A DNA stretch of 64,000 nucleotides, from NCBI RefSeq assembly GCF_900155545.1, contig NZ_LT732526.1:2742899-2806898 (forward strand), given 5' to 3'. This document shows positions 1-64,000 of this stretch, piece by piece. The stretch's first letter is position 1, and each line of letters opens with the position of its first letter. Position numbers and translations under genes: made by a program. Under the pieces are notes generated by a model, which made no database searches, was not told the origin of the DNA, and saw only the letters and a program-made list of their open reading frames with translations. The DNA comes from Clostridium sp. Marseille-P2415 (GTDB taxonomy: Bacteria; Bacillota; Clostridia; Lachnospirales; Lachnospiraceae).

Positions 1-693
1 CTCTACATTGCATCCGGGAAGGCATGGTTTACCTTCCATGGTACCGCCACAGAGGTTCCAGCCGGGAACATGGTGCTTTATGAACCTCTTCAATATCAGC
101 AGTACTCCTATTATCTGGAAGACAAACCGGAAGTATACTGGCTGCATTTTACAGGAGAAGAAGCGGCCGGCCTTTTAACACAGGCAGGTTTTGGAGAAAG
201 CCCTTTTTTATACACCGGTGTTTCTTCCAGATACCAGGAATTATTCCTTTCCATTATCCGGGAACTGCAAATTTTCCGCCCCTGCTCGGAAGAACTGGCC
301 ATTCTGTATTTAAGACAGCTTTTCCTGCTTCTCAAGCGTTTAAAGGAGGAAGGCGGCTTTCCAAAAACAGAGATACAGAAAGTCATGGAGAAGGCGGTCC
401 ATTACTTTCATGAAAATTTCTCCAGGGATATCGAAATCGACCATTATGCCAGAGAGCTCCACATGAGCACCTGCTGGTTCATCCGAAGCTTTAAGCAGTA
501 TGTGGGAATGCCGCCCCGTAAGTATCTGACCTCCATACGGGTCAAAAAAGCCAGAGAGCTTTTGGAAAGCACGGACTATGGAGTCGGGGAGATCGGCAAT
601 ATCGTCGGTTACGACAATCCTCTGTACTTCAGCAGAATATTCAAAAAGCAAACCGGAATTTCACCGGCAGAATACCGGAAAGCCGCAAGGTGA
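1..693 (+). CDS. AraC family transcriptional regulator, C-terminal part (left end cut by window)
   Basis: The reading frame is already open at base 1 and the residues before the first ATG (base 70) read like the end of a cupin-type sugar-sensing domain, so the true start lies left of the window. The last 100 residues form a double helix-turn-helix of the AraC/XylS type, with the typical ending FKKQTGISPAEYRK. Proteins of this build bind a sugar in the N-terminal barrel and activate carbohydrate genes. It converges on the arabinose operon regulator with 21 bases between the stop codons, and a short GAGCC/GGCTC inverted repeat lies at the junction. Its own target is not visible here; arabinose-related genes are an inference from position. 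Confidence 0.88.
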   Translation, partial: LYIASGKAWFTFHGTATEVPAGNMVLYEPLQYQQYSYYLEDKPEVYWLHFTGEEAAGLLTQAGFGESPFLYTGVSSRYQELFLSIIRELQIFRPCSEELAILYLRQLFLLLKRLKEEGGFPKTEIQKVMEKAVHYFHENFSRDIEIDHYARELHMSTCWFIRSFKQYVGMPPRKYLTSIRVKKARELLESTDYGVGEIGNIVGYDNPLYFSRIFKKQTGISPAEYRKAAR

Positions 694-714
694 GCCAGGC
701 AGGCTCCGTCCGGA

Positions 715-1821
715 TTAATCTTTTTTCCGGCGGTCCCTGCAGGACTCCCGGACTACCAGTTCCGGTTTTAAGATCCGCTCCACTCTGCTTTCTTCATCGG
801 CCACGCCATTTATCTTTTCCAGAAGAAGTTCTGCTGCCATAGCCCCCAGCCGCTCCTGGGGGTGGGCAATGGTGGTTAACTTCACCAGCCCGTTCTCTGC
901 TATAAAGGAATTGTCATAGCCCGTAACGGAAATGTCCTCCGGTACCGAAAACCCGCTTTTTTCAACGGCTTTTATGGCCTCGAATGCAATCTGGTCGTTG
1001 TAGCAGACGATTCCGTCTATGGGAACCCCTTCCTCAAGCATCAGCTTTAATATGCCTGATGGCTTCACAGTCCGGTCTTCCGTATGGAACCAGATCACCA
1101 TATCCGGATCATAAGGAAACCCAGCCTCCTGGAGGGCCTTCACATAGCCCTTATGGCGGTCTTTCCCCTGGCTGTCGTCAGCTTTGAATATTCCCAGAAT
1201 GTGCTTATGGCCTAACCCGATCAAATGCCTGGTGACCAGATATCCGCCCATGCAGTCATCCATCCGGATATGGGGCTTATTCTTCATCTGGACATAATAC
1301 CCCTGAATAAACACATAGGGAATCTGGTAAAAATCCAGCTTGTCATAAAGTCCCTTGTGGCCGCACATGATCTCACTTTTGCTTGGCTCAATAATGAGCC
1401 CGTCAATGTCCTTCTCAAGGATCTCTTCCAGACATTTGCTTTCCTTCCGTCTGCTGTTCCCCGTATTTTTAAGTATGATGCTGTACCCGCCGGCAGTGAG
1501 CACGCTGTCGATCCCCTGGATCAGCCGTGGGAAAATATAGTCAGACAAATAGGTGGTGATCACTGCGATGTTGCCTGACCCTTTTTTCCCTCCGGCTTTT
1601 CTGGAAACAAAGGTCCCCCGGCCATGTTCCGCCTGGATGAACCCCTCCTGTTCCAGGATGGACAGCGCTTTTCTCACCGTATGGCGGCTTACATGGAAGG
1701 CGGCCGACAATTCATTTTCCGAAGGCAGACGGTCTCCCGGCTTCCGCTGTCCGGAAACAATATCCCGTTTCAGTTCTTCCATTAACACATAATACTTTGT
1801 TTTTCCGCTGTCCTCCGCCAT
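715..1821 (-). CDS. araR: GntR/LacI-type arabinose repressor, AraR-like
   Basis: The first 70 residues form a GntR-type winged helix (RLPSENELSAAFHVSRHTVR) and residues from about 90 to the end form a LacI/periplasmic-binding-protein-like sugar-sensing domain. This fusion is the hallmark of Bacillus AraR, which leaves its operator when L-arabinose binds. An ATG 48 bases further upstream is in frame, but the ATG at 1821 has a GGAG seven bases before it and avoids overlap with araD. It is the last gene of the arabinose operon, so the repressor probably controls its own expression through the operator near 8147-8172. Assignment to arabinose comes from the neighbours; the specific ligand is inferred. 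Confidence 0.88.
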   Translation of the reverse strand: MAEDSGKTKYYVLMEELKRDIVSGQRKPGDRLPSENELSAAFHVSRHTVRKALSILEQEGFIQAEHGRGTFVSRKAGGKKGSGNIAVITTYLSDYIFPRLIQGIDSVLTAGGYSIILKNTGNSRRKESKCLEEILEKDIDGLIIEPSKSEIMCGHKGLYDKLDFYQIPYVFIQGYYVQMKNKPHIRMDDCMGGYLVTRHLIGLGHKHILGIFKADDSQGKDRHKGYVKALQEAGFPYDPDMVIWFHTEDRTVKPSGILKLMLEEGVPIDGIVCYNDQIAFEAIKAVEKSGFSVPEDISVTGYDNSFIAENGLVKLTTIAHPQERLGAMAAELLLEKINGVADEESRVERILKPELVVRESCRDRRKKD

Positions 1822-1831
1822 ATGGGACTCC

Positions 1832-2527
1832 TTACGATTTATTCTGGCCGTAATATGCATTCGGCCCATGTTTGCGCATAAAATGCTTATCCTGCAGGCA
1901 CTGGGGCGCAGGCATAACCGACGGATTAAGCAGCTCGGTCATGAGATTCATCCTTGCGATTTCCTCCAGCACTACGGCATTGTGAACTGCATTTGCCGCA
2001 TCGGTTCCCCAGGTAAAAGGTCCGTGGTTCTTGCATAATACTGCCGGAACATGCATGGGATTTATTTCCTTAAAGGTCTCGATGATCACAAGGCCTGTGT
2101 TCTTCTCATATCCGTCTTCAATCTCTTCCGCCGTGAGATTTCTGGCGCAGGGGATCTCCCCATAGAAATAATCCGCATGGGTGGTGCCATAACAGGGCAG
2201 ACCCCTGCCGGCCTGGGCCCAGGATGTGGCCATTGGAGAATGGGTATGAACGATTCCTCCTATTTCTTTAAATGCCTTATAAAGCTCCAGATGGGTGGCT
2301 GTGTCGGAGGAAGGATTTAATTCCCCTTCCACCTGATTGCCGTCTAAATCCATCACGACCATATCCTCAGGCCTTAGCCTTTCATAATCCACCCCGCTGG
2401 GTTTGATAACAAACAGGCCCTTTTCCCGGTCAATGCCGCTGACATTTCCCCATGTATAAGTAATGAGCCCTCTCTTCGGCAGCTCCATATTGGCTTCATA
2501 TACGTTTCTTTTCAGTTCTTCCAGCAT
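1832..2527 (-). CDS. araD: L-ribulose-5-phosphate 4-epimerase
   Basis: The 231-residue protein belongs to the class II aldolase/AraD family and has the expected length. Visible signatures are GNVSGID near residue 27, SSDTATH near residue 76, the metal-binding HTHSPMAT near residue 95 and a third histidine in [10 protein letters not shown]. It interconverts L-ribulose 5-phosphate and D-xylulose 5-phosphate, the last step that carries arabinose into the pentose phosphate pathway. It lies between araB and araR, with 10 bases to araR. The 110-base gap to araB holds two copies of a repeat that recurs near 18.9 kb. The family also contains fuculose-phosphate aldolases, but the operon makes AraD by far the best call. 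Confidence 0.95.
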
Positions 2528-2549
2528 ATCATACGCATCCTTTCCTTTT

Positions 2550-2636
2550 TATTGCCCATGCTTTTCGGGCATAAAGGTATACCCGTAGGGTGTTTCCTCT
2601 TTATTGCCCAGGTGTTTAGGGCATAAAGGTACTTCC
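2550..2636. repeat. Intergenic repeat, two units (one full, one shortened)
   Basis: Bases 2550-2599 and 2600-2636 are related units, each with TGCCC...GGGCA around a short loop followed by ATAAAGG. The first unit continues into a second small hairpin ACCCgtaGGGT. The same unit occurs twice more at 18911-19014. Both sites sit in gaps between minus-strand genes of one operon. It may act as an mRNA processing or stability element, or be a small mobile repeat. Confidence 0.75.
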
Positions 2637-2637
2637 A

Positions 2638-4239
2638 TCAACAATTCAGACTGTCCACCGCAGCACGCTCGATGGAAAGCCCGGTCCTGTACCGCTCCAT
2701 AAAAGCTGCAAAACCTATTTCATCCTCCGGGTCCGGCTCCATCCTGGTTCCTGCTTCAGCCTTAAATACTTTTTCTGCCAGATAATGATCCAGAGCTTCT
2801 CCGTCCTGTTTCCATATCATGTAAGAGGCTAACAGTGCAGCCCCCCAGGCCCCGCCTTCTCCCGCTGTCTCCATGACGGAAACCGGAACGCCCATTGCTG
2901 CAGCCATGATCCGCTGGCCCACGCCTTTTGTCTTAAAGAGACCTCCATGCCCCAAAAGCACATCCAGCCTGACGTCTTCCTCAAACAGGATATCCATTCC
3001 GGTCTTTAAAGCTCCCAGAGCCGTATAAAGATGGACCCTCATAAAATTCGCCAGATTGAAACGGCTTTCCGGTGTACGGACAAACAGGGGCCTTCCCTCT
3101 TCAAAATGAGTTATATGCTCCCCGGACAGATATCCGTAGGAAAGCAGGCCTCCGCAATCCTTATCGCCCTCCAGAGCTTTCTGGTAGAGTGCGGAAAACA
3201 GGGAATTTTTATCGGTCTTCATGCCCATGGCCCCGGCAAATTCTTCAAACAGGGAAACCCAGGCATTTAAGTCTGAGGTGCAGTTGTTACAGTGGACCAT
3301 GGCAACCGAATCTCCGGCGGGAGTTGTGACAAGATCTATTTCCGGATAAACCCTGGAAAGTTCTTTTTCCAGCACCACCATTGCAAACACACTGGTTCCG
3401 GCAGACACATTACCGGTCCTTCTTGCCACGCTGTTGGTGGCTGTCATTCCGGTTCCTGCATCTCCCTCCGGCGGGCAAAGCGGGATTCCAGGCTTTAAAT
3501 TCCCGCTGACATCAAGAAGTGCTGCTCCCTCCCCTGTCAGGGTACCTGCCGCCTCCCCTGCCGTCAGCACCGTTGGAAGGATATCCCGAAGCTTCCAGGG
3601 CAATCCCTCGGATGCAATCAGCTCATCAAACTGAACAGTCATCCGCTCATAAAAATCTTTTGTACTGCTGTCAACCGGGAACATGCCTGCGCAATCCCCG
3701 ATACCAAGCACCCGTTTTCCGGTCAGCTTCCAGTGGACATAGCCTTCCAGGGTAATGAGGTAGTCAATCCGGGACACATGCTCTTCCTTGTTAAGGATCG
3801 CCTGGTATAAATGGGCAATGCTCCATCTCTGGGGAATGTGATAGGAAAACAGCCGGGTCAGCTTCTCCGAGGCCTCCTCTGTCATGGTATTTCTCCAGGT
3901 GCGGAAGGGGACCAGAATATCTCCTTCCTTGTCAAATGCCATATATCCGTGCATCATGGCGGAAAAACAGATGGCACCGATGGTTGTCAGAGTCTCTCCG
4001 TACCGCATTTTTACATCTTCTGCCATTTTCCGGTAACTGTCCTGTACTCCTTCCCAGATATCCGGAATGGAATAGGTCCAGATTCCATCCACATACCGGT
4101 TTTCCCAGTCATGGCTGCCGGAAGCTATGGGATTATGTTCCTCATCCACCAATACCGCCTTGATCCTGGTGGACCCAAGCTCAATTCCAAGAGCGGTTTT
4201 CCCTTCCCGGATGGCCGCCGCTATGGTATTTTCCTTCAT
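2638..4239 (-). CDS. araB: FGGY-family carbohydrate kinase, probable ribulokinase
   Basis: The 533-residue protein is a sugar kinase of the FGGY family: the N-terminal ATP-binding lobe starts at [15 protein letters not shown] and a second actin-like lobe contains GTSVFAMV and, near residue 435, [10 protein letters not shown]. Its length is close to AraB (about 560) and longer than most xylulokinases. In this operon it should phosphorylate L-ribulose made by AraA. The start has AAAGGAGGGG ten bases upstream. Sequence alone does not separate ribulokinase from xylulokinase; the place between araA and araD decides it. Confidence 0.88.
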
Positions 4240-4259
4240 TATGAAACCCCTCCTTTGTC

Positions 4260-4329
4260 AAGCGGATATTCGCAATCCGCTTCGCTGCTTGATTTGGTTA
4301 AAATGGGCCGCCCCTTTGGGTAAAGGGGC
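4260..4329. other. Two hairpins in the araA-araB gap
   Basis: AAGCGGAT (4260-4267) pairs with ATCCGCTT (4275-4282), and GCCCCTTT (4310-4317) pairs perfectly with AAAGGGGC (4322-4329) around a four-base loop. Neither is followed by a U-run on the minus strand, so they are more likely mRNA processing or stabilising stems that adjust araA against araB than terminators. Confidence 0.55.
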
Positions 4330-4345
4330 AACCCCCGCTACACAT

Positions 4346-5839
4346 TTAACGGAATACCATGGAATTCCATTTCAGTTCATTTTTTAAATCTCTTATGTTT
4401 GTCTTTTCATCAATATAGACTGCTTCAATGCCCATAGCCTCAGCCCAGTCTCCCATCTGTTCTGCCGTCAGATCGTAGGTAAAGGCCGTATGATGGGCGC
4501 CTCCGGCTAATATCCAGCTTTCCGCTCCGGTGGACAGGTCCGGCTCCGGCGTCCAGAATGCGGTGGCTACCGGAAGCTTTGGCATTGGCTTTTCCGTCTT
4601 TTTGCAGTTTACGGTATTGATGATCAGGCGGAAACGGCTGCCAAGATCGATCAGTGAGGTGGCGATGCCTTTCCCTTCCTTTGCCGTGAATACAAGACGG
4701 GCCGGATCCTCCCGCTGCCCCATGGACAACGGGTTCACCTTGATACCGATTTTTCCATCCGCAATGGTTGGACATACCTCTAACATATGGGCCTGCAGGA
4801 TCCCTTCTTTTCCCGGAACCAGGTTATAGGTGTAATCTTCCATAAAAGATGTGCCCTTCGCGTCCCTGACACCTTCGGTCATGATCTTCATAAGGCGTAC
4901 CATAGCGGCTGTTTTCCAGTCTCCCTCACCGCCAAAGCCATAGCCTTTTTCCATCAGGCGCTGAATGGCCAGGCCGGGAAGCTGCTTTAAGGAGCCCAGA
5001 TCACCGAAATGGGTCACAATGGCCTGGTAATTTTTGTCCTTTAAGAACCGTTCAAAGCCCAATTCCATCTGTGCCTGGACCGCCACATGGGCCTTGAATT
5101 CCTGAGGATCCCTCCCCTCCAGGAGAATTTCATACCGGCTGTAATACTCATCCACCAGGGCGGAAACATCGCCTGCTGCCACGTCCTTCACATAATCTGC
5201 GATTTCATTGACCGGATAGGCATCGATCTCCCAGCCAAACTTCATCTGCGCCTCTACCTTGTCACCCTCAGTGACCGCTACATTTCTCATGTTGTCCGCA
5301 ACCCGGACCACACGGATATGGCTGCTTTCCATGATGCCCACCGCAGTCCTCATCCAGGAACCGATCCGGCTCTGGACCGGTTCGTCATCCCAGAAGCCTG
5401 CAATGACCTTTCTCTCCATTCCCATTCTGGTGACCATATGGCCGAATTCCCGGTCGCCGTGGGCGGACTGGTTCTCATTCATGAAATCCATGTCAATGGT
5501 ATCGTAAGGAATTTCCCGGTTAAACTGGGTGTGTAAGTGGAGCAAAGGCTTTCTGTACTCCTGAAGTCCTAAAATCCAGGACTTGGCAGGAGAAAAGGTA
5601 TGCATCCAGGTGATCACTCCGGCACAGTTCTCATCGGCATTAGCCTGATTGAACAGGCTGCGGATGGAAGCATTATCGATCAGTACCGGCTTTAAAATCA
5701 CCTCATAAGGAAGAAGTCCGCAGGAATTCAGCCTTTCCGTGATGATTCCGGAATGCTCTGCTACATGTTTTAAGCATTCCTCACCGTAAAGATCCTGGGA
5801 ACCGGTTGCAAACCAGAATTGATACGCTTTATTTATCAT
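4346..5839 (-). CDS. araA: L-arabinose isomerase
   Basis: The protein (497 residues from this start) opens with YQFWFATGSQDLYGEE, the characteristic beginning of L-arabinose isomerase, and has the usual length of about 500. It converts L-arabinose to L-ribulose in the cytoplasm with a divalent metal; the motifs HTFSPAKSW and GEGDWKTAA flank the expected metal-binding glutamates. An in-frame ATG eight codons earlier exists, but the chosen ATG has AAGGGGGAA at good spacing, which overlaps that earlier start region. It follows abfA with about 35 bases between the genes, in the same operon. Confidence 0.96.
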   Translation of the reverse strand: MINKAYQFWFATGSQDLYGEECLKHVAEHSGIITERLNSCGLLPYEVILKPVLIDNASIRSLFNQANADENCAGVITWMHTFSPAKSWILGLQEYRKPLLHLHTQFNREIPYDTIDMDFMNENQSAHGDREFGHMVTRMGMERKVIAGFWDDEPVQSRIGSWMRTAVGIMESSHIRVVRVADNMRNVAVTEGDKVEAQMKFGWEIDAYPVNEIADYVKDVAAGDVSALVDEYYSRYEILLEGRDPQEFKAHVAVQAQMELGFERFLKDKNYQAIVTHFGDLGSLKQLPGLAIQRLMEKGYGFGGEGDWKTAAMVRLMKIMTEGVRDAKGTSFMEDYTYNLVPGKEGILQAHMLEVCPTIADGKIGIKVNPLSMGQREDPARLVFTAKEGKGIATSLIDLGSRFRLIINTVNCKKTEKPMPKLPVATAFWTPEPDLSTGAESWILAGGAHHTAFTYDLTAEQMGDWAEAMGIEAVYIDEKTNIRDLKNELKWNSMVFR

Positions 5840-5873
5840 TTTAATTTCCCCCTTCTCATTCATTTATCCAATA

Positions 5874-7415
<1,542 letters not shown>

Positions 7416-7430
7416 TCACGAATCAAATTT

Positions 7431-8084
7431 TTATTCTCCAAATACCTTTCGGTAATCGTCCTGGAACTTCACAATCCCCTGGTCAGTCAGGGGATGCTTC
7501 GTCATCTGTACCAATACCTGATACGGTACCGTTGCGATGTCCGCTCCCGCTTTTGCACAGTCGATTACATGGATCGGATTGCGGATGCTGGCTGCGATGA
7601 TCTCCGTCTTGATATCATGAATGGTAAATATCTCTGTGATATCTTCAATTAAGTCAATCCCGGGCATGGAAATATCGTCAAGCCTTCCTAAGAAAGGGGA
7701 AACATAGGCTGCACCGGCTCTGGCTGCCAAAAGAGCCTGGGCAGAAGAAAATACCAGCGTGACATTGGTTTTTATCCCTTCCTTTGCCAGAACCTTTACC
7801 GCCTTTAATCCTTCTGTTGTCATGGGGATCTTAACGACCATATTCGGGTGAATGGCGGCAATCTGGCGGCCTTCTTCGATCATCCCTTCCGCATCCACAG
7901 TCGTGGCCTTCACCTCTCCGCTCACCGGTCCATCTACGATGGAGGCAATCTCTGCAATTACCTGTTTGAAATCCCTGCCTTCCTTTGCAATCAGGGAAGG
8001 ATTGGTGGTAACGCCGCAGATAATTCCCATGTCATTAGCCTTCCTGATTTCCTCAATGTTCGCCGTGTCTACAAAAAATCTCAT
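7431..8084 (-). CDS. fsa: Fructose-6-phosphate aldolase / small transaldolase
   Basis: The 217-residue protein is of the short TalB/FSA type: it starts [14 protein letters not shown], has [13 protein letters not shown] near residue 24, and the Schiff-base lysine is Lys85 in VVKIPMT, the position known from FSA. Short members are either fructose-6-phosphate aldolases or true transaldolases; in a pentose operon a transaldolase role, feeding pentose phosphates into glycolysis, makes most sense. It is the first gene of the arabinose operon, 36 bases before abfA. The in vivo activity cannot be settled from sequence alone. Confidence 0.9.
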
Positions 8085-8146
8085 ACGTTTCTACCTCCTG
8101 CTTTTTCCTTGAGAGTGATCCAATCATCCTCTTACTACCAATTTAT

Positions 8147-8172
8147 AACTTGTACGCACCATTGCACAAGTT
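8147..8172. promoter_or_regulatory. Inverted-repeat operator of the arabinose operon (probable AraR site)
   Basis: AACTTGT (8147-8153) and ACAAGTT (8166-8172) are perfect inverted arms 12 bases apart. The outer halves resemble AraR half-sites (Bacillus sites read ATTTGTACGTACAAAT), but here the halves are spread further apart. The site covers the expected transcription start, a classic place for repression. AraR as the binding protein is an inference. Confidence 0.65.
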
Positions 8173-8182
8173 GTTTTTATTT

Positions 8183-8191
8183 ATTATACCA
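8183..8191 (-). promoter_or_regulatory. Extended -10 promoter of the arabinose operon
   Basis: On the minus strand TGGTATAAT gives a perfect -10 hexamer (8183-8188) with a TGn extension (8189-8191). No good -35 is seen, as is common for extended -10 promoters. Transcription would start near 8175, at the edge of the inverted-repeat operator, and run through fsa to araR. Confidence 0.7.
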
Positions 8192-8351
8192 TAAGAAAGG
8201 GGTTTTTATAAAAAAAGATCCCTCAAAGGCACGAGAGAGATAAAGCACAAGGAAAACCCGCATTTTTCTGAATTTCTATGTTTTTTCCACAATCAGCTTG
8301 TTAAAAAAAGAGAAAATGCACAATTTTCATTTTCAAATTCCGGAATGTTTG

Positions 8352-8489
8352 TTGACACTTTTTCATCAATATGGGGTATATTATTAATTGTAACCCCCCC
8401 CCAATACATTATATAGTTTTTGCTACACCCCATAAGAAACGAAATACCTTCTCCGAAAAAAGACCAGCTACCCCAGCTGGTCTTTTTCA
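8352..8489 (+). ncRNA. Possible small RNA (promoter-to-terminator unit)
   Basis: On the plus strand TTGACA (8352-8357) is followed by TATATT (8377-8382) after a rather long 19-base spacer, then about 80 bases without a convincing reading frame, then a strong terminator stem (8461-8483) with a T-run. The expected transcript would be about 95-100 bases, starting just before a run of nine C (8394-8402). The long spacer and lack of comparative data keep this tentative; it may only be the shared terminator plus a chance promoter. Confidence 0.3.
8455..8488 (-). terminator. Bidirectional intrinsic terminator after the carboxypeptidase gene
   Basis: AGACCAGC (8461-8468) pairs with GCTGGTCT (8476-8483) around a seven-base loop. 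There is a T-run in both directions (TTTTTT on the minus strand, TTTTT on the plus strand). It ends the dac gene and could also end the possible small RNA. Confidence 0.85.
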
Positions 8490-8496
8490 TTTCCTG

Positions 8497-9939
8497 TTAT
8501 TTATTTTTTGTCTTACGGCGTTCCTTTAATATCCGGTCAAAAGCTTCCTCGTCACCTTCTGCTTTTAGACGCCGTCTTCTTTCTTCTCTGCGAAGTGCGA
8601 TTTCTCTGGACTCTTTCTTTTTCCTATATGCAAAGAATCCGGTTAAAACGCCTGCCAGGACAAGGAGAGCTGCAATTCCTGCCAATACATATGTTCCGTG
8701 AATGCCCTTTTTCCCTGATGCATCTGTCTGATTGGTATTTGAATCCGTTTTTGTCCCCGTGGGTTCAGCCTCTGCCGTTCCTGACTCTGATCCTTCCCCG
8801 GCCGGCGTTGTGCTTCCCTTTGCCAGCAGATAAGCCTGACCGACCTTTCTGTCATTGTAGGTATACTCAATGAGGGCAACTGCTCCTTTGGGACTCCCTG
8901 ACGGAAGCTCTGTTACCAGGGACTTATCCGCTTCTGGAAACCTGGCCCCCTTGGGAAGGGTAATGGTGCAGTCCGGCTCCAATTCCAAATCAGAGGGTTT
9001 GTAGCTCGTTCCGCTTACCTCCACCGGGCTTTCTCCTGAAGTATAGCTGGTTTCGTTCCCTGTAACAGGGAGATTCTCAAAACTGCTGAAACCAAATTCC
9101 AGAAGGGTTTTCCCGTCGATAAAATACTGCCTGGGGCTTCCTTTCAAAATAACAGAAACCAATCTTCTTCCATCCTGCTCCCCATAAGTAACAAGAGTGT
9201 TTCCGGCCTTAATGAGATATCCGGTTTTTCCGGCCACTGCGGAAGGGCAATAAAACTCACTCTTTTGATCCGTTGTCTTTACCAGCCTGTGCTCATTGTA
9301 AATGGTAAGACCCTCCGGATTGTTGGCGGTTGGAGGGATATCATGGCTTACTGCCGAACTGATCTCCACCAGCTTTTCATTGCTGTAGGCTGCCTTTGCT
9401 ATCAACGCCATATCATAGGCAGTTACATACTGAGTATCCCCATTCAGTCCGGAAGGGTTGTCAAAATGGCTCTCCGTACAGCCAAGCTCCGCTATCTTAT
9501 CATTCATCATGCGGACAAATTCCTCTCTGCTTCCTGCCACATGCTCCGCTAAAGCGTTGGCTGCCTGGTTGCAGGAATGCAGAATCAGAGAATAGAGACA
9601 GTCCTCCACGGAGAGCTTATCTCCATCTGTTACATTTAATTTATTTCCGCTGCCCTCCTCTACGTTGTATACTGAATCCTTGGAAAATGTCACCATATCA
9701 TCAAGCTTACTGTTCTCCAATACAATCAGGGCAGTTAAAATCTTTGTTATACTGGCCGGCGGATAAGCGGCATGTATGTTTTGTCCGAATATGACAGCCC
9801 CGGAATCCGCGTCCATGACAATACCGGCTTCCGCCTGGATACCGGTATCAGACGGCCAGTCCGGCTTTGCATATACGGTCATGAGAAACAGCTGACTGAT
9901 CAACAGGCAGCTTATCAGTATTTTCAATCGACCTTTCAC
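8497..9939 (-). CDS. D-alanyl-D-alanine carboxypeptidase (peptidase S11, DacF/PBP5 type)
   Basis: The 480-residue protein has an N-terminal signal peptide (residues 1-24), then a penicillin-binding S11 domain with all three motifs: SITK at 63-66, SCN at 122-124 and KTG at 238-240. A PBP5-type C-terminal beta domain follows, then a low-complexity linker and a transmembrane helix near residues 420-445 with a basic tail. It trims the terminal D-alanine from peptidoglycan stem peptides outside the membrane. Most PBP5 relatives end in an amphipathic helix; the true membrane span and charged cytoplasmic tail here are a variation seen in clostridia. Confidence 0.93.
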   Translation of the reverse strand: MKGRLKILISCLLISQLFLMTVYAKPDWPSDTGIQAEAGIVMDADSGAVIFGQNIHAAYPPASITKILTALIVLENSKLDDMVTFSKDSVYNVEEGSGNKLNVTDGDKLSVEDCLYSLILHSCNQAANALAEHVAGSREEFVRMMNDKIAELGCTESHFDNPSGLNGDTQYVTAYDMALIAKAAYSNEKLVEISSAVSHDIPPTANNPEGLTIYNEHRLVKTTDQKSEFYCPSAVAGKTGYLIKAGNTLVTYGEQDGRRLVSVILKGSPRQYFIDGKTLLEFGFSSFENLPVTGNETSYTSGESPVEVSGTSYKPSDLELEPDCTITLPKGARFPEADKSLVTELPSGSPKGAVALIEYTYNDRKVGQAYLLAKGSTTPAGEGSESGTAEAEPTGTKTDSNTNQTDASGKKGIHGTYVLAGIAALLVLAGVLTGFFAYRKKKESREIALRREERRRRLKAEGDEEAFDRILKERRKTKNK

Positions 9940-9963
9940 TTATCAATCCTCCTGACATGAAAC

Positions 9964-10008
9964 ATGCCCTAAAAGCCGCATTCAGATAATTATACGGTTT
10001 TAGGGCAT
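9964..10008. terminator. Large hairpin between rny and the carboxypeptidase gene
   Basis: ATGCCCTAAAA (9964-9974) pairs with TTTTAGGGCAT (9998-10008), with an inner CCG/CGG pair. No long U-run follows on the minus strand, so it may be a weak terminator or an mRNA 3' stabilising stem after rny. Confidence 0.55.
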
Positions 10009-10012
10009 TGTT

Positions 10013-11572
10013 TTACTTCGCGTAATCTGTAACTCTGGACTCCCGGATCACGTTGACCTTAATCTGTCCCGGATACTCTAAGGACTCTTCAATCTTCTTA
10101 GAAATATCACGAGCCAAAAGTATCATATCATCATCGTTGATCTGTTCCGGAACTACCATAATCCGAACTTCACGTCCTGCCTGAATGGCAAAGGACTTGT
10201 CCACTCCTTTAAAGGAGTTGGTAATATCTTCTAACTGTTTTAATCTGTTTGTATATGTCTCCAGAGTCTCCCTTCTGGCGCCAGGTCTTGCTGCAGAAAC
10301 AGTATCCGCTGCCTGAACGATACAGGCAATAAGGCTCTGTGGTTCAACGTCTCCATGATGGGATTCCACGGTGTTCAGCACGATTGCGGATTCCTTATAC
10401 TTCTTACACAACTCCACACCCAGCTGAATATGAGAACCTTCCATCTCATGGTCAACGGCTTTCCCGATGTCATGTAATAAACCGGCACGCTTGGCCATAC
10501 GGATATCAAGGCCGATCTCTCCGGCTAACAGCCCGGATAACTGGGCCACCTCGATGGAATGCTTCAAAGCATTCTGTCCGTAGCTTGTTCTGTATTTCAA
10601 CTTGCCAAGCAGTCTGATGAGTTCCGGATGAAGTCCGTGAATGCCCACTTCAAGAGCAGCGGCTTCTCCTTCTTCCCGCATATTGGTCTCTACTTCTTTT
10701 TGCGCCTTTTCCACCATCTCCTCAATTCTGGCCGGATGAATCCGTCCATCCACAATAAGGCGTTCTAACGCGATTCTGGCTACTTCTCTACGAACCGGAT
10801 CAAATCCGGATAATACAACTGCCTCCGGGGTATCATCAATAATGAGTTCTACGCCCGTAAGGGTCTCTAACGTACGGATGTTACGACCTTCCCTGCCAAT
10901 GATTCTGCCTTTCATCTCATCGTTAGGAAGCTGTACAACAGAAACCGTAGTTTCTGCTACGTGGTCCGCAGCACATCTCTGAATGGCTGTTACCACATAT
11001 TCCTTTGCCTTTTTATCGGCTTCTTCTTTTGCTTTGTTGTCAAGTTCCTTAATTAATTTCGCAGTGTCATGTTTTACATCATCTTCAACAGATTTTAAAA
11101 GATATTCTTTTGCCTGTTCGGAGGTAAGTCCGGAAATTTTCTCCAGTTCCTGTATGCCTTTTTCATAGAGAGATTCCACTTCGGCATTTCTCTTATTCAG
11201 GGCGTCCTCTCGAGCAGCCAGACCTGCTTCTCGTTTTTCCATAGCCTCAGACTTCTTGTCCAAGTTTTCTTCCTTGCTTAGTACTCGTCTTTCATAACGT
11301 TGAAGCTCAGCTCTTCTTTCCCTGGTTTCCTTCTCCAGTTCGTTCTTAGTCTTTAAAGACTCTTCTTTTGCCTCAAGGAGAGCTTCACGCTTCTTTGTCT
11401 CAGCGGTCTTTAATGCTTCATCTATTATTTCCCGGGATTTTTCTTCTGCAGAGCCAATTTTACTTTCGTAGGTATTCTTACGATACGCGATGGCAGCAGA
11501 CCAGGCAATAAAAGCAACTACTACTGACGCGACAATTGCAATCAATGCAGCCGTGAATACTGATACTGACAC
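10013..11572 (-). CDS. rny: Ribonuclease Y
   Basis: The 519-residue protein matches RNase Y (about 520 in Bacillus): an N-terminal membrane helix (residues 4-25), a long charged coiled coil to about residue 200, a KH domain ([15 protein letters not shown]) and an HD metal-dependent phosphohydrolase domain with [15 protein letters not shown]. It is a membrane-anchored endoribonuclease that starts mRNA decay. The start codon is GTG with AGGAGG seven bases upstream. The Shine-Dalgarno lies in a short inverted repeat, AGGAG-gtg-CTCCT, which could hide it from ribosomes. A good promoter precedes it. Confidence 0.97.
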
Positions 11573-11621
11573 AGGAGCACCTCCTTATTTGATTTTCATT
11601 GTACAACAATACAACACTACA

Positions 11622-11650
11622 ATTTTAAACTGTTTTATACATTATGTCAA
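11622..11650 (-). promoter_or_regulatory. SigA-type promoter of rny
   Basis: On the minus strand TTGACA (11645-11650) and TAAAAT (11622-11627) are 17 bases apart. The predicted start is about 45 bases before the GTG of rny. Confidence 0.75.
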
Positions 11651-11697
11651 GTATTTCGCCCCTGTTTCCGGTATACTTATACACATTTTCCTTATTG

Positions 11698-12306
11698 TCA
11701 GTCATCATCATAAATTCTGCCCAAAACACGGCTTACCACATCGTAAGAAAAGCCCTTTCTCCCCAGTGCAGCCATCACTTTACTGCGCTCCCTGACGTCC
11801 ATTTCTTCCGGCTTTAAGCGCTTCTTTCTCACATAAGCCCGTATCTGGGCTTCCTCATCCACAGGCTGTTCTTCCAGTATCTCCCGGATCATCTCTTTGT
11901 CCAGGCCTTTTTTCTGCAGTTCGTACCGGATCTGTCTTTCGCTCTTCCGCTCCGAATGATATTCCGCATACCTGCGCCCATAATTCTCATCATTGATAAA
12001 ACAGTGCTCCTTTAAAAAACCGATGGCGTAATCAACGGCTTCCGGAGGATAGCCTCCAGCCTCTAATTTCCGTCTCAGCTCCAGTTCTGTCTTATCGGAA
12101 GACTTCAAAAGGAAGAGTACCCTCTCTCTGGCCCTCTGAAACAGAACATCATTCAGAATCTCCCGGTAGGTATCCTGGGAAAGCATCTTTCCTTCCTCTA
12201 TGCCGAATCTTCTTATCTCCCCTCTATAAAGGACAAGAGTAAAGTCCTCATCCAGAATGACTTTACTCCTGCGTTTATCGACGGGCACGATTTCCATAAC
12301 GATCAT
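11698..12306 (-). CDS. recX: Regulatory protein RecX
   Basis: The 202-residue protein has the three tandem three-helix repeats of RecX: for example DKTELELRRKLEAGGYPPEAVDYAI and SERQIRYELQKKGLDKEMI. RecX binds RecA filaments and limits their activity. It lies 66 bases downstream of recA on the same strand, the usual partnership, and was probably co-transcribed under the SOS box. An alternative start three codons later is possible. Confidence 0.93.
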   Translation of the reverse strand: MIVMEIVPVDKRRSKVILDEDFTLVLYRGEIRRFGIEEGKMLSQDTYREILNDVLFQRARERVLFLLKSSDKTELELRRKLEAGGYPPEAVDYAIGFLKEHCFINDENYGRRYAEYHSERKSERQIRYELQKKGLDKEMIREILEEQPVDEEAQIRAYVRKKRLKPEEMDVRERSKVMAALGRKGFSYDVVSRVLGRIYDDD

Positions 12307-12372
12307 ATATGCCCCTTATTTCATCTGACATTGCTGCCTTTTACAAGTCCGCCGGCCAAGTCTTACCGGGGC

Positions 12373-13467
12373 TTACGCCTCCGGGGTCTCAGCCTTGCTT
12401 TCTTCTGCCTTAATTCTCTTGCTCTCCTTTGCTCCGGCTGCATCGGTGCTCTCCTGTGCTGTGCTGCCTTCTGCATGCAGTCCATATTTGACGCGGACCT
12501 TGTTCTCGATCTCCAGGCAAATAGCCTGATTGTCCTGAAGATAGATCTTGGCATTCTCACGGCCCTGTCCGATCTTTGCATTATTATAAGCAAACCATGC
12601 CCCGCTCTTTTCTACAATATTCTCTTTCACAGCCAGATCCAGAATATCTCCTTCCCTGGAAATACCCCTTCCGAACATAATATCAAACTCAGCCTCTTTA
12701 AACGGCGGCGCAATCTTGTTCTTCACTACCTTCACACGAACCCGGTTTCCCACCATATCTCCGCCCTGCTTCAGGGTCTCGATCTTACGGATATCCATGC
12801 GGACAGAAGCATAGAACTTAAGGGCGCGTCCGCCTGTGGTGGTCTCAGGACTTCCGAACATCACTCCAACCTTCTCACGAAGCTGGTTGATAAAGAGAAC
12901 AATACAGTTGGACTTGCTGATAACAGCCGTCAGCTTTCTAAGGGCCTGGGACATAAGACGGGCCTGAAGGCCAACATGGGAATCGCCCATATCCCCTTCG
13001 ATCTCTGCCTTAGGCACAAGAGCGGCAACCGAGTCCACGATTACGATATCCACCGCTCCGGAACGGACCATGGTCTCCGTGATCTCCAGCGCCTGTTCCC
13101 CGTTATCCGGCTGGGATATGTACAGGTTGTCAATATCCACTCCAATATTCTTGGCGTAAACAGGATCAAGGGCATGCTCCGCATCAATGAATCCTGCGAT
13201 TCCGCCTCTTCTCTGAACCTCTGCGATCATATGAAGGGCAACGGTAGTCTTACCGCTGGACTCAGGACCGTAAATTTCCACAACCCTTCCCTTGGGGATT
13301 CCGCCCAGCCCAAGTGCGATATCAAGGCTCAAAGCCCCTGTGGGTATGGTTTCCACATTCATATTCGTTCCATTGTCGCCCAGCTTCATGACAGAGCCCT
13401 TTCCATACGCTTTCTCTATCTGGGTAAGGGCGGCATCAAGCGCCTTCAGTTTATCATCTTTATTCAT
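12373..13467 (-). CDS. recA: Recombinase A
   Basis: The 364-residue protein is a full RecA: Walker [10 protein letters not shown] at residues 67-75, the conserved [26 protein letters not shown] loop region and a variable acidic C-terminal tail rich in Lys and Glu. It forms filaments on single-stranded DNA for recombination and triggers LexA self-cleavage. An ATG seven codons upstream is in frame, but the chosen ATG has GGAGG at six bases, and the earlier one falls inside the SOS box. Promoter and SOS box are both readable, so it should be DNA-damage inducible together with recX. Confidence 0.98.
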
Positions 13468-13481
13468 ATTATCCTCCAAGA

Positions 13482-13495
13482 CGAACAAATGTTCT
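13482..13495. promoter_or_regulatory. LexA/SOS box of recA
   Basis: CGAACAAATGTTCT on the plus strand matches the Bacillus/Clostridium SOS box consensus CGAACRNRYGTTYB. It lies just downstream of the expected transcription start and 15 bases before the recA start codon, so LexA bound here would block transcription. Confidence 0.88.
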
Positions 13496-13508
13496 TTTTC
13501 TATTTATA

Positions 13509-13537
13509 ATCATAGTATACTTCCAGCCAAATGTCAA
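13509..13537 (-). promoter_or_regulatory. SigA-type promoter of recA
   Basis: On the minus strand TTGACA (13532-13537) and TATGAT (13509-13514) stand exactly 17 bases apart. Transcription would begin near 13502, just ahead of the SOS box. Confidence 0.85.
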
Positions 13538-13803
13538 CCGGAATTTTATAGTTCTGAGTCCAATAAGCATCACACTCCCTGCCTGTCCGGCAAAAATAAT
13601 TCTTTTTATACGGAAATCCCGGCGAAACGCCTGAAAATTGAATGGAAAGGAAGGCGAAACGCCTCCTGACTGTAAGTTTACTATAACATAAGCAGAATAC
13701 CAGCGCAAGCATTTCCTCCAAAAAATACTCCGGTTCTTTCGCAGTAGCCGGACCGTTGCACCACTCCCCCTGCAACGGTCCAATAATAATCTCACCGCAC
13801 TTC
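13538..13803. other. Gap between recA promoter and subtilase gene: hairpins only
   Basis: No convincing gene is seen. Two copies of the mini-hairpin GGCGAAACGCC (13621-13631 and 13653-13663) lie 32 bases apart. A stronger stem, GGACCGTTGCA (13750-13760) with TGCAACGGTCC (13771-13781), stands 23 bases after the subtilase stop. It has no U-run but is the likely 3' end of that transcript. Confidence 0.6.
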
Positions 13804-14694
13804 TTACAGCAGCAGCCTTTCCACATCGAGCATTCCCCAGCCCTGCTGGTTCATGGGAAATCCAAGATCCACTGCCCGCTCCCTTAGCATCAGCTTCACA
13901 TCCCGGTTGCTCATATAGGGATATTTTTCCAGCAGAAGTGCAATCGCCCCTGAAACCAGGGGCGTTGACATGGAGGTTCCGCTTTTGGTAAAATATTGCC
14001 CGGCTTCGTTGGCGCAGCTCACGATCCCGGCGCCCGGAGCGATGATCTCAGGTTTGCAGATACAGGCACCCGTAGGCCCTCTTCCTGAATAATCGATCAT
14101 CCGGTTCCCCAAAACATTGACCTCTTTATAATCATCGGAGCACCCAACGGTGATGACCTTCCGGCTGATCCCGGGCGTTGTGATCGTATTCATCCCCGGT
14201 CCCATATTGCCTGCGGCCACACAGACTACAAGCCCGTCATCCCAGGCAGCGTTTACCCCCCGTACCAAAACGGAATTTTCTGTCATTCCTTTTTTCGAAA
14301 AGGAACCAACGGAAATGTTCACAATCCGGATCCCGTACCTTTCTCTGTTGTCACGGATCCATTTGAGTCCGGCCAGCACATCCGAAGCATAGCCGTTCCC
14401 TTTTTTGTCCAGAACCTTAAGCATGATGATATGGCACTCAGGAGCAACTCCCATATACAGTCCATCGGAGGCATTGCCGCTCCCCCCTATAATTCCTGAA
14501 ATATGGGTCCCATGACCGTTGTCGTCATAGGGGTCCCGCCTGCGATGCACGATATCTACAAAAGCCGCTACTCTATGTTCAAAATCCTCATGAAGATAAA
14601 TTCCCGTATCAAGCACTGCAACTCCAACTCCGCGTCCTGTAATGCCCATGCGATAGGCCGCATCACAGTGTATTTCCTCTCTTACATGATTCAC
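13804..14694 (-). CDS. Subtilisin-like serine protease (S8), intracellular type
   Basis: The 296-residue protein is a compact subtilase with the complete catalytic triad: Asp29 in AVLDTG, His61 in NGHGTH and Ser241 in SGTSMSTP, with the oxyanion Asn163 in AAGN. There is no signal peptide and no long propeptide; the first 20 residues only resemble the short N-terminal extension of intracellular subtilisins. It should therefore act in the cytoplasm or leave by another route. It stands alone between recA and the diaminopimelate decarboxylase gene, on the same strand but separated from both by gaps of more than 300 bases, so it is probably its own transcription unit. Confidence 0.92.
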   Translation of the reverse strand: MNHVREEIHCDAAYRMGITGRGVGVAVLDTGIYLHEDFEHRVAAFVDIVHRRRDPYDDNGHGTHISGIIGGSGNASDGLYMGVAPECHIIMLKVLDKKGNGYASDVLAGLKWIRDNRERYGIRIVNISVGSFSKKGMTENSVLVRGVNAAWDDGLVVCVAAGNMGPGMNTITTPGISRKVITVGCSDDYKEVNVLGNRMIDYSGRGPTGACICKPEIIAPGAGIVSCANEAGQYFTKSGTSMSTPLVSGAIALLLEKYPYMSNRDVKLMLRERAVDLGFPMNQQGWGMLDVERLLL

Positions 14695-15066
14695 AGTCCA
14701 TTACCTGATTCCTTTTTTATTAGGATATTCCGTTTTGGCTCCCATGGTTTCTTTTCCCAGTTAATTTGCAAAAGAAGATTTTTTCATTGAAATGCCATTT
14801 ACTTTCCGGGAAACCGTACCTATAATGGAAAGAAAAATACCGAAGGATATCTCTATCATGCAAAACCATCAATCCGATGCCACTTTGCCGGCACGTACCA
14901 TTCTCTTTGAAAACTTTCATGTCTGAAAATGATCTTAAGAAAATCTTCAGAATCTATTCAAACAATATACAAACTTTTTATGAGTCGTTGTGTTATACTA
15001 ATGACATAAGAAATGCACAATATAGCAATTATCCTTTCACCCTTTTTGAAATCCGAAAATCCTAAG
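14695..15066. other. Gene-free stretch upstream of the subtilase gene
   Basis: Nothing that looks like a real gene is visible on either strand; the short open frames here have no Shine-Dalgarno and no recognisable motif. It must hold the subtilase promoter, which I could not identify with confidence. TATACT at 14994-14999 (plus strand) could be a -10 of a short transcript ending at the terminator at 15067, but no -35 fits. Confidence 0.4.
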
Positions 15067-15104
15067 AAAAATCCCCCCTGTGTCATGTGGCACAGGGATT
15101 TTTC
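15067..15104. terminator. Intrinsic terminator, both directions
   Basis: CCCTGTG (15076-15082) pairs with CACAGGG (15091-15097); flanking AAAAAT and ATTTTT extend the stem and give U-runs on either strand. Confidence 0.75.
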
Positions 15105-15106
15105 TA

Positions 15107-15164
15107 TTAAAAGATAAGAGAGCCGTCTTCCTGATTTCCAGAAGGCAGCTCCCTTATCTTTTAA
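15107..15164 (-). terminator. Long stem after the diaminopimelate decarboxylase gene
   Basis: TTAAAAGATAAG (15107-15118) pairs with CTTATCTTTTAA (15153-15164), with further inner GAGC/GCTC and CTTC/GAAG pairs. It is 19 bases after the stop codon of the minus-strand gene and is the likely terminator. Confidence 0.75.
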
Positions 15165-15182
15165 GCTTTTCCTATGAAAAAA

Positions 15183-16454
15183 TTAATATTTTATATCTTT
15201 TAACACATCGCAGAAATCAAATGTAGCGAAATAATCTCCCGGAGTCTCGGCCCTGCGGATCATCTGAACCGATCCGTCTTCTTTTAACAGCAGTTCCGCA
15301 GACTTTAACTTTCCATTATAATTATATCCCATGGCATAGCCATGAGCGCCCGTATCATGAATGAAAAGCAGATCCCCCATGGAAATCTCAGGCAGCATAC
15401 GGTCAATGGCGAATTTGTCGTTATTCTCACAGAGAGAGCCTACCACATCATACTTACTGCTGCAAACCTCATCCTCTTTGCCCATGACCGTAATATGATG
15501 GTATGCTCCATACATAGCCGGCCGCATCAGATTTACAGCACAGGCATCCACTCCAATATACTCCTTATGGGTGTGTTTCTCATGGATCGCCTTCGTGACC
15601 AGTCCGCCGTAAGGTCCCAGCATGAAACGTCCAAGCTCTGTGTAGATTGCCACATCGCCCATGCCTGCAGGCACCAGGACTTCCTCATAAACCTTTCTCA
15701 CGCCTTCGCCGATGGCCATAATATCATTGGGCTCCTGGCCGGGTCGGTAAGGAATTCCGATGCCTCCTGACAGATTGATAAACGCAACGTCAGCCCCTGT
15801 CTCTTTTTCCAGTTCCACCGCAAGCTCAAAAAGCACCTTGGCAAGCAGAGGATAATATTCATTGGTTACCGTATTGCTGGCTAAAAATGCATGAATGCCG
15901 AACTTTTTAGCCCCCTTGCTCTTTAATTTCCGAAAGGCCTCAAAAATCTGCGGCCGGGTCATGCCATATTTGGAATCCCCCGGATTATCCATGATGTCAT
16001 TGCTGATTTTAAACACGCCGCCCGGATTATAACGGCAGCTGATGGTCTCCGGTATATGTCCGATGGCCTTCTCCAGGAAATCAATGTGTGTTATATCATC
16101 CAGATTGATGATGGCACCGGTCCGGTCTGCATACTGGAATTCCCCGGCAGGTGTATCGTTGGAAGAAAACATGATATCGGAACCGGAAAAGCCAAGGGCA
16201 TCGGACATCATCAGTTCCGTCATGGATGAACAGTCCACTCCGCAGCCATAATCCTTTAATATATTCAGGATGAACGGATTGGGCGTCGCTTTTACCGCAA
16301 AATACTCCCGGTAACCTTTATTCCAGGAAAATGCTTCTTTTAACCGTCCCGCATTCTCCCTGATCCCCTTCTCATCGTATAAATGAAAGGGCGTTGGATA
16401 TTCTTTCACTATTTCATCTAATTTTTCCTTGGTAACAAATGGTCTTTTCTCCAA
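15183..16454 (-). CDS. lysA: Diaminopimelate decarboxylase (fold type III PLP enzyme)
   Basis: The protein is an alanine-racemase-fold decarboxylase. The PLP lysine is in YFAVKATPNP (Lys55 from this start); the glycine-rich phosphate loop GGIGIPY, the GSLCENNDKFA motif and GAHGYAMGYNYNG fit diaminopimelate decarboxylase, which makes L-lysine from meso-diaminopimelate. I prefer the TTG at 16454 (423 residues, MEKRPFVTKEKL), which has AGGAGAGG nine bases upstream. An in-frame ATG at 16529 has no Shine-Dalgarno and the extra 25 residues look unlike the family. Some homologues act on other diamino acids, so a related substrate is possible. Confidence 0.87.
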   Translation of the reverse strand: MEKRPFVTKEKLDEIVKEYPTPFHLYDEKGIRENAGRLKEAFSWNKGYREYFAVKATPNPFILNILKDYGCGVDCSSMTELMMSDALGFSGSDIMFSSNDTPAGEFQYADRTGAIINLDDITHIDFLEKAIGHIPETISCRYNPGGVFKISNDIMDNPGDSKYGMTRPQIFEAFRKLKSKGAKKFGIHAFLASNTVTNEYYPLLAKVLFELAVELEKETGADVAFINLSGGIGIPYRPGQEPNDIMAIGEGVRKVYEEVLVPAGMGDVAIYTELGRFMLGPYGGLVTKAIHEKHTHKEYIGVDACAVNLMRPAMYGAYHHITVMGKEDEVCSSKYDVVGSLCENNDKFAIDRMLPEISMGDLLFIHDTGAHGYAMGYNYNGKLKSAELLLKEDGSVQMIRRAETPGDYFATFDFCDVLKDIKY

Positions 16455-16596
16455 AGCCTTCCTCTCCTCTCGTAACGCTGCAATGTACAGAAAGAGCCTG
16501 TCTCCGGCACGTCTGCTGGTAAGCTTCATTGTACCGGGGATAGACTCTTTTGTCTACACTTTTTTGTATAAATATTCAGATAAACGGGAAAACCTG

Positions 16597-18033
16597 TCAG
16601 TCTACGGTCACCACACGCATGATATTTGTATGAGCTGCCGGTTCATGCTTCCTTACCGGGCTTACCACACCTGCAGTAACTACCACCGTATCGTCTTCCT
16701 GTACGATCCCTTTTGCCTTTAACAGTTCCAAGGAGGAATAGATCAATACGTCCGTCGATTCCGCACGCTTTGCATGGAACGGCTTTACGCCCCAGTACAG
16801 CTGCATCTGACGGAGTGCGGAAGAGCTTGGGGATAAACCGATGATCAGGCTTTCCGGTCTCCATTTTGATAACAGCCTTGTTGTGAATCCTGTGATGCTT
16901 GGCGCCACAATGACTTTCGCTCCCAGATCATGGGCAGTCGCTACGGAAGAATAGCACACCGCATTGGATACGTTGTGGATATTGACAGCGGAAACCTTAC
17001 GCTGACGGTATGCACTGTAATCTAAGTGCTTTTCTGTCTCCTCTACGATGGAGGCCATCATGGAAAGCGCCTCAACCGGATACCTGCCCATAGCAGTTTC
17101 ACCGGAAAGCATGACCGCGTCGGTTCCGTCGTAAACGGCATTTGCAACGTCCGTTACCTCAGCTCTGGTGGGGCGTGGATTGCGGATCATGGAATCCAGC
17201 ATCTGGGTCGCCGTAATAACCGGCTTGCAGGCTTCATTGCATTTTTCAATGATCCGTTTCTGGATAAACGGAACCTCCTGGGCCGGGATCTCGACTCCCA
17301 TATCACCGCGGGCAACCATGATACCGTCACTGGCTTCAATGATATCATCCAGATTCTCTATGCCTTCCGCATTTTCTATTTTAGCGATTACGCTCATATT
17401 GGAGCCATTGGCAGCCAGGATATCCTTGATCTCATAAATCGCTGCAGCCGTGCGGACAAAGGAAGCGGCAATGAAATCAAAGCCCTGTTCAATGCCGAAC
17501 TGAATGTCTTTCTTATCCTTCTCAGTCAGCGCCGGAAGCTTTACTTTCACGTTTGGTACGTTAACGCCCTTTCTTTCTCCCAGTTCACCGCCGTTGATAA
17601 TCCTGCAGACGATTTCCTTTCCCTTGACCGCAGTAACCTCCAGTTCGATCAGACCGTCGTCAATGAGGATCCGGTTTCCGGCTTTTACATCCTGGTTCAG
17701 GCCGTCATAGTTAATGTGGCCTCTTGTTTCATCACCGACGATATCCTCTGTTGTCAGGGTATAGGTCTCTTTTTCCTTCAGAGTCACCTTTTTGCCATCC
17801 TTTAAAAGTCCGGTACGGATTTCCGGTCCTTTCGTATCAAGAAGCGCTGCAACCGGAAGGCCCAGCTCCTCGCGGATGCTCTTTAATAAATCAAGGCGCA
17901 TCTTCTGCTCTTCATAATCGCCGTGTGAGAAGTTGAATCTGGCTATGTCCATGCCATTTTGAGCAAGTGCTTTCATCAGTGCGCGGTCATTCGTATTCGG
18001 TCCCATGGTGCAAATAATCTTGGTTCTTTTCAT
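16597..18033 (-). CDS. pyk: Pyruvate kinase
   Basis: The 478-residue protein begins MKRTKIICTMGPNTND and carries the family signatures RFNFSHGDYEEQ, IAKIENAEGIENLDDI and MVARGDMGVEIP. It has domains A, B and C but no extra C-terminal PEP-utiliser domain found in Bacillus pyruvate kinases, so it is the short form. It makes pyruvate and ATP from phosphoenolpyruvate at the end of glycolysis. Two ATGs lie close together; GGAGG abuts the first, so the second, six bases further, is the likely start. The rhomboid-like gene ends 16 bases upstream and may be co-transcribed. Confidence 0.97.
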   Translation of the reverse strand: MKRTKIICTMGPNTNDRALMKALAQNGMDIARFNFSHGDYEEQKMRLDLLKSIREELGLPVAALLDTKGPEIRTGLLKDGKKVTLKEKETYTLTTEDIVGDETRGHINYDGLNQDVKAGNRILIDDGLIELEVTAVKGKEIVCRIINGGELGERKGVNVPNVKVKLPALTEKDKKDIQFGIEQGFDFIAASFVRTAAAIYEIKDILAANGSNMSVIAKIENAEGIENLDDIIEASDGIMVARGDMGVEIPAQEVPFIQKRIIEKCNEACKPVITATQMLDSMIRNPRPTRAEVTDVANAVYDGTDAVMLSGETAMGRYPVEALSMMASIVEETEKHLDYSAYRQRKVSAVNIHNVSNAVCYSSVATAHDLGAKVIVAPSITGFTTRLLSKWRPESLIIGLSPSSSALRQMQLYWGVKPFHAKRAESTDVLIYSSLELLKAKGIVQEDDTVVVTAGVVSPVRKHEPAAHTNIMRVVTVD

Positions 18034-18048
18034 GATCATCCTCCGTAG

Positions 18049-18894
18049 CTAATTAGTCGTATCACCGGTTGTGGGGCTGCCCGATGTAACGTGTTTATGT
18101 GTATACAAATGCTCGGAACAGTACTCATAACTGCCTTCGCATTTTGAACAATAACGGAATTCCAGGTTTGGGGAGTCCTTTTCGGTCCGTCCGCATACGG
18201 CACACCGGTGGTGAGTCCCTCCCTGGGGCATCATCTTCATCTGTTTGTGAAAATTCTGCTTTCTCTTGATCTCCTTCGGATTAAAACGGCTCAAATTACG
18301 GGTCAGAAGGAAAAAGAGAATAAAATTGAATAACGACATAAATATGGTGACTCTGGTCGCCATGTTGCCTCTGACAAATTCATAAAGAAAGTAAACCCCA
18401 TTAAACATCGCAAGCCATTTGGCCTTGATCGGAATCACAAAAAACAAAAGGAATTCCAGATCCGGAAACGTAGCGGCAAATGCAAAGAACAGGGAATAGT
18501 TAAGGAATTCCGTTGTCAGATAGACTGTTCTTCCCATGAAAAGGTAGACAACCAGTGCGGCTGCTATATGACCGATCACTCCCATAAAGAAGTATACATT
18601 AAAACGGAACGCTCCCCAGATCCTCTCTAAATTCACTCCCAGCATATAATATAAATACATGCTGATCAGACTCATGAAAATTCCGCTGCCCGGGGGATAA
18701 ATCATGAAGGTAGCGATCCTCCATACCTGCCCTCTTAAAATCATCCCGGCATCAAGAGACAGATACTGCCAGTAAAATCCCGGCGCGAACATCTCCATTA
18801 AGAGCCCCACACCGTACATGCCAATGATATAGTACATCAGATTCGGAATCGCATATTTTCTGAATTTGCGTTCCAGATTATAAAAAAATTTCAT
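18049..18894 (-). CDS. Rhomboid-like membrane protein with C-terminal zinc ribbon, probably inactive
   Basis: The 281-residue protein has about six hydrophobic segments between residues 18 and 200 and the rhomboid-like stretch with an LERIWG motif in LGVNLERIWGAFRF. The catalytic GxSG serine and the later histidine of active rhomboid proteases are not visible where they should be (the region reads TTEFLNYSLFFAFA), so it is probably a pseudoprotease. The cytoplasmic tail holds a zinc ribbon, CAVCG at about residue 232, then YCSKC and a final CSEH. It is between corA and pyk, with two repeat units upstream. The function is unknown; a membrane scaffold or quality-control role would be a guess. 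Confidence 0.75.
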   Translation of the reverse strand: MKFFYNLERKFRKYAIPNLMYYIIGMYGVGLLMEMFAPGFYWQYLSLDAGMILRGQVWRIATFMIYPPGSGIFMSLISMYLYYMLGVNLERIWGAFRFNVYFFMGVIGHIAAALVVYLFMGRTVYLTTEFLNYSLFFAFAATFPDLEFLLFFVIPIKAKWLAMFNGVYFLYEFVRGNMATRVTIFMSLFNFILFFLLTRNLSRFNPKEIKRKQNFHKQMKMMPQGGTHHRCAVCGRTEKDSPNLEFRYCSKCEGSYEYCSEHLYTHKHVTSGSPTTGDTTN

Positions 18895-18910
18895 GCTTTC
18901 ATCCTTTTCC

Positions 18911-19014
18911 TATTTTCTGCCCATGCTTTTTGGGCATAAAGGGATACCCGCAGGGTGTTTCCTATTTCCTGCCCATGCTCTTTGGGCATAAAGGGATACC
19001 CGCAGGTGTTTTCC
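18911..19014. repeat. Tandem pair of 52-base intergenic repeats
   Basis: Units 18911-18962 and 18963-19014 are nearly identical. Each holds CTGCCCATGC...TTTGGGCATAAAGGG followed by ATACCCGCAGG and TGTTT. Related units lie at 2550-2636, about 16 kb away. Like those, this pair sits between two minus-strand genes (corA and the rhomboid-like gene). Confidence 0.85.
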
Positions 19015-19029
19015 AAATTCGATATGTGA

Positions 19030-19971
19030 CTAGAAAAAATCCTTCTTGGAAAAAATCCACGCTACAATCAGTGTCAGGACCAGCGTCAGCCCCAAAACAA
19101 TGGCAAACCCATAAGGACTGTCCGCAAAAGGCATCCCACTGGAATTTACATTCATTCCGTAGAAGCTGGCCACCATGGTAGGTATGGACATAACAATGGT
19201 AATGGTCGCCAGAAACTTCATTACAATGTTCAAGTTGTTGGAAATAACAGAAGCAAATGCATCCATGGTCCCGCTTAAAATGCCGCTGTAAATATTAGCC
19301 ATCTCGATGGCCTGCTTGTTCTCGACAATGACGTCTTCCAAAAGCTCCGTATCCTCCGGATACTTCTTGATCTTTTCATTCCGCATGAGCTTTTCAAGCA
19401 CCATCTCATTGGAACGCAGGGAGGTCGTAAAGTACACGAGACTCTTCTCCAGCTCCAGAAGCTCGATAAGCTCCCGGTTCTTGGTGGATTTATGAAGCTT
19501 CTCCTCGACCACTCCGCTCTTTTTGTCGATGACCCTTAAATACTGCAGGTAAAGTGATGCATTCTTATACAGAATCTGCAAAATAAAACGGGTTTTCATG
19601 TAAGTATGGAAATCCCGGACCCTGCCATCCATAAAAGCATTGAGAACCGTTGTATCTTCCAGGCAGACCGTGATAATGGCCTCATCCGTGGTTATGATGC
19701 CCATGGGAATGGTCACATACCAGTCCTTGCCGCCCCGTTCCTCTATGGTGGGAACGTCTACCAGGATTAGCGTATAATGGTCCTCTGTCTGGATACGGGA
19801 ACGCTCTTCCTCATCAAGCGGAGCTCTTAGGTCATCCGGATCGATGTTATAGGTATTGGCGATTTCCAGAATCTCTGTAGCAGTGGGGTTTGTAAGCGCT
19901 ATCCAGGAACCCGGAGAAAGCTCATCCTTCTGGTGAATCAGGCCGTCTTCTGTCTTATAAATCTGAATCAT
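19030..19971 (-). CDS. CorA-family divalent metal transporter
   Basis: The 313-residue protein has a long soluble N-terminal domain, a charged coiled-coil helix, and two C-terminal membrane helices joined by YGMNVNSSGMP, containing the GMN pore signature of CorA Mg2+ channels. The second helix ends in a basic IFSKKDFF. CorA proteins form homopentamers that carry Mg2+ (or Co2+, Ni2+) across the membrane. The start at 19971 has a GGGGG Shine-Dalgarno; an ATG six codons upstream does not. The exact ion cannot be read from the sequence. Confidence 0.92.
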   Translation of the reverse strand: MIQIYKTEDGLIHQKDELSPGSWIALTNPTATEILEIANTYNIDPDDLRAPLDEEERSRIQTEDHYTLILVDVPTIEERGGKDWYVTIPMGIITTDEAIITVCLEDTTVLNAFMDGRVRDFHTYMKTRFILQILYKNASLYLQYLRVIDKKSGVVEEKLHKSTKNRELIELLELEKSLVYFTTSLRSNEMVLEKLMRNEKIKKYPEDTELLEDVIVENKQAIEMANIYSGILSGTMDAFASVISNNLNIVMKFLATITIVMSIPTMVASFYGMNVNSSGMPFADSPYGFAIVLGLTLVLTLIVAWIFSKKDFF

Positions 19972-20196
19972 AGCTTTTCCCCCTTCCACAGAAAATCTTT
20001 ATGCATACTTTGGCGGACTTTGACTTATACATTATAGATTCCCGGACCATTTTTGTCAAACGAAATGAAACCGCATTTCGTGAACTTAAACAAATTTTAC
20101 TAGTTTTAACAGTTTTTTAGCACATGATTGCAATTGTATTATTTCTTATTTTATGTTAAACTGATGTCCGGTGAGCCAGCAACTTACTTTTACACA

Positions 20197-20227
20197 AAAG
20201 GAGGCAGGGGTTAACCCCGCACATATG
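20197..20227 (+). promoter_or_regulatory. Shine-Dalgarno separated from ATG by a perfect hairpin
   Basis: AAAGGAGG (20197-20204) is 20 bases from the ATG at 20225, too far for normal initiation. Between them lies GGGGTTAACCCC (20207-20218), a perfect four-pair stem; if folded, the effective distance falls to eight bases. No other start codon stands at normal distance. Folding may thus set the translation rate. Confidence 0.5.
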
Positions 20228-23200
20228 AATACATACAACACACTTGGAATCGATATCGGTTCCACTACCGTTAAAATTGCTATTTTAAACGGCAATCATG
20301 ACATTTTGTCCGCTGATTATGAACGGCATTTTGCAAACATACAAGAGACACTGACCAATCTTTTAAAGAAGGCCTACGATAAACTGGGTCCTATGGATTT
20401 ACGCCCTGCCATTACAGGCTCCGGCGGACTGACCCTGTCTAAGCATTTAAAGGTCCCCTTTGTCCAGGAGGTCGTATCGGTAGCTACCTCTCTTAAGGAT
20501 TATGCCCCGCAGACCGACGTGGCAATCGAACTTGGCGGCGAAGATGCAAAAATTATTTACTTCACCGGCGGCATCGACCAGCGCATGAACGGGATCTGTG
20601 CCGGAGGAACCGGTTCATTTATCGATCAGATGGCAGCTCTATTACAGACCGATGCCACCGGTTTAAATGAATATGCTGCCAATTACAAGGCCATTTATCC
20701 GATCGCCGCCCGTTGCGGAGTATTCGCAAAGACAGATATCCAGCCATTGATCAATGAAGGGGCAACCAGGGAAGATCTTGCGGCCTCCATTTTCCAGGCA
20801 GTGGTAAATCAGACCATCAGCGGCCTGGCATGCGGAAAGCCGATCAGAGGCCATGTGGCCTTCTTAGGCGGCCCCCTTCACTTCCTCCCGGAACTCCGGA
20901 AAGCCTTTATCCGCACCCTGCATTTATCCGGGGATGAGATCATCGCCCCGGAGCATTCCCATCTGTTTGCGGCCATCGGTGCAGCCATGAATGCAGAAGA
21001 AACACAGGAAGGGAATACATCCCTGGAGGATATGATAAACCGCTTGTCCTCCGGCATCCGGATGGAATTCGAAGTAAAACGCATGGAACCCCTGTTCGCG
21101 GACCAGGCTGATTTCGATGCATTCATAAACCGACACAGCAGCCACTGCGTAAAAAAAGGCGATTTATCCTCCTACCATGGGAAATGCTTTTTAGGGATCG
21201 ATGCCGGCTCCACCACCACAAAGGTGGCACTCGTAGGCGAAGACGGCACCCTGTTATACAAATTTTACAGCAGCAACAACGGAAGCCCCCTTGCAACAGC
21301 GATCCGCGCCATGAGCGAAATTAAGGAACAGCTGCCGGCGGACAGCGAGATCGTATGGTCCTGTTCCACCGGATACGGAGAAGCCCTCTTAAAGTCGGCG
21401 TTTCTGCTTGATGAAGGAGAAGTGGAGACCATCTCCCACTACTACGCAGCCGCCTTTTTCGAACCGGATGTTGACTGCATCCTGGACATCGGCGGACAGG
21501 ATATGAAATGCATCCGCATCAAGAACGGAACCGTGGACAGCGTTCAGTTAAATGAAGCCTGTTCCTCCGGCTGCGGTTCTTTCATCGAAACCTTTGCCAA
21601 TTCCTTAAACTATAAGGTGGAGGATTTTGCAGAAGAAGCTTTATTTGCAAAGAACCCGACCGACCTAGGGACCAGATGTACGGTATTCATGAATTCCAAC
21701 GTCAAGCAGGCCCAGAAGGAAGGAGCCGAGGTATCCGATATTTCCGCAGGACTTGCTTATTCTGTCATTAAGAATGCTCTGTTTAAGGTGATCAAAATCA
21801 CAAACGCTTCCGATTTAGGCCATCATGTGGTGGTACAGGGCGGTACGTTCTATAACAACGCTGTTTTAAGAAGCTTTGAAAAGATTTCGGGCTGTGAAGC
21901 GGTCCGTCCGGATATTGCAGGCATCATGGGAGCCTTCGGCGCCGCTCTGATCGCAAGAGAACGCTATGAAGAGTCCAGAACAACCACCATGTTAAGCTTA
22001 AACAAGATCTTAAGCCTGCATTACGAAACTTCCATGACCCGGTGCAAGGGCTGTACCAACAACTGTGTACTGACCGTCAACCGCTTTGACGGAGGCCGTC
22101 AGTTCATCACAGGAAACCGCTGTGAACGCGGTCTTGGCAAGGAAAAAGCAAAACGGGAAATACCAAACCTTTTTGATTATAAAAACCGCCGCATGTTCGA
22201 TTACGAGCCGCTGAGCCCGGATCTTGCGGAGCGGGGGACCATCGGCATTCCGCGGGTTTTGAACATGTATGAAAACTACCCCTTCTGGGCCGTTTTCTTT
22301 AAAGAATTAAAATTCCGCACCGTGCTGTCCCCTCAGTCCACCAGAAAGATATATGAACTTGGCATTGAATCCATACCAAGTGAATCGGAGTGCTACCCGG
22401 CGAAAATCGCCCACGGCCATATTGAATGGCTGATTAAGCAGGGAATCAAGACCATTTTTTATCCCTGTATTCCCTATGAGCGGAATGAGACCCCGGATGC
22501 AGGAAACCATTTCAACTGCCCCATTGTCACCTCCTACGCAGAGAACATCAAGAACAACGTAGAAGGACTTAAGACGGAGAATATCCGCTTCTTAAACCCG
22601 TTCATGGCTTTTACCAATGAAGAAATACTGACCAGACGCTTAGTGGAGGTATTTACAAAAGAATTCCATATTCCGGCGTCCGAAGTTGCTGCTGCTGCCG
22701 GGAAGGGCTTTAAAGAGCTTATGGCTTCCCGGGCCGATATGGAGAAAAAGGGCGAGGAAACCTTAAAATGGCTGAAGGATAACGACCGCCGGGGAATTGT
22801 ACTGGCAGGCCGCCCCTATCATGTGGACCCGGAAATCAACCACGGCATCCCGGAACTTATCACCTCCTATGGATTCGCTGTGCTTACAGAGGATTCCGTT
22901 TCCCATCTGGCTGAGATTGAACGTCCTCTTGTGGTTACCGACCAGTGGATGTACCACACCAGGCTTTACCGGGCCGCCAGTCTCGTAAAAAAGGAGAACC
23001 GTCTGGACTTAATCCAGCTCAACTCCTTTGGCTGCGGTCTGGATGCTGTTACCACGGACCAGGTTAATGAAATCTTAACCGGCTCCGGCAAGATTTATAC
23101 CGTCTTAAAGATTGATGAGGTCAATAACTTAGGAGCCGCCAGAATCCGGATCCGCTCCTTAATTGCGGCACTGCGGGTACGCGATAAGCGCCATTACGAG

Positions 23201-24484
23201 CAGAAGGTGGTCTCCAGCGCTTACCACAGGGTTATGTTTACCAAAGAGATGAAAAAAGATTACACGATTCTCTGTCCGCAGATGTCACCCATTCATTTTG
23301 ATTTAATTGAACCTGCGATCCGTTCCTTCGGCTACCGGGTGGAAGTCCTTCAAAACGATAACCGCTCCGCCATTGATACCGGATTAAAATATGTAAATAA
23401 CGACGCCTGTTATCCGTCTCTCATCGTGGTCGGCCAGATCATGGATGCCCTTTTGTCCGGTAAATACGATCTGGACCGCACTGCGGTATTCATGAGCCAG
23501 ACCGGAGGCGGCTGCCGTGCTTCCAATTACATCGGATTCATCAGGCGGGCTCTGGAGCGGTCCGGCATGGGCCAGGTCCCGGTCATCTCCGTCAATGCAA
23601 ACAACATGGAGACAAATCCCGGCTTTACCATCACTCTGCCCCTGTTAACAAAAGCCATGCAGGCAGTGGTATACGGCGACGTCTTTATGCGGGTTTTATA
23701 TGCGTCCCGCCCCTATGAGAAGATACCGGGCTCCGCCAACTCTCTGCATGAGAAATGGAAAATGCGCTGCATCGAATCCTTGTCCAGGAAATCACCGGAC
23801 ATGATAACTTTTTCCCGTAACTTAAAGGGAATCATAAAGGATTTTGACAATCTGCCGAGAAACCCAGTCAAAAAGCCCAGGGTAGGTATTGTAGGAGAGA
23901 TTCTGGTTAAATTTTCTCCTCTTGCCAACAACCATATCGTGGAGCTGCTGGAAGCAGAAGGCGCGGAAGCAGTTATGCCTGATTTAATGGATTTCCTGCT
24001 CTACTGCTTCTACAACAATAATTTTAAAGCCAGGAATCTGGGCGGTAAGAAAACAACTGCTGCCCTGTCCAATATTGGAATTTCACTGTTGGAATATTTC
24101 CGGAAAACGGCAAAGAAAGAACTCTTAAAGAGTAAGAACTTCACGGCCCCATCCCATATCGGAAATCTGGCGGAGATGGCAAAAGACTTTGTATCCATCG
24201 GAAATCAGACCGGGGAAGGATGGTTTTTAACCGGTGAGATGCTGGAACTGATCCACAGCGGCACCAATAATATTGTCTGTACCCAGCCCTTTGGCTGCCT
24301 CCCCAACCACATTGTTGGAAAAGGCGTCATCAAGGAGCTGCGCAAAGCCTATCCGGACTCCAATATCATTGCCGTGGACTACGATCCCGGCGCAAGTGAA
24401 GTAAACCAGTTAAACCGCATTAAGCTGATGCTTTCAACCGCGCAGAAAAATCTGAGGAAGGAAGAAGAAATATCTGCATTCTGA
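20225..24484 (+). CDS. Giant acyl-CoA dehydratase activase-related protein (BadF/BcrA ATPase fusion)
   Basis: This protein of about 1419 residues holds two ASKHA ATPase domains in a row, one opening [15 protein letters not shown] and a second [16 protein letters not shown] about 320 residues later, then a cysteine-bearing segment (RCKGCTNNC near residue 620) and a long DUF2229-type C-terminal part with repeated conserved cysteines. The activator family uses a [4Fe-4S] cluster and ATP to send an electron to 2-hydroxyacyl-CoA dehydratases. The C-terminal half resembles the dehydratase partner subunits. No dehydratase genes are near, so its client is unknown. A GTG 54 bases upstream could also start the frame but has no Shine-Dalgarno. 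It stands alone and ends at a good terminator. Confidence 0.88.
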
Positions 24485-24573
24485 CAGGTATCAGATCCCT
24501 GACCTGTCTATCGGAGCGGCATCCGTGAGTTTACAAGCCAAGAACACCCGTTTTATGAAGTTGTAAATGAAAG

Positions 24574-24607
24574 TAGACAAGGAAGAGAACCGCCTTGTCT
24601 ATTTTTT
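24574..24607 (+). terminator. Intrinsic terminator of the activase gene
   Basis: TAGACAAGG (24574-24582) pairs with CCTTGTCTA (24593-24601), followed by TTTTTT. It lies about 90 bases after the stop codon. Confidence 0.88.
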
Positions 24608-25024
24608 GTATTATAATTATTTTAAAAGGATGTGATATTTATGACAATTCCTAATGGAATGATTCACAAATATCCAGATAATGGCGAAAATTGATTAAAA
24701 TCTAAAAGGCATCTCGCGAATTCGAGATAATAAATACTCAATTACATTTCTATGTAAATTGATGAGTGTTTCCTTAAGGTGTTTTTAGATGTATACATTA
24801 ACTTGACAACTTCATTTTACAAGTGGTCTTGACTGTATGGGATACAGAAAGAGCCGAACCCCCTATAATAAAAGGCCCGGCTCTGATTCTTAATTACTGA
24901 ACGATAGAAACAACTATTCTTAGGACGCTCTGTAAGCCCAGGAAAACTTGCTTAAAATTTGTATTACCCGCTTTAGTACCAAAAATTGTGGTCGGCTTTT
25001 TTGTAAAATATATCCTCTAGTAAG
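24608..25024. other. AT-rich spacer with gene remnant and hairpins before the TAC operon
   Basis: Base composition drops here. A 17-codon frame with a good AAAAGGA Shine-Dalgarno (24641-24694, starting MTIPNGMIHKYP) looks like the cut-off beginning of a lost gene. ATCTCG...CGAGAT near 24711-24728 and a bulged stem around 24736-24768 are small palindromes. AGAGCCG (24850-24856) with CGGCTCT (24878-24884) forms a hairpin with TCTTTCTG after it on the minus strand and may end the TAC operon. I see no complete gene. Confidence 0.5.
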
Positions 25025-25489
25025 CTATTTTACAACTCCTGCTTCTTTACTTTCAGATTCTTCCTTCATTCTAATAAGTTCGAACACATTTATCATAGGG
25101 AAATTTATCGGTTCAACAAAGCCGGACAACGCTGTGGCAGCAGTTACATACGCTCTGCTAAGCTGCATAAGTGTACTAATACCATTTACTCTCAGCATGT
25201 TATTAAATTTTTTTTCATCTATTTCATCCTTATTTGCTTCAAAAATCCCCATCATATCTAAATTTATATCAAAAAGTTTTTCATTACTATCAGTAACTCC
25301 AGTCAATAAAATCATTAAATCAATACGTGCTTCCAGCTGTTTATTTGATTCTGATATGTTAGAAATATTGAAATCAACACCAATCTTAACATTTGTTGAA
25401 TCATATTCTATAATATTATCAATTTGCTCAAAATTAAAATTCACAACATGATTCCTTTTCATTTGAAATGGAGAAATAATATTTTTCAT
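25025..25489 (-). CDS. SecB-like chaperone of a toxin-antitoxin-chaperone (TAC) system
   Basis: The 154-residue protein resembles SecB: an N-terminal beta-rich part with alternating hydrophobic residues, and a final helical stretch whose pattern, ISTLMQLSRAYVTAATALSG then INFPMINVFEL, mirrors the SecB C-terminal region (YARECISD...FPPLNLAPVNF). Ordinary SecB is generally missing from Firmicutes, while solitary SecB relatives beside HigBA-type genes are known from TAC systems, best studied in Mycobacterium tuberculosis (Rv1955-Rv1957). There the chaperone protects an aggregation-prone antitoxin. Its ATG overlaps the antitoxin stop codon (ATGA), so translation is probably coupled. The SecB assignment rests on pattern and context, not on a search. 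Confidence 0.75.
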   Translation of the reverse strand: MKNIISPFQMKRNHVVNFNFEQIDNIIEYDSTNVKIGVDFNISNISESNKQLEARIDLMILLTGVTDSNEKLFDINLDMMGIFEANKDEIDEKKFNNMLRVNGISTLMQLSRAYVTAATALSGFVEPINFPMINVFELIRMKEESESKEAGVVK

Positions 25490-25860
25490 GATGCTAACCC
25501 CATATCATAACAATATTCTTTGTTCTGAGTTAATTTCTGATTGCCTTCATAGCAGTAATTATATTTTCTGGCCATACTATTTAATTCAATTTTAAAATTC
25601 CAAGATAATTTCTGAGCTATTTCAAATAGCATCTTAACAGTAGGATTATAGTCACCACTTTCCAATTTTGAAACCATTGCTTGCGTCATATTTAATTTTT
25701 GAGCCAAATCTTTTTGAGTCATTTCATTTTCAGCTCTGTATTTTATAAATTCGCAAGCAATATCTACCAACAAATTATTAATTTCCATTTCTTTCTTAAA
25801 TTCATCTGTCTCTTTTTCAAAAAACGAATTTGCATTCAAAAGCATTTTTTGATTTTCCAT
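25486..25860 (-). CDS. HigA-like HTH antitoxin with C-terminal extension
   Basis: The 124-residue protein has an Xre/HigA helix-turn-helix at residues 47-90 (MTQKDLAQKLNMTQAMVSKL, then SGDYNPTVKML). After it comes a 30-residue tail with YNYCY and YCYDMG, rich in aromatic residues and unlike the usual short end of HigA. In Mycobacterium TAC systems such a tail is the chaperone-addiction region that binds the SecB-like partner, and the same role is likely here. The start is at 25860, nine bases after AAGGAGGAG; the ATG at 25881 overlaps that site. The toxin gene precedes it by 21 bases. The helix-turn-helix probably represses the operon at its palindrome. Confidence 0.85.
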   Translation of the reverse strand: MENQKMLLNANSFFEKETDEFKKEMEINNLLVDIACEFIKYRAENEMTQKDLAQKLNMTQAMVSKLESGDYNPTVKMLFEIAQKLSWNFKIELNSMARKYNYCYEGNQKLTQNKEYCYDMGLAS

Positions 25861-25881
25861 TGTAATCAACTCCTCCTTCAT

Positions 25882-26292
25882 CTAAATACCAAATAACTCT
25901 TTTCTCCTTACTTTAGCTAACCTTATTTCAGATTCATAGTCTTTTGTCCTTTTCTCTTCAAAGCAATTGTATAAAACAGCAATCTCCTTTTTATCAGATT
26001 CATAAAAGCTAAACAAAATGCGAATGTTTTTTTGACCATGGAGAATAATAGAATATATACCATCTGTATTTACAAGTTGTTCGAATAATTTGGGTTGCAT
26101 TATACAACTTTTCTTCAATTGTTCTAAAAATCTTAGACTTTTATGGTATTTAGTTTTAAATTCCTTTATGTATCCACTATTTTCAATTAAATCCCTCAAT
26201 TCTTTATTAAAAGTTGGATAAGTGAATACATAGACTGTTGCATATTCTTCCGGATAAAGAATCTTGTGTAAATTAACTATCTTTTCGTCCAT
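25882..26292 (-). CDS. HigB/RelE-superfamily toxin (Gp49-like)
   Basis: The 136-residue protein fits the phage-derived Gp49-like/HigB family. The core runs from about residue 45: LRFLEQLKKS, then DGIYSIILHGQKNIRILFSFY, then VLYNCFEEKRTKD and the basic ending AKVRRKELFGI. Relatives cut mRNA on the ribosome. The toxin comes first, before antitoxin and chaperone, the reverse of most toxin-antitoxin pairs but usual for HigBA and for the TAC order. The first 40 residues are longer than in many HigB proteins. AGGA lies 13 bases before the ATG, a weak ribosome site that would suit a toxin. Confidence 0.85.
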   Translation of the reverse strand: MDEKIVNLHKILYPEEYATVYVFTYPTFNKELRDLIENSGYIKEFKTKYHKSLRFLEQLKKSCIMQPKLFEQLVNTDGIYSIILHGQKNIRILFSFYESDKKEIAVLYNCFEEKRTKDYESEIRLAKVRRKELFGI

Positions 26293-26318
26293 AAGTAGTA
26301 TTTCCTACTGGTAATGAA

Positions 26319-26347
26319 AGTATACAACTTATAAGTTATATTTTCAA
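26319..26347 (-). promoter_or_regulatory. TAC operon promoter with palindromic operator in the spacer
   Basis: On the minus strand TTGAAA (26342-26347) and TATACT (26319-26324) are 17 bases apart. The perfect palindrome AACTTATAAGTT (26326-26337) fills the spacer, where a bound HigA-type antitoxin would block RNA polymerase. AGTA-ggaaa-TACT (26298-26310 region) before the toxin start could be a second site. Confidence 0.7.
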
Positions 26348-26405
26348 CCTTTTTCCTTATAATTTTTAATTTCTTGTAGTTATACACTAATATTAAAAAC
26401 CTTGA

Positions 26406-26435
26406 CATTACATAGTATCAGTATACTATGTAATG
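26406..26435. repeat. Perfect 30-base inverted repeat
   Basis: CATTACATAGTAT (26406-26418) and ATACTATGTAATG (26423-26435) are perfect 13-base arms around CAGT. TTGACA at 26402-26407 overlaps the left arm. It lies between the TAC promoter and the integrase remnant, suggesting an operator or a recombination-related site; as RNA it would be a strong hairpin without a U-run. Confidence 0.7.
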
Positions 26436-26516
26436 ATATGATACACAATTAGTATTTATTAAAATTTTCTAGTTATTTTCAACAATCTTATCCCGTATTT
26501 TAAAAATTATAAAATT

Positions 26517-26640
26517 TATTTCACCAGAGAAGAATTTGAAAGGTTTATAGAAACCGTAGTAAGTCCAGAAGCTTATGCTGTATTTCAGATGCTATACTGA
26601 ACAGGCCCTCACATTGGTGAGTTCCTTACCCTTACAAAGG
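26517..26640 (+). pseudogene. Fragment of a tyrosine recombinase (integrase)
   Basis: Read on the plus strand from 26517 the frame gives YFTREEFERFIETV, then AVFQMLY, a TGA stop, then TGPHIGEFLTLT. This matches the start of the catalytic domain of phage and transposon integrases (WTxEEFxxFI ... LLYYTGMRIGELLALT). The arginine of the RIGE motif reads histidine here, the stop sits where a Tyr or Trp is usual, and nothing follows the L-T-L-T motif. It is a short, dead remnant and marks a past integration event next to the TAC operon. Confidence 0.7.
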
Positions 26641-26642
26641 AA

Positions 26643-26671
26643 GGCTGTGGCATCATGCCACAGCCATTTTT
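26643..26671 (+). terminator. Strong hairpin terminator next to the GH31 gene end
   Basis: GGCTGTGGCA (26643-26652) pairs perfectly with TGCCACAGCC (26656-26665) around TCA, followed by ATTTTT on the plus strand. It lies 30 bases past the GH31 stop codon, so it probably also ends the minus-strand transcript although the U-run there is weaker. Confidence 0.8.
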
Positions 26672-26695
26672 CTGCAATACCTTTTCTATTTATTT

Positions 26696-28948
26696 TTATT
26701 GAACAACTATCTTAACCTCTTCATTCCCAAGCACCTGATAAGCCCAGTTCCCATTCTTCCCTTCCACATGGAGGACAATGGTACCGCCATCTCTTCTGGC
26801 CTCCGCCGTCATAACGACAGTTCCATTCAAATCCGTAACAGCTGTCTCACCCGCTGCCCCATCCTCGAACACAGACAGATACAGGGTTACGCCGTCACTA
26901 TAATCATAATCCGGTCTGGTGTCACAGTTTCCGACTGCCAGAATAGAATTCGGCCGTACCAGAAGCGGCATGGTAAAGTAATCATGATGTTCCTTTTGCC
27001 ATCTTCCGCCTTCAATCACCCGGCTGGTTAAAATATTATACCATTTGCCCTCCGGCAGATAATATTCCACTTCCCCGCTTTCCTTAAATACCGGTGCCAC
27101 CAACAGGGAATCCCCCATCATATACTGCTTATCCAGCGGCTCGCACGCCCGGTCTTCCGGAAATTCCACAAACATGGGGCGCATCATCGGGATGCCTTCC
27201 TCATGGGACAGAACGGCCTGGCGGTAAAGATAAGGCATCAGCCCGCATTTCAGCTTCACAAATTTCCGTAATACATCACACGCCTCATCATCAAACAGCC
27301 ACGGCACGCGGTAAGAGGAAGAGCCATGGAGACGGCTGTGGGAACTCATGAGGCCGAACTGGCACCATCTCTTATATACATCTGCAGGAGCGGTGCTTTC
27401 AAAGCCGCTGATATCATGGCTCCAGAATCCAAAGCCTGCGCAGGAAAGGGACAAGCCGCTGCGCAGCGTCTCCGCCATGGACGGATAATTTGCGGAACAG
27501 TCTCCGCCCCAGTGTACGGGAAATTTCTGTCCGCCTACGGTTGCGGAGCGGGCAAACAATACCGCTTCCCCTGCTCCGCGTTCCCTCTCCAAAAGCTCAA
27601 ACACGGCCTGATTATAGAGCTGTGTATAGTAATTATGCATTTTCACCGGATCAGAGCCATCAAAATATGTGATATCTTTTACCGGTATTCTTTCACCGAA
27701 ATCCGTTTTAAAGCAATCTACTCCCATATCCAGAAGCTTTTTCAGCTTTTCCTGATACCAGGTAACTGCTTCCGGATTGGTGAAATCCACCAGGCCCATT
27801 CCCGCCTGCCAAAGGTCCGTCTGCCATACACCGTCGCCCGCTTTTTTCACCAGATATCCATACTTCATGCCCTCGGCAAAAAGCGGTGATTTCTGCCCGA
27901 TATAAGGATTGATCCATACACAGATTTTTAAACCCCTGTCATGGTAACGCTTCAGCATTCCCTCCGGATCCGGGAATGTTTTCGGGTCCCAGGTAAAATT
28001 GCACCACTCATAAGCCTTCATCCAGTAGCAGTCAAAATGGAACACATGCAGAGGAATATCCCGGTCCTCCATTCCCTGGATAATGCCGGATGTGGTTGCT
28101 TCATCATAATCAGTCGTAAAGGATGTGGTCAGCCAAAGCCCGAAGGACCATGCCGGAGGCAATGCCGGTTTTCCTGTCAGCTCCGTATACTTCCGGATCG
28201 TTCCCTTGGGAGTGCTGCCATTGATTACATAATAATCAAGGCGTTCCCCTTCTACAGAAAACTGGACCCGTTCCACCTTTTCGCTGGCAATTTCATAAGC
28301 AGCATCTCCTTCATTGCCAAGCAGAATGCCGTAGCCTTTATTGGTAATATAAAAAGGTATATTTTTGTACGCGATTTCACTGGCTGTTCCGCCGTCCTCA
28401 TTCCAGATCTCCACCACCTGGCCGTTTTTAACAAACGGAGTGAAACGCTCCCCTAATCCATACACATATTCATCCACATCCAATGCCAGCTGCTCTGTCA
28501 TATAGCTGCGCCCGGAATCCCGGTTCGTCATGTGAGCCATGTTGCGGAATCCCGTATTCGTCAGTTCCCTGTCACCGTCATAAAAACGGATTCCCCAGGC
28601 GTTTGGCCTCTTATCGACTACGGCTTTCGTATTTCCGGTCCGGTAAATGATTTCTCCCTCTGTCTCTTCTATTGCGACCTCAGGATCCACATCGGCAATT
28701 TCTGCAAAGGGTCCCTTTAAGGGAGTTCCTTCAAAATGGCTGACAGAGACTTTGATGACATCAGCCATGGGACTTGACAGACGCACGGTCAGCATCCCCA
28801 AGTTTAAACAGTCTCCTCTTGTTACGATGTGTTTTGCAGGAACATACACCGTCAGTTCGCTGCCGCTTATGCGGCTGTCCGCGTATTCTACCGCATAAAG
28901 CGGGATTATTTCCTCACGTATCCTCCAGTATCCACTGGTAAACTTCAT
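26696..28948 (-). CDS. yicI: Alpha-xylosidase, GH31 (YicI-like)
   Basis: The 750-residue protein is a GH31 enzyme of the YicI class: N-terminal beta domain, (alpha/beta)8 barrel from about residue 265, and two C-terminal beta domains. The nucleophile is Asp416 in FKTDFGERIP, the same residue number as in E. coli YicI, and the acid/base is Asp483 in HWGGDCSANY. It has no signal peptide, so it removes alpha-xylosyl groups from imported oligosaccharides in the cytoplasm, for example isoprimeverose from xyloglucan. It is the last gene of the ABC-GH3-GH31 operon. Alpha-glucosidase activity cannot be excluded, but the KTDFGE motif points to xylosidase. Confidence 0.92.
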   Translation of the reverse strand: MKFTSGYWRIREEIIPLYAVEYADSRISGSELTVYVPAKHIVTRGDCLNLGMLTVRLSSPMADVIKVSVSHFEGTPLKGPFAEIADVDPEVAIEETEGEIIYRTGNTKAVVDKRPNAWGIRFYDGDRELTNTGFRNMAHMTNRDSGRSYMTEQLALDVDEYVYGLGERFTPFVKNGQVVEIWNEDGGTASEIAYKNIPFYITNKGYGILLGNEGDAAYEIASEKVERVQFSVEGERLDYYVINGSTPKGTIRKYTELTGKPALPPAWSFGLWLTTSFTTDYDEATTSGIIQGMEDRDIPLHVFHFDCYWMKAYEWCNFTWDPKTFPDPEGMLKRYHDRGLKICVWINPYIGQKSPLFAEGMKYGYLVKKAGDGVWQTDLWQAGMGLVDFTNPEAVTWYQEKLKKLLDMGVDCFKTDFGERIPVKDITYFDGSDPVKMHNYYTQLYNQAVFELLERERGAGEAVLFARSATVGGQKFPVHWGGDCSANYPSMAETLRSGLSLSCAGFGFWSHDISGFESTAPADVYKRWCQFGLMSSHSRLHGSSSYRVPWLFDDEACDVLRKFVKLKCGLMPYLYRQAVLSHEEGIPMMRPMFVEFPEDRACEPLDKQYMMGDSLLVAPVFKESGEVEYYLPEGKWYNILTSRVIEGGRWQKEHHDYFTMPLLVRPNSILAVGNCDTRPDYDYSDGVTLYLSVFEDGAAGETAVTDLNGTVVMTAEARRDGGTIVLHVEGKNGNWAYQVLGNEEVKIVVQ

Positions 28949-28993
28949 ATCATTTCTCCTCCTATACCTGCCATTTTTTATAAAGATGCGCCC

Positions 28994-31132
28994 TTATATT
29001 CTCCCCGCTCTGACAGAAACCTCTTCGGAAATCCGGATATCCTTTACCGAGCTTCCAACGCAGATTTCATACTTATCTTCCGGCACGTAAAAAGCGGAGC
29101 GTTCCTCATCATAACAGGAAAATGCTTTTCTATCCAGATAAAAATTCAGAGTTTTTCGTTCCCCCGGTTCCAGAAACGCCTTGTCAAAAGCCCGCAGTTC
29201 CTTTACCGGCCGTTTGATTTTCCTGCCTTCCGCCTTTACATACACCTGAACGGTCTCCGCTCCGGCACAGCTTCCCGCATTCGTAACCCTCACGCTTACA
29301 TTCCAGCCTCCTTCTTCCGGAGCCACCTCCAGACGATCATAGGCAAAAGCGGTATAAGATAATCCATGGCCAAAGCTGTAACGAACCTCTTTCCTTACCG
29401 TCTCATAATGCCGGTATCCTACAAACACCCCTTCCTTATACCGGACCCTGTCTCCTCCGGGAAATTCCCCAAGAGCATGGGCCGGACAGTCTTCCAGCGA
29501 TTTTGGCACAGTAAATGGCAGCTTTCCCGATGGATTCACCTTTCCCAACAGAACCTCCGCCATGGCATGGCCGCCCTCCATTCCGTTGTAACTGCTGTAG
29601 ACAATAGCCTTTGCCCGGTCTGCAAATGCTTCCATATCCACCGGAGAACCGGCTATTACCACGATAACCGTATTTTCATTGGCATCCAGCACCGCTTTAA
29701 CCAGCTTCTCCTGCCCATAAGGAAGCTTCATATCCCTGCGGTCACAGCCCTCTAAGTCAAACTCATGATTCAGTCCGCAGAATAGCAGAACGTCTTCGCT
29801 GTTTCCTGCCAATTCCACCGCTTCCTGAATCAAGGCATTCCTCTCCGATTCCATTCCGCCGTCTGTCTCTTCCCTGAATGCCTTTTTGTAAATTCTGTCT
29901 TCCAGGCTGGTGGACTGCCAGTTTTCCTTTTCCTCTGTTTTGTCTGCCTGGCTGGTATAACCTGGCGCGTAATCGATAGAAACACTGCCTCCAAGCTCCA
30001 TCTTAAGTCCCATCAGAGGAGAAATCTCATAAAGCGCTTTAATGGCCGCACTTCCTCCTCCGTTAGAATGGACTTTCACCGCATTTTCCCCGATGACGGA
30101 AAGACGCTTCTTTCCGGTTAAATCGAGAGGAAGGCGCTTTTCATCATTTTTAAGCAAAACTACAGCTTCTCTTGCGCATTCCAGTATGGTTTCCTGGCTC
30201 CGGCGGCTGTTATAGGTTCCTGCCTTCCGCTCTCCGTCCAGCATATGAAGCCGGTTCATCAGCACCAGAATATTCCTCACCTTCTCATCAATATATGCTT
30301 CCGCTATCTCCCCCTTCCTGACCTTATGAAGAAGAGGATCTGCCATATAATACTCGTCAAAGCAGTTGGTCACGGACATCTCGATGTCCAGGCCATGCTC
30401 CGCCGCCTGTACAGTATCATGGACTCCTCCCCAGTCAGAAATGACCACGCCGCCAAATTCCCATTCATCCCTTAAAATCTCACACAGCAGTTTTTTGTTA
30501 TGACAGCAATGCTCTCCCAGGTAGCGGTTATAAGCCCCCATCAGTGTCCTGACCTTTCCCTTTTTTACCGCTGCCTCAAAACCGGGAAGATAAATTTCCC
30601 GCAAAGCCCGTTCATCCACTTCCACGTCCACATCAAGCCTTCCTGTCTCCTGGTTATTCAGTGCAAAATGCTTGACGCAGGCTGCCGTATCCTGCTCCTG
30701 AATTCCCTGAATCAACGGAACAGCCATCTCTGAAATCAGATAAGGATCCTCACTCATATACTCAAAATTTCTCCCGCACAACGGCGTTCGGATGATGTTA
30801 ATCCCAGGTGCCAGTATGACATCCTTTCCCCGTCCCCTGGCCTCTTCTCCCAGAACCCGTCCCGCCTTTCCGGCACATTCTCTGTTCCAGGTAGAAGCCA
30901 GCGCCAGATTACTGGGAAGATAAGACACGAAATCATCGGTGGTCCCTTTGGGATTCCAGTTGTCATCCTGAAGCTCCTTCCTCACCCCCATAGGACCGTC
31001 GGACATCCACAAAGGCGGTATTCCAAACCGCTCCACCCCCCTGGTATGGAAAATCCCCTGTCCATGAATCATGCCGATTTTTTCTTCCAATGTCATTTTC
31101 TTCACCAGTTCTTTGATCTGATACAGTTCCAT
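28994..31132 (-). CDS. Glycoside hydrolase family 3, beta-glucosidase type
   Basis: The 712-residue protein has the GH3 barrel (from MTLEEKIGMIHG), the second (alpha/beta) sandwich domain and a C-terminal fibronectin III-like domain (about residues 610-700). The nucleophile is Asp233 in VVISDWGGVHD, and KHFALNNQE is the usual substrate-binding motif. There is no signal peptide. It would split beta-linked sugars from imported oligosaccharides; with the neighbouring alpha-xylosidase this suggests xyloglucan or similar fragments. Beta-xylosidase activity is the main alternative. The gene starts 20 bases after the permease gene ends. Confidence 0.92.
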   Translation of the reverse strand: MELYQIKELVKKMTLEEKIGMIHGQGIFHTRGVERFGIPPLWMSDGPMGVRKELQDDNWNPKGTTDDFVSYLPSNLALASTWNRECAGKAGRVLGEEARGRGKDVILAPGINIIRTPLCGRNFEYMSEDPYLISEMAVPLIQGIQEQDTAACVKHFALNNQETGRLDVDVEVDERALREIYLPGFEAAVKKGKVRTLMGAYNRYLGEHCCHNKKLLCEILRDEWEFGGVVISDWGGVHDTVQAAEHGLDIEMSVTNCFDEYYMADPLLHKVRKGEIAEAYIDEKVRNILVLMNRLHMLDGERKAGTYNSRRSQETILECAREAVVLLKNDEKRLPLDLTGKKRLSVIGENAVKVHSNGGGSAAIKALYEISPLMGLKMELGGSVSIDYAPGYTSQADKTEEKENWQSTSLEDRIYKKAFREETDGGMESERNALIQEAVELAGNSEDVLLFCGLNHEFDLEGCDRRDMKLPYGQEKLVKAVLDANENTVIVVIAGSPVDMEAFADRAKAIVYSSYNGMEGGHAMAEVLLGKVNPSGKLPFTVPKSLEDCPAHALGEFPGGDRVRYKEGVFVGYRHYETVRKEVRYSFGHGLSYTAFAYDRLEVAPEEGGWNVSVRVTNAGSCAGAETVQVYVKAEGRKIKRPVKELRAFDKAFLEPGERKTLNFYLDRKAFSCYDEERSAFYVPEDKYEICVGSSVKDIRISEEVSVRAGRI

Positions 31133-31151
31133 CTTCTTTTCCTCCTGTCTG

Positions 31152-31979
31152 TCATCCCTTTACGGAACCCGCGGATACGCCGCCTACGATATATTTTTGT
31201 CCGATGATAAATACCAGAAGCACCGGAGCCAGGGTCAGTATGATATCCGCCGCTACCAGATTCCAGGAATATTCAAATGCCCCGAAGAAGTTGTAAACCG
31301 CCAGAGTCATAGGCCATTTTCCGGAATTATTTAAGTAATACAGCGGCATGGTAAAATCGTTCCACACCGCCATGAAATTAAGAACAAACAAGGTTGATGC
31401 AATCGGCTTTAACAGGGGTGCGATTACCCTTACAAACAGCTGATGGGAGCTGCAGCCATCAATTACCGCCGCTTCATCAATTTCTCTGGGAATCGTTCCG
31501 ATAAATCCAAAAGACAAAAACAGACTCAGGGGAATATTGATGGCCGCATAAAGAAGGATGATCCCGAACCTGGTATTAACCAGATGAAATGCCTGCATGA
31601 CCTTCATAAGCGCCACATTATTGATCGGCATGGCGATGCCGGAGATGATGAAGTAGTAAAGGAAACGGTTGACGCCCTTCTGGTTTCTTGAAATTACAAA
31701 GGCTGCCGCCGACACCGCAATCACTACGATGCTGACACTGCAGGCGGCGTATAAAAGTCCGTTTAAGAATGAAGTGAACAGCTTTCCCTGTTCAATTACC
31801 TTTGCATAGTTTTCAAACCTCCATTCTGTCGGCAGAGTTAATGTCATCCGGTTCGCCTCTCCGGCAGTCTTAAAAGAATTCAGAAATAGTACGACCAGAG
31901 GAATGATGACGATCAGGCTGACAAACACGGCCACTGCATTGCCGATGATGCAGCCAATGGTTTTACCTGTCTTTCCCAT
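31152..31979 (-). CDS. Carbohydrate ABC transporter permease (MalG type)
   Basis: The 275-residue membrane protein has six predicted helices and the cytoplasmic EAA loop, here EIDEAAVIDGCSSHQLFVRVIAPLLKP, which docks with the ATPase. It belongs to the CUT1 family of oligosaccharide importers and pairs with the permease upstream. Its ATG overlaps the upstream stop codon (TAATG), so the two are translated together. The operon lacks its own ATPase; such systems usually share a MsmK/MsiK-type ATPase encoded elsewhere. Confidence 0.94.
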   Translation of the reverse strand: MGKTGKTIGCIIGNAVAVFVSLIVIIPLVVLFLNSFKTAGEANRMTLTLPTEWRFENYAKVIEQGKLFTSFLNGLLYAACSVSIVVIAVSAAAFVISRNQKGVNRFLYYFIISGIAMPINNVALMKVMQAFHLVNTRFGIILLYAAINIPLSLFLSFGFIGTIPREIDEAAVIDGCSSHQLFVRVIAPLLKPIASTLFVLNFMAVWNDFTMPLYYLNNSGKWPMTLAVYNFFGAFEYSWNLVAADIILTLAPVLLVFIIGQKYIVGGVSAGSVKG

Positions 31980-32857
31980 TACGCTTCCACCTCCTTATTT
32001 TCCATGGATTTGATAATGAAGTACAGCAACGCCAGAACGACGAAAAACAGGATGCTGGATAATGTGGTGCCCATAGCCAGATTGCCCTTGGAAAACTCCT
32101 TGTAAACAGCCGTATTGATCACACCTGTCGCATTGCCCGGGCCGCCGTTGGTCAGGGAATAAATCATATCGAATACCCTTAGCCCATAGGTCACGTTCAG
32201 TATGGTTACATTGACCAGCACAGGTTTTAACAGGGGCAATGTGATGGCCTTGAATTTCTGGAAAAAACCGGCTCCGTCAATGCTGGCTGCCTCATAATAT
32301 TCCGGCGGGACGGATAACAGCCCTGCGATCACCACCACCATGATATATCCCATGCCCTTCCACGTATCTACGGTCATGACCGAAGGAAACACAAGGCTCA
32401 GATCCGTCAGCCAGTTCTTGGCAAGCCCACCCAATCCCATGGTCCGTAAAAAATTATTTAAAAATCCGGTTGTCGGATGCAGCATGCTTCTGAATACAAG
32501 ACCTACGACCAGGTAAGACATCACCTGGGGAGAAAAGATAATCATGCGGTGAAAATTCTTAAACCGGATGAAATTCTGAGTCAGCAGAAGCGCCAGAGCC
32601 AGACCGGCAACGGTTTTCATGACAGTTGTAACAACGGTGAACAAAACAGTATTGCCTATGTATTTTAAATATTCCGAATTACCCTGAAAAATCGCTTTAT
32701 AATTGGCAAGTCCGACGAAATTGATTTCATCGCTGAAATTATTCCAGTCTGTAAAGGAATAGGCAATTCCTAAAATACCCGGAATGAAACACAGAACACA
32801 AAAAAGGAAGGCGGCCCCGCCGGCAAAATACCAGGGATATAATTTCTTTCTATTCAT
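31979..32857 (-). CDS. Carbohydrate ABC transporter permease (MalF type)
   Basis: The 292-residue protein has six predicted membrane helices and the EAA motif YYEAASIDGAGFFQKFKAITLP. It forms the transport channel together with the downstream MalG-type permease. It is the second gene after the binding protein, with a clear GGAGG before its ATG. Substrate is inferred from the neighbouring glycosidases: a beta-glucoside or xyloglucan-type oligosaccharide. Confidence 0.94.
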   Translation of the reverse strand: MNRKKLYPWYFAGGAAFLFCVLCFIPGILGIAYSFTDWNNFSDEINFVGLANYKAIFQGNSEYLKYIGNTVLFTVVTTVMKTVAGLALALLLTQNFIRFKNFHRMIIFSPQVMSYLVVGLVFRSMLHPTTGFLNNFLRTMGLGGLAKNWLTDLSLVFPSVMTVDTWKGMGYIMVVVIAGLLSVPPEYYEAASIDGAGFFQKFKAITLPLLKPVLVNVTILNVTYGLRVFDMIYSLTNGGPGNATGVINTAVYKEFSKGNLAMGTTLSSILFFVVLALLYFIIKSMENKEVEA

Positions 32858-32868
32858 GAATTACCTCC

Positions 32869-34188
32869 TTACTCCGCCCAGCCCGGATCCTTCTGCAGCT
32901 TCGCCTGCTCATTGCGTCTGTCTATCATGGTCTGCAGCACATCTTCCGGCGTGGAAGCTCCCGTATACATGGCCTCTAAGTCTTTTCCCACATCCATCCA
33001 CTGGCTGTCGATATAATTTACGGATGTCTGCACAACGTTTGCTTTTTTTAAGGAATCCAGAAATGCCTGGTCCTCTTCCGTGTATTTGCTTGTGATTTCC
33101 GGCCAGCAGAGGGCGCTTAATTCCGGCTGTCCATCCAGCCTCTTCTGTAAGTTTTCCGGCCTTGCCAGGAACTCAAAAAACAGCTTTGCTTCTTCCGCAT
33201 GTTTACTGTCTTTGTTGATAAAATAAGCGTTGCTTGCAGGGTTTACGCCGATAACCTGATTGTCTCCCCAGGGCATAACAAAAGCCCCCAATTTTTCTGT
33301 TGCCTTAAAGTCCGGGAATTCCTTTTCGATCTGCCCGCGCATTCCCAGTTCCGCGATGGTCATGGCACAGCGCTCTGTCGCCATAGCTTCTTTCACATTT
33401 TCCCATGCATTACTTAAATAATCATCTCCGAAATATCCGGCTTTCGCGCATTCATCCAGCTGACTAATGATGGTCAGAAGAGAAGGAATCTCATCTAAAC
33501 CGATTTCATTGGCATTTAACTTCTCATACATGTCCGGGTCCTGCTCCAGCCATAGGCCGCCTGTTTCAAATAATGGAAGTACCTGATGCCAGCCATTGGT
33601 CGTAGCTTCGTAAACCGGTGTGTAGCCGGCATCTTTGATTTTCTGGCAGACATCTTTAAATTCACTGTATGTAGTTGGAACCGAAAGCCCTAAGGATTTA
33701 AAAATATCCTTGTTATATAGATAGAAATACATCTTCGCCCCCGGGAAGGTGATTCCATAAACCTTATCTTCCACGCTTACGGCTGCACGTGTGGTTTCTT
33801 CGATACGGTTTACCCATTCCTGGTCTGTTAACTCAACACAATACTGATCCATATGAAGGCTGGAAGCCAGACCGATCGGAGTGTCCACACAGATGATATC
33901 AGGCGCTTCCCCGGAATCCATCTTTACTTTGATCAAATCCCTCCATTGGGCATCCGGTGAAATCTGGAAATCTATTTTAATCCCTGTCTCTGCCTCGAAG
34001 TCCTTTGCAATCTCCTGTACGATGCCGGAAGTCGGAAGTCCGCTCTGATGGCTGCCAAAGGTCAGCGTCACACTTTTCTTTGCGTCATTTCCTGCCGCAC
34101 TCTTATCAGTGCTGCAGCCTGCTGTCATCCCCACAGCCATAGCTGCTGCCAGGGTCAGGCCGATTATCTTTTTTATATTCTTTTTCAT
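32869..34188 (-). CDS. Sugar ABC transporter substrate-binding lipoprotein
   Basis: The protein of 439 residues begins MKKNIKKIIGLTLAAAMAVG and then has the lipobox TAGC, so it is anchored to the outer face of the membrane by Cys24. The rest is a CUT1-type extracellular binding domain with LTFGSHQSG at the start and the usual IKVKMDSGEAPDI signature. The start at 34188 follows AAGGAG; an ATG 12 codons earlier lacks one. It is the first gene of the operon, so its promoter region carries the control, probably by the divergent two-component system. Confidence 0.93.
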   Translation of the reverse strand: MKKNIKKIIGLTLAAAMAVGMTAGCSTDKSAAGNDAKKSVTLTFGSHQSGLPTSGIVQEIAKDFEAETGIKIDFQISPDAQWRDLIKVKMDSGEAPDIICVDTPIGLASSLHMDQYCVELTDQEWVNRIEETTRAAVSVEDKVYGITFPGAKMYFYLYNKDIFKSLGLSVPTTYSEFKDVCQKIKDAGYTPVYEATTNGWHQVLPLFETGGLWLEQDPDMYEKLNANEIGLDEIPSLLTIISQLDECAKAGYFGDDYLSNAWENVKEAMATERCAMTIAELGMRGQIEKEFPDFKATEKLGAFVMPWGDNQVIGVNPASNAYFINKDSKHAEEAKLFFEFLARPENLQKRLDGQPELSALCWPEITSKYTEEDQAFLDSLKKANVVQTSVNYIDSQWMDVGKDLEAMYTGASTPEDVLQTMIDRRNEQAKLQKDPGWAE

Positions 34189-34232
34189 GGCTTTTTCTCC
34201 TTTTTGGCTCATTGTTTCATTCAAACTGCTTC

Positions 34233-34250
34233 TATTTTATCGATAAAATA
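34233..34250. promoter_or_regulatory. Perfect 18-base palindrome in the divergent promoter region
   Basis: TATTTTATCGATAAAATA is fully self-complementary and lies 45 bases before the start of the binding-protein gene, between it and the two-component genes. It is a candidate operator, possibly for the AraC-type response regulator, though such regulators more often use direct repeats. Confidence 0.5.
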
Positions 34251-34376
34251 TGTTTCCTTTGTTATAATCACATAATATCACAACTGTCTCCCGTAAAAAA
34301 TAGACAATTTAGAACTTACAATTGCATTTTTTTGAACTATTTTATATAATATCACTGCAAAGGAGGCGTTCAATTC

Positions 34377-36254
34377 ATGAAAAAAATGGCAAAACGTTAT
34401 TCCCAACACATGTACCTTTTCGTAATTTACGGTTTTTTTATCCTATGTCTTCTGGGCATTTTCTTTTTTTTCACCTACCGTCATTATCAGAAAAATACCT
34501 TGGAGGAGGCCGCAAAGGATTTGGAAAATATGTGTGCTTCTGTAAAAAACTCTGTAGAAATCCAACTGGATAATATCTCTACCATTTCCATGAATCTGGT
34601 TTATTCCAATGCCGTCAAGACCAATTTTAAGGAGTTTTCTGATATATACCGGAAAAGAGACATCACAGCCGGGGAGCTGGTGGCCTCCCGCGATCATATA
34701 GAAGCCATACACGACATCATCACGGCCATCATCGGAGCCTATCAAAGCGCGGCTGCCATCAATCTGTATACCCTGGACGGTTCCTGTGTGGAATCCGGCT
34801 ACGCCCAGCGGACCACTAAGGTAAATTTGGAGGAAAAGGAGTGGTATGAAGAAACCATGGCCTTAAACGGTCATAAATATATCACCGTTCCGTTTGTTAA
34901 CAAAGACCTCCCTGCCAAAGGAGATAACCAGCGGTCCCGGAAATTCATCTCTCTCGTCCGCCTTTTTTTAGATTCCTCCGGCCAACCGGAAGGCATCGCA
35001 GAGGTCGTTTTCGACTGTGGGAAAATCTTTTCTCTGGCCTCCCAGCTGGAGAGCCAGAATCCGGACAGCGCCGTTTATATCTATAATTCCAGACAGGAAC
35101 TGGTTTATCCTTATAACAGGCCGGCAGCGAATACTGATTTTTCTTCCGCAGTCATGAGTGCCGGACTTCCGGAGCAGACAGCCAGAATGTTAAAAGCCGG
35201 TGACGGGGAACAATATTTAATTGTCCGGCAAACCATCCCCGCCTATGACTGGACTGTTATACTGGCAAAACCAAGGATAGCTGTCTACGGGCAGCTCCAA
35301 AGCTTCCGGCTGATTTTTTTTCTCACAGGGAGCCTGTCCATCCTGTTTACCCTGCTCATCTGCTTTTACATATCCAGAAGGCTGACCATACCCCTGCAGA
35401 AGCTGACGGCGGCTACCGGCAAAATCACCATTAACCGGGTCCTGGATGAAACAAAGGTGAATTTAACATCCGCGGACAGCAATATCAAAGAGCTTTCCCT
35501 GCTCTGCGAATCCATCCGCACCATGTATGAAAAACTGCGTTCCACCACCCAGGAGGCCCTGCTCTCCCGGACCGAAGAGACCCGTGCAAAACTGCAGGCC
35601 ACACAATCTCTGATCAATCCGCATTTTCTCTATAACTGCCTGACAAATATGAGCGTAATGGCGGAAGAAAAGATGAACGAAGACATCAGCCATATGTGCC
35701 ATGCCCTTTGTGACTACTTCCGCTATATATCCGCTTCCGGGGAAATGTATGTTCCTATGGAAGAAGAAATTTTTTACTCCCAAAGATACTTAGAGTGCAT
35801 GCAGCTTCGTTTCAGTGACGAGCTGGAATATACCCTGGAAATAGCCGAGGAAACGAAACAGTGTTACATTCCCAAACTTGTAACACAGCCGATTGTGGAA
35901 AATGCATTTAAATATGCCTTTCAGATACCGCCTCCCTGGAAGCTTCACATCTCATCTTCCATAGAAGGGGCAGCCTGGATAATCAGAATTGAAGATAACG
36001 GAGGAGCTTTAAGTGATGAAAAGAAAGAAGAACTTTTAAGCCTGTACCGGAATCTGGATATAAATGAAGAATTAAAATTGATGCAGATCGGCGGCCTGGG
36101 GCTGAAAAATGTCTATCTGCGGCTTAAGCTTCTATACGGAGATCAGGCCGTGTTCCGGATTGATAATTCCCAGCCTCAGAAAACAATTTTTACGGTAGGC
36201 GGTCCTATATACCGTTCAAGGGAGGAATATTATGAGCAGCATCCCAAATTATAA
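34377..36254 (+). CDS. Sensor histidine kinase, YesM type
   Basis: The 625-residue protein has an N-terminal membrane helix (about residues 14-34), a large extracellular sensor part, a second helix near 305-327, a HAMP domain, then the His_kinase/HATPase pair of the LytS/YesM family. The phosphorylated histidine is His416 in LINPHFLYNCL; the ATP-binding region has PKLVTQPIVENAFKYA and IGGLGLKNVYLRLKL. It senses a carbohydrate signal outside the cell and phosphorylates the response regulator whose gene overlaps its end by 23 bases. Placement opposite the sugar importer strongly suggests that importer is its target. Confidence 0.94.
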   Translation: MKKMAKRYSQHMYLFVIYGFFILCLLGIFFFFTYRHYQKNTLEEAAKDLENMCASVKNSVEIQLDNISTISMNLVYSNAVKTNFKEFSDIYRKRDITAGELVASRDHIEAIHDIITAIIGAYQSAAAINLYTLDGSCVESGYAQRTTKVNLEEKEWYEETMALNGHKYITVPFVNKDLPAKGDNQRSRKFISLVRLFLDSSGQPEGIAEVVFDCGKIFSLASQLESQNPDSAVYIYNSRQELVYPYNRPAANTDFSSAVMSAGLPEQTARMLKAGDGEQYLIVRQTIPAYDWTVILAKPRIAVYGQLQSFRLIFFLTGSLSILFTLLICFYISRRLTIPLQKLTAATGKITINRVLDETKVNLTSADSNIKELSLLCESIRTMYEKLRSTTQEALLSRTEETRAKLQATQSLINPHFLYNCLTNMSVMAEEKMNEDISHMCHALCDYFRYISASGEMYVPMEEEIFYSQRYLECMQLRFSDELEYTLEIAEETKQCYIPKLVTQPIVENAFKYAFQIPPPWKLHISSSIEGAAWIIRIEDNGGALSDEKKEELLSLYRNLDINEELKLMQIGGLGLKNVYLRLKLLYGDQAVFRIDNSQPQKTIFTVGGPIYRSREEYYEQHPKL

Positions 36255-37038
36255 ATATATCGCGGTGGAAGATGAAAGCCTGATCCGGCGGAATCTGATA
36301 AAGAAGATCACCTCATTGAACCTGCCTTTGTCATTGGCCGGTGAGGCTTCTAACGGGAAGGATGCCATCCTTGTGGTCGAAGAACACTTCCCTGATCTGG
36401 TTATTACGGACATCCGCATGCCCCAGTGCGACGGCCTGGAGCTCGCCCGGTATCTTCAGAAAAACCATCCCGGCACCAGAACCATTATTTTAAGCGGTTA
36501 CAGCGATTTTTCTTATGCGCAGTCAGCCCTGCGGTACGGGGTTATGGATTATCTGCTGAAGCCGGTGACTTTAAAGTCTCTCTCCGAAACCTTACATAAA
36601 ACTCTGATTACCATGGAATCAGAATCTGACGATCTGGACTCATACCGCTCCAGTAACAGCAGGCTGGACCAGAGGTCCATCTGCGAACTGCTGGAGACCT
36701 ATCTCCAGGAAAACTTCCAGCAGGAGATTTCCTTTCAGGAGCTTGGAGAAAAGTTTGGCTTTACGCCGGAGTATCTGGGAAAAATATTTAAAAAATATGC
36801 CGGGGAAACACCTTCAAAGTATCTGGCGAAATTACGGATGAATGAGGCGAAACGGCTTCTTTTAAACAGCCCGGACATGGAAATCCAGATGGTCGGAGAA
36901 CTGGTGGGATATAAGGACGGATTTTATTTCAGCCGGGTTTTTAAAAGCTATACCGGAATCCAGCCAAGTGAATTCCGGAACCAGAGACAGCAGAATCAGA
37001 ATATTCATACAGATAAATTGTATAAATATCCATCTTGA
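36232..37038 (+). CDS. AraC-type response regulator, YesN-like
   Basis: The 268-residue protein has a receiver domain (residues 1-125) with Asp60 in VITDIRMP as the phosphorylation site and LKPVT with its conserved lysine, then a linker and a C-terminal double AraC helix-turn-helix (from about residue 170, ending RVFKSYTGIQPSEFR). It is much shorter than the 370-500 residue YesN proteins because the middle region is small. It overlaps the kinase gene by 23 bases, with its own AAGGGAGG site. It should activate the divergent importer and glycosidase operon. Confidence 0.93.
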   Translation: MSSIPNYKYIAVEDESLIRRNLIKKITSLNLPLSLAGEASNGKDAILVVEEHFPDLVITDIRMPQCDGLELARYLQKNHPGTRTIILSGYSDFSYAQSALRYGVMDYLLKPVTLKSLSETLHKTLITMESESDDLDSYRSSNSRLDQRSICELLETYLQENFQQEISFQELGEKFGFTPEYLGKIFKKYAGETPSKYLAKLRMNEAKRLLLNSPDMEIQMVGELVGYKDGFYFSRVFKSYTGIQPSEFRNQRQQNQNIHTDKLYKYPS

Positions 37039-37127
37039 AAAATTTTAAAAAAGGGATTGAAGTATAAAAAACACCTGCTACAATGGAGATAACGGTACCG
37101 GAATAAAAAATAAAAGGAGCAATTTTC

Positions 37128-37604
37128 ATGAAAGAATTATCATTAAGACCCATTGGCAAAGTTATTACCTGCGATGGCCTGAAAACAATAAAACTTGATA
37201 AAACCTATATTCCGGCACTGCAGTCTTTGGAAGGCTTCAGCCATCTTGACGTATTCTGGTGGTTCGACGGCTGTGACAACGAATCCTCCCGCAGCTCACT
37301 GGAGGAACGATCCCCCTATAAACACGCTCCCGCTGTTATGGGAACGTTTGCCACCCGCTCTCCGGAAAGGCCAAATCCCATTGCCTTATCGGTTTCAGAG
37401 GTGATCAGGATCAACCGGGAAGAGGGAACGGTCACCCTTGCCTATATTGATGCAGATGACAACAGCCCGGTCCTTGATCTGAAACCATACACTCCGAGCC
37501 TTGACCGGGTTTCAAATCCTCGCGTTCCTGCATGGTGCAGCCATTGGCCAAAAAGCCTGGAAGAATCCGCTGATTTTAAGTGGGAAGAGGAATTCAATTT
37601 CTAA
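37128..37604 (+). CDS. trmO: TrmO/TsaA-family tRNA methyltransferase
   Basis: The 158-residue protein belongs to the UPF0066/TsaA family: it starts LRPIGKVIT, has LEGFSHLDVFWWF, and carries the central GTFATRSPERPNPIALS motif. E. coli TrmO adds a methyl group to t6A at position 37 of some tRNAs using S-adenosylmethionine. This one lacks the extra C-terminal domain of the E. coli enzyme and is a short, single-domain version. It stands alone after the response regulator gene and ends at a hairpin. Confidence 0.85.
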   Translation: MKELSLRPIGKVITCDGLKTIKLDKTYIPALQSLEGFSHLDVFWWFDGCDNESSRSSLEERSPYKHAPAVMGTFATRSPERPNPIALSVSEVIRINREEGTVTLAYIDADDNSPVLDLKPYTPSLDRVSNPRVPAWCSHWPKSLEESADFKWEEEFNF

Positions 37605-37625
37605 AAAGAAAAGACGTTTTACTGA

Positions 37626-37650
37626 CGGGGAGGGAGACATTCCCTCCCCG
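37626..37650. terminator. GC-rich hairpin between convergent genes
   Basis: CGGGGAGGGA (37626-37635) pairs with TCCCTCCCCG (37641-37650) around GACAT. It stands between the trmO-like stop and the DUF6179 stop. The U-run is weak (CTTATCATT), but position suggests a shared terminator. Confidence 0.7.
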
Positions 37651-37659
37651 CTTATCATT

Positions 37660-38508
37660 CTATATGGCGAGAATGGAATCCAGGCGCTGGTTTTCAACTG
37701 CATTTTTCAGCTCAAAGCTGTAATTATGCAGATCGGCCTTTAAATACTCACTCAATTCTTCCTCCCCACCATATCCGGATATTACAAGCTCATCAACCAA
37801 TCCCCTCATATTTTGTTCCAATGAGGCTGCGGATTTCCGGCTTACATAATCTGCCAACTGTTCCAGCTCCTTACATGTATATCCCTGTGTACGGACCCCC
37901 TTTCCAGCCATCCGGCAGCCCAGAATATTCCGCAGCACAACTGCGGCAAGATTTATAAACAGCTCATCATAATCCGGTGAATAGGCCCGAAGCACATGCC
38001 GGACATACTCATCCGGCAATTTTCCAAGGAAAACCTGTTCCAGGCTGATACACTTAACGAAGGCGCCGACGGCATCAATTCCGCATAATGGATCAATTGG
38101 ATACAGAACCGGGTAATCCAGCGTAAGAATGTGATTCTGTGGTTGAAAACGCGGATCATAATACAGAAAAAAAGAAGGAATGCCCTTAACAAACGTTTCG
38201 TAATAACACCGGTTTTCATAATATTTAAAATCCGGTATTATTTTATTATACAGGATCTGGGTTTCTTTCACTTTTCTAAGTACGATTTCATATCCCAGAC
38301 CATAGACCGCTTTCGCATCCGGATGGCCATCCGGGGAAAGAAGCTCCTGCCCTTCAGCCAGATATTCTTCGTACTCATGGATGCAATACAGAACGGCCTC
38401 CATAAGCTGTCTTGCTTTTTCATAAGTTATGGAAGTGCTCTCCTTCCCTGTATATTTATCCGCCAATTCTGCAACAATCGGCAGAAGCTCTTCTGCCCTA
38501 TCCTTCAT
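37660..38508 (-). CDS. DUF6179 family protein
   Basis: The protein (282 residues from this start) is all-alpha in look, without membrane segment or signal, and has no motif of known enzymes. It matches the DUF6179 family in its sequence style (GLGYEIVLRKVKETQILYNKI; PSFFLYYDPRFQPQNHILTLDYP). Upstream ATGs at 38514 and 38526 are also possible; the ORF can extend to 38616, but that would overlap the upstream gene by over 100 bases. It overlaps the DUF6323 gene by 11 bases, and the two seem to travel together. Function is unknown. Confidence 0.75.
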   Translation of the reverse strand: MKDRAEELLPIVAELADKYTGKESTSITYEKARQLMEAVLYCIHEYEEYLAEGQELLSPDGHPDAKAVYGLGYEIVLRKVKETQILYNKIIPDFKYYENRCYYETFVKGIPSFFLYYDPRFQPQNHILTLDYPVLYPIDPLCGIDAVGAFVKCISLEQVFLGKLPDEYVRHVLRAYSPDYDELFINLAAVVLRNILGCRMAGKGVRTQGYTCKELEQLADYVSRKSAASLEQNMRGLVDELVISGYGGEEELSEYLKADLHNYSFELKNAVENQRLDSILAI

Positions 38509-38962
38509 CCTCATCCTCTTCCTCATACAGGCCCAACCCGAAGCGCGCCCTTCTTGCAAACGTTTCCAAACCGGTATCTTCCAGATAATCCAGGGACCCC
38601 TGGCATGGTCCGTCAAACTGGTCTTTCATAAAATCAATGAGCTCATCGTCCGTAATTTCATCCAACGATTCATTTTTATAAAAATAAAAAATATCCTGAA
38701 GCCTTCCTAACGTCTCCACATAATTATCCTGATAAATATACGGAGAATCACAGAATGCATAAATCAGTTTCGGCAGAATGCCTTCTCCGAATTCCACCCG
38801 TTCCTGATTCTTTAAGACTTCCTTTCTTTCCTTTAAGAGCAGTGCTGCCTCTACATCCGTAAGTGTCAGACCAAACTTCTCCGTATAGCCATTGGCTTCC
38901 CTTACATTTGCGAGCTGCCGGCTGTCGTTTGCAGCTTCAAGCCACTTCCCATCCTCCATCAT
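38498..38962 (-). CDS. DUF6323 family protein
   Basis: The 154-residue protein looks like DUF6323: a helical protein with ANGYTEKFGLTLTDVEAALLLKERKEVL and an acidic C-terminus (YEEEDEDEG). No catalytic motif or membrane span is visible. It is the first gene of a two-gene unit with the DUF6179 gene, whose start lies inside its last codons, so translation is coupled. The pair is known mainly from clostridia; its role is not known to me. Confidence 0.75.
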   Translation of the reverse strand: MMEDGKWLEAANDSRQLANVREANGYTEKFGLTLTDVEAALLLKERKEVLKNQERVEFGEGILPKLIYAFCDSPYIYQDNYVETLGRLQDIFYFYKNESLDEITDDELIDFMKDQFDGPCQGSLDYLEDTGLETFARRARFGLGLYEEEDEDEG

Positions 38963-39022
38963 AAACCTTCCTTTCTTTTGATAAATACCAAGTTTACGCC
39001 TGAAATGATGAAATTACAAGCC

Positions 39023-39051
39023 TTGAAAAAAAGTCGTTTTTATGGTATTAT
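39023..39051 (+). promoter_or_regulatory. Promoter upstream of capA
   Basis: TTGAAA (39023-39028) and TATTAT (39046-39051) stand 17 bases apart, with TGG just before the -10. The predicted start (about 39058) lies almost on top of a terminator-like hairpin. Confidence 0.7.
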
Positions 39052-39059
39052 ATTTGCAT

Positions 39060-39087
39060 AAGAGATCGGGCTTCCCATCTCTTTTTT
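39060..39087 (+). terminator. Terminator-like hairpin directly after the capA promoter
   Basis: AAGAGATCGGG (39060-39070) pairs, with one bulged C, with CCCATCTCTT (39074-39083), and a run of six T follows. It would stop transcripts about 30 bases long, before capA at 39151. It may be an attenuator. Confidence 0.65.
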
Positions 39088-39150
39088 CTATTTCATTCTG
39101 CCCTCTGTTCTGGTAAGATGGAATCATACAGATAAAATCAGGAGGAACAT

Positions 39151-40509
39151 ATGAACCACAAAACAAACCTCATTCTGGCCCTTATCATCCCACTTCTCAT
39201 GGGCTGCTCCAGGACGGCAGTCTCCCAGCCCCCGTCTTTTTCCGCTGCGGCAGAATCAAAGGCAACTCCTTCCGCAGCAGATGAAGTCTTAAATAATAAT
39301 ACGGGCCCTATTGCGGACAAGCTGCCGGCAGACATAAAAGAGGACTTTTTAATCTGGGCCGGATCCCAATATGGCAGAGATTTAACTGACGGTCTGAATG
39401 CTGCCCTGCAATCCGGTTCCTATGAGGACACGCTCTGGTATGATTTAACCGGCAACTCCCTATCCGTATTAAAAGACCGGTTCTCCGGCCTTCTGGATTC
39501 CCCTGAAACCGCAAAAGCCCATCACATTTACTTCAAAGAATCCGCGGATCCGGGCCGGGTCAGCCTTTCCTTTGCAGGGGACATAAGCTTTGCAGACGGT
39601 TATGCCAATATGGCGGCCTATGATTCCCGGGGCGGCTTAAACCAGTGCATTATGCCGGAGATAAGAGAGCGCATGGCAGCCGCAGACATCATGATGATCA
39701 ACAATGAATTTTCCTACAGCAGGCGCGGTGCTCCCCTGCCAGGGAAACCTTTTGCTTTCCGGGCAGACCCCTCTATGGTGGAAAATCTAAAGGAACTTTC
39801 CGTGGATATCGTTTCTGCCGCCAATAACCATGTTTACGACTACGGTCCCGAAGCATTCTCAGATACCCTGGACACCTTGTCCGGCGCAGATATGCCCTAT
39901 GTGGGCGCAGGCCGGGATTTAAACGAAGCAAAGGCTGCCGTCTACTTTATTGCAGGAGGAATGAAAATCGCCTATGTTTCCGCCACGCAGATCGAACGGG
40001 CCACCGTTTATACAAAGGGTGCCACCGATACAAGCCCCGGGGTTTTAAGGACCGATGACCCGGACGTCTACCTGGCTGCCATTGATACCGCAAAAGCAAA
40101 CAGCGATTTCGTGGTGGTATTCGTACATTGGGGAACCGAAGGTACCAATTACTTTGAGGAAGACCAACGGAAACTGGCCCGCCGGTTTATAGACCACGGA
40201 GCCGGACTGGTCATCGGCTGTCATCCTCATGTCCTTCAGGGAATTGAGTATTACCATAACGTCCCCATTGTATACAGCCTGGGAAATTTCTGGTTCAACA
40301 GCAGGACTCTGGCTACCGGCCTGATGGAAGCCACCATCTCCGTAAACGGTCTGGAAAAGCTGCAGTTCATTCCTGCCCTTCAGAAGGACTGCCGCACAAA
40401 CCTGGTAACTTCTCCTGCGGAAAAAATAAAAGCCATCCGTTTTATGGAGGACTTGTCTCCGGGTATCTCCATGGATGAAGATGGTATTGTTCATCCATCA
40501 GGAAATTAA
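39151..40509 (+). CDS. CapA-family lipoprotein (PgsA-like metallophosphatase fold)
   Basis: The 452-residue protein starts with a lipoprotein signal: LIIPLLMGC places the lipid on Cys19. After a linker of about 100 residues, the CapA domain runs from VSLSFAGDISFADGY, through NNEFSYSRRGAPL and SAANNHVYDYG to VIGCHPHVLQGIEYY, the metal-binding pattern of the calcineurin-like CapA family. In Bacillus CapA/PgsA helps make or export poly-gamma-glutamate; no pgsB/pgsC genes are here, so it probably has another envelope role. An AGGAGG precedes the ATG. Confidence 0.88.
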   Translation: MNHKTNLILALIIPLLMGCSRTAVSQPPSFSAAAESKATPSAADEVLNNNTGPIADKLPADIKEDFLIWAGSQYGRDLTDGLNAALQSGSYEDTLWYDLTGNSLSVLKDRFSGLLDSPETAKAHHIYFKESADPGRVSLSFAGDISFADGYANMAAYDSRGGLNQCIMPEIRERMAAADIMMINNEFSYSRRGAPLPGKPFAFRADPSMVENLKELSVDIVSAANNHVYDYGPEAFSDTLDTLSGADMPYVGAGRDLNEAKAAVYFIAGGMKIAYVSATQIERATVYTKGATDTSPGVLRTDDPDVYLAAIDTAKANSDFVVVFVHWGTEGTNYFEEDQRKLARRFIDHGAGLVIGCHPHVLQGIEYYHNVPIVYSLGNFWFNSRTLATGLMEATISVNGLEKLQFIPALQKDCRTNLVTSPAEKIKAIRFMEDLSPGISMDEDGIVHPSGN

Positions 40510-40658
40510 AGAAATATTACGATTTTATTAAATCAGCCTTCATTTCTTACGCATTCTTACGCCTTCTTAACTTTCCTTGACCCTGGACCCACTCCATAGT
40601 TTAAAGTCAAGGCATCAGCAGAACGCTGATAGAGCAACCATTTGAAAGGAGAGGAATT

Positions 40659-42086
40659 ATGAGACTAAGGAAAAAGAAATGGCTGATTCCCTGCGCTGCT
40701 GCGCTTTTTACAATAGGTGCTTCCATGACATCCTTTGCAGCACAGGGGTGGGTCCAGGAAAATAACACCTGGGTTTACTACGATTCCAACGGCTATTTTG
40801 CGACAGATGCCTGGCGTAAATCCGGCGATAGCTGGTTTTACCTCGATTCCGACGGGCATACGGCAGCCAGCAGAGTAATCGAATCAGACGGCAGTTATTA
40901 TTATGTTAATTCTGTTGGCGCCATGGTAACCAACGAATGGAGGGAAATCCCTTCGGATTATGAAGATGAGGATTCACCGGACACTTACTGGTATTATTTT
41001 GGAAGCAACGGCAAAGCATACAAGGCTCCTTCTTCCGGCAAGACATCCTTTAAGTCCATCCGGGTAGCCAACGGTGATTATCACAACTATGCCTTTGACT
41101 CGGAAGGAAGGCTGCTGTCCGGCTGGGTGAATGAGGATTCAGAACGTGTGACCGGCGAGGAAGCATGGAAAGACGGAATCTACTACTGCGGCAATTCCGC
41201 TGACGGTGCCCGGGCGAATAACGAATGGCGGCGTATCGATGTAGAAGATGATGAAAATGATGAGTACAACTTTGACGGAACCTACTGGTTCTACTTCGGC
41301 TCCAACGGCAAGAAGATCAAGGATGCCAATAAGACCATCAACGGGGGGAAGTACCACTTCAATGAAAACGGTGCGGCTGAATACGAATGGTACGAATCGG
41401 ATACTGTTTCCTCGACTTCATCGGCAAGCCAGGCGAAATACTACAATCTTCCAACCCAGTGCTGGCTGGCAAAAGGCTGGTTTAAAACCGTTCCAAGTGA
41501 GGATATCGACCAGGATGCTTACGAGGATGACAAGGAATACTGGTTCTATGCCACCGGAAACGGGAAAGTGGTTACCAGCCAGATCAAATCCATTAACGGT
41601 CTAAGATATGCGTTCAACGACAAGGGCGAAATGCTCCATGGCATTTATAAGATGACCTTCGACGACAACAAAAAGCTGGAATCCTATAAAAAGATCAAAA
41701 CAGAAGACGATTTCCCGGAAGCAGATGAAGCCTGCCAGGTTTACTGCTTCGGAAACTCTCCAAAAGAAGGTGCCATGGCAACCGGCAAAACCACCATTGA
41801 TATCGACGGGGAAAAATATACCTTCAACTTCCGCAAGTCCGGCAGCAGCAAGGGAGCCGGCTACAATGGCATCTATGATAGCAGCATCTATGTACAGGGC
41901 AGAATGTTAAAGGCTGACAGGGATGAGAAATACAAGGTAGTCGAATATAACGGCAAAGAATACTTAGTCGGCACATCCGGAAAACTTGCAAAAAACAAAT
42001 CAAACGTTAAAGATGGAGATGATAAATACTACAGAACCAACAGCGACGGAACCATCGAAGATTCCGGATATGAAAAAATCAAATAA
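40659..42086 (+). CDS. Secreted cell-wall-binding repeat protein
   Basis: The 475-residue protein has a signal peptide (cut after TSFAA near residue 29) and otherwise consists of cell-wall/choline-binding repeats: GWVQENNTWVYYDSNGYF, then SWFYLDSDGHTA, YYYVNSVGAM, YWYYFGSNGK, YWFYFGSNGK and so on, with repeats spread over the full length. There is no catalytic domain. It probably sticks to the cell wall or to polysaccharide outside the cell. Late repeats are diverged and rich in Lys and Asp. It follows capA by 150 bases and ends at a clear terminator. Confidence 0.88.
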   Translation: MRLRKKKWLIPCAAALFTIGASMTSFAAQGWVQENNTWVYYDSNGYFATDAWRKSGDSWFYLDSDGHTAASRVIESDGSYYYVNSVGAMVTNEWREIPSDYEDEDSPDTYWYYFGSNGKAYKAPSSGKTSFKSIRVANGDYHNYAFDSEGRLLSGWVNEDSERVTGEEAWKDGIYYCGNSADGARANNEWRRIDVEDDENDEYNFDGTYWFYFGSNGKKIKDANKTINGGKYHFNENGAAEYEWYESDTVSSTSSASQAKYYNLPTQCWLAKGWFKTVPSEDIDQDAYEDDKEYWFYATGNGKVVTSQIKSINGLRYAFNDKGEMLHGIYKMTFDDNKKLESYKKIKTEDDFPEADEACQVYCFGNSPKEGAMATGKTTIDIDGEKYTFNFRKSGSSKGAGYNGIYDSSIYVQGRMLKADRDEKYKVVEYNGKEYLVGTSGKLAKNKSNVKDGDDKYYRTNSDGTIEDSGYEKIK

Positions 42087-42145
42087 AACCATATAAATAA
42101 AAAACCATAAAACAAAACCATATTCACAAATTAAATCATATGAAA

Positions 42146-42188
42146 GGGACGGCAGCACTGGTCATACCATGCTGCCGCCCCTTTTTTC
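42146..42188 (+). terminator. Intrinsic terminator of the cell-wall repeat gene
   Basis: GGGACGGCAGCA (42146-42157) pairs with TGCTGCCGCCCC (42170-42181), followed by six T. It stands between convergent genes. Confidence 0.88.
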
Positions 42189-42203
42189 ACAGTAACGGGC
42201 GCG

Positions 42204-44489
42204 TTACCGCTTCATCCCCCGGTACACCTTTTCTGCTGTGACCGGAAGTTCCCTTATCCTTGCTCCCACCGCATTTGCCACCGCATCTGCAATGGCCGGC
42301 GAGGGCGTATTGATCACGATCTCACCAATAGATTTTGCTCCAAAGGGCCCGGTCGGTTCATAGCTGCTTTCAAATTCCACCCGGATATCCCCTACATCCA
42401 GTCTGGTAGGCAGCTTGTACTGCATAAATGAATTCTGCAGCATCTGCCCCTTCCGGGAATAGGTGATTTCCTCATACATCGCCATGCCGATTCCCTGGGC
42501 AATGCCGCCCTCCGTCTGGATCCTTGCAAGGTTGGGATTAATGGTGGTTCCGCAGTCCACAACTGCCACATAATCCAAAAGTTCCACCTCACCGGTTTCC
42601 TTATCGACTTCCACCTCAGCCATACCGACCATAAACGGCGGCGGAGAAACGGGAGAGGTATGAGAGGCACCTGCGGACAGCATTTCTTCGTTAAAGCACA
42701 TAACCCTGTTCCCTATATCCTTTAAGGACATTTCCAGCTCTCCTGACCGCTGGTAAACCCTTTTCCCGTCAAATTCCAGGGACTCTTTTTCACAGGAAAG
42801 ATACTGGGCCCCTTTATTCAGGATCTTTTCCCGCATCTCCTTGCAGGCCTTCACCACGGCCATCCCGGTCAGATACATGGTGCTGGAGGCATAGGAACCG
42901 GAATCATAGGGAGATACGTCCGTATCCGTACCATGGACCACGATCTGATCCATATCACATTCCAGACAGTCAGCCGCCACCTGGGCCAGCGTGGTGTCAC
43001 AGCCCGTTCCCATGTCAGAAGCGCCGATCAAAAGGGTATAGAAACCGTCATCGTTGAGACGAAGCTCCACAGATGCCACATCTACGCCGGAGATGGCAGA
43101 TCCCTGCATGGCCATGGCAACACCCACACCCCGGACCTTTCCATTTCCCATATCCACTCTCGGATATTTCTCATCCCATCGGATCATCTCCCCGGCACGG
43201 GCCATACACCGGTCCAGTGCACAGCTCTTTAACGTCTCCCCATAGTAAGCAGGCATAACGTCCCCTTCTTTTACCATGTTTAATTCCCGAATTTTCACGG
43301 AATCCATTCCCATTTTTTCCGCCAGTTCATTCACCGCAGATTCCACCGCAAAGATTCCCTGGGTTGCCCCGTATCCACGGTAGGCTCCGGAAGACATCCG
43401 GTTGGTATAAACCACATCATAGGCAAAACGGAAGGCCTTCGGCGTCCGGTAAAGAGGAATGGATTTGTGCCCGGACAGCCCTACCGTCGTAGGTCCGTGT
43501 TCCCCATAGGCACCTGTATTTGATAAGGTATATACATCGATCGCCTGCAGGATTCCATCCTTATTTGCTCCGACCCGGACATGGACTTCCATCTCATGGC
43601 GGGGGGAAGAAGCGATCTGGGATTCATACCGGCTGAAAATCATTTTGGCCGGCCTTCCGGTTTTCATTGTCACGACCGCCGGATACACTTCGGCAACCAC
43701 CGTCTGCTTTGCTCCAAAGCCGCCGCCGATCCTGGGCTTTATAACACGGATCATGGATTTGGGTATGTCCAGGGCATGAGCCAGGATCCTTCTCACGTGA
43801 AAGGTTACCTGAGTGGAAGCCACCATATTCAAACGTCCATAGGTATCCAGATAAGAATAGGCACGGAACGTTTCCATCATGGCCTGCTGGTTCGCTTTTG
43901 TATGGTAAACCTGTTCCACCACATAATCACACTGCTTTAAGACAGAATCCACATCTCCATGTACTTCCCCGCCGGAAGCGCACAAATTCCGTTTATTGTC
44001 CGCTCCGACCGGACAGAGGCTCTTCCAGTTTTCTTCCGGATGAATCAGCACCGGATTGTCCTTTGCCTGTTTAAAATCCAGTACCGGCTCAAGAACCTCA
44101 TATTCCACTTGAATGAGACGCATGGCACGATCCACCGCCTCCTCCGTTTCTCCGGCTACAATGGCTGCCGCATCTCCCATAAACCGCATTCTCTGATCCA
44201 GGATCAGCCTGTCATAGGGACTGGGCTCCGGGTAAGACTGGCCTGCCATGGTAAAACGCTTATCCGGCACATCTTTATAGGTCAGGATACAGGCGATCCC
44301 ATCCACTTTTTCTGCTTTTTCGGTATGTATCTCCCTGATCCATGCGTGGGCATGAGGGCTTCTGAGCACTTTTACGATCAGACAGTCCCTGGGGGCCAGA
44401 TCATCGGTATATACAGGCTTTCCGGTTACCAGGGCCCTGGCATCCTTTTTTTTCACAGAGGTATTGACGTTACGCATTTTATCGTTCAT
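42204..44489 (-). CDS. Molybdenum hydroxylase large subunit (xanthine dehydrogenase type)
   Basis: The protein of about 761 residues holds the molybdopterin-cytosine-dinucleotide binding domains of the xanthine oxidase family: an aldehyde oxidase a/b hammerhead domain (VTGKPVYTDDL), GGGFGAKQ near residue 255, RGYGATQG in the next segment, QGSAISGVD and GPFGAKSIGE with the expected catalytic glutamate near the end. It hydroxylates a purine or another N-heterocycle. The start at 44489 overlaps the upstream stop codon (ATGA). Substrate cannot be read from sequence; xanthine, hypoxanthine or nicotinate are all options. Confidence 0.9.
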   Translation of the reverse strand: MNDKMRNVNTSVKKKDARALVTGKPVYTDDLAPRDCLIVKVLRSPHAHAWIREIHTEKAEKVDGIACILTYKDVPDKRFTMAGQSYPEPSPYDRLILDQRMRFMGDAAAIVAGETEEAVDRAMRLIQVEYEVLEPVLDFKQAKDNPVLIHPEENWKSLCPVGADNKRNLCASGGEVHGDVDSVLKQCDYVVEQVYHTKANQQAMMETFRAYSYLDTYGRLNMVASTQVTFHVRRILAHALDIPKSMIRVIKPRIGGGFGAKQTVVAEVYPAVVTMKTGRPAKMIFSRYESQIASSPRHEMEVHVRVGANKDGILQAIDVYTLSNTGAYGEHGPTTVGLSGHKSIPLYRTPKAFRFAYDVVYTNRMSSGAYRGYGATQGIFAVESAVNELAEKMGMDSVKIRELNMVKEGDVMPAYYGETLKSCALDRCMARAGEMIRWDEKYPRVDMGNGKVRGVGVAMAMQGSAISGVDVASVELRLNDDGFYTLLIGASDMGTGCDTTLAQVAADCLECDMDQIVVHGTDTDVSPYDSGSYASSTMYLTGMAVVKACKEMREKILNKGAQYLSCEKESLEFDGKRVYQRSGELEMSLKDIGNRVMCFNEEMLSAGASHTSPVSPPPFMVGMAEVEVDKETGEVELLDYVAVVDCGTTINPNLARIQTEGGIAQGIGMAMYEEITYSRKGQMLQNSFMQYKLPTRLDVGDIRVEFESSYEPTGPFGAKSIGEIVINTPSPAIADAVANAVGARIRELPVTAEKVYRGMKR

Positions 44490-44947
44490 TCCTGTGCTGC
44501 TCCTCTGCTTAAATATTTTCTTACCGCACGCATCTGGCCCATGTAACCGCTGCAGCGGCACAGATTCCCGGCCAGATACTCCTTTATCTCTTCATCATCA
44601 AGGTTCTTTTCTTCCTTTTCCATAGCCAGTACATTCATGATAAGTCCGGGACTGCAGAAACCGCACTGCTCCGCGCCTTCTCCGGCCAGATACATTCCAA
44701 ACTCCTCCGCTTTCTTTTCCGCACCTTCCAGAGTGATCACCTCACAGTCATTCACCCTGGCTGCCAAAAGGGAACAGGAAAGTCTTGCCTTCCCATCGAC
44801 CAGAACCGTACAAAGCCCGCAGTTTTCCGTTTCACAGCCGCACTTTACGCTGTAACAGCCCTTCATTCGGAGAAGCTGGAATAAGGTGGTATCATCAGCG
44901 ATTTTTGCATAGGTCAATTTCCCGTTCAGTGTGAATTCAATTTCCAT
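44486..44947 (-). CDS. Molybdenum hydroxylase [2Fe-2S] subunit
   Basis: The 153-residue protein has both iron-sulfur cluster sites of the family: CYSVKCGCETENCGLC with Cys at a CX4CX2CX11C-like spacing near residues 31-48, and CGFCSPG...CRCSGY in the second half. It passes electrons from the molybdenum site to the FAD subunit. Its ATG follows the FAD gene's stop codon directly (TAAATG) and AAGGAGG lies inside that gene's end. Length is typical. Confidence 0.95.
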   Translation of the reverse strand: MEIEFTLNGKLTYAKIADDTTLFQLLRMKGCYSVKCGCETENCGLCTVLVDGKARLSCSLLAARVNDCEVITLEGAEKKAEEFGMYLAGEGAEQCGFCSPGLIMNVLAMEKEEKNLDDEEIKEYLAGNLCRCSGYMGQMRAVRKYLSRGAAQE

Positions 44948-45724
44948 TTAACGTCCCTCCTTATCCAGTATTTTTAAGAGCCTTCTGATATATATTTCTG
45001 CCAAATGCTTCCGGTAATCCGCACTCCCCCTCATATTGGTGCCATAGCGGAAATGTTCTGAGGCCGATTGGGCAAACGCTTCGTTTAAACGGTCTTTTCT
45101 ATCTTCCAGGACAACGAGCTCTGCTTTCCCAGGTCTCGCCCCCACTGAAACATAAATATGTCCCTCTTTTTTCGCCACGCAGCAGGCGATCACAGGGAAG
45201 TCCGTCTTAGACATGCGCTGGGAGGCATAAGCCGCCCGCCTTCCATCCTTTTTGATCCGGATCCGCACCAGAATATCCCTGTCACACTTCATCCGGCAGA
45301 ATTCCTCCAGGGAAACCATACCTCCCCGGTACAGCTCCACACAGGTGTCCAGCGCCAGAAGGCAGGTAAGAATATCGGAAAATCCAAACCGGCCGAATAC
45401 GCTTCCTCCTACCGTAGCTCCGTTGCGGAACTGGACTCCCACAATGGAACGGGTGCATTCCTTAAAAATGCCGTTAAAATATGCGTTCAGCCCCTCATGC
45501 TTTTCCAGCTGGCGAAGGGTACACATGGCACCTATGGAAAACGCTTCTTCTGTTTCCTCAATTTCATCAAGACCCAGACCGGATAAATCCACAAGTGTCA
45601 TCCTCACCCGGTTCTGCACCTTTAACCACATCATACCTCCACCTATGATACTGCTCTTTTTCTGATTCAGTTCAAAGGCCTCTTTCAGACTTTCCGCTTT
45701 TACATAATTTTTAAATCGAACCAC
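44948..45724 (-). CDS. Molybdenum hydroxylase FAD-binding subunit
   Basis: The protein of 258 residues has the FAD_binding_5 and CO dehydrogenase C-terminal flavin domains: SSIIGGGMMWLK (phosphate loop), ATVGGSVFGRFGFSDILTCLLAL and a C-terminal RGSADYRKHLAE. It takes electrons from the iron-sulfur subunit. I prefer the GTG at 45724, nine bases after AGGAGG; an ATG at 45760 has no such site. It is the first gene of the three-gene operon. No cofactor insertion (XdhC) gene is beside it, so maturation must come from elsewhere. Confidence 0.9.
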   Translation of the reverse strand: MVRFKNYVKAESLKEAFELNQKKSSIIGGGMMWLKVQNRVRMTLVDLSGLGLDEIEETEEAFSIGAMCTLRQLEKHEGLNAYFNGIFKECTRSIVGVQFRNGATVGGSVFGRFGFSDILTCLLALDTCVELYRGGMVSLEEFCRMKCDRDILVRIRIKKDGRRAAYASQRMSKTDFPVIACCVAKKEGHIYVSVGARPGKAELVVLEDRKDRLNEAFAQSASEHFRYGTNMRGSADYRKHLAEIYIRRLLKILDKEGR

Positions 45725-45842
45725 TGGAACCGTCCTCCTGACTCCCAAGCTTTCCCTCATTGTTTTTAACCGGTTTTCGGCCGTATCTATCAGTAAAACA
45801 GCTTCTTTTGATTAGTTATTCTTATAAATAAAGCCATATATA

Positions 45843-45882
45843 TTAAAAACCGGAAAGAGTATACCATACTCCCACCGGTTTT
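45843..45882 (-). terminator. Terminator after the sugar-nucleotide reductase gene
   Basis: AAAACCGG (45846-45853) pairs with CCGGTTTT (45875-45882); inside it GAGTAT pairs with ATACTC. On the minus strand TTTTT follows. Confidence 0.75.
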
Positions 45883-45934
45883 GACAATGATTCTATGTGT
45901 TTTTTTCTCAAATTCGACAAAATTCTACAACCGT

Positions 45935-46819
45935 TTATCCAATCAGAGCATTGACATACTCCGGACTGTCTTTGAGGCATTTCTCAAATCCTGCTGCTGT
46001 TTCCGGAAAATCCAGTCCCTGCGCTTTCAGCTTTCCGATATCCATTGTCAGATTTCTGGGGCTGTCCGCGAATCTGGCCTCATCCGGAATCACAAGTTCC
46101 CCCCTATCCCCGTTTTTATCCAGCAGCCTAAGGACATGCCTTCCGATTTCATAAGAAGATAAAGCACTTTCGCTGCCAAAATTATAAATTCCGCCGGGCA
46201 GCTCCATGGCAGGCTCTATATTTTTCACCACCTCCTGGACCCAGGTTATCCCCCGGTAATCATAAACAGGAAGCTTATAAGGACGGTTCCGGATCATGGC
46301 ATTTAACAGGCTGACCAGGAGATTGCTGTTGCTCTTTAAACCCCTCACCGGAAAATCATACATCCAGGGGAGGCGCAGGCATATCCCATCCGGTAAAATC
46401 TCTAAGATCTCATCCTCCGCCTGTTTTTTGTGCATCCCGTAAACATGGATGAGCGGTACCGGATCTGTTTCCTTATTGGGCCTGTTTTGTTTCCTGCCGG
46501 CATAAATCTGGTCAGAGCTCATAAAAAGGAACCTGCTGCCATTTTCTCTGCACGCTTTGGCCAGATTTACAGATCCCTTCAAATTCACAGCCTCTGAAAG
46601 ACCCGGATTTTCCTCACATATGCCGGTATTGGATATGGCGGCACAATGAATCACTGCAAAAGGATTGATGCCCTTCAGGAATTCTGCCGCAGCCCCTTCA
46701 TCCGTTATATCCAAAGAGCTGTGGCCGGCCCGGATCACATCATATTGCTTTTCATAATATGCGGCAATTCTCGCCCCAAGAAAGCCGTCCGCCCCGGTGA
46801 TCATTATTTTTTGCTTCAT
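45935..46819 (-). CDS. NAD(P)-dependent sugar-nucleotide reductase (RmlD-like)
   Basis: The 294-residue protein is an extended short-chain dehydrogenase: nucleotide-binding MITGADGFLGARIAAYY at the start, the active-site serine in FMSSDQIYAGR and the YGMHKKQAE tyrosine-lysine pair. Best similarity in style is dTDP-4-dehydrorhamnose reductase (RmlD), but the rest of the rhamnose pathway is not here. The start at 46819 has GGAG eight bases upstream; a GTG three codons earlier is too close to it. It is a single-gene unit between the molybdenum hydroxylase operon and the DUF1540 gene. Confidence 0.82.
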   Translation of the reverse strand: MKQKIMITGADGFLGARIAAYYEKQYDVIRAGHSSLDITDEGAAAEFLKGINPFAVIHCAAISNTGICEENPGLSEAVNLKGSVNLAKACRENGSRFLFMSSDQIYAGRKQNRPNKETDPVPLIHVYGMHKKQAEDEILEILPDGICLRLPWMYDFPVRGLKSNSNLLVSLLNAMIRNRPYKLPVYDYRGITWVQEVVKNIEPAMELPGGIYNFGSESALSSYEIGRHVLRLLDKNGDRGELVIPDEARFADSPRNLTMDIGKLKAQGLDFPETAAGFEKCLKDSPEYVNALIG

Positions 46820-46938
46820 CTTTTTCACTCCTTTTTTTCAGTATATTACACGCTCATTTTTAAAGAAAAAATTGGCATTATAATTTAATCGTTTTCGTCC
46901 AAAATAATAGATGTAATAATTAATGAAGGAGGGTTTTT

Positions 46939-47109
46939 ATGTCAGAAAGCGACAAAAACGAAAGCATTGAATGTTCCATCGATAACTGCGTTTTCCATGC
47001 CAAGGTCGAGGACTACTGCACCCTGGATAAAATTAAGGTTGGAACTCACGAAAGCAATCCAACTACGAAAGAGTGTACCGACTGCGAATCCTTTGAAAAC
47101 GAAGCATAA
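46939..47109 (+). CDS. DUF1540 small cysteine-rich protein
   Basis: This 56-residue gene has a good AAGGAGGG seven bases before its ATG. The protein, MSESDKNESIECSIDNC at the start, carries five cysteines (residues 12, 17, 27, 46 and 49), the C-X4-C, C and C-X2-C pattern of DUF1540 metal-binding proteins common in spore-forming Firmicutes. Function is not established. The gene is short and easy to miss, and ends 26 bases before a strong terminator stem. Confidence 0.85.
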   Translation: MSESDKNESIECSIDNCVFHAKVEDYCTLDKIKVGTHESNPTTKECTDCESFENEA

Positions 47110-47134
47110 ACAGCCAGCCACTGTAATTTCCTCC

Positions 47135-47171
47135 AAAAATACTGCGCGGACCGATGCCGCGCAGTATTTTT
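47135..47171 (+). terminator. Strong terminator of the DUF1540 gene
   Basis: AAAAATACTGCGCGG (47135-47149) pairs perfectly over 15 bases with CCGCGCAGTATTTTT (47157-47171). Confidence 0.92.
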
Positions 47172-47212
47172 ATAAAAAGCCGCTGCAGGATAATCCATAC
47201 AGCAGCTTATCT
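47172..47212 (-). terminator. Terminator of glyA
   Basis: On the minus strand AGCTGC pairs with GCAGC around about 17 bases, followed by GGCTTTTTATA. It begins a few bases after the glyA stop codon and abuts the DUF1540 terminator. Confidence 0.65.
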
Positions 47213-47215
47213 TTT

Positions 47216-48463
47216 TTATTCGTAAAGCGGGTATTTATCGCAGATCTTTGTCACTTCGCTCCTGATATAATCGGCTTTATTCTCAAAGTCCGTAGCCGCC
47301 AGCCAGATGCACTCCGCAATCTTTTCCATATCCTCTTCCTTTAAGCCTCTTGAGGTAACGGCCGGAGTTCCGATACGGACACCGGAGGTAACAAACGGGC
47401 TTCTGGGGTCATTTGGCACCGCATTCTTATTTAAGGTGATATAAACCTCATCGCAGCGGTTCTGCAGCTCCTTACCGGTTACCTCCATGCCCCTTAAATC
47501 GATCAGCATGAGATGGTTATCCGTACCGCCTGTCAGGATATGAAATCCCTGTTTCACAAGGGCAGCAGCCAGAGCCTTTGCGTTTTTCACTACCTGCTCC
47601 TGATAGATCTTAAACTCAGGCTTTAAAGCCTCCCCAAAGCAGACGGCTTTCCCTGCGATCACATGTTCCAGAGGACCACCCTGTGTTCCCGGGAAAATGG
47701 CTTTATTGAAATTGAACTTGTCCGCCGCTTCCTGATTGGCTAAAATCATCCCGCCTCTTGGCCCGCGCAGGGTCTTGTGGGTAGTTGTGGTCACTACATC
47801 CGCATAAGGGATCGGGCTTTGATGAAGTCCTGCCGCAACAAGACCGGCAATGTGGGCCATATCCACCATGAGATAGGCACCCGCCTTATCCGCTGCCTCA
47901 CGGAATCTCTTAAAATCAATGGTCCTTCCATATGCACTGGCACCGGCAACGATCAATTTCGGCTTATGCCGGACAGCAAGCCTTTCCATCTCATCATAGT
48001 CAAGGAATCCTTCATCATTGACGCCATAAGGAATAATATTAAAATACAAACCGGAAAAGTTCACAGGACTTCCATGGGTCAAATGACCGCCATGATTTAA
48101 GTTCATCCCCATAACCGTATCGCCCGGCTGCAGCATGGCAAGAAAGACTGCCATATTGGCCTGAGCTCCGGAGTGGGGCTGAACATTGGCATAATCGCAG
48201 CCAAATATTTTTTTCGCCCGTTCTATGGCAATTGTCTCAACAATGTCCACATCCTCACAGCCGCCATAATAGCGCTTTCCCGGATACCCCTCCGCATACT
48301 TATTGGTAAGCACGGTTCCCATCGCCATCATAACCGGTTCGGAAACAATATTCTCTGATGCGATCAGCTCCAGATTCCTCCTCTGGCGTGCGCACTCCTT
48401 CTCAATGGCATCTCCTACTTCCCTGTCATAGCCGGTGATAAACTTCATTACTTCATTTACCAT
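47216..48463 (-). CDS. glyA: Serine hydroxymethyltransferase
   Basis: The protein of 415 residues is a complete fold type I PLP enzyme: [14 protein letters not shown] near the start, YYGGCEDVD, and the PLP lysine in [15 protein letters not shown] (about residue 230). It converts serine and tetrahydrofolate to glycine and methylene-tetrahydrofolate. Of the possible starts, the ATG at 48463 ([17 protein letters not shown]) stands seven bases after GAGGG; two upstream codons are too close or extend beyond the family. It is probably monocistronic. Confidence 0.97.
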
Positions 48464-48589
48464 GTCCATTCCCTCACTTTTCCTTTTGAATATTTCCACT
48501 TTTCCGTTGTGGTTGATTATAAAACATTCTTCCTCAGAATGTCAAGGTTTTCTCTTCCTCCACCTTGTCCTTTCACATTTTTGCTCCCG

Positions 48590-50308
48590 TCAGTTCCCTT
48601 CCGGAATCTTATAATTCTTTATCACAATCTGCAATGTCTTATTTCCATTATATTCATTCACGGCGGGATAATAGATAACATCCAGAATCCGGTTTTCTCC
48701 CAGTTCCTCCAGAAAGGAGTCCCCGTCAGCAAACAGCAATGCATCCATTGGCAGCCCCCGTTCCGTAGCCAGAGAAAATTTCACGGCGTTCCTGTTTTTG
48801 CCCAGAACCCGCACACTCCGGATATAAAGGCCTTTTTGAGCAAACAGAGGCTTTTCATTGCCCTGGCCAAAGGGTTCTAAAATATCCAGTTCTTCAATCA
48901 AAGGTTCATTTATGTATTCTAATGGCATCGGCACGTCAATCCAGACTTTCCGTATGAAATCCGCTTCTGTCAGTTCTGCCTGTTCATTTAGACGCCTGCG
49001 GAATTCATCCACATTGTCCCTTAAAAGGGATAAACCGGCTGCCATAGGGTGCCCCCCAAATTTCAGCAGCAGTTCTTTTACCTTTACCAGTGCGTCAAAC
49101 ATATGGTAGGATTCAATGGAACGGCCGGAGCCTTTGACACATTCCTCCCCATCCGTGAGAACAAATGCAGGCTTTTGAAAATATTCCCGCAGCCGCCCGG
49201 CGATGATACCCGCCAGGGATTCATGGCACTCCGGAAGATATACCACCAGAACCTTGTCATTTATGTAAAATTCCTCTGCCTGCCGGACGGCTTCCTCCGT
49301 CCCCTGCTTTGTCATATCCTTACGCTGTTCATTGAGTTCCTTCAATTCAAGGGCCATTCGGTCTGCTTCCTCTTCATCCTGGCATAAGAGCAGGGATAAG
49401 GCCAGCTTTGCTGTCTGAAGGCGGCCTCCGGCATTTAAACAGGGCCCGATTACGAATCCGATCTGATAGGCGGTTATCCGGTCCTTATCCAGATCATTCT
49501 TTTCGATAAGCTTTAACAGCCCCAGGCTCTTGGTCCGCCCGATCCGCTTAAGCCCTTCCTTTACAATGATCCGGTTCTCATCCTGCAGCTTCATGACATC
49601 GCCTACCGTTGCTATGGCGGCAAATTCCAGCATTTCAAGCCATTTCTCCAGGGGAACGCCATATGCCTCATAAAGAGCCTGGACCAGCTTATAGGCCACC
49701 ATTCCTCCGCATATCTCCGGATAGGGATACCGGCATTCCTTCTGCTTCGGATTCACCACTGCATCCGCCGGCGGCAGGACATCCTTTTCATCCTCTTGTA
49801 TGATATCATGATGATCCGTGATCAGAACTGTGAGTCCCAGCTCCTTTGCAAGCTTGATCTGTTCGATTGCAGCGATTCCGTTGTCGCAGGTAAGTATGGT
49901 ATCGATGCCGTCCTCTGCCGCAGCCCGGATTATGGATTCGTTGATACCATACCCGTCTTTTATCCGGTCCGGTATCTCATAATCCGCCACAGCCCCCACC
50001 TGGGTCAGGGCCCGGTACAAAAGATAGGTGGAGCATACCCCGTCAATGTCATAATCGCCTACGATCCTTATGGGCTTTGACTGTTCGGTCTTCTCCTTAA
50101 GGATCGCCACGGTCCGGTCCATATCCTTAAGCAGATGGGGACTGTATAAATCCTTTAATCCGCCCCGGAGATATTTTTCCACCGATTCACGGCCGACCAC
50201 ATCCCGGTTTCGTATAATCCTCGCCGTTACCGGTGATATATGATGGCTTCTCGCCATCTCGTTAAAATCAGCCCTCTTCGTCTGGAGCATCCATTTCTCT
50301 GCTGTCAT
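48590..50308 (-). CDS. recJ: Single-stranded-DNA-specific exonuclease RecJ
   Basis: The 572-residue protein has the RecJ core: DHH motif in LITDHHDI near residue 148, DYDIDGVCSTYLLY (motif I, metal-binding aspartates) and a DHHA1 domain with GGHPMAAGLSL, then an OB-like C-terminal domain. It degrades single-stranded DNA 5' to 3' in recombination and repair. Its ATG has AAGGAG about ten bases upstream inside the end of the MCP-like gene, which it overlaps by 41 bases. It is shorter than Bacillus RecJ (about 780) and matches the short clostridial form. Confidence 0.95.
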   Translation of the reverse strand: MTAEKWMLQTKRADFNEMARSHHISPVTARIIRNRDVVGRESVEKYLRGGLKDLYSPHLLKDMDRTVAILKEKTEQSKPIRIVGDYDIDGVCSTYLLYRALTQVGAVADYEIPDRIKDGYGINESIIRAAAEDGIDTILTCDNGIAAIEQIKLAKELGLTVLITDHHDIIQEDEKDVLPPADAVVNPKQKECRYPYPEICGGMVAYKLVQALYEAYGVPLEKWLEMLEFAAIATVGDVMKLQDENRIIVKEGLKRIGRTKSLGLLKLIEKNDLDKDRITAYQIGFVIGPCLNAGGRLQTAKLALSLLLCQDEEEADRMALELKELNEQRKDMTKQGTEEAVRQAEEFYINDKVLVVYLPECHESLAGIIAGRLREYFQKPAFVLTDGEECVKGSGRSIESYHMFDALVKVKELLLKFGGHPMAAGLSLLRDNVDEFRRRLNEQAELTEADFIRKVWIDVPMPLEYINEPLIEELDILEPFGQGNEKPLFAQKGLYIRSVRVLGKNRNAVKFSLATERGLPMDALLFADGDSFLEELGENRILDVIYYPAVNEYNGNKTLQIVIKNYKIPEGN

Positions 50309-51320
50309 ATTTCTTTATCTCCTTGCAAGCGGCCTTCCCGGCCAATATTTCCTCTTCCTCCATTGCTTTCCCTTTGCGCTTCTTCGCCGCATCAAGCCGG
50401 TTCATCAGGCTGGTAATGGAATAGAGGATCGGCGCAAAATCTCCCCTGTATGCCTGTTCATACGTGGATTTCGCTTCAAAATTTTCATTTCCTATTTCCC
50501 GCAGCAAATATTTTTCATCATCTATGATGTGCTTAAGACGGTCAATAAGCTGGTTGACGGAATGCGTCAAAACTCCGATTTCATCTTCGGAACGGTATGG
50601 AAGGTATACATCCAGATCTCCATTGGCAACCCTTCTGGTGCCTTCTACAATCGCCTTAACGGGCTTATCAATGGCATTTATGATATAAATAACCAAAATG
50701 GATATAAGCGCCCCCACCAGGCAGATGGTAATGATCTTTATTTTTGCAAGCCTTGCATACAGCTCATCTCCATGGATGCTGGCCGCCTCCGATCCCTCGT
50801 GGTTATAATCCACCACCTTCATAAATCCATTGCTGGCATCCTCGAACAGCCGGCCGGACTCCCCGATGATGATATCAAAAGCTTCCTGCGTGCGGTTTTC
50901 ACGGCTTATTTTAAGAAGACGGTCACTGCATTCCAAATACTTATTCCAGCTGCCTTCTGCCTCCTCCATCAGTTTCCGGTCCGTTTCATCCGCAATATAG
51001 TGATCGTATTTTTGAAACGAAGCATTGATATCGTTTCGTATCCGGACCATTTCCTCTTCCAGGCGGTCCATATCCTTTTGATCCGTTGAGATGACATGGT
51101 TGTATTCCTTGATGCGGTAGTCCGATGTCCTTGTATTCAGTTCTTCCGCAATGATGATGGAAGGAACCCAGGACTGGGACATTTCCGTACTGGCCTCATT
51201 GATCTGCCTTGCTGTTATAATGGATTCCATACCTATAAAAACCAGCCCAAAAATGCTGATCCCGCCCAACAGCAGGAGCTTTGTCTTTATTTTAATATTT
51301 CTGATCGATTTCATCTTCAT
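50268..51320 (-). CDS. MCP-like membrane sensor (4HB-HAMP) without signalling domain
   Basis: The 350-residue protein has a membrane helix (about residues 14-34), a four-helix-bundle extracellular domain of the 4HB_MCP type to about 200, a second membrane helix (199-220) and a HAMP domain (KPVKAIVEGTRRVANGDLDV). After a coiled stretch of about 80 residues it stops, with no MCP signalling domain and no kinase or cyclase domain. It overlaps the gene on either side (29 bases with the metalloprotease, 41 with recJ). Either it is a degenerate receptor or a stand-alone sensor that works through partners; it is not obviously damaged inside. Confidence 0.78.
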   Translation of the reverse strand: MKMKSIRNIKIKTKLLLLGGISIFGLVFIGMESIITARQINEASTEMSQSWVPSIIIAEELNTRTSDYRIKEYNHVISTDQKDMDRLEEEMVRIRNDINASFQKYDHYIADETDRKLMEEAEGSWNKYLECSDRLLKISRENRTQEAFDIIIGESGRLFEDASNGFMKVVDYNHEGSEAASIHGDELYARLAKIKIITICLVGALISILVIYIINAIDKPVKAIVEGTRRVANGDLDVYLPYRSEDEIGVLTHSVNQLIDRLKHIIDDEKYLLREIGNENFEAKSTYEQAYRGDFAPILYSITSLMNRLDAAKKRKGKAMEEEEILAGKAACKEIKKYDSREMDAPDEEG

Positions 51321-52086
51321 AGTTCTTTAATTTTCTCCTTCTTAACCGGTAATCCGGTAATTCCCTCTCCACAGCCTCCCAAAAGGCTTTGGAATGATTC
51401 ATATGAATGCGGTGTGCCAGTTCATGCACCACCACATAATCGGCCAGTTCCTCCGGCAGAAGAACCAGCCTCCAGTTAAAATTTAAATTTCCCTTTGTAC
51501 TGCAGCTTCCCCACCTGGTCGCCTGATCCCGGACCGCAATGCGGCCATAGTCCAGATTCATACGCACCGCCCACCGCGTGGCTTTTTCTTCCAGATACCG
51601 CCTGGCCTCCTTCCGGTAGAACCGCTTCATGACTTCCTTAATAACCGCCTCTGCCCCAGGACCTGGGTTGGGGTCCACGGGACCGGAAATGAGCATTTTC
51701 TCATTCACCTCAAGAACTGAAAAGCCCTTATTTCCAAAATCAGGTTCCACGTGCAGAACCCGCTCTCTTCCGTAAAGGAGCACAACTGCTCCCTCTGTCC
51801 AGTGAAACATTTCCTTTATTTTTAATGCAGACCGGACTTTTTTTATCTGGGCATAAACCCAGCTCCTGTTCTTCTCCGCCAGCTCATGTCCGGACCGGTA
51901 AGGCAGACGCCGCGGAATCCTCACCACAATTTCTCCGCTTTTTGTAACCTGCAGGGCCGTGGTCCGCCTGTCTGATTTTATGATCCGGTATGAACTTATG
52001 CTCCCATCATCAAAGATAAGAATGCCTGCTTCTTTTCCGTCATTATGATTACCTGATTCCATGCATACTATTACCAGCCTTTTCAT
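51292..52086 (-). CDS. YgjP-like metallopeptidase (M48 type)
   Basis: The 264-residue protein matches the YgjP/DUF45 family: the signature RWGSCSTKGNLNFNWRLVLLP, followed by VVHELAHRIHMNHSKAFW, with zinc ligands in HELAH and the later His in MNHS. It has no signal peptide or membrane helix. These are predicted zinc proteases with unknown targets. The start is not certain: no strong Shine-Dalgarno is seen, and the ATG eight codons in is an alternative. It overlaps the MCP-like gene by 29 bases. Confidence 0.88.
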   Translation of the reverse strand: MKRLVIVCMESGNHNDGKEAGILIFDDGSISSYRIIKSDRRTTALQVTKSGEIVVRIPRRLPYRSGHELAEKNRSWVYAQIKKVRSALKIKEMFHWTEGAVVLLYGRERVLHVEPDFGNKGFSVLEVNEKMLISGPVDPNPGPGAEAVIKEVMKRFYRKEARRYLEEKATRWAVRMNLDYGRIAVRDQATRWGSCSTKGNLNFNWRLVLLPEELADYVVVHELAHRIHMNHSKAFWEAVERELPDYRLRRRKLKNYEDEIDQKY

Positions 52087-52207
52087 TTCGTATTTTACTT
52101 TACAGCTTTTAAGTCCGTATCCCCCATTATAGCGAAAAAATCCAAAAGAAACAATCCTTTTAAGGCCGAAACACCGGATATTATTTTATTGGTTCCATAA
52201 CCTGAAT

Positions 52208-52245
52208 AAAGGAATCCGTATGCTTCCGTCCGGATCCCCTTTTTT
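52208..52245 (+). terminator. Hairpin after the orphan binding protein gene
   Basis: ATCCG (52214-52218) pairs with CGGAT (52231-52235), with AAAGG and CCTTT extending the stem; TTTTTT follows on the plus strand. It lies about 40 bases beyond the stop codon of the minus-strand gene. Confidence 0.6.
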
Positions 52246-52282
52246 AATGCAAAGCTGATTAATATAACTATTGTGCTTTTAC

Positions 52283-53176
52283 TTATGTAATAACGTTCCT
52301 TCCATACTTCGTAACCATGGAAATTCCGGTATTAATAAATCTTGGTCCTGTTTCATTTCCAGTTAAAGCTGCTATCGCTTGCGCCATACCAAGCCAGGTC
52401 ATGGTATATGGGTTTTGAACCAAAGTAGCTATTAAAACATCATTGTTTATCATATCTCTGATTACATCAGCAATATCAAATCCAATTCCAATGATTGGCT
52501 TATTCATGTCCATTAAAGCATATCCCATACCTATGGTGGCACCTTCATACGTGGCAAATAATCCTGCCAGGTCCGGATTTTCATTTATAAAAGCCTCTGT
52601 GGAATTTTGGATATCAACGGGATTCCCCTGTGCATACCGTGTCGGCAGTAACTGATATTTGCCATCCCTCACAATTATGTCACGAAAACCAAATTGCCGG
52701 TTCAGTCTTGTCGTCATCTCCGGAATTCCGTCAATGACACCGATGGGTCCGCTTAAGATGCCTTCTGATTCAAGTTGGTTGATCATTAGTTCTCCTGCCA
52801 TCTGCCCGGCGCTGTAATTGTCTGTTGCAAGTATCACGATCGCCTCCTCCACAGCCGGCGCGTCAACATATATTATCTTTGTACCACTTGCTTTCGCTTC
52901 CTCCACAGCGACTGAAACATTGATTGTATCCAATGCCTGAAGCATGATCAAATCCGCACCATTTGCTACTGCCTGACGTATGACACTTATTTGTTCTTCA
53001 ACTACTCTTGCAGCAGGTGCATCCCATATATAGTTAATTCCTGTCAGCTTCGCCATGTCCGATGCCCCTGTGTTAAGCTGATTGGAAAATACCTCTACCT
53101 TATCCAACGTAATCAGATAAACCAGCAGTTCCCCCAAATTTGTATCCGGATCTATTTGCAGCTTTCTCATGCTCAC
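52283..53176 (-). CDS. Periplasmic-binding-protein-like (type 1) protein without signal peptide
   Basis: The protein of about 297 residues has the two-lobe fold of sugar-binding proteins (RbsB/XylF type): LVYLITLDKVEVFSNQLNTGA, then VANGADLIMLQALDT and ILATDNYSAGQMAGELM, and the second lobe with GIGFDIADVIRDMI. It begins MSMRKLQIDPDTNLGE with no hydrophobic segment, so it is not exported in the usual way. There is no DNA-binding domain either. A GTG start at 53176 has GAGGTGA before it; TTG at 53182 and ATG at 53170 are alternatives. No transporter genes are near. It may be an orphan cytoplasmic sensor or the relic of a transporter part. Confidence 0.78.
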   Translation of the reverse strand: MSMRKLQIDPDTNLGELLVYLITLDKVEVFSNQLNTGASDMAKLTGINYIWDAPAARVVEEQISVIRQAVANGADLIMLQALDTINVSVAVEEAKASGTKIIYVDAPAVEEAIVILATDNYSAGQMAGELMINQLESEGILSGPIGVIDGIPEMTTRLNRQFGFRDIIVRDGKYQLLPTRYAQGNPVDIQNSTEAFINENPDLAGLFATYEGATIGMGYALMDMNKPIIGIGFDIADVIRDMINNDVLIATLVQNPYTMTWLGMAQAIAALTGNETGPRFINTGISMVTKYGRNVIT

Positions 53177-53390
53177 GTTCAATCACCTCAATTCTAATCC
53201 TAATGATTAAAATACCTCCGCTCATCATTCCATTCTCTGATTTAATATATTGATATTACACGGAATTTATGTCTTAAGCTTTCGGATGCGAATATTCTTG
53301 CGTTTTTTATAATTAGAATGTACAATATTTCATTATTATACTTTTATACAATAGAAAATATTTATGACCGCTGAATGGAGGAACGAACCT

Positions 53391-54107
53391 ATGTATCAGA
53401 CTTTTTTACTGGATATCGACAACACACTGTTAGACTTTGACGCCGCCGAGAAACGGGGATTGAAAAAGGTGATTGAATCCTATGGGGTAGAATATGACAG
53501 CGGGATGTTAAAAGAATATAAGAAATTAAACCGGAACCTCTGGGATCTGCTGGAGCAGGGGAAGATAAGCAGGGATGTGTTATTGAATACACGATTTGGC
53601 GAATTCTTCCGGCTTTATCAAATAGAAGCCAGCGGTACAGAGGCTGAGGCCCGTTTCCGCAGACTTTTAGGAGACAGCTCCGATCTTATTCCGAATGTGA
53701 AAGAAACGCTGCTACAGTTAAAAAAAATGGGAAAACAACTATATACTGCATCCAACGGCGTTTATAGCACCCAGATACAACGGCTTACCAACGCCGGAAT
53801 CCATGATTTATTCGATGGAATGTTCATTTCGGAACAAGTGGGATATGAAAAACCGTCTCCTTATTTTTTCGAATATTGTTTTAACAACATTCCGGATTTT
53901 GAAAAAGAAAAGGCAGTCATGGTAGGGGACAGCATCTCCTCTGATATCAAGGGAGCTGCAGATGCCGGCATGGACTCCTGCCTTTTCCTGCGTTCGGAAA
54001 AACCGGTTCCTTCGAATGCGACCCATACAATAAGAGATATTTCGGAACTGATCAATTTAAAAATCTCCCCTCCAACGCCAGAAACTGATCCAGAATCATC
54101 CGGCTGA
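53391..54107 (+). CDS. HAD-superfamily phosphatase, YjjG-like
   Basis: The 238-residue protein is a HAD hydrolase with the nucleophile motif LLDIDNTLLDF (Asp8, Asp10), a cap domain, then TASNGVYSTQ (motif II), the lysine in GYEKPSPYFF (motif III) and MVGDSISSDIKGAADAG (motif IV). It most resembles YjjG-type pyrimidine 5'-nucleotidases. The start at 53391 has GGAGG nine bases before it; an ATG nine codons earlier does not. Its last 56 bases overlap the end of the convergent beta-lactamase-like gene. Confidence 0.9.
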   Translation: MYQTFLLDIDNTLLDFDAAEKRGLKKVIESYGVEYDSGMLKEYKKLNRNLWDLLEQGKISRDVLLNTRFGEFFRLYQIEASGTEAEARFRRLLGDSSDLIPNVKETLLQLKKMGKQLYTASNGVYSTQIQRLTNAGIHDLFDGMFISEQVGYEKPSPYFFEYCFNNIPDFEKEKAVMVGDSISSDIKGAADAGMDSCLFLRSEKPVPSNATHTIRDISELINLKISPPTPETDPESSG

Positions 54108-54897
54108 CCCTGGCCCCGTACACGGCAGCCGGATGGGCCGGATAATACATGGCGTCTGAAAACTCCTTATGGAACATCACAATCACATAAGGTCCATAAG
54201 GGGTAAATACAATTCCCCCGTCATTTCTGCATGCATTCATGCTTCCGCTCTTGGAGGCTACGGAGATCAGGATATCATCCGTATTATCACTGTCCATATA
54301 AAAAGGAGGAAAATCCTTGGTAATCATGCTGTTATAATGCTGCTTCTTAAAAATTTCCAGCATCTGATGATCTGCCCTGGCACTGATAAGCTCCCCTCTT
54401 ACAAGGCGTGTAAAAATGCCGGCATAATCCCTTGGTGTACTGGTTCCCAGCCTGTCATACCGATCAAAATGAATCGGGTTGTAAAGCACCGTGTCCCTGC
54501 AGCCGAGCTTTTCAATGCACCGGTTAACCGTATCCAGTCCCAGATAATCGATGATCATGTTGGTCGCAATGTTATCGCTGACGATGATCATGAAAGCAGC
54601 TGCATCCTTTACCCGCAGCACCGCCCCCGGCTCCAATGCCGCAAGTACCCCGCTTCCATCTGTCACATGCTCCCTTTTATATTCCATCATATCCTCAAGG
54701 CTTGCATTTCCCTTTTCCACCTGGTCAAACAGACAAGCCAGAATAAAGGTCTTGATCGTACTTGCGGTTTCAAACGTCTCATCCGCATGGACAGCGATCA
54801 CATTACCATGAAAATCATCCAGATAAATTCCCATTTTCCCATCATAACTCATGATCTCTGCTTCAATCCGTTTCTCTAAAGTAAGTCTGGAATCCAT
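54052..54897 (-). CDS. Class A beta-lactamase-fold serine hydrolase, lacking Glu166 region
   Basis: The protein of 281 residues has the class A motifs Ser46-Thr-Ile-Lys49, Ser107-Asp-Asn and Lys216-Ser-Gly (KSG). Between SDN and the TSTPRDYAG stretch, the omega loop with its E-x-x-L-N (Glu166) is missing; the sequence reads FDRYDRLGTSTP. Without that glutamate, the acyl-enzyme cannot be broken down in the classic way. There is also no signal peptide. So it is more likely a peptidase or esterase than a resistance enzyme. The start at 54897 follows AAAGG. It sits right after an NlpC/P60 gene, hinting at a shared role in wall peptide turnover. Confidence 0.85.
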   Translation of the reverse strand: MDSRLTLEKRIEAEIMSYDGKMGIYLDDFHGNVIAVHADETFETASTIKTFILACLFDQVEKGNASLEDMMEYKREHVTDGSGVLAALEPGAVLRVKDAAAFMIIVSDNIATNMIIDYLGLDTVNRCIEKLGCRDTVLYNPIHFDRYDRLGTSTPRDYAGIFTRLVRGELISARADHQMLEIFKKQHYNSMITKDFPPFYMDSDNTDDILISVASKSGSMNACRNDGGIVFTPYGPYVIVMFHKEFSDAMYYPAHPAAVYGARVSRMILDQFLALEGRFLN

Positions 54898-54919
54898 TTT
54901 ATCCAACCTTTCGTCCTGA

Positions 54920-55813
54920 TTATTTAAAAATACTTCCCGATGCATACCAGCTTTCCGCCAGGTCTGGCCGGTAATCCTCTGCTTCGGGATTTAAACTGCT
55001 GATCACCACACCGCTGCTGCCAGCTTTTCCTGTTGAGTGAATATAGGCTCCATTTCCCAGATACATGGCAATATGCCCCGGAAAATACATAAGATCTCCA
55101 GGCAGCATTTCATCCTTTGGGATTTCATGCACCGGGAAGCCTGGTTCTATTTTCGCATCCCGGTAAATCAGGATGCCGTTTAAAAGATAGCTTTCCGAAG
55201 TCAGCCCCGAACAGTCAATGCCGGCAGTAGACCTTCCTCCCCAACGGTACTGGGTCCCTAAATACTGCTTTGCCGTCCGGATCACTGCTTTTCGAAAAGC
55301 AGCTTCATCCACAATCCTTTTCTGTGGAAGCTCATTTGTCCACAGTCCGGACTGGGAAAATTCCTTTTTCCTTAAATACTGGCTTCTCATATAGCCAATG
55401 CTCCCGTCCAGAAGCTCCACCCTGGCCCAGCCTTCCACTTCAGAATCAAAAGCCAGTACCTTCATCAGAGAGCCCCGGTACAGGCTTAAAAGCCGCACTC
55501 CCTGAACCGCCGGGACCGACAGGATATCCACGTATCCCCCATCTATTACCATAAGACCGCTCTGTTCCCAGTTCTTAAGCTCATCCAGATCCACAACAGC
55601 AATATCCTCTTCCCTGCAATAACCCGGATAATCATAAAACATCCTGACAGGATAAAATCCCTGCACCGGCTCTCCTATAATCATCAATCCCATACCATAC
55701 AGTCCTTCATCCGCGATGGCCGACACCACGGTTTTCAACTTGTTTTCTTTGGTCTCTGCAGGTCTTTCCCATATGGTGACTATTGGTTCTTTTATTATTC
55801 CATACCGTTCCAT
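54920..55813 (-). CDS. NlpC/P60 endopeptidase with SH3 domains (YkfC-like)
   Basis: The 297-residue protein has N-terminal SH3-like segments (about 1-150) and a C-terminal NlpC/P60 cysteine peptidase domain: Cys201 in GIDCSGL, His247 in PGHIAMYLG and His259 in IHSTG. It resembles the dipeptidyl-peptidase VI/YkfC group, which cuts murein peptides between D-Glu and the diamino acid. There is no signal peptide, so it probably works on recycled peptides in the cytoplasm. The start at 55813 has GGAGG five bases upstream. The beta-lactamase-fold gene follows after 22 bases; both are probably co-transcribed. Confidence 0.92.
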   Translation of the reverse strand: MERYGIIKEPIVTIWERPAETKENKLKTVVSAIADEGLYGMGLMIIGEPVQGFYPVRMFYDYPGYCREEDIAVVDLDELKNWEQSGLMVIDGGYVDILSVPAVQGVRLLSLYRGSLMKVLAFDSEVEGWARVELLDGSIGYMRSQYLRKKEFSQSGLWTNELPQKRIVDEAAFRKAVIRTAKQYLGTQYRWGGRSTAGIDCSGLTSESYLLNGILIYRDAKIEPGFPVHEIPKDEMLPGDLMYFPGHIAMYLGNGAYIHSTGKAGSSGVVISSLNPEAEDYRPDLAESWYASGSIFK

Positions 55814-55879
55814 CTCTACCTCCTGAAATCTGCTTTCCATCTGCCGGAAAACGTTTTATTCCGCCTCCCGGTGCATCAA

Positions 55880-55909
55880 GGGCAGCGTTTCCGACCGCTG
55901 CCCCTTTTT
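55880..55909 (+). terminator. Terminator-like stem at the border of the defence island
   Basis: GGGCAGCG (55880-55887) pairs with CGCTGCCC (55896-55903), followed by CTTTTT on the plus strand. The minus-strand U-run is poor. It separates the NlpC/P60 gene from the AT-rich stretch. Confidence 0.6.
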
Positions 55910-56045
55910 ACTGCTATATTCAGTCTTAGCTCATAGTTTTCTTTTTCAGATATATTTATTTCTGTTTTGTTTATTTAATGAGCTGAATTCTATGTATTAT
56001 TTTATATTTCTTTTCGTTCAAAAGAATGTTAGAATCAGAATAGAA

Positions 56046-56786
56046 TCATACTATTTTTGAACTATTTACTTTATACATTTCATGATCAATATAATCAATA
56101 ACAGTTTCAATCAGTTCTTCCAAAAAAGAAATTACAAATTTTTCGTTACTCTCAATATCTGAAATTGCGTCCATGCGAACTGCATCAGTAAATGAAACTG
56201 AACCATGTGCTAAATTATTCCTTTGAGTCTTAATACTATTTAAAATATCCGGCCTATAATTCCTACTGTTTGTTGATATCATAATTCCATGTGATTCAAA
56301 AGTTTGCCTTATAGATATCCCATCTAAATTTCCTGCAGGTAATGAACTTCTGGAATGTATATCTAATGTAACATTATCTATAATATTATCTATTATTTCT
56401 TCATTCTTTCTTAAAAATGTATTAAAATTTGCATTAGGATCATTTGTAGATTTGAGTATGTTTTTTCTCCATAAAGCACGTATACATTCATTGACATCAA
56501 CATATGTAAGCCCATGTATCCGAATTTCGTCATAAATGCTATCCATTAAGTTTGTAATTGTGTATTCAATAATATTATAAATCATTAACGACACATTAGA
56601 CTTAAGTATGTTTATTAGTGATTGATATGTTAAGCTAATTCTATCCTCTCCTTGATAAAAAAAACTTGAAAACTCACTTATATCGTCTTTCTTTGAAAAC
56701 TCTTTTTTCTCAAGGAATTTCATCAATTCAATAAATTCTTCTATTTCTTTTTTTCTACTTTCATATGTATCCTTAAACGCAATCAT
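56046..56786 (-). CDS. HEPN-like protein (MAE_28990/MAE_18760 type) of the methyltransferase module
   Basis: The 246-residue protein is helical and AT-rich in its codons. Near the C-terminus QRNNLAHGSVSF carries the RX4H motif (Arg-N-N-L-A-His) of HEPN RNases and their relatives; earlier parts (MIYNIIEYTITNLMDSIYDE) look like the matching HEPN helix. It resembles the MAE_28990/MAE_18760-like HEPN families, which comparative genomics has placed beside DUF262 genes. It is the last gene of the operon and starts directly after the DUF262 stop (TAAATG). An RNA-cutting toxin or effector role is inferred, not shown. Confidence 0.72.
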   Translation of the reverse strand: MIAFKDTYESRKKEIEEFIELMKFLEKKEFSKKDDISEFSSFFYQGEDRISLTYQSLINILKSNVSLMIYNIIEYTITNLMDSIYDEIRIHGLTYVDVNECIRALWRKNILKSTNDPNANFNTFLRKNEEIIDNIIDNVTLDIHSRSSLPAGNLDGISIRQTFESHGIMISTNSRNYRPDILNSIKTQRNNLAHGSVSFTDAVRMDAISDIESNEKFVISFLEELIETVIDYIDHEMYKVNSSKIV

Positions 56787-57869
56787 TTATTCTCCCATAA
56801 GTAACTTATCTTTTACATACTGAATTCTTCCTATTAGTTTACTTTTATTATTCGCTGCATCTGATTTAGTTCGTTTGGAAAACTCATCTTCATCTATCCA
56901 AGAAGCATCCTTTACTTCTAAATCTGGCTTATCTTGAATAGCTAATGAAATTCCAATAGCTAATGCTTCAAATCTCGCTCTTGGAGTTGACTTGGAGGAT
57001 ATAGTTTTACGAAATCCTCTCGCTCCTAAAAAAAGCTCTGCGTAATCTAACATATTTTCAAATTTTTGTTTATAATCATCCAATATTTCTTTATTGGTTT
57101 CACAAGATTTATTCTGCTTATCAATATAATTATCAATATATTCCGTCACATTTCCATTGTAACCTATGAAATCATTATTGTAGTTATCAACATATGCAAA
57201 AAATCTTGATACTAACTCAAAACCTTCGTATCTATCCTCTGTTAATTTAGTTCTAGGAGCTAATTTATTAAATTTTTTATTTTTAACACACTCTTCCAAG
57301 AAGTTTTTAAATTCTCCCTCAAATGATCCCCTCCTTGTTTCTGTTGGAGTTGCTGGAATTCCTCCGGTATTGATTCTTTTAAAAATTTCCTGCCTAACTT
57401 TTTCAGTTGTTCCTTCTTCTAGAAATACTACACGTATATTAGTATTCAAAAACCTTCTTTGAATTGCAGGATCGAAATCCTCAAATTTAAATCCATTCGA
57501 GTCTGTTAGAATTTTCAAATCATTCAATTCTAAATCATTTTGTGCAAATTGTACTAATGTCTGAGTCCTTTGTGCTCCATCAACAATTTCAATTCTACCG
57601 TCATCTGTGTCTGCAAAAAACATAAAAGGAATAGGTAGTCCCATCAAAATTGATTCAATAAAGAAACACTTTTCTTTATCTCCCCAAATAAAATTTCTTT
57701 GATATTCCAAAGGTATATAAAAATTACCAGATTCATATTGCTGAATCAAATAGTTAATAACATAGTCCCTTGTATCAAATTTTATATCTTGCTTCTTTTC
57801 ACTTATCTGTTGTGCCGATTTAATAACCTCAGATTCCAATTTCACAACATTTCCTTTCCCATTTTTCAT
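56787..57869 (-). CDS. DUF262 (ParB/GmrSD-like) protein
   Basis: The protein of 360 residues has the DUF262 domain: IPLEYQRNFIWGDKEKCFFIESILMG, then IEIVDGAQRTQTL, with the DGxQR signature, and later FKRINTGG. DUF262 proteins are ParB-like NTP-using nucleases, found in GmrS/GmrD type IV restriction and in other defence operons. No DUF1588/GmrD (HNH) domain follows; the C-terminal half is charged and helical. The start at 57869 has AAGGAG five bases upstream; the longer reading to 57932 would overlap the methyltransferase gene. It is in the middle of the three-gene operon. Confidence 0.85.
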   Translation of the reverse strand: MKNGKGNVVKLESEVIKSAQQISEKKQDIKFDTRDYVINYLIQQYESGNFYIPLEYQRNFIWGDKEKCFFIESILMGLPIPFMFFADTDDGRIEIVDGAQRTQTLVQFAQNDLELNDLKILTDSNGFKFEDFDPAIQRRFLNTNIRVVFLEEGTTEKVRQEIFKRINTGGIPATPTETRRGSFEGEFKNFLEECVKNKKFNKLAPRTKLTEDRYEGFELVSRFFAYVDNYNNDFIGYNGNVTEYIDNYIDKQNKSCETNKEILDDYKQKFENMLDYAELFLGARGFRKTISSKSTPRARFEALAIGISLAIQDKPDLEVKDASWIDEDEFSKRTKSDAANNKSKLIGRIQYVKDKLLMGE

Positions 57870-57894
57870 ATATACTCCTTCTCTTGTATTCATC

Positions 57895-58935
57895 TTATAA
57901 CATCTGTAAATGTTGCTGAATACTAACACCAATCGCCCTGCCTAATTCAACAGGTACCGCATTTCCAATATGAATCCCCAATTCTCTTTTTATTGCAGGA
58001 TGTTCCTCGTCAATAAATATGTAATCATCAGGAAATGACTGTAAAATAGCACCTTCTCTCAATGATATTGCCCTATTTTGTTCAGGGTGTCCAAAACGTC
58101 CGTTCCCATATCCATAAAACTGAGTTGTTATTGTCGGAGAAGGTTTATCCCATTCCATTCTTCCATACACTGATGGATAAGTTAAACCTGATTTCCTATT
58201 ATGACAGTCTAAACGCAGATCATCACTCCAGTCTCTCCATGTTCCACCTGGAACAGACTGCACAATTCTCTGACGATTAATATCTGATAATGAACTTGAT
58301 CTATGAAGGGAATCTCCCTCATAAATTTCGCCATCTCTAATTGCTGGTAAATTTCCTATAGCCATTCTAACCGTTGGATAATTTTCACTATTATATATAG
58401 GCGGTATCAAATGTATTTCTCCAAGTCTCGAAGCCAATAAAACTAATCTTTTTCTATTCTGTGGCACTCCATAATCCGGACAATAAACTACATTCCAATC
58501 AATAAAATATCCGAATTCCTCTAATGTATGCAAAAAGTCATTAAACACTTCTTCATTTACTAAATTGGGAACATTTTCCATTGAAACAATATCCGGCATT
58601 AACTCACGTATCAATCTTTCAAAAGAATATAATAACCGCCATTTGTCATCTATTCTCCCATTTTTTCTATATCTACTTGAATATCTTGAAAAGGGTTGAC
58701 AAGGAGCACACCCAACTAATGCCCTAATACAGTCTTGTGGATAGAGTTGATTTATTTCCGAAGCCATAATATTTGTTACATCTTCATTTATAAAGCGAGT
58801 TTTATTATTCTTTTCATATGCAAACCGACAGCTTCCATCAATATCATATCCAGCTACCACATCTATTCCAGCCAATGATAATCCTTTTGTTAATCCGCCT
58901 ATCCCACAAAAAAGATCAATCGCAACACACGGCAT
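57895..58935 (-). CDS. C5 DNA cytosine methyltransferase
   Basis: The 346-residue protein has the C5-methyltransferase motifs in order: DLFCGIGGL (I) at residues 7-15, GCAPCQPFS (IV) with catalytic Cys79, MENVPNL (VI) with Glu120, QNRKRLVLLAS (VIII), a short target-recognition stretch, and GNAVPVELG (X). It methylates cytosine in a specific DNA sequence that cannot be read from the protein. The ATG at 58935 has AAGGAGG at eight bases; an ATG eleven codons earlier overlaps it. It is the first gene of the operon with DUF262 and HEPN-like genes, where it probably marks self DNA. Confidence 0.93.
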   Translation of the reverse strand: MPCVAIDLFCGIGGLTKGLSLAGIDVVAGYDIDGSCRFAYEKNNKTRFINEDVTNIMASEINQLYPQDCIRALVGCAPCQPFSRYSSRYRKNGRIDDKWRLLYSFERLIRELMPDIVSMENVPNLVNEEVFNDFLHTLEEFGYFIDWNVVYCPDYGVPQNRKRLVLLASRLGEIHLIPPIYNSENYPTVRMAIGNLPAIRDGEIYEGDSLHRSSSLSDINRQRIVQSVPGGTWRDWSDDLRLDCHNRKSGLTYPSVYGRMEWDKPSPTITTQFYGYGNGRFGHPEQNRAISLREGAILQSFPDDYIFIDEEHPAIKRELGIHIGNAVPVELGRAIGVSIQQHLQML

Positions 58936-58972
58936 TAGTTTCACCTCCTTTTTTGTATAAAATACCAATATA

Positions 58973-59001
58973 ATTTTATCTCAAAAAACATATCTGGTCA
59001 A
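58973..59001 (-). promoter_or_regulatory. Promoter of the methyltransferase-DUF262-HEPN operon
   Basis: On the minus strand TTGACC (58996-59001) and TAAAAT (58973-58978) are 17 bases apart. The start would lie about 30 bases before the methyltransferase ATG. Confidence 0.72.
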
Positions 59002-59428
59002 TGTAATTCTTTTATTAGCTGTAAAACATTTATTATTTTCTTCGTAATATACCAAACATGGCTGGCAGAATTGCATTTCCTAGTAATCTATTTTGAGAGC
59101 TTTGATTCTTCCTGACCTTGAACAATGGCTCTGCTTTTGTTACTGATAATGCCCTTACTCTTTGGTAGGGACATTTTCAATATTATCCTGCCATAAATAC
59201 TTGTCACTGTCTAACATCCAGGTCATTGCTTTTAACATATCCAGACATTCATTTCGCATATCCTCTAGTCCAACCTTGGTAAGTAAGACTTTCGACTCTC
59301 AAACCGCTCGTTCACCTCATGGAGCGTTATCTGCATTTTCTGTGTCATTAGCAATTCCTGCACCAATTCATGAATTAATTCCTTCTTGCTAACCACATAT
59401 ACACAATTACAAATGCAGAAGCCATATG
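59002..59428. other. Gene-poor stretch upstream of the methyltransferase operon
   Basis: Between the methyltransferase promoter and the opp terminator there is no intact gene. It holds the frameshifted remnant described at 59155-59396 and a second short coding-looking fragment at about 59033-59158, also on the minus strand. Both point to decayed foreign DNA. Confidence 0.5.
59155..59396 (-). pseudogene. Frameshifted small gene of unknown type
   Basis: From about 59396 the minus strand reads VSKKELIHELVQELLMTQ...HEVNERFESRK, and after a one-base frame change continues KVGLEDMRNECLDMLKAMTW...NIENVPTKE before a stop at 59155-59157. Both halves look protein-coding and AT-rich. Another coding-looking stretch (ALSVTKAEPLFKVRKN) continues downstream to a stop near 59033. 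These are probably remains of a mobile element or of a former part of the defence island. I do not recognise the family. Confidence 0.4.
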
Positions 59429-59475
59429 CAAAAAAGCAACGCTACAAGCCTTGATTTTACTGGGCTGTAGCGTTG
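59429..59475 (-). terminator. Terminator of the opp operon
   Basis: CAACGCTACA (59437-59446) pairs with TGTAGCGTTG (59466-59475), with inner GCC/GGC; on the minus strand CTTTTTTGC follows. It marks the edge between the opp operon and the acquired region. Confidence 0.88.
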
Positions 59476-59486
59476 TTTCTGTCTAT

Positions 59487-60419
59487 TCAAACTCTGTACA
59501 ATTTTCTATATTCCGCCTCTTCCTTCTTATTCGCCAGAACAAAATGTTCCGGCCTGATCTCCTGCCAGGAAGGCAGATCCGACGAATAATCGTGGACAGA
59601 CGGGTCATAAACCAACAGCTTTTTTTCCTTCTCATGCTTTGGATCCGGCATGGGAATTGCGGAAAGCAGGGCTCTGGTGTAAGGATGGATGGCATGGGTG
59701 ATCAGCTCCTCTGTTTCCGCCATTTCCACGATCTCTCCCTTGCGGATTACCGCAATCCGGTCCGTGATGAACCGCATCACGGAAAGGTCATGGGCAATGA
59801 ACAGATAGGTGATCTGCCGTCTTTTCTGCATATCCGCAAGAAGATTTAAAACCTGGGCCCGTACGGACACATCCAAGGCAGAAATCGGTTCGTCGGCAAT
59901 GACAAACTCCGGATTCATAATGAGGGACCGCGCAATTCCGATGCGCTGTCTCTGTCCGCCGGAAAATTCGTGGGGAAAACGGCATGCGAATTCCGGCAGC
60001 AGCCCAACGTCAAGAAGGGCCTGATCCACCCGCTTTTTCCTTTCGCTTTCGCTTAACCCCTTTTCTAAGTTCATCAGCCCTTCGCTTATGATATAATCCA
60101 CCTTGGCTCTTTCATTTAACGAAGCCTGGGGATCCTGAAAGATCATCTGAATTTCCTTTATCACCTTCCGGTCCAGCTCTGCCGGGATCTTTCCGTTAAT
60201 CTTCTGGCTTTTATAAAGAATATCGCCTCCGGAGCTGGGAATGATTCGCATAATAGCCCGGCCAATGGTAGTTTTTCCTGATCCGGATTCTCCTACCAGG
60301 CCAAAAGTCTCGCCCTTGTATATCTTAAAATTTACTTTTTTTACCGCCTCATATTTCTTTCTGCGATCTCCGAATGTCACATCCAAATCCTTTACATCCA
60401 ATAATACTTCACGTTCCAT
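59487..60419 (-). CDS. oppF: Oligopeptide ABC transporter ATP-binding protein
   Basis: The 310-residue protein is an ABC ATPase of the OppF/AppF type: Walker [10 protein letters not shown], signature [15 protein letters not shown], Walker [13 protein letters not shown] and the conserved H-loop in IAHDLSV. Its C-terminal extension (about 60 residues, ending [11 protein letters not shown]) is usual for OppF. With OppD it powers peptide uptake. Its ATG overlaps the oppD stop codon (TGATG). It is the last gene before the operon terminator. Confidence 0.95.
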
Positions 60420-61471
60420 CAGAACAGACCTCCATTTCTGATTTTGCGGACCACAGCCGGGGGATCCACCTTCGGCGCCCTGGGATCCAACAGCCAGGTC
60501 TTTGCCTTATGGGTAGGCGATACCTCAAAATAAGGAGGCCGCTTTACAAAATCAATGTTAAGAGCCTGTGGATTACGGGGGGCAAATGCATCTCCCTTTA
60601 CCTCGGCATAAAGATTAGGCGGTGTGCCCGGAATGGAAAACAGGTCCGTCCCCTTTACTCCCACCTGAGGCAAGGAGGAAAGCAGAGCCCAGGTATAAGG
60701 ATGCCTTGCATCGTAGAAAATATCCTCACAGGTACCGATCTCCACAATATCACCGGCATACATGACCGCTACCCGGTCCGCAATGTTTGCCACAACGCCC
60801 AGGTCATGGGTGATCAGAATAACGGAAAGCCTGTATTTATGCCGCAGTTCCTTGATCAGGCCCAGAATCTGGGCCTGAATGGTCACATCCAAAGCCGTAG
60901 TCGGCTCGTCGCAAATGAGGACCCGGGGATTGCAGGCAATCGCAATAGCGATCACCACCCTCTGACGCATTCCGCCGGAAAACTCATGGGGATATTGATG
61001 AAACCTCTTTTCCGGATCCTGGATCCCCACATCCGTTAAATATTGAAGCGTCCGTTTTTTTGCTTCCCCGCGGCTCACCGTCTGATGAAGCAGCACAGCC
61101 TCCATAATCTGCACCCCAATGCTCTTCAAGGGGTTTAGGCTGGTCATGGGATCCTGCATGATCATGGCGATTTCACGCCCCCGAATCTTCCGCCAGTCTT
61201 TTTCCCGCTTGATTGCGGTCAATACAATTTCCTTTTCGTCATCAGCCCCATGGTAAACAGTACTTCCGCCATCCACACAGCCGTTTCTCTCCAAAAGCCC
61301 CATAAAGGATTTGGTGAAAACAGACTTGCCGCTGCCGGATTCTCCCACGATTGCCAGAATCTCTCCTTTGTATAAATCCAGAGAAATCCCCCGGATGGCA
61401 TGGAGAATCTTCCCCCTCAGTTCAAATTTAATATCCAGTTCGTTTACCTCTAAAATCTTCTCGCTGTTCAT
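60419..61471 (-). CDS. oppD: Oligopeptide ABC transporter ATP-binding protein
   Basis: The 350-residue protein has Walker [10 protein letters not shown], signature [12 protein letters not shown], Walker [15 protein letters not shown] and the C-terminal oligopeptide-transporter region with [12 protein letters not shown], which marks OppD/DppD. It forms the ATPase pair with OppF. It is separated from oppC by 11 bases. Dipeptide or nickel systems are alternatives within the family, but nothing here favours them. Confidence 0.95.
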
Positions 61472-61482
61472 GCCGTCCCTCC

Positions 61483-62469
61483 TTAAACATGATTCTTCGG
61501 ATCAGCGGCGTCTGAAAAGGCATTGCCGATGATGTAAAACGAAATGGTGACAAAAGAAAGAATGATCGTCGGATAAACCAGCTGGTACCGCAGAGCCGGG
61601 CTGGTAATTAATGCCCTTCCTTCGTTAATCAGGTTGCCGAGGCTTGGGATATTCACCGGAAGTCCCAGACCGATATAGGTGATGAACACCTCGTTTCCAA
61701 TGGCAGCCGGAATGGTAAGTGCCATGCGCAGCATGATCACGGATACCAGATAAGGAAGCAGGTTTTTCACGATGATCCGGCCGGCAGGCGTTCCCAGACA
61801 GCGGCTGGCAACATTATAATCCCGGTCCCGGATAATGAGAATCTGATTCCGGATAAACCGGGCCATTTGTATCCAGCCGGTCAGACACATGGCAAAAACC
61901 AGAGTCAGCATACTGGGTTTTAAAATATAAGAAATCAAAATCAGAATAATGGTATTCGGGATATTATCAATGATGTTATAAACTTCCGTCAGAATGAAAT
62001 CAGCCTTTCTCACATAACCCCAGATCACGCCAACGGTTATGCCAATGACCGCCTCTGCAAGGGCGACCGACAATCCGATGAGCAGAGAGGTCCTGGTACC
62101 CGCCCAGATCCTGGCCCACAAGTCCTGGCCGATGGAATTGGTGCCCAGAATAAATTCTTTTCCCGGAGGTATGTTGCGGAACTGCATTCCGCCTGCATCA
62201 TTGATGATCCTATTGGGATCGTACTGCCCCGGCAGATAGGGCTGAATAAACGTAAAGGCCAAAAGCAGGATCAAAAGCACCAGAAGGATGAATGCCCCAC
62301 GGTTCTTTAAGAAGGCATGGAACGTGCTGTTCCAGTAGGAGTAATTGCTGTATCCCGTTTTCTCCACTTCTGACTCATTAAATCCGGCAAAGGAAAACAG
62401 TTCCGCTTCTTCCATATTTTCCATGAATTCCGCTTCTTTTGAATGGCGGTAAGAAAACTGCTTCATCAT
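61483..62469 (-). CDS. oppC: Oligopeptide ABC transporter permease
   Basis: The 328-residue protein has the OppC layout: a cytoplasmic N-terminal stretch of about 45 residues, one membrane helix (about 52-72), a loop with FILGTNSIGQDLWARIWAGTRTSLLIG, then five helices with the EAA-type segment YNVASRCLGTPAGRIIVKNLLPYL. It pairs with OppB to form the channel. Its start overlaps the end of oppB by four bases. Confidence 0.94.
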   Translation of the reverse strand: MMKQFSYRHSKEAEFMENMEEAELFSFAGFNESEVEKTGYSNYSYWNSTFHAFLKNRGAFILLVLLILLLAFTFIQPYLPGQYDPNRIINDAGGMQFRNIPPGKEFILGTNSIGQDLWARIWAGTRTSLLIGLSVALAEAVIGITVGVIWGYVRKADFILTEVYNIIDNIPNTIILILISYILKPSMLTLVFAMCLTGWIQMARFIRNQILIIRDRDYNVASRCLGTPAGRIIVKNLLPYLVSVIMLRMALTIPAAIGNEVFITYIGLGLPVNIPSLGNLINEGRALITSPALRYQLVYPTIILSFVTISFYIIGNAFSDAADPKNHV

Positions 62470-63407
62470 CTGTCACCTTCCTTCTTTCCCAGGCTGATTC
62501 TGGGATCTAACAGCACCATGAGCAGATCGCCGGACAAAAGACCTAACACGCCCACGCAGGCATAGAGCAGAACAATGCCCTGAACCATGGTATTATCATG
62601 CTTTTTAATGACCGTAACAAGCAGTCCTCCCATTCCCGGAATGCTGTATAAAGATTCAATATAAATCGATCCGATTACCGTATTTAAAAATGCGGTCGGT
62701 ATGTATTGGGCCAACGGTACAAAGGCATTGCGGAAAATATGCTTAAACATTACACCGCCCTCAGACATGCCCTTTGCCCTGGCTAACTTTACATAATCCT
62801 TATTGCTTTCATCCACCATATAGCGCCTCAGCCACATACCGTAGAAGGCAAGGTTGCCAAGAGACATGGAAACGACCGGAAGGACCCAGTACTTGGGGTC
62901 ATCAATCTGGAACAAAAGGCCCACATCAAGCATCTGGGTCCCGTAAAGCTGGATATACAGAAAATAAACCGCAGCCGGCACCGCCTGGATGCAGACGATA
63001 AAAAGAGTCCCGATCTTATCGAACCATCTATATTTATAACGCGCCATCAAAGCCCCCATCGGAAGCCCCGCAAAAAGCGATACGATCATGGACCAGATGC
63101 CCAGTTTAATGGAGACCGGAACCTTATCCGCCAGAATATCAGATACCGGCACATTGGAACGGTAGATCCTGGACACACCTAAATCACCGTGAAGCAGATC
63201 TTGAAAGAAATGAATGACCTGAACCGGAAGGGGATCATTAAGCCCCATCTCCTTTAAGCCCACCTGTATCTGCTGAGGTGTCATCTTGTCGAAATTTTGG
63301 AAATACCCCTCAATTGGCATGAGACGAAGCAGGCAGAACACCACGGTCAGAATAATGATAAGCGTAAGAAATGAGCGCGCAATTCTTTTACCTAAATACT
63401 TTAACAT
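62466..63407 (-). CDS. oppB: Oligopeptide ABC transporter permease
   Basis: The protein of about 313 residues begins MLKYLGKRIARSFLTLIIIL, typical of OppB, and has six predicted membrane helices and the permease signature YVKLARAKGMSEGGVMFKHIFRNA. The start may be this ATG (11 bases after AAGGAG) or the ATG three codons earlier at 63416 (two bases after it); the longer reading to 63476 has no ribosome site. It follows the binding-protein gene with about 140 bases between, which hold a stem-loop. Confidence 0.93.
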   Translation of the reverse strand: MLKYLGKRIARSFLTLIIILTVVFCLLRLMPIEGYFQNFDKMTPQQIQVGLKEMGLNDPLPVQVIHFFQDLLHGDLGVSRIYRSNVPVSDILADKVPVSIKLGIWSMIVSLFAGLPMGALMARYKYRWFDKIGTLFIVCIQAVPAAVYFLYIQLYGTQMLDVGLLFQIDDPKYWVLPVVSMSLGNLAFYGMWLRRYMVDESNKDYVKLARAKGMSEGGVMFKHIFRNAFVPLAQYIPTAFLNTVIGSIYIESLYSIPGMGGLLVTVIKKHDNTMVQGIVLLYACVGVLGLLSGDLLMVLLDPRISLGKKEGDR

Positions 63408-63498
63408 CAGTTTCATGGCTCCTTTGTGTTTTCTTTTTAAAAATACTCTCGGAAGAAGACGTACGCTCCGGTACATCCTTTTCAGACGGTATTTTTCC

Positions 63499-63532
63499 GC
63501 CGGGCCATGGCCTTACGGTCCAATGGTCCGGC
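63499..63532. other. Stem-loop between oppA and oppB
   Basis: GCCGGGCCAT (63499-63508) pairs with ATGGTCCGGC (63523-63532), with one G-U pair. No U-run follows on the minus strand. Such stems between a binding protein and its permease usually stabilise the binding-protein mRNA, giving more OppA than OppB. Confidence 0.55.
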
Positions 63533-63547
63533 GATCAATACTACTGT

Positions 63548-64000
63548 TTATTTCGCATTTGCCTCCCGGTTGGCCTTAAACTCATCCATGGATACATAAT
63601 GATCCAGAAGATGCTGGCCTTTGTACCGAAGGTTTGATACCCCAAACGGCGCATACTGGCCTTCAAATACATCCAGCTTGTCAGAAACGTATTTGCTGAC
63701 AGAAATGCTGAAGGGCAGAACAAAAGCATGGTTTATTAGGCTTGCTTCTGCTTTCGCAAATGCCTCATAACGGGCATTGATATCCACCTTAATATCCTTG
63801 CCGGTCTCTACCAGAGTAAAGTACTCCAGAGCAGCCTCTGCGGAAGGGGTCCCCTCTTCAATGGCCTTTGCGATATTTCCGTATTTGTATCCCGGATCAT
63901 ATCCTTCCTCGCCCTTTGACTGGTAGAATGGATCGGTCCAGGTCTCAGGATCCGCATAATCAGCGCCCCAGTTGCATTTCATTAATGCGAACTTGCCGTT
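63548..64000 (-). CDS. oppA: Oligopeptide-binding protein, C-terminal part (right end cut by window)
   Basis: The frame is open to the right edge, so about 150 residues of the C-terminus are seen. They carry the SBP_bac_5 style ending: NWGADYADPETWTDP, then FTLVETGKDIKVDINARYEAFAKAEASLIN and AFVLPFSISVSKYVSD. This is the extracellular peptide-binding lipoprotein of the opp operon, first of five genes. The start, signal peptide and lipobox lie outside the window. Confidence 0.92.
   Translation of the reverse strand, partial: NGKFALMKCNWGADYADPETWTDPFYQSKGEEGYDPGYKYGNIAKAIEEGTPSAEAALEYFTLVETGKDIKVDINARYEAFAKAEASLINHAFVLPFSISVSKYVSDKLDVFEGQYAPFGVSNLRYKGQHLLDHYVSMDEFKANREANAK

Follow-up and report, generated by a model that had tools for sequence, protein, structure and literature searches.

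A putative toxin-antitoxin-chaperone operon with an atypical HigB-like toxin in a Clostridium genome

Toxin-antitoxin-chaperone (TAC) systems are known mainly from Mycobacterium tuberculosis and Escherichia coli. The locus described here lies within a stretch of 64,000 nucleotides from Clostridium sp. Marseille-P2415 (the window), and it raises the question of whether such a system is also present in this bacterium and, if so, whether it would work in the same way. The list of open reading frames places genes for a HigB/Gp49-like toxin, an HTH antitoxin and a SecB-family protein on the minus strand at 25025-26292, adjacent, closely spaced and in TAC order. The features of the locus are:

26319..26347, minus strand: promoter-like TTGAAA-N17-TATACT, from a promoter scan; the stretch is also kept in locus L002
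26326..26337, no strand: palindrome AACTTATAAGTT in the -35/-10 spacer upstream of the toxin gene; candidate antitoxin operator
25882..26292, minus strand: gene for a 136-aa toxin of the RelE/HigB (Gp49) superfamily, in a divergent subfamily with F-x-E
25486..25881, minus strand: gene for a HigA-like HTH antitoxin of 131 aa (124 aa from the likely start at 25860)
25489..25581, minus strand: residues 101-131 of the antitoxin, a C-terminal tail and candidate region for chaperone addiction
25489..25500, minus strand: antitoxin C-terminus -GLAS; ssrA-like ClpX-degron pattern
25486..25489, minus strand: antitoxin stop and chaperone start overlapping in ATGA, read from the sequence
25025..25489, minus strand: SecB-like chaperone gene, 154 aa
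24850..24884, minus strand: hairpin resembling a terminator, following the chaperone gene

The first-pass annotation had proposed a three-gene TAC operon arranged as in M. tuberculosis. All three reading frames are indeed present on the minus strand, with antitoxin and chaperone coupled by ATGA, and the toxin-antitoxin-chaperone order is confirmed. Of the span that it assigned (25025 to 26347) the start holds, whereas the genes end at 26292 and position 26347 is the first base of the -35-like box. The toxin stop and the antitoxin start abut without overlap (TAG directly followed by ATG), and an opposite-strand reading frame (24948-25451, plus strand) covers part of the chaperone gene. The same three genes are found in locus L002, with identities of 62% for the toxin, 61% for the antitoxin and 53% for the chaperone. 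Comparing the window with L002 we obtained dN/dS values of 0.39/1.70 for the chaperone and 0.27/2.27 for the antitoxin, and a dN of 0.32 with saturated dS for the toxin. Because L002 carries the same genes in the same order, with dN well below dS, we conclude that the operon is more than a chance arrangement. The order is kept in six loci (L002, L003, L021, L027, L028 and L034), and the last five of these represent further HigBA-type TACs. Gene order, coupling, the long antitoxin tail and its C-terminal degron pattern all fit a TAC.

The assignment of the third gene had been made from a C-terminal pattern, and it is borne out by profile searches against Pfam, PDB and PADLOC. The Pfam search that had been proposed for the 154-residue protein gave 26.3 bits for SecB (PF02556), just above the cut-off of 26, and 28 of the 33 members of the chaperone alignment (A7), that of the window included, match SecB at E <= 0.01. 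A profile of these 33 proteins matches the SecB structures 1qyn (5e-13), 5jtl and 1fx3 (3.7e-12), and matches Rv1957 weakly (E 0.22). In PADLOC, the sole match of the chaperone is PD-T4-9_C (CmdC), with E 3.8e-6. The protein belongs to the same Pfam family as the SecB export chaperone, but it differs from it in lying in an operon with a toxin-antitoxin pair and in scoring far below the NCBIfam export equivalog (NF004392, 31.7 against a cut-off of 143). The chaperone is also matched, at 1.5e-11, by phrog_21664, a phage protein family without a known function, and relatives of the chaperone thus occur in viral genomes. SecB has strands followed by two helices, and the AlphaFold model of the chaperone shows the same; the models were built from two-row alignments and are poor (pLDDT 52.9 for the chaperone, 55.4 for the toxin), and we used the element order alone. 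The Pfam SecB search of the host genome returned no match, though the protein passes when searched alone: the empty result is a limit of sensitivity, not absence. The presence of a SecB-like gene in a Firmicute had been taken as surprising, a point that does not stand, given that the SecB domain was reported in Firmicutes by Sala 2014 (PMC4257090), where 63% (44/70) of SecB sequences outside alpha-, beta- and gamma-proteobacteria are described as adjoining toxin-antitoxin genes. Of the ten chaperones associated with HTH antitoxins, eight fall together on a tree of all 33 (72/79, a weak value, with one DUF-type row inside), and the label is clustered, with 3 changes versus a mean of 8.7 in shuffles (none of 500 was as low).

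The antitoxin scores 48.9 bits for Pfam HTH_3 (cut-off 23), and HigA is the top match for a profile of ten antitoxins (6af3_B, 2e-14). Since a strong ribosome-binding sequence, AAGGAGGAG, sits 9 bases before the internal ATG at 25860, the sequence suggests that this is the real start, giving a protein of 124 aa. With either length, 131 or 124 aa, the antitoxin has a C-terminal extension missing from two-component relatives: by eye, none of 15 non-TAC HigA antitoxins has a tail after the HTH, and 14 of them measure 92-116 aa as called (the other, at L047, is called from a TTG further upstream and has 148 aa). The controls come from 37 match rows, of which we read the reading frames of 16 loci (L040-L045, L047-L055 and L067), chosen as the highest-scoring among those free of in-frame stops, leaving out L046, L056-L066 and seven rows without a locus; L054 proved to be TAC-like and was moved out, which gives 15 controls. 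The third reading frame of L054 matches SecB at E 0.054 only. The tail evolves fast (dN 0.65, dS 0.76 over 30 codons between window and L002), and there is little sign of purifying selection on it.

The tail of the window antitoxin ends in -GLAS, a candidate ClpX-type degron by pattern, which, with -LAS rather than -LAA, resembles a degron in kind and not in letter. The host tmRNA tag is ANNNELALAA, ending in ALAA, and clpX is present in the host genome. Two host genes score above the clpX cut-off (L076 and L077, 637.6 and 495.6 bits). Of 28 genes that adjoin a SecB-like gene, 25 have an alanine in the last two residues of their product, compared with 1 of 15 non-TAC HigA antitoxins (Fisher 1.2e-7), counts which are inflated by related loci and pairs and in which "antitoxin" means, for DUF6575-type loci, merely the gene beside the chaperone. 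The 28 loci leave out L010, as well as L020, L030-L033 and L035, which have no toxin- or antitoxin-like neighbour in the stretch read; the three exceptions are L022, L025 and L054. For HTH-type antitoxins alone the figures are 9/11 versus 1/15 (Fisher 1.6e-4), and none of the 33 chaperones in A7 has such an alanine. The idea of a terminal-residue signal has already been stated for known TACs (Texier 2021, cited in PMC8165232, and the CmdTAC paper): in M. tuberculosis HigA1 the last Val-Ala is described as a ClpX signal that shares a tail with the chaperone site (PMC8165232), and the C-terminus of CmdA is given as LAA (PMC11618068). The only new part is its extent among these genomes.

Upstream of the toxin gene, the promoter scan alone is weak evidence, with 20 promoter-like sites in the region versus 12.7 expected. 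The palindrome AACTTATAAGTT occurs exactly at five places among 82 loci (the window, L002, L021, L025 and L027), all of them TAC promoters, and the remaining matches are copies; six other HTH-type loci (L003, L028, L006, L034, L029 and L054) do not have the operator-like site. The 16-mer ATATAACTTATAAGTT is present once in the 5.25-Mb host genome, within the TAC promoter. Across 391 genomes it turns up in 8, at TAC promoters in five and elsewhere in three. At these three places we found no toxin-antitoxin pair on the one side read, considering reading frames of at least 80 aa, and a reversed control pattern is found in 5 genomes (a count of genomes alone); the three therefore look like background. 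The 16-mer is found in 5 of 21 SecB-positive versus 3 of 370 SecB-negative genomes (Fisher 1.4e-5, assuming that the SecB and 16-mer surveys covered the same 391 genomes). We infer from the sequence that the antitoxin would bind the palindrome. A perfect 13-bp inverted repeat with a 4-bp loop, AT-rich, lies at 26406-26435, upstream of the promoter-like site.

The toxin of the locus is unusual. Its score for Pfam Gp49 just misses the cut-off (23.8 versus 23.9 bits), while those of its homologues in L002 and L028 pass it (24.9 and 24.7). A profile of seven toxins has M. tuberculosis HigB1 as top match (7nbu, 6.5e-4) and also finds HigB 6af3 (0.0026), so that homology to the RelE superfamily is supported both by the profile and by the homologues. 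The low-confidence AlphaFold model (55.4, two-row alignment) reads strand-helix-helix-strands-helix, an element order that would fit the RelE fold. We found no ADP-ribosyltransferase match of the toxin, the type present in CmdTAC, in Pfam or PADLOC. In HigB1, K95A is described as abolishing toxicity, and R68A and R77A as inhibiting it (PMC9098466); the solved HigB1 entries show A at the K95 position, fitting the described mutant. The window toxin keeps the R77 equivalent (R91), and has I83 at the position of R68 and E113, adjoining K114, at that of K95; it thus lacks the full set of basic residues. Position R68 is R in L002, L021, L028 and L034 and not in L003 and L027. Position K95 is E in the window, L002, L021, L028, L003 and L027 and, by eye, in L054, versus K in L034 and, by eye, in 15 of 15 control HigB toxins; that is, F-x-E in seven related toxins versus F-x-K in the 15 controls. 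The active site thus appears atypical. Since the equivalents of R68 and K95 are not kept, RNase activity cannot be transferred to the window toxin by analogy, and the earlier label "HigB-like" holds for superfamily membership and fails for these two residues.

SecB-like genes are patchily distributed. A search with the single chaperone protein gave matches at E <= 0.01 in 14 of 299 genomes of the family, host included, several of them weak; a 13-row profile detected such genes in 21 of 391 genomes of the class and in 1 of 25 of the genus, the host itself. GC content is 28.5% in the operon versus 46.2% in the window; of the 1.27-kb stretches sampled along the window in 100-base steps, the one poorest in GC begins within the operon, at 25201. 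Low GC together with patchy presence suggests that the operon was probably acquired. Its two flanking genes are metabolic, one CoA-enzyme-activase-like and the other a family-31 glycoside hydrolase. We found no protein match in plasmids or, by tblastn, in 50,697 phage records, and three scans of viral contigs confirmed no relative. Scanning genome contigs with the single protein also returned no relative, and with two rows it returned L037 alone, by identity the same place as L002. A second low-GC stretch of the window (about 28-30%) spans 55901-57868. A broken frame at 26520-26660 (plus strand) is reminiscent of a tyrosine recombinase; the idea of an integrase remnant was dropped, as its two pieces, searched separately, gave no integrase match in Pfam. 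At L003, a recombinase-like reading frame, recognized by eye, adjoins the TAC.

Starting from the observed gene content, order, overlap, homology, selection, tail, degron pattern and conserved operator-like site, we consider it very probable that the locus is a HigBAC-type TAC operon, with an antitoxin guarded by its chaperone and a toxin freed when the chaperone is titrated. Binding, degradation, toxicity and trigger are our extrapolation, as follows. The antitoxin would bind the toxin and would also use its HTH domain to bind the palindrome of its own promoter. The ssrA-like end of its tail may be recognizable by ClpXP, and the SecB-like protein, made from the overlapping start, would bind the tail and hide the degron, by analogy with the M. 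tuberculosis TAC and CmdTAC, and so probably keep the antitoxin alive. What would titrate the chaperone away is most likely a phage structural protein as it is being made, by the example of E. coli HigBAC and CmdTAC: their described triggers are the major tail protein of lambda (cited in PMC11980606) and the T4 capsid (PMC11618068), respectively. The unprotected antitoxin would then be degraded and the toxin, judged by its homology a probable growth-stopping protein, would stop growth, probably by acting on translation. Toxin activity and trigger are the least secure of these steps. Against the mechanism count the lost R68 and K95 equivalents, the -LAS end, the low export-equivalog score, the 3 of 28 loci that break the terminal pattern and the near-equal dN and dS of the tail.

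Three described systems serve for comparison. The M. tuberculosis TAC, HigB1-HigA1-SecB(TA) (Rv1955-Rv1957), has the same gene order, a SecB-like gene and an antitoxin tail, with a C-terminal ClpX degron there (PMC8165232) and a candidate one here, and its toxin is the best PDB match of our toxin profile; it differs in K95 and R68 and in the weak match of its chaperone. E. coli C496 HigBAC (Mets 2024, cited in PMC11980606) likewise comprises a HigB-type toxin, HigA and a SecB-like HigC, a likeness taken from its description. CmdTAC, as PD-T4-9 was renamed (PMC9519451), shares the SecB-like chaperone and small residues at the antitoxin C-terminus, but CmdT is an ADP-ribosyltransferase and CmdA consists of two helices and an unstructured domain, whereas the window has a RelE-like toxin and an HTH antitoxin.

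That an ordinary HigBA pair merely came to lie beside a SecB-like export chaperone is highly improbable. SecB-like genes without a toxin- or antitoxin-like neighbour do exist in the class (L030-L033, L035), but chance placement accounts poorly for the ATGA overlap, the conserved order, the tail absent from the non-TAC relatives read, and the weakly supported grouping of HTH-type chaperones on the tree. It is also unlikely, though less so, that antitoxin and chaperone are live while the toxin has been weakened or retargeted, so that the locus is no longer an mRNase TAC. I83 and E113 would agree with such a change, R being retained at the first position in sisters L002, L021 and L028, and so would L025, with only an 81-aa reading frame in the toxin's place, and L006, with antitoxin and chaperone and no toxin seen. 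Yet the window frame is intact, with low dN against saturated dS; F-x-E, common to seven toxins, is characteristic of the family and not a sign of recent decay; and L003 and L027 also have no R at the first position while keeping intact frames.

A question of role rather than of machinery is whether the same TAC serves stress response or mobile-element maintenance instead of phage defence, differing from our reading in the trigger alone. We give this reading a real chance, if somewhat short of even: the M. tuberculosis TAC is described as responding to stress (PMC4257090), and the operon has low GC and patchy presence. But for two E. coli TACs the trigger is a phage protein, of the capsid or the tail (PMC11618068, PMC11980606), and a third is reported to protect against T2 (PMC9519451). 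Under the preferred reading, a HigBAC-type TAC responding to phage, the chaperone becomes a candidate sensor of the phages infecting these bacteria, and tail, degron pattern and operator-like site provide short, directly testable predictions.

TACs, SecB-like genes in Firmicutes, and phage defence by E. coli HigBAC and CmdTAC were already known. What is added is a TAC subfamily set apart by its toxin motif and promoter site, which extends TAC systems to a further bacterial group, and a wider spread of chaperone-linked toxins. Our literature search returned no title on SecB TACs in Clostridia or on SecB-linked GNAT toxins, most subscription papers being outside its reach. We also raise, as a reading less likely than not, that the RelE-fold toxins of the TAC lineage in this class (presumably Clostridia) may have passed from a basic F-x-K to an acidic F-x-E, and hence to another RNA chemistry or target, that the SecB-like protein may sense phage proteins, and that one SecB/degron switch may control unrelated toxins (RelE-like, ADP-ribosyltransferase, GNAT and DUF6575) in these bacteria.

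Other toxin types were seen beside SecB-like genes. Seven loci (L004, L007, L008, L009, L018, L024 and L036) have a CmdT-like ADP-ribosyltransferase, a small variable gene ending in -AA or -AC, and a SecB-like gene; L007 and L009 match PADLOC PD-T4-9_A, L004 gave nothing, and the other four were recognized by eye. Four loci (L013, L014, L023 and L026) combine a gene of ~130-190 aa and one of ~190-236 aa ending in -AA or -LA with a SecB-like gene. In L014 the middle gene falls just below the cut-off for DUF6575 and matches PD-T4-10_B at 1.9e-4, the other three being assigned by eye; these may be PD-T4-10-like systems with a chaperone, the B protein of PD-T4-10 being described as the toxin (PMC9519451). 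A GNAT acetyltransferase-like gene, a gene ending in -AA or -SA and a SecB-like gene are found together in L005, L011, L012 and L017, with Pfam GNAT matches just below cut-off in L005 and L012 and by eye in L011 and L017. We regard these four as a putative TAC type with a GNAT toxin; on the tree, a branch (88/69) separates their chaperones from all others.
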